DNA of 64,000 nucleotides from Bryum argenteum (Eukaryota; Streptophyta; Bryopsida; Bryales; Bryaceae). Below are positions 1 through 64,000 of the stretch, piece after piece (within the stretch, counting starts at the first letter, position 1; each line of letters begins with the position of its first letter). The stretch lies in the NCBI GenBank assembly GCA_037043015.1, contig CM073323.1, positions 16,501,758 through 16,565,757 on the forward strand, in the 5' to 3' direction. The notes under the pieces are model-generated. The model saw only the letters and a list, made by a program, of their open reading frames with translations. It made no database searches and was not told the DNA's origin. Both the position numbers and the translations under genes were made by a program.

Positions 1-653
1 AATGTATATTGGCCAATTTATCATAAACCTATATTTTGTTCATATAAACCACCGAAGACGTTACCAATGTCTAACAACCAATATTCGTGTAAAGGGGTTA
101 AAGTACGACAAACAATTCCAGACCAAGCAGAGTTTACTTGATATTTTACTTATGAGAGTGAGGCTTTGGAGAAACCGAATAGGTATTTAGGAGGATGGTG
201 GCGGCTTACAAATCTTCAATTGACTCAAAGATTTTGAGATACATCCATTGAGAGGTGGTCCGTGCCTTAAAGTCATTGAAAACACATGGTTATGTTTTTC
301 ATAGTCTCGAGGGGTGACTCCATATGACGTTTGGTATATTACGTGCGGCAAAGGGGTATAATTGTAGGGGTTTTGTGATGTTCAAGATGAATTAAAGATT
401 TCCTATCTTTACTTCATTTTCTAATTTATGGTATCTCTTGTCCCATACAATTACTTACGATCCTAAAGGTAGGGCGATTTTTTAGATCCTTACTTTGTTA
501 TAAGAAAAAATTTGGGGGTAAAAAAGGGCATAATGGTCAACCATTACATGCAATATTTCATCCATCTAAGTAGGTTTATAGTGCAATAATTCTTTTGGTT
601 ATACAAATATTGTAAATTATTCTAATGGTTATTTTTTATTCTTCAAGGTATCA
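1..653. other. AT-rich intergenic sequence, no gene recognised
   Basis: I see no gene with convincing domain content here. A short open stretch at the left edge, roughly positions 76-235 in one frame, looks weakly protein-like but has a stop and no motif I recognise. It could be the edge of a feature outside the window. Confidence 0.4.
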
Positions 654-1632
654 TTAACCCCTAAACGTCCATGGGGTATTTTTAGCCAAAAACTCATTTT
701 CAATAAAAGTGATATAGATGAAAATAACGATAAGCTATTCAGATCTCAACCATACAAACCTGTAATAGACTTGTAGTAGATCATGTGGACCAAAACTTGA
801 CTCATGGGACCTCATAGATTGCCAGATCATAACATATTATAGCGCGAAACAGGCTACAAAATACCATCATTTCCACTTTGAAGTGAAAATACTACCAGCA
901 TGAAATTTGCAATCAAAAAATCAACAACTAGAAAGTTGTTCATCTTCATCTCAAAGACACTCTTGTACCACAAAATTTCATCAAAAAAAATCTTGGCTCA
1001 AATAGTAGCCTTGTGGTCGTGAAAACTGCCAAAAAATTTACAAAGGAAAAATAGTCCAAAACTAGACCCCTCGCACTCAAATCCATGCCTTTTCTTCAAT
1101 ATATCCTCGATTGGGTCAAGTTTTCTACCACTAAAAATAAACTATAATTGAAATCCATCCCAAAAAATAAAGTCAAAATCTAACGGTGGATGAAGGAGAT
1201 CTAGCTCTTCAAAATCATCCATTTTTTCACGTTTTTCATTGTAGAAACATCATTGGGAAGCCAATACCAAAGTTATCTAGATCAAAAAAAATTCAAACTA
1301 CAAAGTTGTTGGGATGCATCTAAATATCAGACCTATGAAAAAAATGTCATGAAAAACTAATTTAGATTTGACATAATTGGCTTGCAATGGTAAAACATGC
1401 CAAATGTTTGAAAACCCAAAAACAAAAGCTGCCTTCACTAAAATCCATGCCATTTATTCATACTTTATTTTATGATTCTGCAATCTTTACCACATAAACT
1501 AGACTAGATTTTTGACCTAACCCAAGTGATTTCGTCAAAAACGGAGTTTGGATGAAGAAGTTATGGCTCTTCAAAGTTTCTGCCCTTCATCCAAAATGTC
1601 GTTTTTCGACACTAGGGACGTTTAGGGGTTAA
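654..1632. mobile_element. TTAA-flanked non-autonomous DNA transposon, about 1 kb (family B)
   Basis: The element has a perfect 17-bp terminal inverted repeat. The left end reads TTAACCCCTAAACGTCC and the right end at 1616-1632 is its exact reverse complement. If TTAA is the target duplication, the mobile part runs from 658 to 1628 and starts with CCCCTAAA. There is no coding capacity. The interior is clearly related, in reverse orientation and at visibly diverged identity, to 10155-11121 and to 56310-57130, and in forward orientation to parts of 53.9-54.6 kb. TTAA duplication plus CCC ends is the hallmark of piggyBac-type elements. Kolobok also targets TTAA, so the superfamily stays open. 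Confidence 0.75.
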
Positions 1633-2692
1633 AAAGAAAAATATAGATATGACACATAATTTACCTACGTATCTTACTTAAAATTCAATATCCAATAATT
1701 TGTACACCCTATATATATTCTTAGAATATTTATGATTTTAAACACCATGATCTAATACCTCCTTACATTATGCCGCACATTATCTAGTAAAAATCTGAGT
1801 GAACCCCTCGGGCAGCGAGGTCATGACGCCATGGTAAATAATGAGGATTTTGGTTCCAACTATATTAGTAAGCTGCTAGCTGCATTATGGTAAGGTGTCC
1901 TATAATGGCGCAATTTTCAGCACAGAAAATCTACAGGAATGTTGCCAGTGCTAGCAATTTTTGTGCATGGGGAAAATTAGTAGAAAACCAGAGCAAGTGG
2001 AATCATCATTTTTCGACTCTTCTATAGTAAGTAATGAATTTTTAAATATGGAAATATAGGTGTTCCTAAAACGGTGCCTTAAAGTGACGCCCTATAATCT
2101 TTGCGGTGTGTACATGGTACTGTTGTATGGAGAACCTATTATGTACGTGACAGTGAAGATTACTAGGGCTCCATTTTCGGCACTGCGCCATTTTTGGCTG
2201 CTCTACCATATTCCTCTCTTCATTTTATTAAGTGTTTTATGATTGTATGCATTGCGCAAGATCTTGGGAATGTAGTCAATCGGATTCTATGAGTCTTTTT
2301 GACCCTTCGTGCTTGCTCCAGTGCTGATCAATTCTCTAAGGTAGAGGCATCCATTCCCAACGGGCGACCAATAACCGATCAAGCCCAATTCCTAGATTTT
2401 GAAAGATCAAATGTACCTCATTTGTATATTTGAGCATGTGATCGGCTTTAGGTTCCAAGCAACTTTTCACTTTAAACAAATATAACTATTTGAATGATGC
2501 AAATAAAATCACAAAACTTTTTGCATTCAACAAGAACCCCTAGGGATTTTTTGCCTTACAAATGAACAAGTATACTACAAACAATTACTTCATTTTGGGT
2601 AAAGGAACCGTAATGAAACTACCCAAAATGAAAAAAATCATAAAATCACAAATTATTTTGATAAATATAAAGATTCGAATCAAAACTTTTAG
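1633..2692. other. AT-rich intergenic sequence
   Basis: No gene, RNA or bounded repeat could be supported in this stretch. Open frames are short and lack plant-protein features. Confidence 0.4.
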
Positions 2693-2961
2693 TTAACCCC
2701 TAAAGATCCACAATGTTTTGGGAGCTTGAAATCCCAACACTGACCACTATGTACTAATGCGGGTACGTCCAATATTTTTTGAAATTTCTGATAACTTCAA
2801 CGGTAGGATCTTGAAGTAGACTACCATAGGTAGTAGTGTGAAAATTTTCGACCGTTGGATCATCAGTGGATGTGAAATCATAACATTTGAAGTTGACTGT
2901 AATTTTTTTTTGCCCTTGACCGTAAAAGCCGAATCGGTGGCCGTGGTTGTTTAGGGGTTAA
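2693..2961. mobile_element. Small TTAA-flanked MITE, first of a chained pair
   Basis: This is a 269-bp unit starting TTAACCCCTAAAG and ending TTTAGGGGTTAA. It has no coding capacity. Its right-hand TTAA (2958-2961) is also the left-hand TTAA of the next unit, so the two are directly joined. The interior shares phrases about a counted 'ggatctt...accgttggatc' type sequence with decayed copies elsewhere (for example near 27.8 and 34.8 kb). Assignment to the TTAA-targeting group rests on the shared ends. Confidence 0.65.
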
Positions 2962-3222
2962 CCCCTAACTTTCCTTAAAACCCGAAACGGGTTTTGGAGG
3001 TTCCCGCACCAGAAAACTTAGCCAACTTTGACCATTATAATCTCACAAATGAGGAAGAATGAATTGTTCAAATTTTGGATGTGAGAAGAATGTCAAGTGA
3101 ACTTTGAGTCTTACAGTTGAATCTTTCAAATAATGCTTAGATTAAGATTTTTTGAGCTTAATCTAAAGGAAGGTCAAATTTTCGACTTAGACTGTTATGC
3201 AACAAGGAAATTTAGGGGTTAA
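2958..3222. mobile_element. Small TTAA-flanked MITE, second of a chained pair
   Basis: This 265-bp unit begins TTAACCCCTAACTTTCC and ends TTTAGGGGTTAA. Its left 40 bp match the ends of the large fold-back element at 11118-12011, while the interior differs from both its neighbour and that element. It shares one TTAA with the preceding unit. That fits insertion of one element at the flanking TTAA of another. Confidence 0.65.
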
Positions 3223-5572
3223 GTTCCTAATTATAAAATTGTACGAATCGGAAATCATCGCATACGTTATGACTTGTATGCTCGTAACCCTCATATGTTT
3301 TAATTCAGGATTTTTTTTTTTAGAGATTTTTTGAACCAATTAATGTATTAATCAATTTGCAACCATTTAATTTAATTCACAACTTAATCATTCTAAAAGC
3401 CACTTGAAATCTTCACTTTTCTTTTCCTTGAAATGCTATACATTGTTCATTGGAAGCCAACCAATCAAACTAGAGAAACATATTCTTCTTCATCATCATC
3501 ACCCTTGTCTTGTCTTGCATTGCAAACACCATGCACATTACGTTCATATGCACTTTTTCATAAAAAGTCAAGAAAAAAAATACTTGTGCATTGATTCTGA
3601 TGAGGAAACCACTTACTACAAATTAATTCAAATGGGAGAGTGTGCAATTTAAGGCGGAGCATCCAAGATAAGATATTGAGGGCGATATGAGGTTGAGAAT
3701 TTTTACCTTTTGGTCAATTTTGTCATTTTTGGTCTATAGGCCCCAAAACTTTGAACCAATCAAATTTGATTATTGTCACTAGTTAAAATTGCAATAGCAA
3801 TGAAGTTCGAGAAGATTGTATGACTATCATGTTGTAGTGCTTTATCAAAATCATTCATTGCTTTGGTCAAATGCTTAAATCTTACAATTCGAATAACAAA
3901 AAGAAGTTGAGAATTTTGGTGGAGCTTCACATGTAAGTATCATAGATCTATTTCCTATGCTCACAAATTGCTTGCATGACTAATTTTACTATATATTATT
4001 CTTGCTGAAATTTGAGTTATTATCACTAGTGCATAAGTGGTTTTTGGGGACGTAGCACAAAGTGGCACAAAGGACCCAAGGTTATGTATTGAGCAAGGTT
4101 ACTCCTTATTGAGCAACCCTTGTGAGCAACCCTTGTGAGCAACCCTTGTGAGCAACCCTTGTGAGCAACCCCATGAGTTAAACCCTGAAGGTTGTTTGGG
4201 GTAGCTCAGATGAAGGGATTGAAATTGAGATTTTGCCTATGATTTTTACTCTATGTTTCTTATGATACAAGGTGTGTATGTAAGAAGTTTCAAAGTCAAA
4301 TTCCAAACTAAGAAGTTTTCAACGCAAATTTAAGTTTTCAAGACCAAATAGGGGAAAAAATTTAAATAAACTGATAAGTTGATAATTATAGTGTTTTTTT
4401 GAGTTTTTTAGAAATCTGTTATAGTCTTTTGTTCTAACGCAACAAAAAACTATTACAATCATGATGTTTGTGACCTTCTTCTTAGAGGCATAATTGGTTG
4501 ACCTTTCAAGGGTTGTGATTGGTTAACCTTTGAAGGATTGAGATTAGTGAACCTTTTAAAGGGTTGTGATTGGTTGAAGTCTCTTTTTAAGATATGATAT
4601 TCATTTTTTTTATGTGTATGTACGTGAGCCTATTCACTCACTACCACCACAAAAGACGTGCACGTGCGACCAACCCAGTTAATCTCATCAAATTTATCTA
4701 AAAATTCTACTACTCAAATTTTCACAATTCCCATTCAAGTAAATATGGGCATGATCAAACTAGAAGCTAAAATCAATTCTTTTTTTCCTTTTTTTTTTAA
4801 CAAATAAATAAATAACCAATTAATGTAATAATCAATTGCATAACCAATACAATTAGAATTAGAGCATCTTCAGAAATTGAGAGCTAGATTCAACTTTAGG
4901 GGTCAAGCTAGACCAATCATCAACAAGTTGAGGGAAGAATTATCTCAAAATAGCAAACTAAGATTTGGTACGTAATTCTATTTTATGAACTAATTTAATT
5001 TTAATTTTCAAACAAATTGTATTTTTTGAAAAAAGTGAAAAAGGGGACGAAACCCAGATTTTCTTGCTGATGATTGAGCGGAGAAACCCATGCATTATTC
5101 CCATTCCCCGAGGCAGTTGTTCTTCGTTCAAAAGATTATTCCTCGTGAAGGGGGGGGGGGAGGAGAATTTAATGCCACTGCCTATGGCTTTAAATAGGAG
5201 CTTCGTATACTGTACTAGATTCAAAAATAAATTCTGTTTTGAATTCTTTTGAATTCTTTCGAAAAGTGTGTACTTCATTCCTTCTACTGTACTCTCTCTT
5301 TATTTTTTTCTTTCTACTGTTTCAATGGGATTGTGCAAGTACGTCAAATTAGTTAGAATTTGAAAGTCATGTGACAAAGTCTGAATTTTTTTTTGAGGGG
5401 CTCAAGGTTTCCTTTGGTCAAGTACAATGTGTTGTACTTTAGATAGAAACTTTAGTCCCTTTGTAAGGGGCTGGCGTGAATGAAGTGTCTGTTCGTAATG
5501 CTAATAACCCGCTCTTCACTGGACAAGGGGAAATTGGGACAATATTGTTTCCCCCTTTCGAGGGTGGACACT
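3223..5572. other. AT-rich intergenic sequence with decayed repeats
   Basis: No gene was recognised. Positions about 3990-4400 are a degraded relative of the arm of the fold-back element at 11118-12011: the wording 'cagatgaaggg', a 'gtgtatgt' block and the 'caaattccaa' block occur in the same order. A 13-bp unit (GAGCAACCCTTGT) repeats about four to five times at 4111-4171. A run of ten Gs lies near 5151-5160. The overlapping open frames at 4958-5278 on both strands have no recognisable domain. Confidence 0.45.
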
Positions 5573-6307
5573 TTAACCCTTAACCCTTAAATGGCCTTCC
5601 ACTCCCCAATGGGCAGCCCGAAATTGGATCTCAGCATCTTTTGGACTTGGGCATCATGAATAGTGCACTTTTTGAACTTGGGCATCATGAATGAACCAAT
5701 CAATGATGAGCTTGCAACCGCCTACAAGGTTTTGTGCAACCCCAACCTACCTACCACAATCCTTTCAAATCACATATCTCTCATACAAATTGTGATTTGG
5801 ATTGTGAAATTTTACTATGTGGATGCATCATAAGAAGGTGACCATAATGATATAAAAATATAAGCAAAAAGTGAAGAATCAAATGAGCTACGAGAGAAGA
5901 TTCTCGGGAAAAAACGCAGAAGAAATTTGACAGGCGTTTAAGGGTTAAACGCCCATTGGGTCTAAAACGGGCAGCCCAAAATTGGATCACATCATCTTTT
6001 GGACTTGGGCATCATGAATAGTGCACTTTTTGAACTTGGACACCATGAATGAACCAATCAATGATGAGCTTGCAACCTCCTACAAGGTTATGTACAACCC
6101 CAACCTACCTACCACAATCCTTTCAAACCATAAAATCATACATACAAATTGTGATTTGAATTGTAAAATTTCACTTTTTGAATGCATCATAAGACGGTGA
6201 CCAGTTTGACATGAAAATATAAGTGAAAAGTCGATTACAGTGAGAGCTACAGGGAAGATTCTGTTGGAATCATGCCCCTCGGGCTTGCTTGGGCGTTTAA
6301 GGGTTAA
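5573..6307. mobile_element. TTAA-flanked MITE (outer copy) carrying a nested copy in its left end
   Basis: The outer element is bounded by TTAA at 5573-5576 and 6304-6307. Its intact right end reads GGGCGTTTAAGGGTTAA. Its left end is interrupted: TTAACCC-TTAA lies at 5573-5583 and the continuation, TTAAACGCCC, resumes at 5945. A second related element fills the gap. Without the insert the left end would be the exact mirror of the right end. The interior from 5960 to 6290 is similar, sentence by sentence, to the nested copy. It is non-coding. Confidence 0.75.
5584..5944. mobile_element. Nested TTAA-type MITE inserted in a sister element's terminal repeat
   Basis: This copy, about 361 bp, starts CCCTTAAATGG and ends GGCGTTTAAGGG. 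It is flanked by TTAA on both sides (5580-5583 and 5945-5948). The insertion lies at the internal TTAA of the outer element's end, so the duplicated TTAA can be read directly against the expected uninterrupted sequence. The interior closely resembles the outer copy, with the paired 'cttgggcatcatgaat' phrases in both. This is the best evidence in the window for the target-site preference of the group. Confidence 0.75.
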
Positions 6308-9043
6308 CTGCGTTAGTTTCTAGCTAGTTACTTGGTGCCTTGAAGATACTTGACATAGTATCCCCCAAAGGGCTTTGAGGTATCCTTAAAACAAGGTCCA
6401 AGATCCCCCACCATAGTTGGGTGGACTATGGTGGTGAGTACTTAGGGCATCTTTTATCGTTTCTGCTACGTGTGCGCCTTGCAACTGTGAAGAGCATGGA
6501 GGCTTGTCGGGCCACCTCACTTGCCGAGAGAAGAAACAACTTCGTACGTTCATTGCAATCACGTTTGTTGTGAGTCTCCACTGTTACGTGGTCATGTGTG
6601 ATTCACCTTCCTCGCTTTTCATTGCAACCTGGTTTGTGGTGAATCTCCAATGTTATGTGGTCGTGTGTGATTTGCTTTCTTCTCTTTTCATCTCTCAAAA
6701 GATCCCTTGATTCTCTCTTGAGTTTGTTTCTTGGTGTTAGCGTGAGCAAAATTGCTACCGTAAAAGGACGTCTCTTTGCCAAGATCGGGCCTTAAGTAGC
6801 GTGAGCGCAAGTTGTGTAGGGAGGGAAGTGAGAACCATTTGTGGGCCTTGCCGCCCCTACCTTCCCGCTTTGTGCCGTTGTCGAGCACAATTGCGGTACT
6901 CGTAAGGGACGCCCTTGCATCATTCTACTCATTCGTGTGAAATTTGAACCAATCACATAAGAGAGATTTTTGCCCTCCTTTGACTACATGTGCAGCTTGG
7001 CTTTCCATATAATATAATGCACCCTACAGATATTTCATACAACTTAAACTATAACTTCTCTAAGAACAATTGGCTTCGTATAGAGCTATTTGACTTCTCT
7101 ACATCCACAAAAGCCTTTGAGAATCATAATAATCCAAGTCTAGTTATGTTTTTTCAAGTCACAAAGACCATTTGAAGCATAAAAGGTTTCTATTTATTAC
7201 CATGATTACTTATCAAATATAGAAATCTATATACAAAGGTTAATACTTTTTTACTCCATAATAAACAACACTTTTATGCTACCGTTCTGAGGAAGCCCTC
7301 CTACTATTGTGAATATATACTGAAAAACCCTTAACCGTAATATCCATGGTAATACCCTCTCCACTTGTAAATGTTAAACAAAACAATGGTTCCTTTCATG
7401 AATTCTTTTTTCAATAACACGATCAACTTCTTTATGATCCATGTGCAAAAAATAAGTACACAAGAGTTGTTGATTAGTGTTACAGACGTTAATTGCGAAC
7501 CATAACATTAAATGTCATACATCACCATAGTGTTATAACATTAATCTTCAAACCATAATACTAAAAATGAGAGCATGTAAAATTTCTTGCAAATGGAAGA
7601 ATTTATGAAAAGTTATGCAATCAGTGGTTTCAAGGAAAGAAGGAACATTGTTTGCAATGGCGGACCAAAGTGAATACCAATCTCAAGAGCTGAGAATTAG
7701 TGTAATGGATTTCCTTTGGTAAAGAACAGTAATCTTCATGTAACACTAATCAACAACTCTTGTGTAGTATCAAAAGCAAATATGTAAGGTTGCTCTTTGC
7801 ATCGCTCGTGAGAGTCATTCGATTAGAAAGAGCTCAATGATAGATTATATAGGTAATTTCTAAACTAAAAACATCTCCAATATCAAAAGTATACATTTTG
7901 GGTGACAACCTCAAACTTTGTAGAGCCATGAGTTCTTCATCCAATGTCCGCTTCTATGAAATTTGTTTGGTCAACCCCCAACTTAGGCCTAGGTAGTCTT
8001 AGCGATGAACATTGCAAATTCATCCAAAGTTTTTTTAAGTTATGGCATGCATTTGAGTGGAATGAGCTATTGGTTTAGAGGTTTGAAACATGGGTCTTAT
8101 TTTACGATTGCAAGCCAAATACTTGAATCAACATTTTCCTTTCCATGAAATTCTTCTTTGCAATAGTGATTTTGGATGAAGCCCAAATAGATTTATTATA
8201 TTCAAATGATTTTGGTTATGGATTTTTTTTACTGAAATAGGTTTTGGAGTATCAACTCATTACAATCCCTCAATTTTGAAGTCTCAAAGCATTAAATTTT
8301 GTGCAACTTTTTAAGCTTGCTCTTATAAATTTTGAAGGCTGCTCTTGTACAAATGGTAAGAGCTTGTACTTGGAAATTTGAAATTTTGAGTAGTATGTAT
8401 CATCACCAAAAAAATTCCAAAAAAATTATAAAAAACAAACTAAACAAAAAACAAAAAAAACTTAAAGAAAAATTATTTTGTTGCCCTACTTGTGATTGAA
8501 AACTAAAATTTTCTTCAAGAAATTTTTACTGTGGAATCTGACTTTGCAATTTCTCACACACACACACAACTCTGTAGTACAACAAACATTTAATAAAAAT
8601 CTAGGGCAAAAATATTGATTCTAACCCCTTCATCTAGGCTTCCCCAAACAACAAAAGCCCATTTCAGGTTGCTTAATACAAATTTATATAATCTACACAA
8701 AACGTAACCAATTCGGTAAAAAATACCAAAGGATCCCATTCCATTAAACAAGTGTATTTTTAGATTATCAAGCATGAAAAAGATTTTTCTTAGGAAATTT
8801 AAATACTCAATTTGAGGGGAAAAAGTAGAAATCAAGGTAATGCTTACCGAAGCTCAATGTTGTCAAGCATGTGGGGATGCAACTTAAAACACTTTTAATT
8901 TTAAATTATAAAATAAATGTAAGAATGCACACCATAGCAATACGATTACCGTCCACACATCTAAAAATTGCCCATTAGCACCCATCATGAAAAGCACCCT
9001 TTTGTTTGTTTGCAACTAATAAGGGGCCCCTTGAAAAAAAATC
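6308..9043. other. Intergenic sequence with local duplications and decayed repeats
   Basis: No gene could be supported. Positions about 6556-6697 are an imperfect tandem duplication of roughly 72 bp that happens to stay open in one frame. Positions 7900-8230 contain a fragment related to the 1-kb TTAA family B, and 8280-8680 contain a degraded relative of the fold-back family arm (phrases 'ggctgctcttgta' and 'ccccttcatctaggc'). Confidence 0.4.
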
Positions 9044-9060
9044 AAAAGAAGAAGATTACG

Positions 9061-9314
9061 GGTCCGAAATGACCTTATAAACTACCCGTAAGACGGGTGC
9101 AGGTGGTAGGTGCTTATGGTTGAACCCACGAGGTCACAAGATCGATCCTTTGTGGAGGCAAAGATGCCATTCGATCAACCTTCACTTGCACCCCGATGGG
9201 ATGTCCGTGCTTGTAATTCCGGAAAAACAAACCGGTCGCATGGGTTAGAGTCAGAGTCAGTCCATTGCTGCGACTCTCAATCTCGAGGTCGTATGTGTCA
9301 AAAAAAAAAAGAAA
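9061..9314 (+). mobile_element. tRNA-derived SINE with poly(A)-rich tail
   Basis: The body of about 254 bp is flanked by a perfect 17-bp direct repeat, AAAAGAAGAAGATTACG, at 9044-9060 and 9315-9331. This is the expected target-site duplication of a LINE-mobilised retroposon. It ends in an A-rich tail. Around 9100-9150 the wording 'gtggtaggtgctt' followed by 'aggtcacaagatcgatcc' resembles the pol III A box and B box of tRNA-derived plant SINEs. The 3' half contains 'ccggaaaaacaaaccgg'. It has no coding role. The intact duplication suggests a fairly recent insertion. Confidence 0.75.
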
Positions 9315-9331
9315 AAAAGAAGAAGATTACG

Positions 9332-10154
9332 AAGGGCCATTCACATGCCTTCCCTTAAAATCCAACCACTATTCATCCTCCTCGAAAAGGTACTACTAGA
9401 AGACAAGCCACCAAATTTGGATTACGGGTTCTATTTTTATCTGAAGTGCTTGCCACCTCCCCTTGACAAGACCTTGAAATATTACGGGTTCCCATAAAAC
9501 TAATTACGGGTTGGACTGCTTTTTTGAGACCCTCTCAATTTTATTATGGGGGGACGGGTCTTACATTGGGAATGGGCCCCCTAAGTAAGACATGTTAGTG
9601 TTGATTAATAGGTTGGTGGACACACTAATTACGAAACCCTAATACTCTAAACATGACTTTTGGGAGCATCATTTCTCATTTTCTTCGGAGAAACCAAGGC
9701 AACTAAATCTGACGTATCCAGCAATCAAATTGTAATAGCAACTAAATATGATAATTAAAAATGGAATCTTGTGCTTCCATTAGCTGTCTAATCAGACAAA
9801 ATCACCAATAAAGAAAAAATAAAATAAAAATAAAAACCCAAATGGCATCTAAAATGGTCCTTAAACCGATTGGAAGGGAATGGAATGGAAAGCATCAACC
9901 ATTCAAATGGTTTGAATTTTTGCTATGGGGAATCAAGCTAAATCAAGTGGCGCTTTTGAATTAGTAAGAAGGAATCAATCAATGGGAAACCAACTACATT
10001 AGTAATAATTGGCCAGGACAAAAATTAGTGATTATTAATAGCCTTTTCTTTTCGTCTTTTTTTTTAATCAGTGAATTATTACAAGTAATTTAGATTAATG
10101 GGCAGAATTACTTGACCCATCTCGTAGATTTAAGGTTATTATATTTTGAGATGC
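9332..10154. other. AT-rich intergenic sequence
   Basis: No gene or bounded repeat was recognised. The word ATTACGGGTT recurs several times near 9420-9510, without a regular array. Confidence 0.4.
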
Positions 10155-11121
10155 TTAACCCTTAACCGAGCCGAATGTCAAAAATCAACATTTTGGATGA
10201 CTGCAGCAACTTTGAAGAGTCATGATTTCTTCACCCATAGTTCGTTTTGGATGATATCACTTGGATTGGGTCCTAGACCAAGTCTACTATGAGTGGTAAA
10301 AACTAGAGACCCATACAATGAAGTATGAATAAATGGCATGCATTTTTGTGAAGGCTAGTTCTTGTTTTTGAGTTTTCAAACAAAGGAGCATGTTCTGCCA
10401 TTGGGAGGCAATTATGGAAAACCAAAAAGATATTTTTATGAATTTTTAACTTAGTCATGATCTTAAGATGAAGGGTGACGACTTTTTAGTAGGAATTATT
10501 TTTAGTCCAAATACTTTTGGTACTAATTTTGCAACAATGTTTCTATCTTGAAAGAAAGTGAGTAAATGGATGATTTCTGAGGAGCTATATCCACTTCATC
10601 CACCGTTTGATTTTGACTTTATTTTGGAGGTGATGGATTCCAATAAGAGTCTAGTTTTCGTGGTAAAAGGCTTGACAAAGATACATTGAAGACAAGGCAT
10701 AGATTTGAGTGCAAAGGGTTGAATTTTGGACTATTTTTCCTTTGTAAATTTTTTGGCAATGTTCACTATTGCAAGGTCATTATCAATGCAAATAAATTTT
10801 TCTCATGAGATTATTTTGTTCAAGGGTGTTATTGAGATGAAAGTAAACATCTTTGAAGTCGGTGATTTTTTTTTATTGCAATAAGGATATTGGTAGCATT
10901 TTCACTTCAGAGTGAAACTGTTAAGATTTTGTACTGATACGATATGATTTCACAATCTTTGAGGCCTCATGACTCAAAATTTGACCCACACAATGCGCAA
11001 TATGTCTACTAAAGTATGTACGCTTGAGATCTGAATAGCTCACATTTGTTTCCATTTACAACACTCTTTTTTGCAAATTTGTTCTTTTCTCTACCAATGA
11101 GTCAAACCATTTAGGGATTAA
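10155..11121. mobile_element. TTAA-flanked DNA transposon copy, about 1 kb (family B, reverse orientation)
   Basis: This copy is bounded by TTAA at 10155-10158 (followed by CCCTTAACC) and at 11118-11121 (preceded by TTTAGGGA). Its interior is the reverse complement of the element at 654-1632, recognisable throughout but diverged, so it is old relative to its neighbour. It directly abuts the fold-back element that begins at the same right-hand TTAA. It is non-coding. Confidence 0.65.
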
Positions 11122-12011
11122 CCCCTAACTTTCCTTGAAGCCCGAAATGGGTTTTTGCAATTCCGGGCAGCCCAGATGAAGGGGTTAGAAGTAATATTTT
11201 TGACTAAGAATTTTATTGGGTCCTCCTTATACTGCAAAGTGTATGTGGTAAAATTTGCAAAGTCAAATTCCAATTTTTGAGTCTTCTAGGACGATCCTTG
11301 GGTTGCGAGCCGAGATGGGGCAGCTCAAAAATGTAACTTTTTTGAGTTTTTTTTTTTGAAACATGATCATTACTAAATCACTACTCAAATTTCAAAGTGA
11401 CTCAAGTCAAAAAGTTTACCAATTTTAAAAGGGCAGCCTGCAAAAGAATTTAAAACCAATCTTCGCAATACCCAAAAAAACTTGGGAGACAAACTTTGGA
11501 TGTTATGATCTCTCAAAAGGTAAACATCCAACGGTCAATTTTTTAAAGAGTAATCAGGCATATTCTTAGGTACAAGATCTTACGGTTGGAAGTTTTAATA
11601 AAAGAAAAGAAATTGGTTTACACCCCCACGAGTGCTTAGAGGTAGAGTTTTTTTGGGTATTGCGAAGATTGGTTTCAAATTCTTTTGGAGGCTGCCCTTG
11701 TAAAATTGGCAAACTTTTTGACTTGAGTCACTTTGAAATTTGAGTAGTGATTTAGTAATGATCATGTTTCAAAAAAAAAAAAATCAAAAAAGTTACATTT
11801 TTGAGCTGCCCCATCTCGGCTCGCAACCCAAGGATCGTCCTAGAAGACTCAAAAATTGGAATTTGATTTTGCAAAATTTACCACATACACTTTGCAGTAT
11901 AAGGAGGACCTAATAAAATTCTTAGGCAAAAATATTACTTCTAACCCCTTCATCTAGGCTGCCCGGAATTGCAAAAGCCCATTTCGGGCTTCAAGGAAAG
12001 TTAGGGGTTAA
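11118..12011. mobile_element. 894-bp fold-back element, near-perfect inverted repeat bounded by TTAA
   Basis: Two arms of about 365 bp (11118-11482 and 11645-12011) are inverted copies with only scattered single differences, which I judge by eye as well above 95 percent identity. A loop of about 160 bp separates them. The ends read TTAACCCCTAACTTTCC and its complement. There is no coding capacity. If transcribed it would make a very long hairpin RNA. Diverged relatives of one arm occur at 3990-4400, 8280-8680, 28320-28669, 45720-46130 and 47570-47890. The high arm identity argues for a recent origin or for arm homogenisation. Confidence 0.85.
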
Positions 12012-12640
12012 AGCAAAACTAAAGTTTTCTCTTCTTCTTATTTTTTAACCCAATTAATGTAATGATCAATTGACAATATGGACATGAACCATAGCCAAAA
12101 CTGAAGCTAACGAAATAAAGACCAAGTATTTTTTTATTCATTTTTTCATTTAAAAATAAAATAAAATATTAAATATTCATCTTTTCTTGACCCCAATGAA
12201 TTAATTTGACTGGAATTTGGCATGCAGAAGGCTGCCATCTGCTATGATGTCCCTAAAGAATAGAAAATTAGAGTTTTCGATTACATACATCATCATAGGG
12301 GGGACTAATTGTCGAACTGAGATTGGCTCTTGACTGCATGTAATCAACAAAGCCTAAGCATAGCCATTGCAAGTTGGCAACCCTAACATTGCAATGTTCA
12401 TTTAAAAAAATAAATAAATTACAATTGCATAAGAACAAAATATGGGAAGATCTTTGAGACAAGCCTACAATGTTTACAAAACCCATTCAATAGGGCACAT
12501 GCTATTAGCTCACAAAGGGAATTGACTTATAATGACAAAGACGGTCGTTGAAAGAGAAGGAATTCACTAATTCAAAGAAGTTCTTATGAACTATAGAGTA
12601 TTGTCATCATTTGTCGTAATTGCTTGACAATGCTCTCGCA
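12012..12640. other. AT-rich intergenic sequence
   Basis: Nothing recognisable is seen in this stretch. Confidence 0.4.
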
Positions 12641-12649
12641 AAGAAATTC

Positions 12650-12870
12650 TCCTTCTCTGTTTGTTGAAAATCAACTTTATCTCAAAGAAATCCTCCTTCT
12701 TTGTTTGTTGAAAATCAACTTTATCTCGTAATCTTGTTGTGCCTAGAAAACATTTTCTACTAGTAGCTTTTGGATTGTAGGAAGTCTTCTTGAGCTTCTT
12801 ACGCCATTGTCTTCTGCCTTAGAACCTCATTTGTCCATTGTCTTCTGCCTTAGAACCTCATTTGTCGGTG
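12650..12870. repeat. Two short tandem duplications
   Basis: At about 12640-12730 a unit of roughly 48 bp (containing TTTGTTGAAAATCAAC) occurs twice with few differences. At about 12815-12868 a unit of about 32 bp containing TCTTCTGCCTTAGAACC occurs twice. Both are just upstream of the 24-bp minisatellite. Confidence 0.7.
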
Positions 12871-12959
12871 GCATTTGGACTGACAAAGGCCTACTCAAGC
12901 TTTTTATGTCATCGTCTTTGTTTGTGATTGGTGGAAGTTTGGTTTGGCTCAACCTTATA

Positions 12960-13300
12960 GTTACATAGTTGCTTAGTTGCTCAACCTTCTAGTTGCTTAG
13001 TTGCTCAACCTTCTAGTTGCTTGGTTGCTCAACCTTCTAGTTGCTTAGTTGCTCAACCTTCTAGTTGCTTAGTTGCTCAACCTTCTAGTTGCTTGGTTGC
13101 TCAACCTTCTAGTTGCTTGGTTGCTCAACCTTCTAGTTGCTTAGTTGCCGAGCATTCTAGTTGCTTAGTTGCTCAACCTTCTAGTTGCTTAGTTGCTCAA
13201 CCTTCTAGTTGCTTAGTTGCTCAACCTTCTAATTGCTTGGTCGCTCACCCTTCTAGTTGCTTAGTTGCCGAGCCTTCTAGTTGCTTGGTTGCAAGGTTTG
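12960..13300. repeat. 24-bp minisatellite
   Basis: The unit GTTGCTCAACCTTCTAGTTG(CTTA) is repeated about thirteen times with minor variants (CTTA/CTTG, CTCAACC/CCGAGCATT). Since 24 is divisible by three, one forward frame stays open and would encode VAQPSSCL repeats. There is no sign of a gene around it, so I treat the frame as a by-product. A related single unit recurs near 13425-13470. Confidence 0.85.
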
Positions 13301-13599
13301 ATTGGTGCTTAATTATATTTAAGGAAACTACTTAATATACTTCTTTTTGATAATCTAGATAAGGCTATTAATTACACCTAAAGAAGTATAGATGGCGTCT
13401 TGTTCATGATTAATGGAAGTTTTGTTTGGCTCAACCTTCTAGTGCCTTAGTTGCTTAGCCTTATAGATGCTTGATTGCATGGAATCAATCGGGGTGACAC
13501 CAAACATGAGATTTGCAAGATTCAAGGAAGTATCATGAACTATCTTAAGGATGTATCAGCACAAAGAGCAAGGGCTAGAGTGAGTAAGTTGCGGTATTG

Positions 13600-15870
13600 T
13601 CAAACTAGATGGGCGGCGCCACATAAATAACCTTGATGATGCACCTTGTGCCATTCTTGTTTAATGGATCCTCAAAGCTCTTGAGTTGGGGAATTCCAAC
13701 TTACAACATCTTCTCAAATTTTCCTTATCCGCTTATCAACCCTATACAGCGAGGGGATGGTCTCAAAGTCTAGACTATTTTGTGCTAGCGAAGCACCAAG
13801 CCAAGAAAGGGTCTCATGTTTGGACAAGGGTGACGACGGCTTAGAAGAAAATCCTCCCCCTTTATTAGGGAGGTTAAGCCCTCTAATGTGGAGGAACTGA
13901 AAAGTTGTCATCTTTGGTGGTACCGTGGAATTTATGGCATTGGTCGAGGCCTTTGAAGCTTAGAGCCTTGCAGTTGACTAAGAACGGTTTAATCTATTCC
14001 AAATATATTTTGAACGGAGAGAATTTTGTGTCTTTTGAAAAAGGCAAAACTAGGTATGGCCATGAGCTAGGAGCTTGGAATGAGTTTATTCGCAAGCTTA
14101 TAACTCAATGGAGAAGCATTCGTTCTAACTCCTCCAACCTTACTTTACAATAAGAACGGTCAATTTTCTGAATTTTGCTAGCAACCCTTTTTTGGTTGTT
14201 TTTCAAGCTCATAAAGGTTTTCAACCGCGCGCAGAGATTGGAACTCTTATTATCCCTAAGAATGTTTATAAGTTTTGCTTTAGAACTCCCTCTTACTATT
14301 TAAGGAAAATACCACAAGAAGAGTTGAGCTTCTTTCATCACCTCTTGAGAATCAGAGTTACTTAGTGAAGAGAGGACCTAAGAAGAAGATTACCTACTTG
14401 TTCTATGGGAGAACTGACAAGCTTATTTGGGACCAAAGGCGCTTTGTGTGGAGTAATGGGACGCCTCTAATGGAATTTTCTACAAAGCAAGGGAGGGAGT
14501 TTTTTAGGCAACTCCACCAAATGGAGAATGTTGTTGAGAATTGGTGTGGTGTCCTTTTCGGTAATGGGTGATGGTCTGGTTGGGGTACCCAAAAAGGTTG
14601 TCCCATGAACAATTGCACTCTATGCTGGTGTGACAAACATATCCATTTTTAAACTCTAATAGAATAAGACTTCATTAGATGTGGTTTTAGTTGTCTATAC
14701 TTATAATGTATCAAGAAAAAAAATTAATTGAAGTAATTTTATTTGATTTTTTAGTTGAAAAAGTAAGTCATGTCCCAATAACCTAAAATCCATAGAATCA
14801 AGCAAATGGAATATCAACCAATTTTATTTTAATATGATTTTTGAATATGACCTACATCTTCTTGTATAGAATACAAAATAATTTATTTAATAATAAAAAA
14901 ATTAATTCATTGTGCACTATAATGCCTGCAAATCCCCAAATTCAACACTTTTTCCCTCATCTATGAATGGATCCAAAAAAAATTAAAAATCTAAAAGAAA
15001 ATCTATAGGCATATATACTTTGATTTCAGTGAGGTGCATGATATTTTATTTTCTATTTTAGGGTCTTTTTACTTGATTAAAATGACTAAATTAGACAAAC
15101 TTTGGAGGTTTTCAATAAAAATAACCTAATTAGTGTGTCCAAAAAGTGATACCCCAAGCTTACCATTGCCCTAATCATAGGCTCAAATGGCTCAATTTGT
15201 GGCATAAGCAAAGAATTAGAAAAGAAGCTAGGCTCATTGGGACTATTTGACATAGAGAAATTGCAATCAATGTTTGTAGGGGGAGATTTCAACCTCTTAA
15301 TGACCAACATTGTATAGTGTGCAATGAAGGCAAAAGAGAAACAATCTTGCACAAATTATCGGAATGCTCATCGACGGTCATAGCATGGAAATAGTGTGCG
15401 AAAATCCTTGCTAGACTCTCCCTTGAGGGTACTTAAGGTAGGAACGAGAAAGAGAAGAGCAAATTGAGCCTCAAACCTTAACTGGAAGAGCAAACCGAGC
15501 CTCAAACCTTAACTGGAATGCGAAGAAGTTTTGTGCATGTGAGTAGAATTTGGCTACTCTTTAGAGGGACCATTCTTTAGACTCTATGGCAAGAGAGAAA
15601 TGATGCCACCTTCAATGGCTGTAGTTGTTCCAAAGAAAAGCTTGAGCTATTTTTATGGATGGGTTTGATTGACTATGGGAGAGTGACATGGAGCAAGTCG
15701 CTTAAAGCTTGTGCTAAGTCTTCTAAGAAGAGAAGTGCTTTTATGACAATTTAGAGATAGTTAGTGTGTCAACGGAGTGCTAGCAACTTGGGAAGGAAGC
15801 TATCCTCAATGGCGTTCCTTGGAGTCCTAGTAAGTTCGGACTCATGGGCAAGTGTCTGATACGGGTACCA
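13600..15870 (+). mobile_element. Decayed LINE (non-LTR retrotransposon), 3' half
   Basis: Three protein-like segments in the same order as a plant L1-type ORF2 are seen in different frames. The first is a post-RT segment at 13905-14150 (LRALQLTKNGLIYSKYI, then GAWNEF). The second is a stretch at 14365-14571 (RRFVWSNGTPLMEF). The third is the zinc-binding region at 15307-15397, with CIVC, then ILHKLSEC and the terminal W. It is followed near 15580-15700 by ILWTLWQERND and GLIDYGRVTW, typical of the C-terminal end of plant LINEs. Stops and frame changes are frequent, so it is non-functional. The RT core itself is not clearly present, and the upstream limit is approximate. Confidence 0.65.
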
Positions 15871-17260
15871 AAAAGGACTGTCTTACTAAAACACTGTCAT
15901 TTTATGTTTCACTTATTGTGTGCTAGAAATTACACTTTTTCAATTCGCATGTATTCAATGATGGATTCATGAGAAACTTGTAATACTCCATGCAAAATTG
16001 CATTGAGCAAGAAAAATCGAACAATTTTCATATTCCTTTTCATTCCTTTAGTTTTCAAAAAGGAATCTGTCTTAATTCCTTTTTGAGACAAAAGGAACAA
16101 TCCGGAATATCAATTTAAAGCAAAGTAGGTGACGAAGAAGAAATTTAGTTAAAACAAGATTAGAGTTATATCTATGTGTAATCTTAAATCCAGATTTGAT
16201 GTTTTACTATATTTCCTTAATTATGAGAACTTTCAAAAATCAGCTATTTTTACACAACCTAAAAGGACTATGATTTCATATTATCAATGTCTTGAAACTA
16301 TATGAAATGCTCAAATATAAACTTAATAAAATGCATGAATATTTGTTTCAATATAAAATCTTAAATTCATAGTCATTTTGCTACTATGATGTGAACAAGT
16401 GCTGAATATGATAAATTAGGAAAATATTCAATTTTTGAGTATTTTCCAATATTTTTTTCATTTCCAATATTTTTTTCATTTCCAAAAGGACATTTTTCTA
16501 AAGTCCGGACAGTCCGGAAAAGGATACCCTGATTGGACACTTGCCCTCATATCCCTTTTGGTAGGGTTACTATACTTTTTTTTTTCTTTTTTTCTTAACC
16601 CAACACTTGTACAGCTAGCTCGGACATGAGGGAGAAAGCTCTTGTATTCTATCTCTGTCATTAAAGGTTTCCCTTTATTTGAGTTTAAAAAAAACAACAA
16701 AAAAACATAACATTTGTGTTAAGACATCCAAACAAAGATAGGTTCAACAAATGCTTTATTTGATGACATAGTACTTGAAATAGGTTCACTGTGAAGATCT
16801 GCTTGTAGGGACAAAAATTACAGTCTTGACCAAAGCATGCATATGATGATAGAAAGATGCCGCTCGAGGGATTTCCTTGTCGAAATGTAGGATGGATTTA
16901 GAAATGTAAGCGGAAGCTCCACGAGAATTAAGTCATTCCGGGTGGCTCATGTCAGAGGGGCTACAAGTGCAAAGCTGCAACAAGCTGACATGATACGAGC
17001 TAAAACTCGAGTAAGATCGAAGGGAGATGCGGAGGGCGAAGAACAATTCAGTGTGGGAGATCCGTAGAATGCAAGATGCGTGAAACTTCGGCAAAAACGT
17101 CCAGCCTGCGGGGTGCGGGACGGGATAAGGGGCGTTAATGAAGTTTGTTTGTAGTGACGTTTTGATTTGAGCTAATGAAAGATAAGGCGAGTTAATGCGG
17201 GGTTGCAAGAGTTTTGTACTCATGCACTTTTCGAGGTAATGAATGCTGCCACTATCCTGA
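15871..17260. other. Intergenic sequence turning GC-rich towards MYB1
   Basis: 15871-16700 is AT-rich with two adjacent copies of TTCCAATATTTTTTTCAT near 16445-16480. From about 16850 the composition becomes GC-richer and continues into the MYB1 upstream region. Long open frames on both strands at 16933-17523 overlap one another and contain no recognisable domain, so they are probably composition effects. Confidence 0.4.
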
Positions 17261-17289
17261 GGGAGAGAGGGAGGGAGGGAGGGAGGGAG
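17261..17289 (+). other. G-tract run with G-quadruplex potential upstream of MYB1
   Basis: Five or more GGG tracts separated by single As (GGGAGGGAGGGAGGG) lie about 1.1 kb upstream of the MYB1 start codon. The pattern satisfies the usual G3+ short-loop rule for a quadruplex. Function is unknown. It may simply be a GGGA microsatellite. Confidence 0.5.
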
Positions 17290-17479
17290 CCATGCGCCAT
17301 GGGCCCTGATGGCAAGTGCCCGGTGGAGCTGCAAGCAGAGGCTGGGTTTTGGTGCAAGTCACCATGTGCAGGGGCCTCGCAATCTGCGGGAACTACAAGG
17401 TGCAGACACGGCGTTTGCCAAATCGGGCGCTTCAAAAAGGCCGAGCCGGGATTCCAGCGCGGAAGCTGCTCTAGATTAA

Positions 17480-17982
17480 GGGCCGCTTTACACCTAGGGG
17501 ACGGGCCAATTCAGCCCGTTTGAGGGCTGAAATCCTCACTCGTGATTGGCCGAAAGGCAAAAATCGGGCCCAACCCCCTTACACCTAGAGGCCGGGCCAA
17601 TTTGGTGTCAGAATTTTTTTAATCAAGAAATGCAAGTTCTGACATGGCCCGAGCTCGGTGAATTGGGTGCACCGAGAATGGAAGGCCAATTCTTGGCCTG
17701 GGGGCCAATGTCAGATTTGTCTAAAAAAACCTTTTTTTTTTTAAACATTTTTTTTTCACCAAATCAAATCCGTCCGTTTTTTGAGAAGTGCTGATTTTTT
17801 TTGGACTTTATTGAATTGGCCTGGCTTCTTGGCCCGAAGGCCATTACATATAGGAAAATCGGCCCCCATTCTAATCATATTATAATGAGGACTTGAGGCC
17901 GGCCCCAACCCAAAAATGGGCTGAAATTTCAAGCAATTGGCCCCAAGAAAACTTGGCCCGGCCCCTAGGTGTAAATCGGCCC
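17480..17982. mobile_element. Tourist-like MITE (PIF/Harbinger type) in the MYB1 upstream region
   Basis: The element is 503 bp. The left end GGGCCGCTTTACACCTAGGG is matched by the complement at 17950-17982, with about 30 bp of inverted repeat and a few mismatches. A 3-bp TAA duplication flanks it (17477-17479 and 17983-17985). TAA/TTA duplications and GGGCC-type ends are typical of PIF/Harbinger MITEs. A partial extra copy of the end lies inside at about 17572-17600. It is AT-poor in the arms and non-coding. It ends about 445 bp before the MYB1 ATG and may carry regulatory sequence. Confidence 0.8.
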
Positions 17983-18204
17983 TAAGTCGCGCTGCGATGA
18001 TGACGAAGTTGCGCCCGCCAGTAGCAGCCTTCACCCCCCTGTGGGCCTCGCGCGCGTCCCGGGCGCTCCTCTACTCGTACCTTGGCTTCCGGGTCGATTG
18101 CCGGATGGGCCCTGCCCGCATCTATCTGTCAGACACCATCTACGGACCCGATCGTCCCGTCTGCAGGTGCATGGCAGCAGAGTTGACCTCGGACGCTCGT
18201 TAAT

Positions 18205-18225
18205 GCCTCCATATTTATACCCTCA
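18205..18225 (+). promoter_or_regulatory. Candidate MYB1 TATA box
   Basis: ATATTTATACCC at 18211-18222 lies about 215 bp upstream of the ATG, in a GC-rich context, at a plausible distance for a core promoter. A second AT-rich candidate (TTATATTTATACATATAC) lies near 18343-18360, closer to the ATG. The sequence alone does not decide between them. Confidence 0.4.
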
Positions 18226-18426
18226 TCACTGCAACCTTTCTTCCCAGCTTGATTCCGTCCAGTCTCTCCGTTCACAACCCGGTGCGCTCTATCATAGTAC
18301 CCACCCCCTCACACCTAAAGGTGCATCGAACTCATATAATCGTTTATATTTATACATATACACATAAAGTCCTTTTAGTTTTTCAGAGATTGTCGTCTCT
18401 GTTCTAGTGTGTCTGTCTCCGTCGAC

Positions 18427-19884
18427 ATGACGAGGCCTCCGACCTCCTCATGCAGTTCTGATGAGCGAGATGGGTTGAAGAAGGGGCCTTGGACGCCGGA
18501 TGAGGATCAGAAGCTGGTTGCTTACATTCAAGAGCACGGTCACGGGAGCTGGCGCTCTCTACCTCTCAATGCTGGCAAGTCTTGGACCTTATCGATCTCG
18601 GACGTGCGTATGTATGTATGTTTCGTGGGTTCACGGGTCTGACTGAGTGAGCATTGTTCAATGGCAGGTCTTCAGCGGTGTGGGAAGAGCTGTCGATTGA
18701 GGTGGACGAACTACCTGCGGCCGGACATCAAGCGGGGTCGATTCTCGCAGGAGGAGGATCAGATGATTGTGCACCTCCATGCAATTCTTGGCAACAGGTA
18801 ACAACCCGCTGCTGATACGGTTCGTATTCTGGTGTCTGAGTGGAATGGGCGGAGTCTGAACGTAGGACTTTTGGGTTTCTGCAGATGGTCAGCCATAGCC
18901 AGTCACATTCCGCGCCGGACTGACAACGAGATCAAAAACTACTGGAACACGCACTTAAAGAAGCGTCTGGTGCAAATGGGAATCGACCCGGTAACACACA
19001 AAGCCACGAACGCAGACGAGCTCGACGTTCTGGACGGTCTTCTCCCGGGACTGCGGCCCGTGGTATCATCCAATCTCACACACATGTCGCAATGGGAGAA
19101 CGCGCGCGCCGAAGCTGAGGCTCGTCTGTCTCGACAGTCGTCACTTACGTCCGAGTACCCAAAGGTAGCGCAGTCTACTGCTTTCATGAGCTCCTGGAAG
19201 ACTGAGGTAGCGGAGGCGCTTCGTCCCAACTTCGGCGTCGTGGAAGTCGAGAAATCCCCTGTGAATTTGCAGACGTTTCTGCAGGAGTGGGACTCATCCC
19301 TGCAACCCCACTTGCAAGGATTCTCGGGGTACGATTCGCCCATCGACGTTCCGGATTTAAGCTCCGGGACTAGCTCGGAGGTCATGTCACCTTGCGACAC
19401 TCCGCAGCCCTGCTACAACTACACATTGCCGTCGTCAGCTCAGATCACTGAGCGTCTTTTGGCTTCTCGAACTTGCAACAGCGACATGTTTTGCTTGCAG
19501 CAATCCGACAGCCCGGCATCCAACTACAATTTTCCTGGAGATTCCACTCATCATCATCATCATCAATTCTCCCCGACGAGTACTCTCCATGGTCCAGACT
19601 CTGCTTACAGCAACCCCAACGGCGTGAGTAGCGACACCGACGACCTGTTCGCATTGAACGAGCGAGCAAGCTTCAAGATGTTCCCACCTTCAGTTCCACC
19701 TTTTTGGTCTCGGCAGCAAGTAGCGATGAACAACGCTCTCCAACCCGAGCTTTCTTACTTTTTCCCCGAACAGCAGCAACAACAGCTTCCGAAACCAGCT
19801 TCGAGCTTCAATGTTGCCCCGCCACCCATGCTCAACGGAGTGCCGAACAACATCCCAATCCCTCAGTTTGAGTTTTTGTGCTGA
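18427..19884 (+). CDS. R2R3-MYB transcription factor, MIXTA-like subgroup 9 (MYB1)
   Basis: This is a nuclear DNA-binding regulator. Three exons, 18427-18574, 18668-18797 and 18885-19884, give a 425-residue protein. The intron positions (phase 1 in R2, phase 2 after GNR in R3) are those of most plant R2R3-MYBs. R2 has the three tryptophans (GPW, GSW, LRW). R3 begins with F in place of the first W, then W and W, with [19 protein letters not shown] and [11 protein letters not shown]. After it comes [16 protein letters not shown], the AQW-type motif of subgroup 9 (MIXTA/MYB106/MYB16), whose members control epidermal cell outgrowth and cuticle. The bHLH-binding signature in R3 is absent. The tail is rich in Ser, Gln and His (HHHHHH at about residue 270). 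The ATG at 18427 is the first in frame. The first intron starts with GC, not GT. It looks intact. Confidence 0.9.
18575..18667 (+). other. GC-AG first intron of MYB1
   Basis: Alignment of the reading frame with the paralogue (NAG|LQRCG here, NAG|LLRCG in MYB2) places the exon end after GCTG. The intron therefore begins GCAAGT and ends GGCAG. Apart from the GC, the donor fits the strong consensus that GC introns usually carry. The next GT downstream (near 18604) would add residues that break the conserved R2 repeat. MYB2 has a normal GT donor (GTACAT) at the same position. Confidence 0.75.
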
Positions 19885-21207
19885 AGTGTGTGAATGCCGT
19901 GACGATTGTGTGATCCTTTTTTTCTGGCTTCTTTTTTGGCTACCCATTGCATCCCATGAGGAGATGGACAGTCTTCCATTCTGACGGCGATTGAGGTTAC
20001 ACATGCTTTCAAATTCTGATCCGCGTTTGGAACTCAAGTAGATTCACTTAGCTAGTGCGTTGATTGAGAGCTGCGACGGTCGAATGTGCAGCAGAACAGA
20101 CCCCAAGTTTTGTAGATAGTTGAGAGACAGAGCAGAGTGGACTGTTAAATTTTTTTTATGAGTGATGCTCCCTTACCCGGAGCTGCAACCCATTTGTATC
20201 ATGATCATCATTATTTTCAACAGCTTTTCTCGAGTCAATTTCCTGAATCCAACTTTTCCATCATTCTATCTCTGTATGCTACCATGATTCTCTCTGTGCC
20301 CAGTCCCAGTTTTCACGTGTATCGATCAAGCACAGAATGTGAACATGTGCACATTAATACGGAATGGATCATCTGCTGGATCGGAGGTAGCTCGAATGTG
20401 TTAAAGAACTAAGTTCCAAGATGCCGCTCGATTCCCCACTTGTGAGGTCCACTATCTCGATCAAGTGGCGAGATCGAACCGACTGTGGGTAAAAAGGCAA
20501 TGACCATGATGAGATTTTTAACCTGATTCTGCGACACTGCGGCAATAATTTGCCAACTTTTACTCATTCCCGTCGACCGCCCATTTGTACTGCAAAGCTG
20601 CAGGATACTCAAACAATCGGCATCACTTGAAACCTGGCTGATTTCTGATGAGTAATGACGATGCACTCAAGCTTGTCCATGTGGAGATTGCATGTTATGT
20701 ATTGTACATCCGAGTATCTGACTTAGCAAGACATGGGACACGATACTCTCATGTCCCGTGTGTGCCATTACTGTTGTATCGACGACGTATTGTTGCCGGT
20801 TGATTCGAACGAGGTCCTTTCTCCTTTTTCGTTTATTCTTACTTCACTTTTCAAACTGGCTGCCGAATGCAACTTGCAAGCGCCGAAGGTTCGAAGTTAA
20901 GCAGCTTTTCCTCTATCTGATTTGGGTACGTTTCTACCGTCGTGCGGTAGGTCAACATCATCCGTAGCAATACTACACTTCTATCCATGTAACTTACAAG
21001 AAAACAAACCTACGTCATTAACATATTTATGGCCATTTACCCTAATCATGATTAAGGCTTGTTCAAACTACGGTGGAACACGCAATAGGTCACAAAAAGG
21101 TAGGAGAAAACATGATGAGTTGAAAGCATTAAGACTTAGTTGGCATAATTGGTTGAAATTGAGATCTATAAAGATCACTTGGTTTCTTCCTCCAAAGTGT
21201 AAACTAG
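19885..21207. other. MYB1 downstream region and intergenic sequence
   Basis: This holds the 3' flank of MYB1 and then unassigned sequence. The open frames here (for example 20158-20412 plus, 20409-20666 minus) show no domains. No clear polyadenylation signal stands out. No repeat with defined ends was found. Confidence 0.4.
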
Positions 21208-21498
21208 ACTTTATACACAGGCTAGGGCCGGCCGGAGAGCGGGCCGGACTCAACGGTTAGAGTTCGGGCCCAAGTTGGGAAGTTCGGGCTAGGGTAAACC
21301 TTGTCCCAATTGCATCACTTGGGCCCAAACATTTTGGCACCACCATAGTGCCACGTAGGATGCCACATAGGATAAATTGAAGTTTCAGTCGGGCCCTACT
21401 ATAAAGCCCTTGGGCCTGATTTGAAAGAATTGAGCCATCCTATTGGTTGAAATTTGAAGAATTCGGGCCGGCCCTCAATCCAGCCCCAAGTATAAAGT
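21208..21498. mobile_element. Short MITE with GGGCCGGCC ends
   Basis: The element is about 291 bp. The left end ACTTTATAC followed by GGCTAGGGCCGGCC is mirrored at the right end by GGGCCGGCC then GTATAAAGT. The interior is rich in the word GGGCC in both orientations. The right end resembles the CTTTACAC-CTAGGGG ends of the Tourist-like element at 17480, so it may be a distant member of that group. The target duplication is not clear. It is non-coding. Confidence 0.55.
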
Positions 21499-21503
21499 GG
21501 GTA

Positions 21504-22563
21504 ACTTTTACTCAAGACATGCTTAAAAGTATAGTATCACTAGCATGGGCTTGCCATTATGCTAAAAACTACATGATGTAGTTTCATTCTCTTCGCACTT
21601 TCCACTCCAAAACTCACGTTCTTTTCATTTCCGGCATCAATGAACCACCGATCTAGGGCGAGAAAACTTGAACAAAGTTCGTTACGCACTTGAAACTCAC
21701 GTGGGCGCAAACATGGTAAATGCAAGAAAGCAGGGTCGAAATCACGTTCCACTCCCCGAGTAACCGAGAGACTAAATCGTTAAAATCACACAACGATACA
21801 GTCAACATTCAGAGCTCTTAATTAATGATGAAGAGAGTGGAGAGGATTCATGAATTCATGAAATTACACAGCGAGTGAAAGTGGGCTAGATTCATCAGCA
21901 TCGGGAGAGTAATTAAGTGACCTGAGTGGGCTTATCTGCGCACTGTAGTCGGGACCCTGACGAGACGCTCACAAGCGGAGCATCATGATTCGCACACAAC
22001 TCGGAACGAAACAGGGCGAAAAGGTGCCCCGTCTTTTGGCAGCCCCAATTCATGGAATGTGTTCGATCACCCCCGGTGCCCACTAAGTTGTAAAATTAGC
22101 CATGAGAGCATTACAGTACAGTACTACTGTACAGTACTAGCTAGCTAGGGGCCGCAGGTTCGCCCGGACGGAGGAGATGGGCTCCGTCTAAGTTTGGGTC
22201 CCTGCAGCAGCCAAACGGTGTGTTAAATCTAGAAAGAGCAGCTTAAAATACGAGGGATCTGTCGCGAGCCCATGCAAGAGTGCCACTTGGTAGGTCGCAG
22301 CCGCTATTGCAGGTTTGCTGCAGATTCTTCGCCTCGGAACCAATGATGAGAAGATATCGCTACCTTGGATATCAAAATTCTAACAAGATTTTAGATTTCA
22401 GCTTTCCGGGAACTACAGTAACCAGGGCATAGTACCTTACAACATCTACATCTTTATTAGACTTCAGCTATCCTTTCTTTTTGGCATTTCATGGTTGTTT
22501 TTTCAGAGAGTATATATTAACATTATTGGTAATGTTGCATTTGTATAAACCATCATTGTCTTA
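21504..22563. other. Intergenic sequence
   Basis: No gene was recognised. A small palindromic stretch near 22113-22140 (CAGTACAGTAC, then its complement) would form a short hairpin only. Confidence 0.4.
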
Positions 22564-22796
22564 AGGTAGGAGTGGCTAAAACCGTCCAGCCCCAAAAACC
22601 GTCTGAATTTCAGCTTTGCATACTTGGAATAGTGGTGTAAAATTTTATTTATTTTTCGATAGTCTACAAAGCTAGTGCAAATCTACCCAAAAAAAAAAAA
22701 AAAAAACCATTTTTTGAGTAATCCTATAATTTTCTATTAATATTTGAACCCTACTGTGCGGTTCTTGGGGCTCGACGGTTTTAGCCACTCCTACCT
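22564..22796. mobile_element. 233-bp MITE with TA duplication (Stowaway-like)
   Basis: The left end AGGTAGGAGTGGCTAAAACC is mirrored at 22757-22796. The inverted repeat extends about 38 bp with few mismatches and includes AGCCCCAA and its complement. A TA dinucleotide flanks both ends (22562-22563 and 22797-22798), which fits Tc1/mariner-derived MITEs. The ends do not match the canonical Stowaway CTCCCTCC word, so the superfamily is tentative. It is non-coding. Confidence 0.65.
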
Positions 22797-22798
22797 TA

Positions 22799-24000
22799 TG
22801 GGTTTCAGAATTCAACCTTAAATGATGCCATGTCAGTGCAACAATGATAGGTTGCACTTTACCATTGGGCAGTTGAGGAATTTTTACCTGCAATTTTTCC
22901 TACATGGTAAGAAAGTAAGGAAATTTTGATCAGCAATCAAAATTCGAAAGTGAACTAAAGTGATTTTTTAAATTTTGTTTTATGTGTATCGTTTAAACAA
23001 ATGAACAACATGTCATTGTTATAACATTATTGCTCTAATATTAAGCTCTAGTTTTAATTGGCTAGGGTTCATTTTGTTTTGTGTGGTCTAGATTTCTTGA
23101 AAGCATAAAAATTTTGAAATTTCATAGTTCACATTCGCATGTCAAATCGATGAACTCATAGTTGTTATGCAAACAAAAAAAATTATGTGCTTCCAATGAC
23201 ATCTCCGATGCCCTAGTCCGAGCAATGATCTCCAAGGTCTTGTTCACATCACCACCATAAATCAAATAAACAATCCTCCTTAATATATAAAGAAGAGAGA
23301 CAAGGAACATGCACATCAAACTATCACCAAAAGTGAGTATGACATTTGGGTATACTTTGGAGTGAAGTAGCATCTACTCCTATGATAAAACACTATACAG
23401 CGATCCTTCCTACTGACCAACGTACCAACCTACAAACTTACCAACCTACCTACCTATCTTCTTCTGTGTTTTTTTTTTTGGATTATGTAAAAAATGTAAA
23501 AAATAAAAAAATCAAGGATATATATAAGTAATACAGATAACATGAGGAAATAGTAGACACGAGACAATTTTCTAAAAGAACCATGTAAAGAGCTTTCCCG
23601 CCGAGACGACGGGGACTTTACTAGCTTGAATATACTAAGTGATCACATGCGACATGTATTTCATTGAAAGACCATTCCTATATGGTTGCCTTATTATTTC
23701 ATTGGTTGGAATTTTCATAAATAAGTAATATATAATAAAATGGATCAATGAGGATGTACATTGAGGCGTTTCTCATAATAACTGTTATCCGGACATACTA
23801 GGGCCAAACTCATCAGAAATGCCAAAATCATCATTTCTCGTACTATATTATGCATTTTCAAAGTTTAGCAACTGAAGTAATTTTATTTTAATTTTATGCT
23901 TTATTTATTTCTTTTCAGGAATTTGATTCATGTTTGCATCTAAATAAGTAAAGCTATGAATGCAATAGATTCATTTTCCCTCAATAAGGTGAAGTACTCA
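22799..24000. other. AT-rich intergenic sequence
   Basis: No gene could be supported. A minus-strand open frame at 23122-23373 lacks any recognisable motif. Confidence 0.35.
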
Positions 24001-25500
24001 AGAGCCGCTTAGAACCGAGGACTGTTGTCGGAACCCAATTTCTCGATTGAGTACTTCATAAGTGTAGTGCGCAATAAGAGTACGTATAGTGTGTAAAATC
24101 CGACCTAAGTGTGTAGTAGGCCGTATACTATAAGGCAGATAAAGTTTGGATATTGTACCAAATTATTATCTAATAGTTTAGAATAAAAAGGACTATTTCT
24201 GGAACCCGTATTTCTCATTTAAAATGCAAGAAAGGACTGTCAGAAGCCGGAGAAGGGTTTTAAGTACGGCGGCGAAAGGACGGAGTTGCCAGAATACAAC
24301 AATGACGGAAATGGCAAATGACGGCTCCGTACCAGGCCAGGGTATGATGACCGAATTCAAATCCGTCCGCAATGAACAAGGAGGTCGGATCCATTCCGGC
24401 CTTCACAGACACACCAGCACAGACTCTGGTTGCTCGTCCTCCTCTAGTGAACGTCCCGAGGACGGATGGAGAACCTTCCAATCTGGCCACCCCGAAAGAC
24501 AAGGGTAAGAGGGAAGCAGAAGCGTCTGTCCTAGCCGACTCTCTGGCCAAGAACACTCATTCTGTGGTTCGGAAACTCTTGACAGAAGACTGGGAGAAGT
24601 CGCCAGCAGCCCAGAAGCTTCACGAGCAGGTCGGAGTCACCATCTCAGACGAAGAGGAGCTGCAGAGCGAGCCGGATATGCATCCATATGAAAGCGACGA
24701 GGAGTACGAGGTAGCAGTAGGGACTTGGAATCCGGATTGAGAATCCTGCCTAGACTTAAAGAGCCATATTACAATCCGGCCTAGATTTAGGAAGCCGAAT
24801 TTGAATCCGGCCTAGGATTGGGAATCCGTAAATAAAATCCGGTCTGGGTTAACAAGCCGGACTAGGACAGTAGGTAGGATCTTTTGGGAAAGCGAGTCGC
24901 TTTTCATAGTGTAGGCCTTGTAGGACGGCCCCCGCTTAGTTGTTAGGTTTCAAAGTCTTTAACTTTCAGTACTTATAGGTGAAGGTTTTGTCACCTAAAC
25001 ATTCGTTACTTGTTAATCAACAACCTCTTATGCGCATATTCAATGTGTTCCTTGTTCTGTCTCCCTTTGAGGCCGAGTGCTTAGAAGTTGCATCTATTGT
25101 CTCTGAGTTGTAAGTTGGGGGTTAGGAATCCGGATTCCTTGCTAAATCGGATCTGTGAAGTTGGGGTCGTATTAGGCATATTGGCGAGTGTCTTGTGTCT
25201 TGAGTCGGTCTAGAGTTCTGAGAGAGGGAAACAACTATAGCAAACACTTTACCGCCTGGGAGGTCCAAGAGTATTGTAGGCGAGGTCGGATTGCTATCCG
25301 ACCTCCAACTGTTACAAAGTTGGGTTCTTCTGTAGTCTCAGAGGACAGGTTGGGAGCAATACGTGACCGGAATACGTGTAACCGTCCTCTAGCCGGGTTC
25401 GGATTTCTTGGGGTTTGTCGTTGTAATAAGTGTAATAGGGCAATCAGGACGTCGTGCGTGACTTGCTAATCCGTCCTGAGCGGATTAGTTGTGAGGAAGT
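24000..25500 (+). other. Unidentified block, possibly an LTR-retroelement fossil
   Basis: The composition differs from both flanks: it is GC-richer, with the word ATCCGG recurring. An open frame ends at 24740 with a strongly acidic tail (SDEEELQSEPDMHPYESDEE). This is followed at about 24741-24870 by three to four imperfect copies of a roughly 30-bp unit containing AATCCGGCCTAG. The stretch from about 24880 to 25480 reads like a non-coding terminal or leader region. I cannot find matching long terminal repeats by eye, so the retroelement reading is a guess. It looks degraded. Confidence 0.25.
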
Positions 25501-26560
25501 AATGAATGCCTAGTGTGTGTGTGTGTGTGTGAGTAGAGGTAGACGTGGAGGTTTCCCCCACTTAAAAGGAAAGAGACTTTGTGCATCCCCTCTTGCAAAG
25601 GGATACTCTTGTCAATCAAGGCTAAAATATAGATTCGAGGATAGAACGGATTTGGAGTTTGTTGTCATAGCACTACATTGTCATGGTTACTTCAGAGAAT
25701 CCCTGGAACGATACACGAGTCACCTATACACGGTTATTACACTTATAAACGTGTAAGGGAAGACAACGTTGATACATGGCATCCGATAACTGTTCAATAG
25801 GGGAGAAGAAGAAGAACGTTGCCGACCTTATTCGAGGCCAAAATGAATAGAGTGTGCGTTCGGCCTATCCTTGGATGCATACTTAAAGGTCATAACATCA
25901 ACAGTGGATTATCACCTCCACTCAGAGTGAACACTATGCTGGTTCTACCTGGCCAATAGTACCTTAGAGATACGCAATGTGGTATGCCCCCAAAAGACTT
26001 GAGGTACCCATGCAACGAGGTCCATATTCAGTAGGGCGTATTAGCCAAGAGGAAAATTCTAGCTTTTAATCATCGAATCGAATGTACCTAAGAGCTTGAT
26101 TTTGGATAGGAGGTTTCGGAAACACCAACAACATTTCCTTTAAATGATCATAGTTAACTCAAGAAGAGTCCAAAATATATGATTCCATTATCATTGATCC
26201 CCTAAATTTTGCCCATTTTTCGAAAATAAACTCCTTGTGTTGCTCTCCAATGTGCTTGTTACAATGAAATTTGAATACTTTGCCTCAGCTAACCCTCAAT
26301 GTTCCAAGACCTCAAAATTGTTGAAAAGCCTTAAAACTGCCTCCTTTTGTGATAAGGTGGAGATTTTGAGATTTTTGAGTTATTTGCAACTATGTAACCG
26401 TAGGATCTAGTACCTAACTTGTATATGTATATATACCCCAAATCTTAACTTCAAATTTAATACAATTAGTGAGATCGTAATGTTTAGAGTTGAAAAATTA
26501 AAAAATTAAAATTAGAGATACGATGGAGGATATCAAACCGAAAAATCAGCGAGATTTTAC
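25501..26560. other. Intergenic sequence
   Basis: No gene was recognised. A short GT microsatellite lies near 25515-25532. Near 26390-26430 a phrase ('gtaggatctagtacctaacttgtat') recurs in similar form at 27845 and 34745, marking it as part of a dispersed repeat. Confidence 0.4.
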
Positions 26561-26569
26561 TCTGATTAG

Positions 26570-26824
26570 CCAACGTGGCTGCCAGCTGGACCGATTGCAG
26601 GATTTGTCTTTGAACTGCACTGAGCAGTTGAGGAAGTAGGGATGAGGCGAGACCGGGCGTATGGGCATTCTGTGATTTACAGAGCGTGTCCTTGCTTTGG
26701 CTCAGTCTGTCTTTTAGAAAGTCATAGGTTTAGAGGCTACTAACTCTTTTTTGTTTTTCTCCCACGCCACTTGTGGCTGGGGTTGTATTCTTTTCTCATG
26801 CACTGAAAGTACTGTCATTTGTGT

Positions 26825-26861
<37 letters not shown>
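26570..26861 (+). mobile_element. 3' end of a poly(A) retroposon
   Basis: A stretch of distinct composition ends in a run of about 37 uninterrupted As (26826-26861). The text just before it ('ttctcatgcactgaaagtactgtcattt') resembles the 3' untranslated ends of plant LINEs. No coding part and no target duplication could be found by eye, so the left limit is approximate. A long uninterrupted A-tail suggests a young insertion. Confidence 0.5.
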
Positions 26862-26862
<1 letters not shown>

Positions 26863-27723
26863 ACACGAAATATCAAAAAGTTCAAAGTAGCAACAGATCG
26901 AGAATTATCACGTAAAGATACCTCAAATCTAGCCCACTACTAGATTCACTAAAATCCTTAATCCCAAAAGAGACGACCTGTTCTTCCTGTTCGCCCTAAT
27001 TTAATGGGGGGAATTCTTTTATCAATGTTTTTTTTTTAACCAATAATTTGATGGGTTGTCTGGGGGAGGCAAAAAGCTCAATAATAGAATCAGGCCTTTT
27101 TCATGAGATGACGGAACAAGAGTGTGGCTAATTTGTTGAGCCAAGGGAGGGAATTAGGGTACAAAAGCGAATGCCCTAAATTAGCCCTTCCACCGCCCCT
27201 TGGATGGATTTACTTACTTTGTAATTATGGGAATTTTAGGGGGGGTAGCTGCCCTCTGTAGCTGCCCCTTGTTGAATATTTTGTGCACAACCCCTCTCTT
27301 GCTAATCATCACTGTCTAGCTTAGCTTAGATTTTTTTGCTTGTTTATTAATATTATTATTATTATTACCATTGCTAGGAATCTGACAAATTGAAGGAATC
27401 TGGCTTTTTGCTTTAAGGAATCACTCAGTAGAACATGCATTCTCTGACACTAGAAGATGAGTGTTTCTCCCTAAATACCCCTTTGCATAATTTGCATTCT
27501 TTTGTTTGCCTATTCTTGAACTTGGTAAGAATGTTCGTTGGCACGCGGTTTAGTTTTGGATTATGTTTTGGAAGTTTTTTTCAAAAAAAATTAGTTTTTT
27601 AATCAATTGAGGGAAATACATACATGACGAAAGTAGAGAGGTGCTTGGCGAAAGGATTGTTATATGATTTTTGTAAGAAAAGTCTCACTGCAACCTAAGC
27701 TAGAAGTGACACTCAATCACCTA
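26862..27723. other. AT-rich intergenic sequence
   Basis: Nothing recognisable is seen beyond a short ATT microsatellite near 27350-27367. Confidence 0.4.
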
Positions 27724-28669
27724 TTAACCCCTAAAAATCCAAGCGTTTCCTCGACCTCAAGAACCAAAAACTGTCATTTTTCACCTTCGTTGGGAAATGG
27801 GGAAATGGAGAAACTTTTTTTTTCTGGTTTTAGACTTTGAACCGTAAGATCTTGTACCTAACTTGTATACAAAGGATTGGTCAAAATTTCAACCATTGGA
27901 TGTTTGTCATTTGTGAGATCGTAACAATCAAAGTTTGTCCAACACTTTTTTTTGCCGTTGCGTGAGAGGCATTGTTTAAATGGTGCCAAGGGCAACTTGA
28001 TGATTGTTACTCCAATCATTTTTCCCTCATTTTTTTTCATGTAGATAATCAAGTTAGGTACGCTCATGCAAAATTTTAGAGACCAATTTCACTTTTTGAC
28101 CTTAATGTAAATTATTTTCTGAAAGAAGGCCTAAAAACAACAATATAGTAAAACAAGCACCACATATGATATATTTAGTTTGAGAAAATTTGGACGGTGA
28201 GTAGGTGCATTTATGAGAATGTGAATTTCGAAAAAAAAAAAAAAAAAAAAAAAATCTTGGAAAAAATCCAAAATCTTAAATTTTGGCAATTTTTGAAAGA
28301 AAAAATTGTAAAATTACTAGAAATTGTGAAGATTGTTTTTGAAAGTTTTGGAGGCTGTCCGTGTAAAATTGGTAAACTTTTTGACTTCGGACACTTTGGA
28401 ATTTGAATGGTAATTTGGTAATGAACATATTTCCAAAAAAAAAGAAAATAAATAAATAAATTTAAACTGCCCGTTTTGGACTTGAAACCTAAAATTTCTA
28501 GATGAAGGTTATAAAGTTAAAATTTGGATTTGCAAATTTTACCATACACATTACACTATGGGGAGCACCCAGTAAAAAGATTAAGCAATAATATCAATTT
28601 ATCTTCTTAAAATGACCTGCCCGAAATCTCGGAAAGCCAAATCGGTTTTGCTAGATTTTTAGGGGTTAA
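27724..28669. mobile_element. TTAA-flanked DNA transposon copy, 946 bp
   Basis: A perfect 16-bp terminal inverted repeat (TTAACCCCTAAAAATC and its complement) bounds the element. The right 350 bp are a diverged relative of the fold-back arm at 11645-12011 (phrases 'ttggaggctg', 'aaactttttgacttc' and 'ctagatgaagg' in order). The left part matches the small element at 2693. It is therefore a composite of pieces seen in other members. It is non-coding, with an A-rich run near 28230. Confidence 0.7.
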
Positions 28670-31381
28670 GAGTAACTAGTATGTCCTCATGATGTTGCTA
28701 CGCTCACTTAAATGATTTTATCATGTGCCTTGTGTTTTATATGTTGAATTTAAAATTAGGTCATTTTTGTAATTTTTTGGTGATCTGGTGAGGGCCAAAA
28801 TTACTGGAAATTTCAATATCTTGAGATCTTTTGACCCGTTTTGCGATCCCATCGTCTTTCTACAACTCTACAAGAGAAACCTTGCTTTTAATCACACTTC
28901 ATGCGGCACAATACGACTGGCGGTGTCCGAGATCATAATGTCACGTCTAAAACAAAACAAAAATATATAGGCCCTTAGATCTTTTGTCTTTTATATGGTG
29001 TGGTAATTTTCATCACAAGACGCATTTAAGGGTTAGACAAGATGACAAGAAGTCAAGAACAAACCTCAACCAAAAACACCCAAATCAAATTATCAAAAGT
29101 TTATTACCATATAGAAAACCAAGAGGCCTCTGACAATAGAATCTTAAGAGATGAGGCAACCACTTTTGTATCGAGGGCGACCTTTGGGGTTTAAAAAGTA
29201 ACAAGGGTCCTCTAAAAGCGCCTTATAAAGGCCTTCTCCAATATAATAACAAGTGGAAATACCTAGGTTTTTTGAATTTGAGGTGAATAGTCATCGTAAA
29301 GATATAAGGAATATACTAAGAAGTGCTAAAGGCTTATTATAAGATGGAAAGGTTAATAATTTGAGCTTTTGGTGTAAAATGACTCTTTAAGCATTATTGC
29401 GAAATTTGGATAGTCACAAAACCTCTCATTTTACAGACAATATTGGCAACGCCTACTACTTTATTTTTATTTTTAATTATATTTTATGCGAAGAAAGATA
29501 AATTCCATTGTACCATTTAAATTTTATTCACCAAGGCCAATGGTAAAACATTAAAAGTTGAAAAACCTTGTAGGCTCTAATATGTCTCTTTCTCTGTACC
29601 ACCATAGCAAGTTCGGTCTCCAACGAACGATTTTTTTAAAATTTATTATTATTATTTTATTTTATTTTTTGAAAAATTATGGTTTTCTAAAATAGATTTT
29701 TTTGAAATTCGTTCTTTTCTTTTTTTGGATAAAATTTCTTAACCTTTGAATACCTTTTTGTCACAATAAAGCGGTCTTTGGAAATAATATAATTTCCCAA
29801 CTTTTCGTTCCTCTTGACTTGTAATTCCTAAATTTTTTCATTTTTAAAAAATAGAATTATTTATGACCGAACCTGCTATGGTGATACGGTATATGAACCA
29901 AAATGCTTAAAGATTATTATTTTTTCTATATATATATATATATATATATATCATTATTTTTTAAGATTTTTTCTTGTTTTTTCTTTTTTTTTTCTTTTTT
30001 AGGGGGGGTGGTTTTAGAAGTTAAAGAAATAATAGTTAAAGGATCAAAACAATGTATTCATTTGCCGTATTTTTCCAAGGTTGTCGTTACACTTTTTTTT
30101 GCATTGACGAGTTTTAGCCTTGCCATCTTTTATTAGGGATTTCAAAAAAATTGCCACTTGCTATGAACCTTCGAATTTCCAAGAAAATGCACCTCGTCTT
30201 TTGGTGTCCAAGGGTAGGGCTTATTACAGCTTCCAAGAGCCATTTCAACAACACCTTTATATGCATAATGGAAGAAAAAAAATTCTTAGATGATTCTCAA
30301 AGCCCTTGGAAATTTCGAGAAGCTCTTCAAATGACTTGGTATATGTCGAGTGAGGCCGAACAGAGAGAGTGCATCTTTTGGAGCTCTTACTCATAGCCCG
30401 TACACATCCGCTAGGCAAGGAACGGCTAACCTAAAATAGTAGCCATACCTCTATCATCCTACAACTCTCCCATGGGCTCAAGCAGATCTTCTAGCGCCTT
30501 TCTGCCTCAATAGCCTCCTTAGTTGGTCTCTTCTGTAAGCTCTTCTAGTTACCGCAACTTATTTTAGTGTGTCTGAATGCCGCTCTACTTGGCGACCTAC
30601 AGAGAGGCTAAAAGCAAGCATTAAAAGGCGGATTAGCGCATCGACCTTCACATGTGAGTTTTTTACTTTGTGAGTCGATCTCCTTATTTATGCCTTTTAG
30701 TGTCTTATTTTTCTGTGTTCCTAATTCTATGGATGTAGATAGTGCTGGCCATTTCTTATTTCTCTTTGTTTGCATGATATTTTAATTAGTTTGACTTGAA
30801 TATACATAAACAATTATTTCTTGTGGCGCATGCTAAGAGACAGACACAAGCTATGCCTAATTAAACGCTTTTGAGTAATTGTTGCTCCTTAGATAAATGA
30901 GGCCTTTGCAATTATTCTCATGAAACCCTTATCTATCTTAATCACTTCATCTGCCTTTTACATTTGTTGTTTAGAATGTTTAGAATGTTAGTTATAATTT
31001 TTTTGGATGCGCATAAGCATATGCTACTTTGATTTGTATAAAGTGCCCCTTGATCTTTCTCTTTTAATTCCTTACACTACTTGATTATAGGGTATGTGTT
31101 ATTTGCAAAATTGGGGTTTACCAAAGTTTGTATGCAATATGATGGTGTTTGGAGCCCTTATGTTTATCAAGTATTCTTTAAGCTTAGTTTGCATCTTAGG
31201 CGTAATGTGTGCAGAGAATGCACCTTCAAGGTATATTTCTAGGAGATTGAACTAAAGTTCCGAGAATTCAACACAGACCTCGTACAATTTCTTCCTAGGT
31301 AAGAGTAGATTCCATTAGGGTATCACTTCAGATTGTCATAATTAGAGCCTACAAAGATTTTAGTGCCTTATGCTAAATTGC
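28670..31381. other. AT-rich intergenic sequence
   Basis: No gene could be supported. A solitary degraded element end (TTTAAGGGTTAG) lies near 29026. A TA microsatellite lies at about 29928-29951. The open frames at 29903-30396 are low complexity or lack motifs. Confidence 0.4.
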
Positions 31382-31795
31382 ACCTTCTACCTTCTGACTA
31401 CCTTCTACCTTCTACCTTTTACCTTCTACCTTCTACCTTCTACCTTCTACCTTCTACCTTCTACCTTCTACCTTCTACCTTCTACCTTCTACCTTCTGAC
31501 TACCTTCTACCTTCTACCTTCTACCTTCTACCTTCTACCTTCTACCTTCTACCTTCTACCTTCTACCTTCTACCTTCTACCTTCTACCTTCTACCTTCTA
31601 CCTTCTACCTTCTACCTTCTACCTTCTACCTTCTACCTTCTTACTACCTTCTACCTTCTACCTTCTACCTTCTACCTTCTACCTTCTACCTTCTACCTTC
31701 TACCTTTTACCTTCTACCTTCTACCTTCTACCTTCTACCTTCTACCTTCTACCTTCTACCTTTTACCTTCTACCTTCTACCTTCTACCTTATGCT
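31382..31795. repeat. Heptamer satellite (TACCTTC)n
   Basis: There are about 58 head-to-tail copies of a 7-bp unit, with a few TTTTACC and CTGACTACC/CTTACTACC interruptions. The unit length equals the plant telomere heptamer but the sequence differs. Seven is not a multiple of three and the unit has no stop in the forward frames. Long artificial open frames arise as a result (LLPSTFY repeats), and they should not be taken as genes. Similar words flank both sides ('ccttatgctaaattgcac' and 'ccttatgctagattgcac'), which suggests growth between a duplicated unit. Confidence 0.95.
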
Positions 31796-32491
31796 AGATT
31801 GCACATTCTACCTTCCACCATTTTTTATTCTCTCGTATAAAATTGGTATCTTGCTTCATAATCGTCTATAATTGATCAAATGGCTTAGCTAATTTTTTTT
31901 CTAACTATAGTTGAATTAAGGTTTGTGAATTTTGTAGGAAATAATCAATCAATCTGGAGAGTTAACCAGTCAAACATCTCAAACCAGCATTCAAGCCATT
32001 TTATGTACAATTTAAAATATAATTGTATAAGTATAATTTCAAAATATAGATTTCAAAAGACAATGAGTGTTTAAATTTAGATTTTAAATATGATTGATTT
32101 TGCATGAATCTAGGGTGCAGCTAGGATACCTGCTTTTATAGCTTTTTGTTCTTGAAATGAGATTTTTGTTTTTAAAATTTTAAGTTTCAAAGTTGGAAGT
32201 GTTTCTATCAAAATCATAAGTGTTTCATGAAGAAAAAAGAAAAATTAGGCTACAAAGTACCTTATGATGTACAATGATGGTTAACTTATGAGAAAACAAA
32301 GCCTTGTTACACTCTGACTAGAGTAAAATCCACATGGGAACATCATGGTCATTGATAGAGGGGTCTTAGCTTATTTTATTTTAGATTTTAGCTCTTAGTG
32401 AAGGCATGATTTGTACTCATAAGCTTTATAATTGCAAACAAAATTGCTCATCGTACTATTGTTTATACATCAATATAACATGTGAGTTTTT
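31796..32491. other. Upstream region of the B3-like gene
   Basis: AT-rich and without recognisable coding sequence. Further 5' exons of the B3-like gene could lie here, but none could be identified. Confidence 0.35.
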
Positions 32492-33290
32492 ATGGATGTA
32501 GGCTACCAAAATACACTTTTGAACCGTGTAACGTGTTCTATCATGCCCCAAGGGAAGAGCCCTACGATTTGCGGAAGGCCAATGTGCTTGTGCTCGCAAA
32601 TCATGGACAATTTGGAAAAATCACAAATTCGATATTTCATTGCCGACAAAAATTTTACACAAACCAAGGGTCCGGTAAGTTCATATTATGCACATTGTTT
32701 TATATTGGAATAATGATACATGTTTACATTGCTCCGTACATACTAATTCTTTTTGCTTGTTATATACAATTGTGTAGAACATTCCTCTTGATTTTGTGCG
32801 CAAACACCAAGATGAATTAGTTCCCACAATGACACTTGAAGCTGCTGGGAAGACTTTTCAAGTTCAAGTCAAACGTAAACATCCAAATGTCCTCTACATA
32901 GGGACGGGTTGGGAGGAGGTCTTCTTAGGTGCGTCAATCAAGGAAGAAGATTTGTTGTTTCTTTATATACCGAATCACTCCCGATTGAATGTTATGATGG
33001 TTCGTAGTCATTGCCGAAGGCAAAAGAAGGTGAAAGGAGGAAACAAAAAAGAGAAGGATGAAGGAAACGATGAAGAGAAGGCCGAAGCTTTACAACCTAC
33101 CAACAAGAACCTCGATTACGCAACTCTTCTCAGAAAGGTCCACATCCACGACTCACCAAAAGAATTGCAATCGTATATAGCATCCCTTATAAATACCCCT
33201 GAACTCAAAAAGGAAAAAGATGAGTATTTTGCTAATTTATGGAGCTTAATCCAAGAGATGGACAATTGTCAAGCTATGGAGCTCGATTAA
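32492..33290 (+). CDS. Small B3-domain (REM-like) protein
   Basis: A plant-type DNA-binding protein is predicted from two exons, 32492-32674 and 32778-33290, with a 103-bp GT-AG intron in phase 0 (donor GTAAGT, acceptor TGTGTAG). It is 231 residues if the ATG at 32492 is the start. Across the junction the sequence reads RYFIADKNFTQTKGP then NIPLDFVRKHQDELVPTMTL. It continues GKTFQVQVKRK, GWEEVFLGASIKEEDLLFLYIPNHSRLNVMM. This matches the B3 pattern of a strand, IPxxFVxxH, xxLE..G..WxV, GWxxF, L..GDxLxF. It is followed by a basic patch, an acidic-basic linker (KKEKDEGNDEEK) and a helical tail. The first 40 residues look unlike B3 and the true start may differ. Transcription of the gene is unproven. 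It could be a decayed or transposed copy, but exon 2 is fully open. Confidence 0.6.
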
Positions 33291-35044
33291 ATAGATGAAC
33301 AATTGTCAGGAACATCTTAATAGTTTCCAACTCCAGTGTAAAGGGTGTTACATTATAAACTGAAGCTATAAACTGAAGCGGACAATAGATTTGAGTAACT
33401 TGGTTAGTGAGATTAGAGATTCCCACTTATCTATTTGAATATTTGTAATTTCTTATTTTTCAAAAATACAAAGTTGTTGAAACATTAATGTCATTTAAAA
33501 TATAATCAATGTCTCAAGAACTTTGTATTTTTATTGTTCTTGAGCAAGTTAATGCTTCTTCATTTTTAAGAATTAGTGGAGAGATACACTGCTTATGATG
33601 TTGTAAGTAAGAAAAAACATCAATAAAAGGTTCATGCAAGTGCTTGAGAGTGATTTCTTTTTCTATGTATGATTTTTTTACTCGAGATAATCTCAATTCT
33701 ACAAAAATCCATTCTCTTGACCACTCCATAATAAACTTTGCACAACTAATTTTGTGCACTTATTAAGCATATTACCTTAAACTCCTAATGTAAAAGAACT
33801 CCCAATTTTGTGCACTTATTAAGCATATTACCTTAAACTCCTAATGTAAAAGAACTCCCATATGAGACGTGCAAAGTGCAATTTAACTGATCTTTACTCT
33901 TAGATTGCACTTGTCCTCTAGCTCTCCTTGCATGCGACTCTTCTACAATTTGCTATGAATTTCTGAAGGTGACCTTATAGGTATTCCTAAAACAATGCTC
34001 TAACTTTGCATGCTATAATGTATGCCATGAGTACATGCTACAATTGAGTGAAGAAGCTATCATGTACCCCTGAGTCCAAAAGCCTAGTGCTCCATTATCG
34101 ATACCGCTACAGTTTTGAGCACTCTCCCTTAGTGCAAAGGCTCTTCATTCTCTATCAAGAAACAAGACCAAGAGTAACTCACCTCACCGACATTTTGTGA
34201 AGTTCTTAACTCAAAAACAATATATTATTCTTCCAATACACAAAGATGCTCTTACAAATTCTTCCGCTAATGCGTGACCATGCGCCACAAACAACATGAT
34301 TCTATCTAGTTGCACTTTTAACTTTTTGGATGTTCCATTAGACCTTTAGAAACCCATTATTTTTTAATCAACAAGTTGAGTTATGGTTTAATTTTAGCTT
34401 GAGCTTCAGCGGAGAAACGTACAGTCCCACCTTGGAATAGACCTTTTCTGGGACCTGTCACCTGTTGAATTTAAAACCCCCATTTAAGAATTTACCTGGG
34501 ACTTTTTAATACCTTTCTTTTGATGGAGATTTTATGGTACTCATGGTTCCTGTTGTTATTAATCATGATGTGACCACCGCCTTTTTGTTACAGGCTTTGT
34601 AATCATGCCCTGCAAATTTGGTAGTTTATACCCTGACATAGGCTGTATACCTTTCTGCCGGTATTTGCGGATGCTACCCTGCTGCTATTGATAACCTGTA
34701 TGTGTTGCTGATACCCTGGTGGGCTGTTGAGAGTTGATCAACCCTAAGATCTTGTACCTAACTTGTATGTGCGTGAATCTCAACCCCTGAAGGTCCAAGT
34801 GTTTTTTGGATCTTCAAACTGAGAAACTCTTATTTTTGACCACCTTGTAGAGGTTGAGGTAAGGTTGTTTTTGAGGATTTTCAACAGTAAGATCTCAAAG
34901 AAAAGTATTAATAGAAATATCATGTCGAATATCAACAGTTGGATCTACACACCCACTGTTGAGATAGTAGCATTTGAAATTGATGCAAAACTTTTGTGGG
35001 CATTGTCGAGGAGATACAGTCTACTTTGAGCAAATAAAGACTTT
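33291..35044. other. Intergenic sequence with one exact tandem duplication
   Basis: A 56-bp unit is duplicated exactly at 33748-33803 and 33804-33859, so the duplication is recent. Near 34740-35000 there is a degraded relative of the small TTAA element at 2693. No gene was recognised. Confidence 0.5.
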
Positions 35045-35507
35045 GGGTCGCTTTACACTATGTACCATGAAGATTGACCATGGCCTTTTAAAATGTGTGA
35101 TTGGAGAGTAAAGTGCTCTTGGTCCCCTTTGGCTTTACTCTAACTTGAGAAAAGGAGAATGACCACTAACCTTGAGGTACCCAGAGTATGTTGAATTTTG
35201 CATGATGGATAATGTTTTCATGGTCTCCTTGATTATAGTTGAGTCGAAGCAAATACCTCTACTCAACTACAATCAAGTAAACCATGAGGCTCAAAAAACA
35301 TTGATTGGCTAGTGTTTGATTATTTTTTTAAAAAAAAGGAAAAAAGGGGAGGGTAAAAGAGAGAATGATGAGGATTTATTTTAAAATTTGAGCTTAAAGT
35401 TGTTCAATTTTAAATCTAGTTTATACTACAAGAGTGACGGAGCCACTTAAGAATTCATTTTTTATTTATCATGGTCATGGCTCTTGATCCATAGTGTAAA
35501 GGGACCC
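35045..35507. mobile_element. MITE, copy 1 of the GGGTCGCTTTACAC family
   Basis: The element is 463 bp. The left end GGGTCGCTTTACACTATG is mirrored by CATAGTGTAAAGGGACCC at the right end. It is flanked by TTT on both sides (35042-35044 and 35508-35510). The interior matches the copy at 42398-42888 along its whole length, with indels. The end word GGGYCGCTTTACAC is shared with the Tourist-like element at 17480. That fact and the 3-bp duplication suggest a common PIF/Harbinger-type source. It is non-coding. Confidence 0.75.
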
Positions 35508-35510
35508 TTT

Positions 35511-37330
35511 GAGCTTTCAAGGCTAATATGGTATAGTTATGAACATGCAACAACCAACCTTCTATTATTATTGGAATGTACACAATAGGATAACGGTTCA
35601 AGAACGATGATTGGCAGAGATTCTCGCCAATTTAGATAGGAGACATGTATTGGTTCTGTCTCTTGATGATAGCTCTACTCCTTTTAGCTTACGTTGTTGC
35701 TCCAAGATTATTCCGTCTTGATGGGTGGGAGCACTAGCGTGTATGCTTTGTCCTGAAGGGTTGTTTTGTTTTATCGTTATGTGCTTCCTATCTATTCCGT
35801 GATTCTTCATGAGCACCATTTGAGTCATAATCTTTTCTATAGCCTTCAATGAGATTGAGTGTGTCATCAATGAAACTTGTGTCCAAGCATTATCACAAGC
35901 TTCTTCAATTGTGTTTCAATGAAATGAAGCAGTTTGCACTTTAATTGTATACTGACTCCAATGTTAGGTTCCACACACTATATTGAGTTGTTTATTTTTT
36001 ATTCAAAAAACTTATGCCTTATTGCAAACCTTCAAATATAAGTATTCAATTTAGACTCCAGTGAGAATTGACTATATCCATATTCTACATAGGTTTCTAA
36101 GATCCACAACACATGAATACTCCACTAAATCCTAAGCTTATATTTGAAAGAATCATATTCAATGTAAGCCAATTCTCATAGTATAATTGTTGTGACAATT
36201 CATGTTTTTAGTGAAGGTTGGTCCTCATCAAGTTATGCAGCTGCCATAGTTTGCAAGCTCTAAGCTGGAGAATTTTCTTTCCATCTCTCATGCATTCGAG
36301 CATCTCACGCTTGTTAATAGTAACTATTCCATGGAAAGTATTTTCCAATTCTCTAGTTGATTGGTAGCATACATGATGTTGAAGTCCGGAAGGATCTAAA
36401 TATGGATTTCTTCCAAGATCCGAGTATGCCTTCACAAGAAATTCAAGGAAGATATATGGAGCTCTAAGCTCTAAACATGAGTTGCTCTAACCCTAAGTTG
36501 AGCGCACAAGGCTTCTGACCTTGCCAAAAGGTGAGTGACTTAACAATTCCACTTACGGTTTGCAGTGACAAGCAACACCCAAGAGCAAGCACCAAGCAAC
36601 AGGTGGTACCCAAAAAAAAAAACTCTATTCAACACAAATTATAATTCTACTTGTTTGAAATCTAGTATCATGGGTAACTCTTCACTCTTAACACTAATCT
36701 TCATATAACACTAATCTACCTATTCAGTGTAGCTTTCTAGTAATTTCCGCATGCACGAAAATTACTTGCACTTGTAAACCACGTCATTATTGGCCACCTT
36801 ACTACACTACATGTATACAAGCCTATGGTCGGGTGTTCTATGACATCCAACATACTGCTCTTCCAATCTGCTTACAATTAGGCTTTTTGATAAATGATTC
36901 TTACTCATGAAATGCATGGCACTGGAGATTCTTGCCTCATTCTAATTATTACAATTTGCATAACAAAAAGTGACCATTCCTTTAACTTGTCAGTGATACA
37001 GTTTACCAGTTCCGCGTTGAGCTAGCAAAAAGAGAAAAAGAGAGAAGACCTACAGTATTCGGCCTATCATCATGATTGAGTTTGTTTTTGTTTGCCTCGG
37101 AACTGCCGCACTTGCATTAACTTCATAAGAAAATCAGCATCAGTCACTTTGCTTTAAGTTGCCCACACATGTTGCACTTATGCTTAGCATGCCTCCTTCA
37201 TCTTGAAGCCAGTCAACATGCACAAACATCATGATGACGAGACCCATTCGATGACTACTAATCCCAATTAATGGTTGAATTTGATCTCAGACAAACACTT
37301 TCTCTGGTCCTCATTAATCAGTGGCTTTTT
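35511..37330. other. Intergenic sequence
   Basis: No gene was recognised. Open frames on the minus strand (35598-35870, 36208-36435) lack motifs. Confidence 0.4.
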
Positions 37331-38160
37331 TTCCTAATTGGACCGAGTGAGTATCGTCCTTTTGCTTGAATCGGATTAGTCGTATGTCTCAAATTGCTCT
37401 TCTGCTTTTGTATTGATCGAATGTCGCAAATCTCTCGTCTGCTTTCGGATTGATCGAATGTTGTGCTTTTGGATTGATCGAATGTTGTAGCTTCGGTGGT
37501 GTGAAAGTAAGGGATTTGGCGTGTATTGCGATTCATGCTTTTATGGTGGGAACTTGACTTGATCGAGGCCTCACATTCTTGGTTGATCGAAGGTCGGAAA
37601 GTTGTAGCAAAAGTAAACCATTGCGTGTGATGTATTTCATGCTTTTTATGAAGCAGGAGTTAAATTTGATCAGACAGGCCTCACGTGATTGAACCTCGTC
37701 TGCTTTTGGAATGATCGAAAATCGTAGCTTCGGAGGTGTGAAAGTAAAACCATTTGGCGTGTGTTCCAATACATGCTTTTATGAAGCAGGAGTTTAATTC
37801 GATCAGACAGACCTCACATGCTTGAACAGTCTCTTCTGCTTTTTGGATTGATCGAAGTCTCAAAAATCGGTGGTGTGAAAGTAAAAACCATAAAAGCATG
37901 CGAATAATGAAGTAATCAGTTGATCGAAGCGCTTGCAACAATGAAGGACGATTAACAATGGAAAAAGGACACTGCTGTAGTTTGCAAGAAAAAACTGAGT
38001 CAGTTGATGGAATGGTACACATCGGAATCACTGAAAACCTCCAATGGAAAGGACACACTGCTGTAGTTTGCGTGAGAAAAGATCGAAGGACCCAGTGAGT
38101 CAGTTGATGATGAAAATGGTGTACATTGAAATCAGTAATTTTGACCTTCAATGGAAGAAG
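37330..38160. repeat. Diverged tandem repeats just downstream of MYB2
   Basis: A unit of about 120-135 bp containing GTGTGAAAGTAA, CATGCTTTTATGAAGCAGG and TTGATCGAA recurs about four times between 37499 and 37890. Shorter GGATTGATCGAATGT units occur at 37400-37500. A separate pair of about 100-bp units, each with CACTGCTGTAGTTTGC, lies at about 37965-38150. The array begins about 120 bp past the MYB2 stop codon, so it may include MYB2's 3' untranslated region. The open frames here are products of the repeats. Confidence 0.7.
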
Positions 38161-38276
38161 AAGAATACCTAAGATTTATAACGGGGTTCGTTTTTGTGAT
38201 TGAGCAACCCCTGGCTAATTACACGTCGAGCTTGTGATCAATCCTCGATGGGCTATGAGTGTCAGTGTCTATGGTA

Positions 38277-39389
38277 CTAGATTTCGGACAAATTCTCCGG
38301 AAGCACGTATCGTAATGAGGAATCACGAACCGTGGAGGTAGCGCCATAGCCAGAGCTCAAGTCCTCCTCGTCGCCCAGCTGGAAGCCATCAGCAGCGTCG
38401 ACGTTCAGCATGCTGGGTTGCTGCCAGAACGGTTCCTGGTCCCACAGAATGTCGGCCGAGTTCGGGAGCGGGGACAGGATCGAGGTCGGTGACAGAGGGT
38501 CCATCTCCACTTGGAGCTTCGAGCAGCTCGGATGATTGTCGGTAGAACTCGCGCTCGAGTTACCGAACGATGACGATGATTCCAATCCCTCGAACACGCT
38601 GTTGAAGTCCGACGATGATGAAGAAGCTGGTTTGAGGCGAGCTTCCGTCTCGGCGCGCACTCGGTCCCATTGCGAAGTGTGGCTCGCCGAGGAGGATACC
38701 AGTGGCTTGATCAGACCACTGCTCTCTAGCATGTCCAAGTCCGAAGATGACGATGATGCTTTGTGTGTCACTGGATCGATCCCCAATTGCAGCAACCGCT
38801 TCTTCAAATGCGTGTTCCAGTAGTTTTTAATCTCGTTGTCTGTTCTCCCCGGCAAATGCGCTGCTATGGTCGACCACCTAAACACCAAAACACAAAATCC
38901 TCCGTTGGAATGCACCCACATATACACACACAGACACACTCAAAAGCAGAATGCTAGTACAAAACAGCAATTGGGTGCAGGGCCTGACCTGTTGCCGAGC
39001 ATGGAGTGAAGGTGAACGATCATCTGATCTTCGGCATCAGAGAATCGGCCTCGTTTGATGTCGGGTCTCAAGTAGTTAGTCCACCGCAACCTACAGCTCT
39101 TGCCACATCTCAGCAGACCTGTAAACAAAAAATAACGGATGTTAGCTCGAGGAACAGCTCTAGCCACGTCTTAGCAAGAATCGAATGCTAGTTTGAGAAT
39201 CGAAAAAATGAAAGAAAAGAAGCGAGATGTACCTGCGTTTTTGGGAAGAGCACGCCAGCTTCCATGTCCATGTTCTTGAATGTACGCGACCAATTTGCGG
39301 TCTTCATCAGGAGTCCAGGGGCCTTTTCTGAGCTCGATGAGCTTGACGAGTTTGGATTCAGGCTCACCACCGGGTGGTGCTCTGCCCAT
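38277..39389 (-). CDS. R2R3-MYB transcription factor, MIXTA-like subgroup 9 (MYB2)
   Basis: This is a paralogue of MYB1 on the opposite strand. Exons 39389-39233, 39118-38989 and 38877-38277 give 295 residues. Exon 2 is 130 bp in both genes, and both introns have GT-AG ends here. R2 carries GPW, GSW and LRW. R3 has F, W, W with [28 protein letters not shown] follows, and then [16 protein letters not shown], a slightly altered subgroup 9 motif. The tail is shorter than in MYB1 and rich in Ser and acidic residues, compatible with an activation domain. The ATG at 39389 precedes a short acidic leader before KGPW. The gene is GC-rich against its AT-rich surroundings. It appears intact. Confidence 0.9.
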
Positions 39390-39674
39390 GGCTAGCTATG
39401 GCGAGCTTGTAACGTACAGGCAAGCAAAATAGGCACCCACATGCAGCGTTCCGAGATTTAAGTACTGTAATGGGCAACCTTGAATAATTCAGTGATCTGA
39501 GAGGGAGCGAAACGAAATGCTACTCAGATTCTGCATCTTCTGAGAACAAGCGCCCCCACATGCAGCTCTGACACTGAATTACAGTTTCAATTAACACAGA
39601 AAGAAAACGTACAGACACTTGAGCAGGGCACAGCAAAGTCACCACCCTGCGCGCTGCTCGCTCTGTCTGTCTGT

Positions 39675-39684
39675 CTATATATGG
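39675..39684 (-). promoter_or_regulatory. Candidate MYB2 TATA box
   Basis: On the minus strand the sequence reads CCATATATAG, about 285 bp upstream of the MYB2 ATG and followed by a GC-rich stretch suitable for a leader. The intervening 285 bp would make a 5' untranslated region of roughly 255 bp. Confidence 0.5.
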
Positions 39685-41290
39685 GAAGCCCTGGAAAGCA
39701 GCTTCAATCAGTTTCGACATCAGAGTGTCGACAAGGCCAAATGCTTGTTCCTGTGAATCGCTTGCACTTGTCACGCGTTTACTGCTTCCCATTAATGAGA
39801 TGCACACCTCCACAACGTATGTTTACTGTCAGTGACAGCGAAAGGCTGCAAGTGGCGCTTGGGAGGGAGGCACATGCATGGCCTGGAATCGAAACAGACA
39901 CTTATGATACAAACTCACCCTTGCGAGTTGTTTTTGTTTTGTTTGCTCGAAGGAAAAACAAAACCCCCCTGCACTGTCTATAGTTTTTATGTCCAGATAA
40001 GTTCACTGCAGTGTCTGTCAGAAGGAGTACAACAAAAACCTGATTCAGATGGCGAAGCAGACCCGGAAGGAACATGGAGCTGACACTGACTCCCAATTAT
40101 CAGTCATGCTTACAATTTTGTTTGTGCCCGGGCGCCCCATGCCAGTCCGTCCACATTCCGTTTCTTTTTTTTCTTTCATTTCCACTCATGACGCCGCCAT
40201 TAACACTCGCAGCGGATCATGAGCTGACATTTATGATTGAAGCGTGCCTCGCGTCCTAATGCGGTGATCACGCTGCTAAATAATCCACTGCCTGTAAGTA
40301 GTCTATCACTCTATCCCTCGTACCAGTGAGTCGGTGATGGTGAGGATCTGAGCGTGTCAGGTCGTGTGTCTGTTGGAGCATGTGCAGCCAGGGATCGTGC
40401 TCGTTTTTCCGCCTTTGACGTCAAGTAACGCGTCATCGCTCAACCCTGGTGGCATTGCTGTTACAATCCCATGGTCACAAGAGTCAATTGCCTTCGGTTT
40501 CGTTTGTGAGTGCATGAGCAAAAGACATGACTCTCAGAGCCTCTGTTACTTGTCAGTGGCTCCTTTCACACCATCTTCAATTCCGCAGTGTCCTTTTGCA
40601 TGTTAGAGAAGGCCACTGCACCTGTCTTGTGTAAAAATTAGCGCAGAAGAACCCTGCTAAACATGCAAAAGAACACATATTGGCATTTGTCACATTGAGA
40701 TTCACACGAGATTGGCGGATTGGCAAACTGGGTTTGGGAGTGCAATTGCGATCACGTACACTTTTTCTACTTTACGCCTGGGCCACCATCGTGAGCCAAG
40801 CAAGAATGTTGTAAGGTAGGAAGATGTCGTCGTCTGAACATGTCAGACCTGGTCCGGAATGACCTTAGCAGAGGACTGTGGTGAGGGACCCATGAGACTT
40901 TTCGTTGCCGTGCAATCTCCTACTACTCCCGGCCGTGAGCTCTTCTGCTTTTGTGTCGAAATACAAAATAAAAAACAAGAAATAAAAATGTCATGCGTCA
41001 CTGGTACTAATTCGGAGTGACAAAGCCAATCGGGACACTAGCGACAACGGGCCAAAGCAACACTCCGCGATGAGCATGACTGTTACTTCTAATTTACCAA
41101 ATAAATTATTGAATCCAAGTCACAATGTGTGGATGGCCCTAAATCCTAAACGAATGTATACTCAAATGCTAGTGAGACGCTTTCCTAGTCACGGTCTCGT
41201 AACACGTTATTGCAAAGCTTTACACTGTAACTGTTTTCCTTCGGCTCCTCTCTCTTTACTCTCGGAGCCTCATTTGGGTTTCACAGACAT
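39685..41290. other. MYB2 upstream region
   Basis: Mixed GC sequence without a recognised gene. A palindromic TGACGTCA, the core of bZIP (TGA/CRE) sites, lies at 40416-40423, about 1 kb upstream of MYB2. Whether it is used is unknown. Confidence 0.4.
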
Positions 41291-41299
41291 GATGAGCCG

Positions 41300-41990
41300 T
41301 AATCGATGACTTTCAGGGCAATTTGTCCATGAAGATCGTGCTGCCTTGATCAGTCTCCCAATGGACCAGTCCGGAAAGTTCAACCCTAAAACTCTCGAGC
41401 TTCGACCTAAAGATGTCCGATCGATGCTCCTTGCGAGAGTTGATCAATCTTCTAAGCATGGCCTCCCGTTGTAAGTCAGGAGGGTTGATGGACAAATGAA
41501 TCGGCACCTATTCTAGTAAAGTTGCGATCTCCACGCATCTTGGGTGATCCATTGTGAAGGACATTTATGTGGCCACCATCGTCGGCTTCGATCGATAGCA
41601 TGTAGCATATCTTTCAGAAACAGACCTGGTTGCTGGATCAACATCTCCACACTTGAATATTTTTTATCGCCCATGGCGATACAGACACCAACAGCAAGCG
41701 ACATAGAAGCCATTCCTGTGATTATATCTTCATATGTTAACCCCCGCCGCAGGTAGCATACGAGAAAATTGACCGAATTCATAAAAACTCCACAGCAAAT
41801 CATGAACATGTTGGTGAATGCACATTCATCACTTTAATATCAGCAGCCAGGGATCCTTGAACAACTCCTCTGCGATGCAAGAACCTCTGAGTACCAAGAG
41901 TATTCTTGCTTCGATTGTTCATAGCAATGAGTTCTCCAATTCTGCGAGTTAGCTAACGGAGTTCGATCTTGGATACTACGAAGACGCTAA
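41300..41990 (-). other. Unidentified exon-like sequence, possibly a gene relic
   Basis: Two minus-strand open stretches look protein-like. One at 41809-41513 contains RRGLTYEDIITGMASMSLAV and then YSSVEMLIQQPGLFLKDMLHAID. One at 41507-41313 contains LRRLINSRKEHRSDIFRSKL. Just upstream, at about 41957-41830, another frame reads IGELIAMNNRSKNTLGTQRF and RRGVVQGSLAADI after a plausible acceptor. The frames do not join without a break. I do not recognise the family. It may be an old pseudogene or a few exons of a diverged gene. Confidence 0.3.
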
Positions 41991-42394
41991 TGCTAAGTGA
42001 ACAGCTAAGTTAAATGGGACTTGATCCACATCTTTGTTCAACACTAGTAGGAAACATTCCAGTAAACATTCCAGACAAGCATATGAAGACATCTGAAGAG
42101 TACCCACATAACTAGTGCCTAAGATGAACAATGCAATTATGGGAATTGCACAACAACATTCGAGTGCTCAAAACAGCATCTGTAACATGGTTATCTGAGC
42201 GTTGTTACTCTTTGTCGTTGTTGTTTCCTGAGTCATTCTCTACTAGTATTTCGCAATCACTCTCTCAGTCCCACCGGTTCTACCCACATGTGCAGAGAAG
42301 ACTGCAAATGTTCATGTGGCCTTCCAGGTTCCGCAGATCCAAAAGAAAGACTAAATCCATGGCCTCCACAAGAATGACACAATCACAAGCTTCG
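41991..42394. other. Intergenic sequence
   Basis: Nothing recognisable is seen. The sequence could contain further parts of the adjacent unidentified gene relic. Confidence 0.3.
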
Positions 42395-42397
42395 TCA

Positions 42398-42888
42398 GGG
42401 TCGCTTTACGCTATGGACCATGAAGATTGGATATGGCATTTTGTGATTGGAGAGTGAAGTGCCATTTGGTTTCAGAGTACCTTGAAAAAAGGAGAATGAT
42501 CACTAACTTTGAGGTCCCCAAAGTATGTTTAAATTTTGCATACTGGATAATGTTCTCATGGTCTTTTTGATTTGAGCAGATACCTCGACTCAACTACAAT
42601 CAAGTAGACCATGAGGCTTAGAAATCATTGATTGGGTAGAGTCCAATAATTTAAAATAGAAAGGAGGGAAAAGGGGAGGGTAAGAGATAGAGTTATGAGG
42701 ATTTATACGAGAAAGTTGAGCTTAAACTTGTTGCGGTCCAAATTCGCTTCACGCTACAAGAGTGACCAAGCCACTCAAAATTGCATAATTGATTTATGAT
42801 GAGCACGGCTCCTGGTCAAGAGCCATGACCATGAAAATGATTTTTATTTTCTTGATTATGGCTCTTGGTCCATAGTGTAAAGGGATCC
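42398..42888. mobile_element. MITE, copy 2 of the GGGTCGCTTTACAC family
   Basis: The element is 491 bp. The left end GGGTCGCTTTACGCTATGG is mirrored at the right end by CCATAGTGTAAAGGGATCC. It is flanked by TCA at 42395-42397 and 42889-42891. It is homologous along its length to the copy at 35045-35507, in the same orientation, and both share CTCAACTACAATCAAGTA in the interior. Two insertion sites with different 3-bp duplications (TTT and TCA) show independent insertions of one family. It is non-coding. Confidence 0.8.
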
Positions 42889-42891
42889 TCA

Positions 42892-45249
42892 GCTGCCGTA
42901 TTTGAAAACATTGGAGATCCTCTGATCATGTGATGGAATTTGCACTCTCCTGAGCATTGCCAGTGCTCCGTAGTATTGCCTTCAGCTTTGCATTTGAAGC
43001 ATACCAAATTTAGAAAGGCAATTGAGAATTCGGGTTGCAAATGAAAACTCAGTGGGCCTCTTCTTCAGCAATTAGTAAACTCTAAATGTGAGGCATTAGT
43101 CACAACATAGTCTTAGGAGCATTTGCAGCCTTCACTCAATAAATGGTCTTGGTTTGAGGCCAATCTGACTCCTCTGCTGTTAGTTCTTGTCAATAGGGTG
43201 CCACTCTCCGCGCCCCTACACTTGCTCACATACGTCGGCTAGGTCGCAATAGTTGCAACTCCACCTCACCTTCCCGCCATTTTAGTCAGACTTCTTTAAA
43301 TCCTAGATATGGTTTCTTGGTGTGTGGTGGCCACGCTAAGTTACACCAAGCTTGTGCGCAAACCAACGTATCTGCTAAGCCCGTCTTTTTGCCCGCTGTA
43401 ATCTGGTTCCGCTCTTTCACATTTAAGGTCATCGGGTTTTGAGAAGTTGAGAGCAAGAGATGCTCCCACCGAGACCCAAATGTGTGCAAGGCAACATATG
43501 ATGCTCTAATCAGGTAAACTTCGAATTAGTTTGCATTTGTCACAAAACGTATTCACATTGTTCATTGGAGGACTCTCTTCAAGGCCACACATGTATAATT
43601 CAAGAATTATATATATTTTTATCATAGGATAATTCTAGAATTGGTGTTTGCGATTACATAACATTTTCTAATCACAAAATTACATAAATGCGTACTAACG
43701 TTTTTTGCTTACACAATGCATATCCATATTAACTAATGGGTACATGTCCAAATGATCAACTAAATGAATATGAATAGAACCGCTATCAACCTATTTTAGA
43801 AATGTTTATTCTTCAACAAAAGCGCGGTCTCTCTTTTTGCAGTAAAAAAAAGCAAAGCATTTGTTGAAGGGTGGAGAAAGAGAAAGAGAGACGGAGAAGA
43901 AAAAGGCCTTGGGAAAACTCATCGCAAGGACTGTTTGTGGTCATCAAGGCACGGGCGTTGGATGGGCGTAGGCAGGAGGGCGCGGGCGTTCGAGAGCCGC
44001 CGGTGTTTGAGGGGGTGCGGGTGCTAGAGGGCTGCAAAGGTCGGGCTGCGGGCGCTTGGGCCATTTACTTGAGGGCCGAGGAACTCAAACTCTAGATCTA
44101 GAAGCGTTGTTTACAGAAGATATAGAACTTCACATACCCGGATTAGCCAATATAAAGAAGACATTCTTCACTAGATTCGGATATGACATTCTTCTGCAAA
44201 TCTTAGAGGAAGGTTGGATCTTGTGAGAATTATTAAAAGTGGACCATTGAATAGTGGGGAAAGACATGGGGAGACAAGGAAGAAGAAGGCCTTAGTAAAA
44301 CTCATCTCAAGGGTTGGCTATGGTCGGCAGGGAGCGGGCGTAGAAGGGGAGCGCACTCCGGCCGGGCGAGAGTACCGGAACTCTAATTTCCGAAACAAAT
44401 TTAGGTAGTAAATGTCATATCCTAGACAAATTTAGGTAGTAAATATCACGTAACACTTACTTTCTCTTATCCATGTGTGAATATGTAAATATGGGTTGAG
44501 ACAAATTTAGAATGCCAATGTATACATTGAATTGTGAATGAGAATCGATATAACAAAATAAATGAAATCTTAAGACTTAAATTAGCTATCAAAAGAATTC
44601 AAAAATAGGTGCAACCAAACAAATAATTGCGATGAGGCACCGACACATGATGATGTCGTCATCAGTGATGGTATTTTAGGTGGTCTATCTTTCCGGACAA
44701 TGCGTAGGTCAAGCCGTTTGAATAATTAAGAGACACCATATTAGATTTGTGGGTCTTAAACTAGTAAGCATAATAGTAGCTACTTCAAGAATGATCTACA
44801 ATATTTTAAAAGTTTCATGCATACTAGGGAGAATATAAGGATTTGAGAGGATACGAGGATTTTTAAAATTTTTCTTTTTATGTATTATTTATAGCAAGCT
44901 TTATATAAATATATATGGTTTCCATTAATATTCAAATCCCTTGTGTTGTAAAATTGCATTCCATATTTCCAATCCCTAGCCTTCTTCCCAATAGCTGCCA
45001 CCATCTGCGCCCCCTACATGCTTGTCCCAGAGCCCGCACCACGACGCCTGCGTCTTCCTAACATCTCTGGCCCGGTGTACGGCCTCGCCCTGCCCTACGT
45101 CCGCGGCTCGGTGCTAGAGTGGATGGACGCGTCATAATCCGATGTGGTTTTTAATGTCAAATGTTTTACCTTCGAATAAATTACATGACATCATAGAATC
45201 ACGACTTCATAGAATCCTGTAGTATGCGGGCCACCTACATGTCTATCTA
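42892..45249. other. Intergenic sequence with a GC-rich duplicated segment
   Basis: No gene could be supported. Positions about 43885-43990 and 44262-44345 are diverged direct copies of one GC-rich segment (AAGGCCTT, AAAACTCATC, GGTC, GGGCGT in order). The rest is AT-rich. Confidence 0.45.
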
Positions 45250-45420
45250 AACTGTCATGTTTAACATGTCTCTCTGACGTCGAGTTTGACAAGAATGTCC
45301 GACCATACTAAAAAAAATGCATAGTAAAAACAACAATATTTGCCTCTTCGATGTCGCCTGCATCCTCCGAGGGTGAATATCTGTCTAACATTCGACAATG
45401 TCGCTTCAGACAACCTTGAA
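45250..45420. repeat. Dispersed repeat, copy 1
   Basis: This matches 54640-54800 in the same orientation. Shared words in order are GAATGTCCGACC, AAAATGCATA, TTTGCCTCTTCGATGTCG and GAATGTCTGT-like. No terminal structure was identified, so the element type is unknown. Confidence 0.6.
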
Positions 45421-48400
45421 CCTAAGGCAAATAAACTTGATGGAGAAAAACTATCAAAGACCAATAAAAATCAATCATCCTATTTTCCGTATATCCAATC
45501 CGTGCCTTATACTCGCCCCAACTACAAGTTATTTCCCTCGAATTTTGAACTACTCTTTTACACATCCCTTAGTGTCATTGTCATTCTGGATCTCCACTAG
45601 ACTATCTGTCATTTTGGATAATCGATCCCTATTTGTTTTTGAACCATTTCCTACTAGTAATCTTATAGTCATTTTATGATAGTTTGTCGTCACATATCAC
45701 ATGTTATAATTGTTTGGTAAAATTGACAAGATTTTGAATTGTGTCACTTGTATAGTGCAAAGTTTATGTGGTAAAATATGCAAAGCCAAATTTCAATAAT
45801 TAAATCTTCATTTAGAAATTTTAGGTTTTGTGTCGAAGATGGCAGTTAATATTTAATCTTTTTTGAAATATGTTCATGCACAAAGTACTACTCAAGTTCC
45901 AAGTGACACAATTCAAAATCTTGTCAATTTTACAAAGGCACCCTCCAAAAATTACAAAAACAATCTTCAAAAATTCGAGTAATTTTATTTCTCCCAAAAT
46001 TAGTCAAAATCCAAGATTTTGAATCTTTCCGAAAGAAATTTTTTTAAAATTTACAAACTTTGAGAGGTACTTTCTTGCCGTTCATATTTTTCTTAAACCA
46101 AATATATCTAACGTGATGCATATTTTCCTATATCTTTGTTTTTAGACCTTCTTTTAAACAATAACTTGCATGAAATTCATAAAAGTCAAGTAGGTCTCTA
46201 AAATTTTGCATGAGAGTACTTAACGTAATTACCTATATGGAAAAATATGACTAAGATGTTTGGGATGACAACCTTGAAGTTTTCCTTTGCACCATGGAGC
46301 AATGCGTGGAAAAACTATGCATCGACTTTGAACGTTATGATCTCACAAATGGTGCAGTAGTTGAAATTTTACATGGTAGTAATTATAGTGGGTGGGTTTA
46401 TAATCCTAGAGTTTAGACTACAATAAATTAGTCAAAATTGACCATACCTCAATTCCAACAAGGTGGTAGAAAATTGCAGTTTTGGTTTGAATGCCTGGTT
46501 GGATTTTTAGGGGTTGGACGTGAAAAATCCTATCTAGGTATCCTTGGCATCAATCTCTATGATTCATTAGTTGAACACAAAAATTTCACAACCATAATCT
46601 CGCAATCGATGGGCCTAATGACTCAAAAGGCTTGCCCATACATTAACTTCGAACAATGAGGTTCTAAAAGGCTTTTGAGTGACTCGAAAGAGCTTTGGCA
46701 CTTAGGGGTTAATTATTGAAGAAAAATAATATAATAAGATGTACAAACTGTCAATAGTGCATGCATGGGCAAGTCTTATACAATTGTATTGTTTTCATTT
46801 TTAATTATTTTCCATGAGCCTTTTGTGTGCTATTTCTTTAATATAGATACTTGGATCAATGTGACCATATTAAAAAGTCTCGGCATGCTACTTACTACTT
46901 ATGCTTGAACTTGAGTAAAATGAATAATCCAAGGAACTCCTCTCTCTCTATTTTTAGGTTGGAAGTCCATATAAACGTGATGATCAATGTCAAACTTCAA
47001 CTTACAAAGTCAATGAAGTAGTAAAGCTAACCTTGGAACTAAATGTAACATATTAGATCGATAACATCAACATTTACATCCCTCAACCTTTGTAAAATAT
47101 TAACAATATTTTATCACCTTTATAACACAAAATCCAACTAGCTTATACACCTCCACTTTTTAGTAAATAATTGCATATAACCTATTCAAGATCACACTAC
47201 TTCAACATCTTGAACTTGAAAGTACAAGAATATCAAGAGTGAACAATTTCTCTTATTTCTTCTGCTTTTAGAAAACATCACATACTAATCAACTAATTCT
47301 TTTTCTATGAGGATACCTATCAAATCATGTTATCCTCAATAATAAAACAAAAGAATGTCATTTTCTGTAATAATTATAGTCTTGTTGTTTGAACAAAATC
47401 AAACCAAAGTGGATGCGCAAATTAAACTAAATAAGTAAACCCAAATATAGACTATTTGGAAACTACTATATAATAGATCAAAAGTTATTTTGATAAGTGC
47501 ATGATTTTCTTTCATAAAGTTTCAACGGCCAATATTAAACTATCTTCATCCCTCAAGGTGTAAGAAAGCGGATTGTACTTTTTGCAATTTTTGGCAATCT
47601 AGATGAAGGGGTTAAAGTGATATTTTGCCCTAAGATTTTTTCTAGATTCTCACTATACTGTAAAGAATATGTGGTAAAATTTGCAAAGGAAAATTCAATT
47701 TCTAAAACCTTCATTTATAAATATTAGGTTTTAAGTCCAAATAGGGTACTCTAATTGTAGACTGCTAATAACAATCGAATACTTTTTTGAAACTTTTTGA
47801 CAAATATTTTCATAATAAAATGATTATTGAAGTTTAGAAGTGACCTAAGTCAAAAAAGTTTGTTAATTCCATAAAAGCAAACCCCAATGGTAATTTGGTA
47901 ATTACCTACATGGAAAAGATTACAATCAATATGTTTGGAGTAAAAATCATCAAGCCTCCCTTGGCATAATTTAGCCTATGTCTTTTCACACAAAGCCCAA
48001 AAAAACTTTTCAAGCTAACTTTGAACGTTATAAACTTATCATCTTTGTAAAGTTCAAATGGTTAAAATTAGTACTTGGTATTTGTGCAGGTAGTAAGGTT
48101 AAGATGCTACGCTTAGAGATACAATAAAAGTAAATTAAATTGAATCATACCTCAACTTGTACAAGGTGGTCGAAATATGCAATTTCTAGTTTTGAAGGTC
48201 CAAGAAACGCTCCAACCTCTAGAGGTTAAATGAATATACTAAACAACTATGAACATGAATTTTGGTTCTCACACTTGCAAAACTAGCAATCATCCACAAA
48301 TACAAATGGGAAGTAACCTTGAATTGTTATGATTATCTAAACAAAGTCTGAACTCTCTTAATTTACATTGCCTTGACATACAATGTTGCACCTTTCGGTG

Positions 48401-48590
48401 TTATTAAACTCCTGCCTTTCCTTTTCCCCACGATTTTATTGGCTTTCTTTACTTTCCTTAGTATCTTGAATATTACTTTCCAATTTTAAAAGTCACAAGG
48501 AAAGTATACATTGGCCAGGAATAGGGCGATGACGATGCCGAGGAATAAAACGCATCATTTTAAAAGCTGAATCAGTACTATACTAGGTTG
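45421..48590. other. AT-rich sequence with decayed TTAA-type elements
   Basis: No gene was recognised. Two degraded relatives of the fold-back arm lie at about 45720-46130 and 47570-47890. A single element end (TTAGGGGTTAA) lies at about 46704-46714, and another degraded one near 46510. Confidence 0.5.
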
Positions 48591-48960
48591 GTCTTGTGCA
48601 GACAAGTTGGTGGACAGGCAGGGTAAGAAGATGCTGGTTGACCACGTTGACGAAGCAAGCCGCTTGGCTATGGTTTCTGGGAGAAGCTCGTTCGACGCAG
48701 ATTCACTTCACATCGCTGCAACTTCGACGGGCTCCTCTTTGTCTGCAAGCACGTCAGTCTGGAGATGAGCACGCGGCTCTCGTCGCGATCGTGTGGACGA
48801 GTTGGAGCGGGTTTATCGCCGCCGAGGGTTCTGTGGAGTGGTTTATCGATCGATGGGTTGATCTCTTTGCATCGATGCAAGTGCTGTGTTGGAATCAAGT
48901 TGCTCCCTTGGGTTGGGTAGATGTTCTGGAAGCTTCTTGTGGTGTCTCGTGATAGTTCCT
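48591..48960 (+). other. GC-richer exon-like stretch, unidentified
   Basis: The composition rises above that of the flanks. In one frame, after a possible acceptor at about 48600, it reads LVDRQGKKMLVDHVDEASRL and then SSFDADSLHIAA before a stop. A longer open frame in another phase has no motifs. It could be a relic exon or the upstream end of the adjacent kinase locus. I do not recognise it. Confidence 0.25.
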
Positions 48961-49286
48961 GGCACTCTTTTAATTTCTTGTGAGATCTGGTATGAGATTT
49001 TGATGTACATGGACTACAATGAATGGCAGAACTTGATTATAGCTTGATCGCACCGACCTGCAGAGGTTTTGATGGTCTCATAAGAATACTCACGGGCACA
49101 GACGTTGGGAACTCGAAATTCACTAGGACGCATTAATTGACAGGAGCAGGAAGTCACACTGACATCACTCATGTCTAGGATCGGCTCAGTTCGGATAGCC
49201 TATTGAGTATCACCAGTGATCAAAGTGGCCGTGGTGATCCTCATTCCACTTGTGAACTACAAAAGCAGACGACAGGCAGCGCGGCA
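48961..49286. other. Upstream region of the kinase locus
   Basis: No gene or repeat was recognised in this stretch. Confidence 0.35.
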
Positions 49287-50643
49287 ATGGGCAACTGCGT
49301 CGGCACCATGAGGCAAGCCTTGCATCGGACCAAGGAACTGTCCGTGTTGGAAAATATCTGGCCCAGGCGGTAAGGGGATGTTGTAATATCATCTTTGGTC
49401 TGATGTTTTTTATATGTTGTTTACTCTCACAAGTTCCGCTTATTATATTAGTTCATAAATAATTCTCTCTGTTTTGTGGTTTCAGTGGCTGTCGGCATTG
49501 CAAAAGGAGTGAGGAGGATTGGAATTGTCCTCTTCTTGGGAGTTGCTCTTGTCCACGGAACACACAATTGCCGTTATCATCGTGCGTGTTTTACTCTCCA
49601 CGCATTCACGACTTGATTGAAGGCCATAAAACTGAATTGGATACTACAAAAGCACATTGGACTCAAGTACATGACACATATGATGCTGAGGGTTGGAGAG
49701 GAGAACTGCAAGTACTGCAAGTACTTTGATGAGGTATTGATGAAGGATGCAAGATGGGGTGGGTTCTTTTCAAATCATGAGGGTTCGATTGTGAAAGAGA
49801 AAATAGGCGAGGGTGGCCAAGCAGAAATCTTTGAAGCTTCAATGACGTATCGAGACTTTAAAGATTGCACCCTTGTGGCCAAGGTATTCAAAGGTAGCAT
49901 ACCTTTGAGAGACCTCAAGCAACAATGGCCGCTTGAAGATTTATGTGGAGTGGGTGACAAAGAATATGGTGTTTGGAATCCTTTCGACATGGTATATGGA
50001 GGAGCATTTATAAGGGAGGGCATTCACAAAAACAGATTTGCTTTTGTGATGGGGAGAAGGGTGTGTGATTTGCGAGCCTTAATAGACAAAGGCATGTTGA
50101 GTTTGGTAGGCACTAATAGCCATGGGCCACCTTTTGGTGGCATCGAAGGTGTTTGTAGATTGTTGGAATCAGCATGCGAAAACGACATGAGGTTGGAGTT
50201 GTACACAGAGACATAAAAGCATCAAATGTGCTTTTAGGTGGAATTACTATGGAAGAAATTGGTGGGAGTTATCTCATGGACTTTGAGTGTGCATTGGGTG
50301 CAATGGGTACTGGATTTTGGAGAGCGCCTGAGATCCTTGAACAAGTGGAAAGGAGAGTGCCCAGCCAAGAAGTGGTTTTTACAAAAGAGAGTGACATTTA
50401 TAGTTTCGGAATGTTGTGCTATGAAGTTGTAACTGGACGCATTCCTTTTGATGGGCATCCTCAAAATGATTATAGCGTAGTTCTTAAAGGAGGACGACCA
50501 GAATTACCATGTGACCTTGAGCCAACTCTTAGAAGATTTATACTTGATTACAGTTGGGAAGAAATCCTCAGCATAGACCTACAGTGGAACAAGTTAAGAA
50601 AACCCTTTACGACATCTATCGCACACATCATCAATTACTTTGA
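49287..50643 (+). pseudogene. Protein kinase pseudogene with MGNC myristoylation start
   Basis: The likely first exon 49287-49369 encodes MGNCVGTMRQALHRTKELSV, whose MGNC start is a classic N-myristoylation and palmitoylation signal. A GT-AG intron (49370-49485) leads to a Cys-rich segment (GCRHCKR, CPLLGSCSCP). The kinase fold follows. IGEGGQAE is the glycine loop, VAKVF carries the ATP lysine, and HRDIKASN is the catalytic loop. DFE stands in place of DFG, then come GTGFWRAPE, SDIYSFGMLCYEVVTG and a final RPT motif near 50585. The coding frame is broken about three times (near 49.7, 50.17 and 50.56 kb), so no intact protein is possible. The kinase is of TKL type and resembles bryophyte kinases, including those fused to NB-ARC domains in mosses. 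No NB-ARC is seen here. Confidence 0.65.
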
Positions 50644-53750
<3,107 letters not shown>

Positions 53751-53759
53751 TGTTTTTAA

Positions 53760-54600
53760 TGTAATTAACCCCTTAAGTTTGAAGGTAGAGACAAAGTTCT
53801 TACAATTTTGACTAAAGGTCATGTGGAGTTTTAACCTTTTGCATATTTTAGAGTTTTTTAATACCTTTTCAATAGCCAAGAGCCCAAGACCAGTAGGAGA
53901 CATTGAATCTCAAAGTTCAAAACACAATCGTTGCATGCTGAAATCTGCCCAAAACTCTTGTAGATTCTCAAATAGACCACTATGACTTTAAATTTCACCA
54001 ACAATTGATGTCTTACTTATTTTTCAACTTTCTTCTTTAAATGGGTAAAGAAGTTAAGGTTGCTCCAAAATTGCAAAGGAAAAAGAGCTCAAAACTAGAC
54101 CCCTTGCACTCAAATGAAGGTCAAATGTTTATCACATATTAAATCCAATCTAGATTTCAACCACAATGACTAAAATCAATTTTAGATCTAACATCACATA
54201 TAAAGTTGAAATCCAATAGTGATTCAAGGAGATAAAGCTCCTCAAGCACCAAGTATTAAAAAAATCTTCCAAATATAGAGACATCATTGCAAACCTAATA
54301 TCAACATCATCCAATAAAAAATCGTTCAACTATGAAGTTGTTCAACTTCATCTTGGAAACAAAGTTGTATAAAATATGTAACATGTTCAATCATTTAGGA
54401 TTCAAATAACCTGCTTGTTGTGGCAAAACACGCCTCATGTTTTAAAACCCAAAACGGAAAAATTAATCAAATTACCTTTTAAAAAAAAAATGTCATTCAA
54501 ACATACAATCTTGAATGAATCTACAATATCTACAAAAAATGACTAAAATTGATTTGAGATCCATGTGAGCTAATATTTGTCGTAGATACCCTTTTACATG
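53760..54600. mobile_element. Degraded TTAA-type element, family B relative
   Basis: It starts near TTAACCCCTTAAG (about 53763). At 54030-54130 it contains a block matching 1020-1090 of the intact copy at 654-1632 (phrase 'ctagaccccttgcactcaaat'), in the same orientation. The right end is lost or unrecognisable. It is non-coding. Confidence 0.5.
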
Positions 54601-54639
54601 GGTTGTTTCACATGACAGACTTTCTCTAATGTCTATCTT

Positions 54640-54800
54640 AATTGCTTTCTCTAATGTATGTCTAAATTGTCGTGTTTGAGGGGAATGTCCGACCGTACTT
54701 AAAAATGCATACTAAAAACCAAAAACATTTGCCTCTTCGATGTCGTCTACTTCCTCGAAGAATGAATGTCTGTTTGAAAGTTGTGTCGTGTCTGAAGTGT
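54640..54800. repeat. Dispersed repeat, copy 2
   Basis: The counterpart of 45250-45420, in the same orientation and diverged. Its ends are not defined. It is followed at 54830-54870 by about four units of an 11-bp repeat (ACTATACCATA). Confidence 0.6.
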
Positions 54801-54869
54801 TACTGCGTCGCAAGGGATAGCCCTAAACCATACCATAACTATACCATAACTATACCATAACTATACCAT

Positions 54870-56309
54870 ACATGCATACACTATACCGTACACTAGCAAA
54901 TGTTTTACAACTCAAATGATTCCAAGCCAAACATTTTGAATCATGGCACATTTGAAAGTAATGCGGAAGAGAAATCAAAGAAATTCAAATACCCATCTTT
55001 ATCTAAATCAAGTTCCACAAATGCCTTCTTGATCAATTCTTCATTGAGATGTGGTGCATGTTGCTTCGTAATTGATGTAAATAATTTCCTTGAGATAAGC
55101 TATGGTTGATGTGAACCTATAAGTATGGATGTGACTTTTAAAAAACAAAATCTCTTATTTGATAAATATCAAATATTATATAATGTAAAGAATGTCGAAT
55201 TCTTACATACTTTGAGTTACATAACATTCCCAATTAGTTTGGTAATGGGAGTCTATGTTGAAGCTATACAAATGGTATCATTCTATCTCATATATTTGAG
55301 TTTTTATACGAGTCATACCTTTTTTACAAAATGTATCAAATGCTGAGTATGTAACTTGATTATCATTGAGAGATACTTTGTCCCTAATTAATCTCTTAGA
55401 AACAATTGCTTCAAAAAGAGGCCAAGTTATATATCCATTAATTGCAACATCCATTATTCTTTTCAGCTCAATCTACAATAAATTCACATTTTACACACTT
55501 GTTTTAATGAAAATTAATTATTTAGATTATATTCTTCTAATATAGAGGAACAGTGAAGTTGGAACCTATAAAATATATATAGTTGAAAGAGATGGAAGTA
55601 AAACAATAATTCAATAGTATTTTTAAGATCAAAAGTAGCGGAAATAAACCTATAGATGTGAAAAATGTTATACTCCTAAGTAAGCAAAATAATTCTCTCC
55701 TTTTTGCATACTTAGGAGTTTAACTAAAGAAAATAATAATGGAAATGTAATTATTTTTTTATATTTGGATTCTATTTCTTTTTATTATTTAATAAAGTAA
55801 GCAACAATCATTAGCAAAATTAGCAATCATCTTAAGCTTGTAGAATCTTTTGATGAATCTTTTAGCACTTGAATAAATAATCTTATGTATACAAACGTTA
55901 AATAAAATCAAGTATGAGGTGTTCACTTTACCTTAGAGGGAGGACCACCAAAAAGGGATATTATGGCACAAATAATCTCTTTACGGTTCAACTTGCGCTT
56001 ACAACTGTTATCAAAGTAGTTGAACGTGTTTTGTACATCTTTCCTTCTTAAATTTGCCATAAATTGATATAACATTTAATATTGTCTAAGTTAGTCATCA
56101 ACCAAAAATATTGTTTTAAGCTCAAAAATGTATGGTAATGAAAATACTTTCCATCAAAGAATAATTGTATAGTTAGAGATCATTGTGAATCTTAAATAGG
56201 CATATCTTATAATGTATGTAGTGAATGCATATTGGTGTAATGCATGCTTGGCATAATTATGATGGGTTGAGTGATTGATGAATGTATTGTTCATTATGAT
56301 TGTTGCATA
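54870..56309. other. AT-rich intergenic sequence
   Basis: No gene could be supported. Open frames at 54900-55346 are AT-driven and without motifs. Confidence 0.4.
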
Positions 56310-57130
56310 CTAACCCTTAAACTTGGTGAATGTCGAGAAACAACATTTTGGATGAAGGGCAAAAACTCTGAAGTGCCGTAACTTCTTAAGAGTTTGTTTT
56401 GGATGAAATCACTTGGGTAAGGTGCCAAATCAAGTTTATTTTTTTGGGTAAAAACTGTAGCTTCATACAATGAAATATGAATAAATGGCATGCATTTTAG
56501 TGAAGGCAGCTCTTGTTCTTTTAAAAATGGGGTAAGTTTAATCGTCGTAAGGCAACTATAGCAATTCACATATATATTTTATGAATTTATTTTACATAAT
56601 TGTAATTTTAGGATGAAGCCTCATAAATTTCTAGTTTTTAGATTTTTGAACCAAACGTTTTGGTATTGAATTTGCAATTACGTTTTTACAATGAAAATAG
56701 TGAATAAATGGATGATTTTTGAGGAGCTATATCGTCTTCATCCACTGATGGATTTCTACTTTCTTTTGTAGAATGGATTCTAATTGAAATGTAATTTTGG
56801 TGATAGAAACCTTGACCAAATTAAAGGTGTTTTGAAGCTAAGGCAAGAATTTGAGTTCAAGGCGTGTGGTTATGGACCATGTTTCCTTTGTAAATTTTTT
56901 GGCAATTTTCACTGTTTCAAGGCTATTGTTTGAGCCAAGAATTTTTTTCAATGTATTTTTTTTGGTACAAGGGTGTTATTAAGATAAAGGTGAAGAGCTC
57001 TATAGTTCATGAAATTTTCATTGCAAATAGTCTATAGGTAGCAGTTACACTTCAAAGTGAAAATGATGAAATTCTATAATCTAGTTTGAGGACTAATACG
57101 TAATGGTTTTGCAATCTATTAGGCTTTATG
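56310..57130. mobile_element. Degraded TTAA-type element, family B, reverse orientation
   Basis: It begins near TAACCCTTAAAC (56311). It follows the same order of phrases as 10155-11121 ('acattttggatga', 'aaatcacttgg', 'aataaatggcatgcatttt'), so it is a third, older copy in that orientation. The right end is not preserved well enough to set. It is non-coding. Confidence 0.55.
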
Positions 57131-57870
57131 ACTCAATGTTTGGTCCAAACCGTCTCATACGTGTATATCCTTTGTGTGTAGAATCTCATTTCCCACGAAG
57201 CTCTTTGAATTCTCTACATTATTTTAAATATTGAGAAGAGGAAACATCAGTTAGGGTGAATGTACACTAAACCGGTACAAAAATGTAGTCACAGTGACAG
57301 TTTCAGGAGTGTGTGGTGTTCAATCGTATGTCAATTAAATTATAGGAGATTGTTGAGGTTTTTGGTACCATAATATGGATATATACTCAACCTTCTACCG
57401 ATGTTTGAAGTGTTTATTAATAGATTGTGCTTCAAATGAACATAAAGAGTATATTTATATACCGACATATACCTGTCACAGTTTTGTATTAGGCACAAAT
57501 ATAATTTGTTGGGCAAGAGAATTTGTACAATCTTGGCGTAACTTATGGATTGTGTAATGTACACACATTGCTCTTGCATAATCAATATGGAAATATGCAA
57601 GCCATAGTCTAAATTTTCATCTATAGAAAGACTTAGCTTGTTTATTTCAACACAAAGAAAAACAAAGTGGAATTGTTTTTTTTTTGGTTTTTTTCGTAGT
57701 TACTGTTTAATGTGACTAGAATGTACGTGGGCCAGCTATAGTAGAGAATAAATTCCATTCCGTTAGCAGATATTGCCTCGGATCTAAAAATGCAGCTGGG
57801 GAGCACTTTATGGTATGTTATATACTCTGAAGTACCTGAATGTACTCAGTTACACTAGTGGGGCCTGACA
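57131..57870. other. Intergenic sequence
   Basis: No gene was recognised. The first members of the TATAC-type word cluster (see the findings) appear near 57800-57845. Confidence 0.35.
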
Positions 57871-57876
57871 CAACGC

Positions 57877-57882
57877 CACGTG
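57877..57882. promoter_or_regulatory. G-box (CACGTG) upstream of the transposase-like gene
   Basis: A perfect CACGTG core in the context GCCACGTGTC, about 1.05 kb upstream of the first ATG of the transposase-like gene, at the point where the sequence turns GC-richer. G-boxes bind bZIP and bHLH factors. A role here is speculative. Confidence 0.35.
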
Positions 57883-58933
57883 TCTCGCCTTTCCGATCAA
57901 ATCGGCGGCCCTCTGACAGCCTACGACCTGCAAAAGTAACCTTCACAATGATGACGCTCCGTTGTTGCATGAAGCTCGTTAATATCATTGGACGAGAGTG
58001 GTGAATCGCCGCCTTCTTCTCCTCGAAACGGATCCAAGTGCTTGCTTTATCGCCCTTCCTTGGACTCTTCTAATTGCTACTGCTGTAGGGCGGCGCTAGA
58101 AGGCTATCTTCAAAGCTCAGACTTCAATTGAACGTCCATTTCGTTCTAAAAATGGGAGAATTTTCTGTGAACGTTTGTCAGATGAATGGAATCCCAATGA
58201 ATTTGGGAGGTTTAGGGTTTGGTGTTGTGCGGTATCGCCCTTTTCTCGTCGGTTTCTTACTTTGTTGTGTTTTTGAGTTGTTTCACCAAAACTCGTAAAG
58301 TCTGGCTTAGCCCGTGTGGGAAGTCGAGAATATGTTGTGCGCTTTAGAATCTGGAGGACGAAGAGAGAATCCGTGAATGCTAATAGCGGTTGGAGGAGTT
58401 GTCTAGCGCACTCAGAAGTGAAGGGCGTCGACACCAAACCCCAATCTCACCGTGGAATTTCGATCTAGGTATCACTTATCCATAATCTGCTGCTCTTTTG
58501 TTTCAATATTCATCTGATGCTAGTCTCGCCATTGACATACTCCCGCCTAGAAGTTGAATCGTGTTTTGTTAGAATAGTATCCAGTTAGGGAGGGATCTGA
58601 AGCCTTTAGTAGAATTTAACTGTCTGCATGCTTTCCCGCTTTCTAGAGAAATGCCCTTGATTTGTATTTGCGAGTCTTTTATCTCGTTGCGTGAGGAATG
58701 GGGTCTGGCCTGAGAGAGATCCGATGCCTGGAAGAGGATTTCACTCCAATGCCTTACGAGCAATTCCTGGTTTCGGAGAAAAACGATGCTAGATCTAAAA
58801 CCTCGCATTCCTTCTGTCTGTGTTTCCGTGACTGCATTCTTCCCCGCTTCGTACAGACAACCTCCCGCTGCTAGTTATTTTAACATTGTCGGAAAAGTTC
58901 AACCCATGCTGCACTATTGGTTTCTCTGCTCAT

Positions 58934-61900
58934 ATGCCTTTTTTTGGAGGGAACTTTGTAGGAAACGAAATGGGAAATGCGCGGACTCAACAACAGCGTG
59001 CTGGAGTGAGACGTCCCGGACCTGCTCAGAGAGCACAAGCACTTCAAGAAGAGCTTCTTCGACCTGATGTAATTCTGGCTAGAGAGCGAGCAGCTGAGCG
59101 TCAACGGCAATGTCGGATGAGGAAACGCGCAGTACAGGAAGCTTCGAGATTGCTCCCCACAGCTGACGATGGAACACCATCGCGCGATTTTGGGCGAAGA
59201 GATGCCTCTAGAGTCTCGAACAAAATCGTTCAATTCATAATCGAGGAGTTCCAAGGTGTGCGTCGGGGTCCTGAGTTCCGGAAGGCTGTGATGGAATCAA
59301 TGCTTCGGAATACTGCACTAATGCCTCATCTCCCGGAGTACTACTCGTGCCCGTCTGAAGCCAGAGCTCAGCATTCGTTCATCCAAAGCTACAGGACCGA
59401 ATTGGAGTCATTGAAGATACCAACTTCGAAGGAGAAGTTGGTGAGAAAGACAACTCTTCTTGAAGCTGCGATTTCCAGAAATGTTGGCGGAGTCAGAGCA
59501 TTATCGAGGGTCCTGGGCACAAAGAAAAGTAACATTTCCAACGCAATTCAGCGGCGTCAAACTCTGGAATCGATTGGATCCTCAGTCTTCACCTTAGCTG
59601 AACGGAGAAAGCGAGAAGGCATTTCCAACAATACGAAAGCCTTAGTCAACCTATGGTGGACTTCCGAAACCCGAGTAAGTCCGAACAAGAAGGACGTGAC
59701 GCGGAAAAGGTTGGGGCTGAAAACATACGAACAGCACCCTACGCATTTCCTTCTAGAAAGCCTGGTATGTTCTGAACTCCACACCGTCCTAAATTTCTTA
59801 CATTCTGCAAGTTTCGATATATGATAGTACCTCGATCGGTAGAATGTATCCCTGCTGAATACATGAAATGCATGATTGAAGTATCTGTTGTCTGTACGTC
59901 TATCTTAAAACTACACCACATGAATATGTGTGAAGTCAAGGCACAAAGTTGACTACATGCATGTCTATTGGTTTATAAAGTACTGTGGTTTATGTACTCC
60001 TCATACCATGCCTTGACTTTGTAGACTTTTGATAGTGTGTTGTTTAACTTAATGTACACATTTGATGTAGGATTACAAAACATAGTATCTTCTACAGGAT
60101 ACAATGTACTTTGAGGTGCACCGGATCGTGTATAAAGTAGATCCCACAGTCTTTGTAGACTTTAATATACATTGGCTAGTATATGTTCGACTCTGGATTC
60201 TAATGTATGTATATCACATATACATTTCAATGTATATGTAGTGTCTGTACTGAGGATATAGACTACCATATACGTACTTCTGTATTGTAAATACAAACCT
60301 ATTCTATACTTCTCACAGTACATGATTTTATTGATCAAGTATGTCGATATAGTATTCAAGTATGCTTACTGTCCCATATAGCTTGTCAGGTATATTTACA
60401 TACTTACGATGCTATCTGTGCATATACATTTGAAGTATATACTATTTTTGTTGGGTAGATTTACTTACCTTCAGTGGGCATGCACTTGATTTTGATTCTT
60501 GCAGTCTTCTTTCCATTCTCGATTCCGTATGGCGCACGAAGATCAGACAATAGGATTCAGCGCATTTGAGAGATTGAAGCCGTTTTTTGTGAAGAGGTGC
60601 AAAGATCGTAATGTTTGCTGCTGCAAATACCACGTAGAGATTGACTTGCTCGGGAAGGGATGAACAACATGCGTAATTCCAATAAGGGAGTACATGCTTC
60701 CTTATCTTGCAGTTGTGATTGTCCACTTTGCATAAGTACTTCCGAATTGGGTTGTTCGGCAACAGAACAGAGTTTTAAAGGGGTGACTTCACTGTGGGAG
60801 CAAATCGTCTGTCCGGGCGAGAGACTCATGAATTCCACAAACTTGAATGTCTGATGGGGTTGTGTGGTAATTGTGGTGCAGACAAGCTCCCAATTTGTCC
60901 TCTGGAAAGGTCAAATGAGACCTGGACCTTGAGATGGAGGTGTTTTGAGAACGAATTGGTTGGGTACACCGACAATGGGGAGCCCAGAAGAAAATTAAGG
61001 AAGTGTTCAAAGAAACTTCTTGTATGTCTTCATACGATGTTTGTTGCCAAGATTGCAGAAATTTGTGACTCATAATTTTGTTGCTAGGTGGCAAGATTTG
61101 GAATGCAGGAAAAGTATGGAAACTTTGCCTCATGATGTCGTGTTGTCTCATATAGACTTTGCTGAAAATTATACTTTTGAGATGCAAAACGAAATTCAAT
61201 CAATGCATTGGCAATCTTCACAGGTAACCATCTTAGTTCACATCACATACCGCATGGATGTGACTACAGGTAAAGTAAGGAAAGACACTCATTTCTATAT
61301 TTCGGATGACCGCACTCATGATACTTTATTTGTCCAGCATTGTTTGCTTCTCCATTGGGATGGATGAAATCTAAAGGTGTCAACCCCTCTCGCCATTGGG
61401 TGTGGAGTGATGGGTGTGCAGGGCAGTTTAAAGGGGCTAGATCTATGTACTTTGTTAGTCGTTATCCTGGACTAACGGGGGGTTCTGAGATTACTTGGAA
61501 TTTCTTTGGGACAGGTCATGGAAAGGGGGAATGGGATGGAGCCGGAGCTGTGGTGAAGCGGGCTCATCGAACAGAGCAACTTCACAACCCGTCAAGGAGG
61601 TTGCAAGACGCCAAAGATGTGGTGGAATTCCTTACGGAGTCCATGTCAGGCCTGGTGTCGAGTTCTTTTCAATCCAAGAGAACTGTGTCGTATAGACACT
61701 TTTACAACATCAAGCCTCGATGATGTGGAGAGGACACATTTACATGGATGTGACACAATCCCGTGTTCAAGGAATTTTCATTCTATACATGCGCCTCACA
61801 CCAGTGACCACCCGACATTGCTAATGGTCGAGAGCTTGCTTGCTATTGTGCGCCATGTATAGATAGTGACTGCAATCTTGTGAGAATTCATCACATGTTA

Positions 61901-62408
61901 AGTCTTGGAGGGTTGTGAAACTAGCCCCTACTAATGTGACTTTTTGTGAGGGACCAAATGGTACATGGTCCAGGAGAAGGAAGCAATTCTGTGAAGAAGA
62001 GCCGTGGGATTACGTGTCGATGATGAATCACTTGGAGGTTTGGTGAAAATTGGTGACAATTTTGTTGCCCAAATGATCCAAGGCAATCGGGAAGGTGTTG
62101 AGTTCTATGTTCTCCAATGCCAAAAAGAAAAACAACTTGTGCGAGAGAGCTTCACTTGCGTGTGGGGTGGAGAGTTCGAGCGTGGACAACACGTTATTGC
62201 AGGTACCTACTATCAAAAGTGGGGGAATAGTGAGCAATCATATGTGTATTTGACTAATTCCCAACTTGCTTACATTGATGCGGATTTAGTTCTTGCCTGC
62301 AAGTTCACAATGGTGCCTGCTCTTCATAGAGTGAAAGGAGATGATCATGTTTATCAGCTGAGTAGTGAAACTATCGAAGTCATTAGGACGAGCCTTGAGG
62401 GGTTCTGA
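58934..62408 (+). pseudogene. Intron-containing DDE-type transposase-like gene, decayed
   Basis: Exon 1 (58934-59764) encodes a basic N-terminal part, then a helix-turn-helix-like segment (GGVRALSRVLGTKKSNISNA) and TRVSPNKKDVTRKR. A 740-bp GT-AG intron follows in phase 0. Exon 2 starts at 60505 with FERLKPFFVKRCKD and CCCKYH. Further along are Cys pairs (CSCDCPLC, CGNC), IDFAENYTFEMQNEIQSMHW, VWSDGCAGQFKGA and FFGTGHGKGEWDGAGAVVKR. The acidic residues in IDFAENY, SDGCAG and GEWDG would suit a DDE/D catalytic core. The last part (62010-62408) looks like a small beta-rich reader-type domain. The frame changes several times after 60.6 kb, so it is non-functional as it stands. I recall similar proteins, uncharacterised, from invertebrates. 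The superfamily is not assigned. Confidence 0.6.
59770..60480. repeat. Cluster of TATAC/ATGTAC words in the first intron
   Basis: Short words such as GTATAC, AGTATA, TGTACA and their complements occur dozens of times on both strands with no fixed spacing. Similar clusters lie at 62460-62660, 63000-63230 and, more weakly, 57800-57845. This may be the subterminal-type repeat of a DNA transposon, or simply biased AT-rich sequence. Confidence 0.4.
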
Positions 62409-63276
62409 TGTGTGATTAAATTGATAACAACTTTTTAATGATTTTTCGTCTTCATGATAGAGTATGTAATACTATGTGGTTACATTCTTGGGTATGAATG
62501 CATTCTGTAAAATACTTTTAGTGTATCAGTATACTTTATGTACTCTATCGATGGGTGATGTATACTTAAAAAGTCCTGAAATATACTTGGGTCACTTTAT
62601 ATACTTGGTGCATGATATGATGATACTAGCATACATGGGGGTACTGTAGAAATTCAGTTAGTGAAAAAAAAAAAAAAGTCCCAAACATGGAGTGCATCCG
62701 GTTTGGGTATTCAATTGTGTCATGCAAGAACCGGTCCCCCCCCCCCCACATCAAGGGCAAGGTACTTTCCCCTTATGATTTCTCTTGTCCCGGATCTGAA
62801 GGACAACTCGGTGTCTTGCTGACGAAAGGGCCCCGGTTAACTTCTGTACTTATTTACCCCGTGAGGTAACTTCCCGAACAATATGGGATAAATATTTTTT
62901 ACTGAACTTTTTACTGTGACTGCATTTTTTACTGTGACTGCATTTTACGCCAAAAATGACGAGGCAGTCAATCAAACGGGCCATGGCAATACAGTAATAT
63001 ACATCGACAAGTGTAATTATATACCGCTACATTCCTACCCACTTTTTAAGTACTTTCATATACATGAACATGCGATCACCCACTACAGAGTAAAATTAAA
63101 CCCAATAATTTGTATTATTTGATGGAGCTCAGAGTTAAATAAAACTCTTCCAATGTACATATCAAAAGTACATATACACATACTTTGCAAGGTCTTTTAA
63201 ACTACATTGCTACATGTACACATTATTCTGCGACTACTATGCACAACATTTAAACATATGGTCTTGAGGTATTTCT
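62409..63276. other. Sequence between the transposase-like gene and the SET exon
   Basis: This contains the word cluster described above, an A-run near 62665 and a run of nine Cs near 62738. It probably includes the 3' flanks of both neighbours. No other gene was recognised. Confidence 0.4.
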
Positions 63277-63451
63277 TCAGGCACATGAATGGCCGGCCGG
63301 GACTGGAAGACTAGCACCACCCGTATCCCTGCAGTAGATGCTATTGCAGCAACACCTAAACCCACATACGGTTTTAGGATTCTTGGAGAAATCCATGCCG
63401 TAGTCCCAGGTTAGCTCCTCGCCCGCCTTCACTTCTTCTTTTGTAAAAATG
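63277..63451 (-). CDS. Terminal exon of a SUVR-like SET-domain histone methyltransferase
   Basis: The minus-strand exon starts after an AG at 63453-63452 and encodes IFTKEEVKAGEELTWDYGMD. It continues FSKNPKTVCGFRCCCNSIYCRD and a short tail before the stop. ELTWDYG is the conserved end of the SET domain and closes the cofactor pocket. The RCCC...YC Cys pattern is the zinc-binding post-SET motif. The wording is closest to plant SUVR1/2/4/5-type H3K9 methyltransferases. The other exons would lie at higher coordinates. I cannot find them between 63520 and 64000, so the rest is beyond the window or the exon is a stranded fragment. Confidence 0.7.
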
Positions 63452-64000
63452 CTACCGCTCACACACAAGCAAACATCGGTCAAACACGGCTCAAACAAAG
63501 GCTCACACACAAGCAAACATCGCGGCTCTAACAGGACTTGTCATCACGCATTCCTAGTGGGCCGGTGGTCTTGTGAGAACGAGAATGCATCAAATGAATG
63601 TTAAAGAAAAACAATGCATCAATGGGAACTTGGAGCTACAAACTCACATGATAGTATCTTGATTCCATAGTGTTAATCTTCACAGAATGTCAATAAGGTT
63701 GGCTTCATAACACCCGTGGAGCAAAAACGATTCATCATGCAAGCATGCACACAAGTAGCACACAATCCCTTCTAAATACAGAGTGCACAAAACCGGTATT
63801 ATGAAGAACATGAACTCCTACTCTTACCGATGGTTCACGAAACGTGAGACATTCCCACACTTCGTTGCATCAAGACACAAGGCCTCTTCATCTCATTAGC
63901 AAAATCTCGGACCTCCAATCGGCATCTAAATCCAAATAGATACTTGGTTTGGAATGGCCGAGTTGACATCTCCTGGTTACTCACAATTTGGCCCACATAT
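63452..64000. other. Upstream of the SET exon, probably intron
   Basis: A 20-bp word (CTCACACACAAGCAAACATC) is duplicated about 45 bp apart at 63458-63477 and 63502-63521, with CAAACACGGC-like sequence between. No further exon could be recognised. It is consistent with an intron of the SET gene. Confidence 0.35.

Follow-up and report, generated by a model that had tools for sequence, protein, structure and literature searches.

A probable piggyBac-type MITE of the moss Bryum argenteum with a sister element inserted in its terminal repeat, and transposase elements with the same ends

The sequence at 5573 to 6307 of a 64,000-nucleotide stretch of the B. argenteum genome (the window) is best explained as a non-autonomous miniature element (MITE) of piggyBac type, interrupted within its left terminal repeat by the insertion of a sister MITE from the same family. 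We put the probability of this reading at roughly 93%. Membership of the piggyBac superfamily is supported by TTAA borders, a common terminal repeat, partner elements encoding a transposase with the aspartate triad, and a cysteine-rich C-terminus in that protein. More tentatively, the genome may hold a complete, recently mobile native piggyBac system, in which two-exon autonomous elements of about 5 kb under purifying selection, their transposases belonging to a set with at least seven clusters, drive thousands of self-targeting MITE ends and so give rise to nested arrays; for this wider picture we see a little less than an even chance. Elements of a type investigated chiefly in animals would then appear home-grown and recently mobile in a moss.

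Structure of the composite element

The initial annotation described a nested insertion at an internal TTAA, with a sister element inside the outer end, and direct reading of the sequence confirms it (Table 1). The outer end, TTAACCCTTAA followed by ACGCCC, is broken at its internal TTAA by the 361-bp sister, with TTAA at each side. The composite opens with TTAACCC at 5573, resumes with ACGCCC at 5949 and closes with the letters GGGCGTTTAAGGGTTAA at 6307; the inner element starts CCCTTAAATGG and ends GGCGTTTAAGGG. With the insert and one TTAA removed, the outer element regains TTAACCCTTAAACGCCC and measures 370 bp (TTAAs included), the same length as a solitary copy elsewhere (L013). The composite had also been taken as proof of TTAA target duplication. 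An insertion into TTAA can indeed be read here, but a single nested copy is no proof of a rule, which is carried by the genome-wide counts given below. With one mismatch allowed, TTAACCCTTAAAC is present nine times in the window, far above the 0.18 expected by chance, the nine including ends of other elements. A search of the window against Rfam returned no match, and querying it with the protein of locus L040 (see below) revealed no piggyBac frame.

Table 1 Features of the composite element (window coordinates)
Feature	Position	Strand	Basis or remark
Outer element, left border TTAA	5573..5576	.	read from sequence
Outer MITE left terminal repeat, first 7 bp (CCCTTAA)	5577..5583	+	agrees with common end TTAACCCTTAAACGCCC
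Subterminal TTAA used as target, left copy	5580-5583		inside outer left terminal repeat
Inner MITE, 361 bp, diverged sister within outer terminal repeat	5584..5944	+	sequence read and unit comparison
Duplicated target TTAA, right copy	5945..5948	.	read from sequence
Outer MITE remainder, ACGCCC to GGGCGTTTAAGGG	5949..6303	+	scored best copies elsewhere 97-98% identical
Outer element, right border TTAA	6304..6307	.	read from sequence

Two units side by side might also have arisen as a tandem dimer, through slippage or through unequal exchange, or have moved whole as one unit, rather than result from local nested insertion. Most of the 735-bp composite is covered by 41 of the 53 matches listed, the window's own included (best 40 of 3069 candidates scored), and neighbours joined through one TTAA do exist: four of the eight dimers fetched (L003, L004, L006 and L008) carry just one left end, and their units share one TTAA at the junction (GGGTTAACCC). 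In three others (L001, which is the window's own, L005 and L007) the left end is doubled, TTAACCC or TTATCCC standing ahead of a further TTAACCC, and the junction is of the interrupted form GGGTTAAACG; the two features co-occur in 3/3 of these and in none of the other five. The remaining dimer, L002, has a single left end and no exact GGGTTAA at its junction. The units in the window are diverged sisters (88% identity over 193 nt and 85% over 91 nt), and the outer end is exactly restored on removal of the insert and one TTAA; slippage was rejected on these two grounds. The best other full-length match to the composite among the places scored is 91% identical and lacks the doubled left end (L002), and no second locus combining both units at 98% or above was found among these places (best 40 of 3069). 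Movement of the composite as a unit was rejected, no copy there being closer than 91%. Two unrelated families, moreover, occupy the same subterminal TTAA elsewhere, with TTAA on both sides: a 973-bp element in L017 and a 925-bp element of a second other family in L016, where the outer first TTAA has one base changed. Tandem joining or movement of the whole is thus improbable for the composite, and local nested insertion is preferred.

Nesting of this kind recurs. The junction AAGGGTTAAACGCCC, expected where a GGG-ended element occupies the subterminal TTAA, is found 114 times in the genome, its reversed control not once. Twelve such junctions were read, namely the first on the plus strand by list order, the window's own excluded. 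A reciprocal left end lies within 420 bp in five, exact in L088, L091 and L096 and degenerate in L090 and L098; it is absent in the other seven, where the insert is perhaps longer or nested further.

Abundance and target site

Across the 259-Mb genome there are 3298 occurrences of the 17-bp end TTAACCCTTAAACGCCC (reversed control 0) and 3694 of CCCTTAAACGCCC (reversed control 2). The initial annotation proposed TTAA as both target and duplication, a claim now supported by flank counts, paralogous empty sites and the recurrent nesting. TTAA precedes 3298 of the 3694 single ends. Copies with both ends, defined by 318-348 bp between 13-bp ends, number 854, and 767 of them have TTAA on both sides. 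The 87 that lack a perfect pair correspond roughly to the expected decay of eight bases at about 1.3% divergence, a value taken from the copies closest to that in the window. Divergence from the consensus is 0-2.5% in 29 copies of usable orientation, three being identical to it; these come from the 30 best-scoring copies, the window's own included, and as the closest to the window's copy they lean young. The MITE/piggyBac system may have been active recently.

One MITE (L073, 2129-2497) lies in a host repeat. With its flanks joined by one TTAA as query, 38 other places matched across the join (best 40 of 801 candidates scored). Nine paralogous empty sites were read, eight of the 38 places and one copy in the window; five have TTAA exactly at the site and four a one-base variant. 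The base preceding TTAA is A in all nine empty sites and T in the filled site. We considered whether the true duplication might be TA or TWA, as in mariner or PIF/Harbinger, in which case the outer T and A would belong to the element or reflect a preference. From one filled site, TTAA would be indistinguishable from TA with an A...T element end. Chance alone, however, would make a free outer base T (or A) in about one third of cases, judged from base composition, and the full TTAA stands on both sides in about 90% of two-ended copies; these counts led us to reject a TA or TWA duplication. The transposase elements that carry the same ends are also piggyBac. We regard the shorter duplication as very unlikely and retain TTAA.

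Transposase elements with the MITE ends

Affinity to piggyBac, suggested at the outset, is borne out by PF13843 (DDE_Tnp_1_7) matches, common ends, subterminal motifs and alignment of the catalytic aspartates. The genome holds at least 116 PF13843 matches with E values from 7.4e-82 to 1.4e-69 (116 scored of 776 candidates), 93 of the 116 listed being free of internal stops; there was no match in 14 control genomes. Of thirty loci retrieved together with 1500 bases of flank at either end, six (L039, L040, L048, L054, L062 and L063) show the exact sequence TTAACCCTTAAA on a side within that distance of the match. An autonomous partner with these ends had been proposed as a check, and three PF13843 elements were traced to both ends, chosen from the 30 loci for a MITE-like end already visible on one side. 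They measure 4950 bp (L039 with L071), 5199 bp (L040 with L072) and 5412 bp (L048 with L073). TTAA is outermost in all three, and the MITE end matches at 17/17 positions at both borders of the first two and at 17/17 and 15/17 in the third.

Likeness extends beyond the terminal inverted repeat. The MITE 3′ end and the element 5′ ends match at 55, 55 and 53 of 108 ungapped positions, compared with a random mean of 27.7; one of 20,000 draws was as good, from a pool that itself contains MITEs. The blocks CTGTAGCTC (56-64) and GTCAAACTGGTCA (98-110) lie at equal distances from the end in MITE and elements. The MITE 5′ end resembles the element 3′ ends weakly (38, 36 and 28 of 108; 389, 952 and 9943 of 20,000 random draws as good), with a common block GGGCAGCCC at 32-40. 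The likeness is limited to the ends and short motifs, and the MITE interior was not found in the three elements compared. The MITE is thus no plain internal deletion of these, and its exact parent was not found among them.

Kolobok and Sola3 are said to use TTAA too. One of these superfamilies could have made the MITE, its resemblance to piggyBac ends being convergence, and the absence of the MITE interior from the piggyBac elements compared would fit such an origin. Against it, the 17-bp MITE end stands on both sides of three PF13843 elements, and CTGTAGCTC and GTCAAACTGGTCA keep the same distance from the end in both. We regard convergence as very unlikely and a piggyBac origin as by far the better account.

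L040 has a single open frame, 897 codons long, in which PF13843 spans 426-799 (E 1.4e-82), and the corresponding frame is split in L039 and L048, two of the three traced elements. Against PDB, the L048 protein matches piggyBat (9c0f, 3.3e-21) and Trichoplusia ni piggyBac (6x67, 1.2e-20). The aspartates of its VDE, TCDN and GVD motifs align with those of piggyBac, which we take to be the catalytic D268, D346 and D447. Aspartate occupies the three columns in 30/30, 29/30 and 30/30 loci, and the proteins of these loci fall into seven clusters at 60% identity. dN/dS between L040 and L048 is 0.15 over 490 codons and 0.25 over 316 codons. Upstream lies a second open frame, at 357-758 of the L040 element and 260-754 of the L048 element, with 66% amino acid identity over 133 codons and a dN/dS of 0.15 (133 codons; rough, as dS is 1.66). 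It ends in GTGAGT or GTGAGC, which resembles a splice donor, and we infer a two-exon transposase gene with the upstream frame as its putative first exon. Counting L040 itself, four near-identical copies of L040 (at least 98% at the DNA level) were present among the best 40 of 140 candidates. A scan of IMG/VR for the transposase with exact peptide patterns, which detect close relatives only, gave no match.

Proposed mechanism

The common ends suggest that the PF13843 transposase moves the MITE. The enzyme, encoded by the elements of about 5 kb, would bind the 17-bp terminal repeat and the subterminal motifs, excise the element and join it to a TTAA; staggered joining would leave TTAA on both sides. 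As TTAACCCTTAAACGCCC contains a second TTAA, every copy would offer targets in its own ends, and it is because of this second TTAA that nested and tandem arrays would arise repeatedly. Self-targeting and array growth through the terminal repeat are thus a testable idea.

Relation to known systems

Known piggyBac elements have CCC...GGG ends, as do the moss elements. T. ni piggyBac and piggyBat likewise have TTAA on both sides, a PF13843 transposase and the aligned aspartate triad; the cysteine-rich C-terminal part of the moss protein aligns with that of piggyBat, whereas the 6x67 alignment stops earlier. The moss elements differ in their host, their length of 4.95-5.4 kb, the long N-terminal part of their protein, the conserved upstream frame that appears to be a first exon, and a terminal repeat with a second TTAA. 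Human MER75 and MER85 are piggyBac MITEs of animals and are also short, ending like an autonomous piggyBac and bordered by TTAA; set against these, the moss MITE has a plant host, thousands of ends and recurrent nesting into its own terminal repeat. The PIF/Harbinger Tourist and Tc1/mariner Stowaway MITEs of plants are alike in size, copy number and terminal repeats, but their duplications are given as TAA/TTA or TA in PMC10004981, in contrast to TTAA and a piggyBac partner in the moss.

The initial annotation held that neither piggyBac nor Kolobok is commonly described in land plants. For piggyBac this needs softening, since the superfamily is already listed for plants. Table 2 of PMC4438587 has it in all groups studied, land plants included; passages in PMC10004981 and PMC10794571 name it among the MITE superfamilies of angiosperms and the plant DNA superfamilies, respectively, the latter passage adding that its use in plants is still limited compared with animals; and a tabulation in PMC6890710 gives 1230 PiggyBac copies for a fern. 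A description of a complete plant system was not found in the literature searched. No description of a native moss piggyBac with its MITEs was found in that search, whose scope lay outside most subscription journals and Repbase. The moss system is a member of a superfamily itself already known from plants.

If the wider picture holds, the moss would provide the first plant piggyBac to be characterised at both levels, autonomous partner and MITE, and an abundant class of moss repeats would gain a named driver. piggyBac is a main gene-transfer tool for animal cells. A transposase native to plants that combines open frames with near-identical copies and TTAA targeting would offer a candidate for a plant-adapted tool.

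Other elements and genes

At least six TTAACCC-ended elements lie in the window, the composite's two included. A 979-bp element at 654-1632 has inverted ends TTAACCCCTAAACGTCC identical over 17/17 bp and belongs to the family of the insert in the L017 MITE (80.5% over its full length). Another, of 946 bp (27724-28669; ends TTAACCCCTAAAAATCC), resembles the L016 insert and also sequence next to a piggyBac transposase from a different cluster (L058). Two further elements, 894 bp at 11118-12011 and 265 bp at 2958-3222, carry TTAACCCCTAA-type inverted ends with 0 and 1 mismatch in 17. A series of open frames at 58832-62405 (330 aa plus shorter pieces, with GQFKG and GHGKGEWDGAG stretches) has the look of a decayed transposon; four pieces from it gave nothing at cut-off against Pfam.

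One of five LEAFY SAM matches, L074, was read into its LEAFY DNA-binding domain, which has KMRDYVHCYALH and AWCQACYYPL. Its Asp and Cys presumably stand at type-separating sites, the numbering and the type-II letters being our assumption. Passages of PMC6588583 place the type sites of LEAFY at 312, 345 and 387, and describe type II as mainly a moss type that is also known from one liverwort case, and Bryopsida genes as type II. By this LEAFY gene the genome is most likely that of a moss. The window also holds, on opposite strands about 18 kb apart, two gene pieces at 18832-19884 and 38277-38939 that we take, from a motif, to be R2R3-MYB-like.
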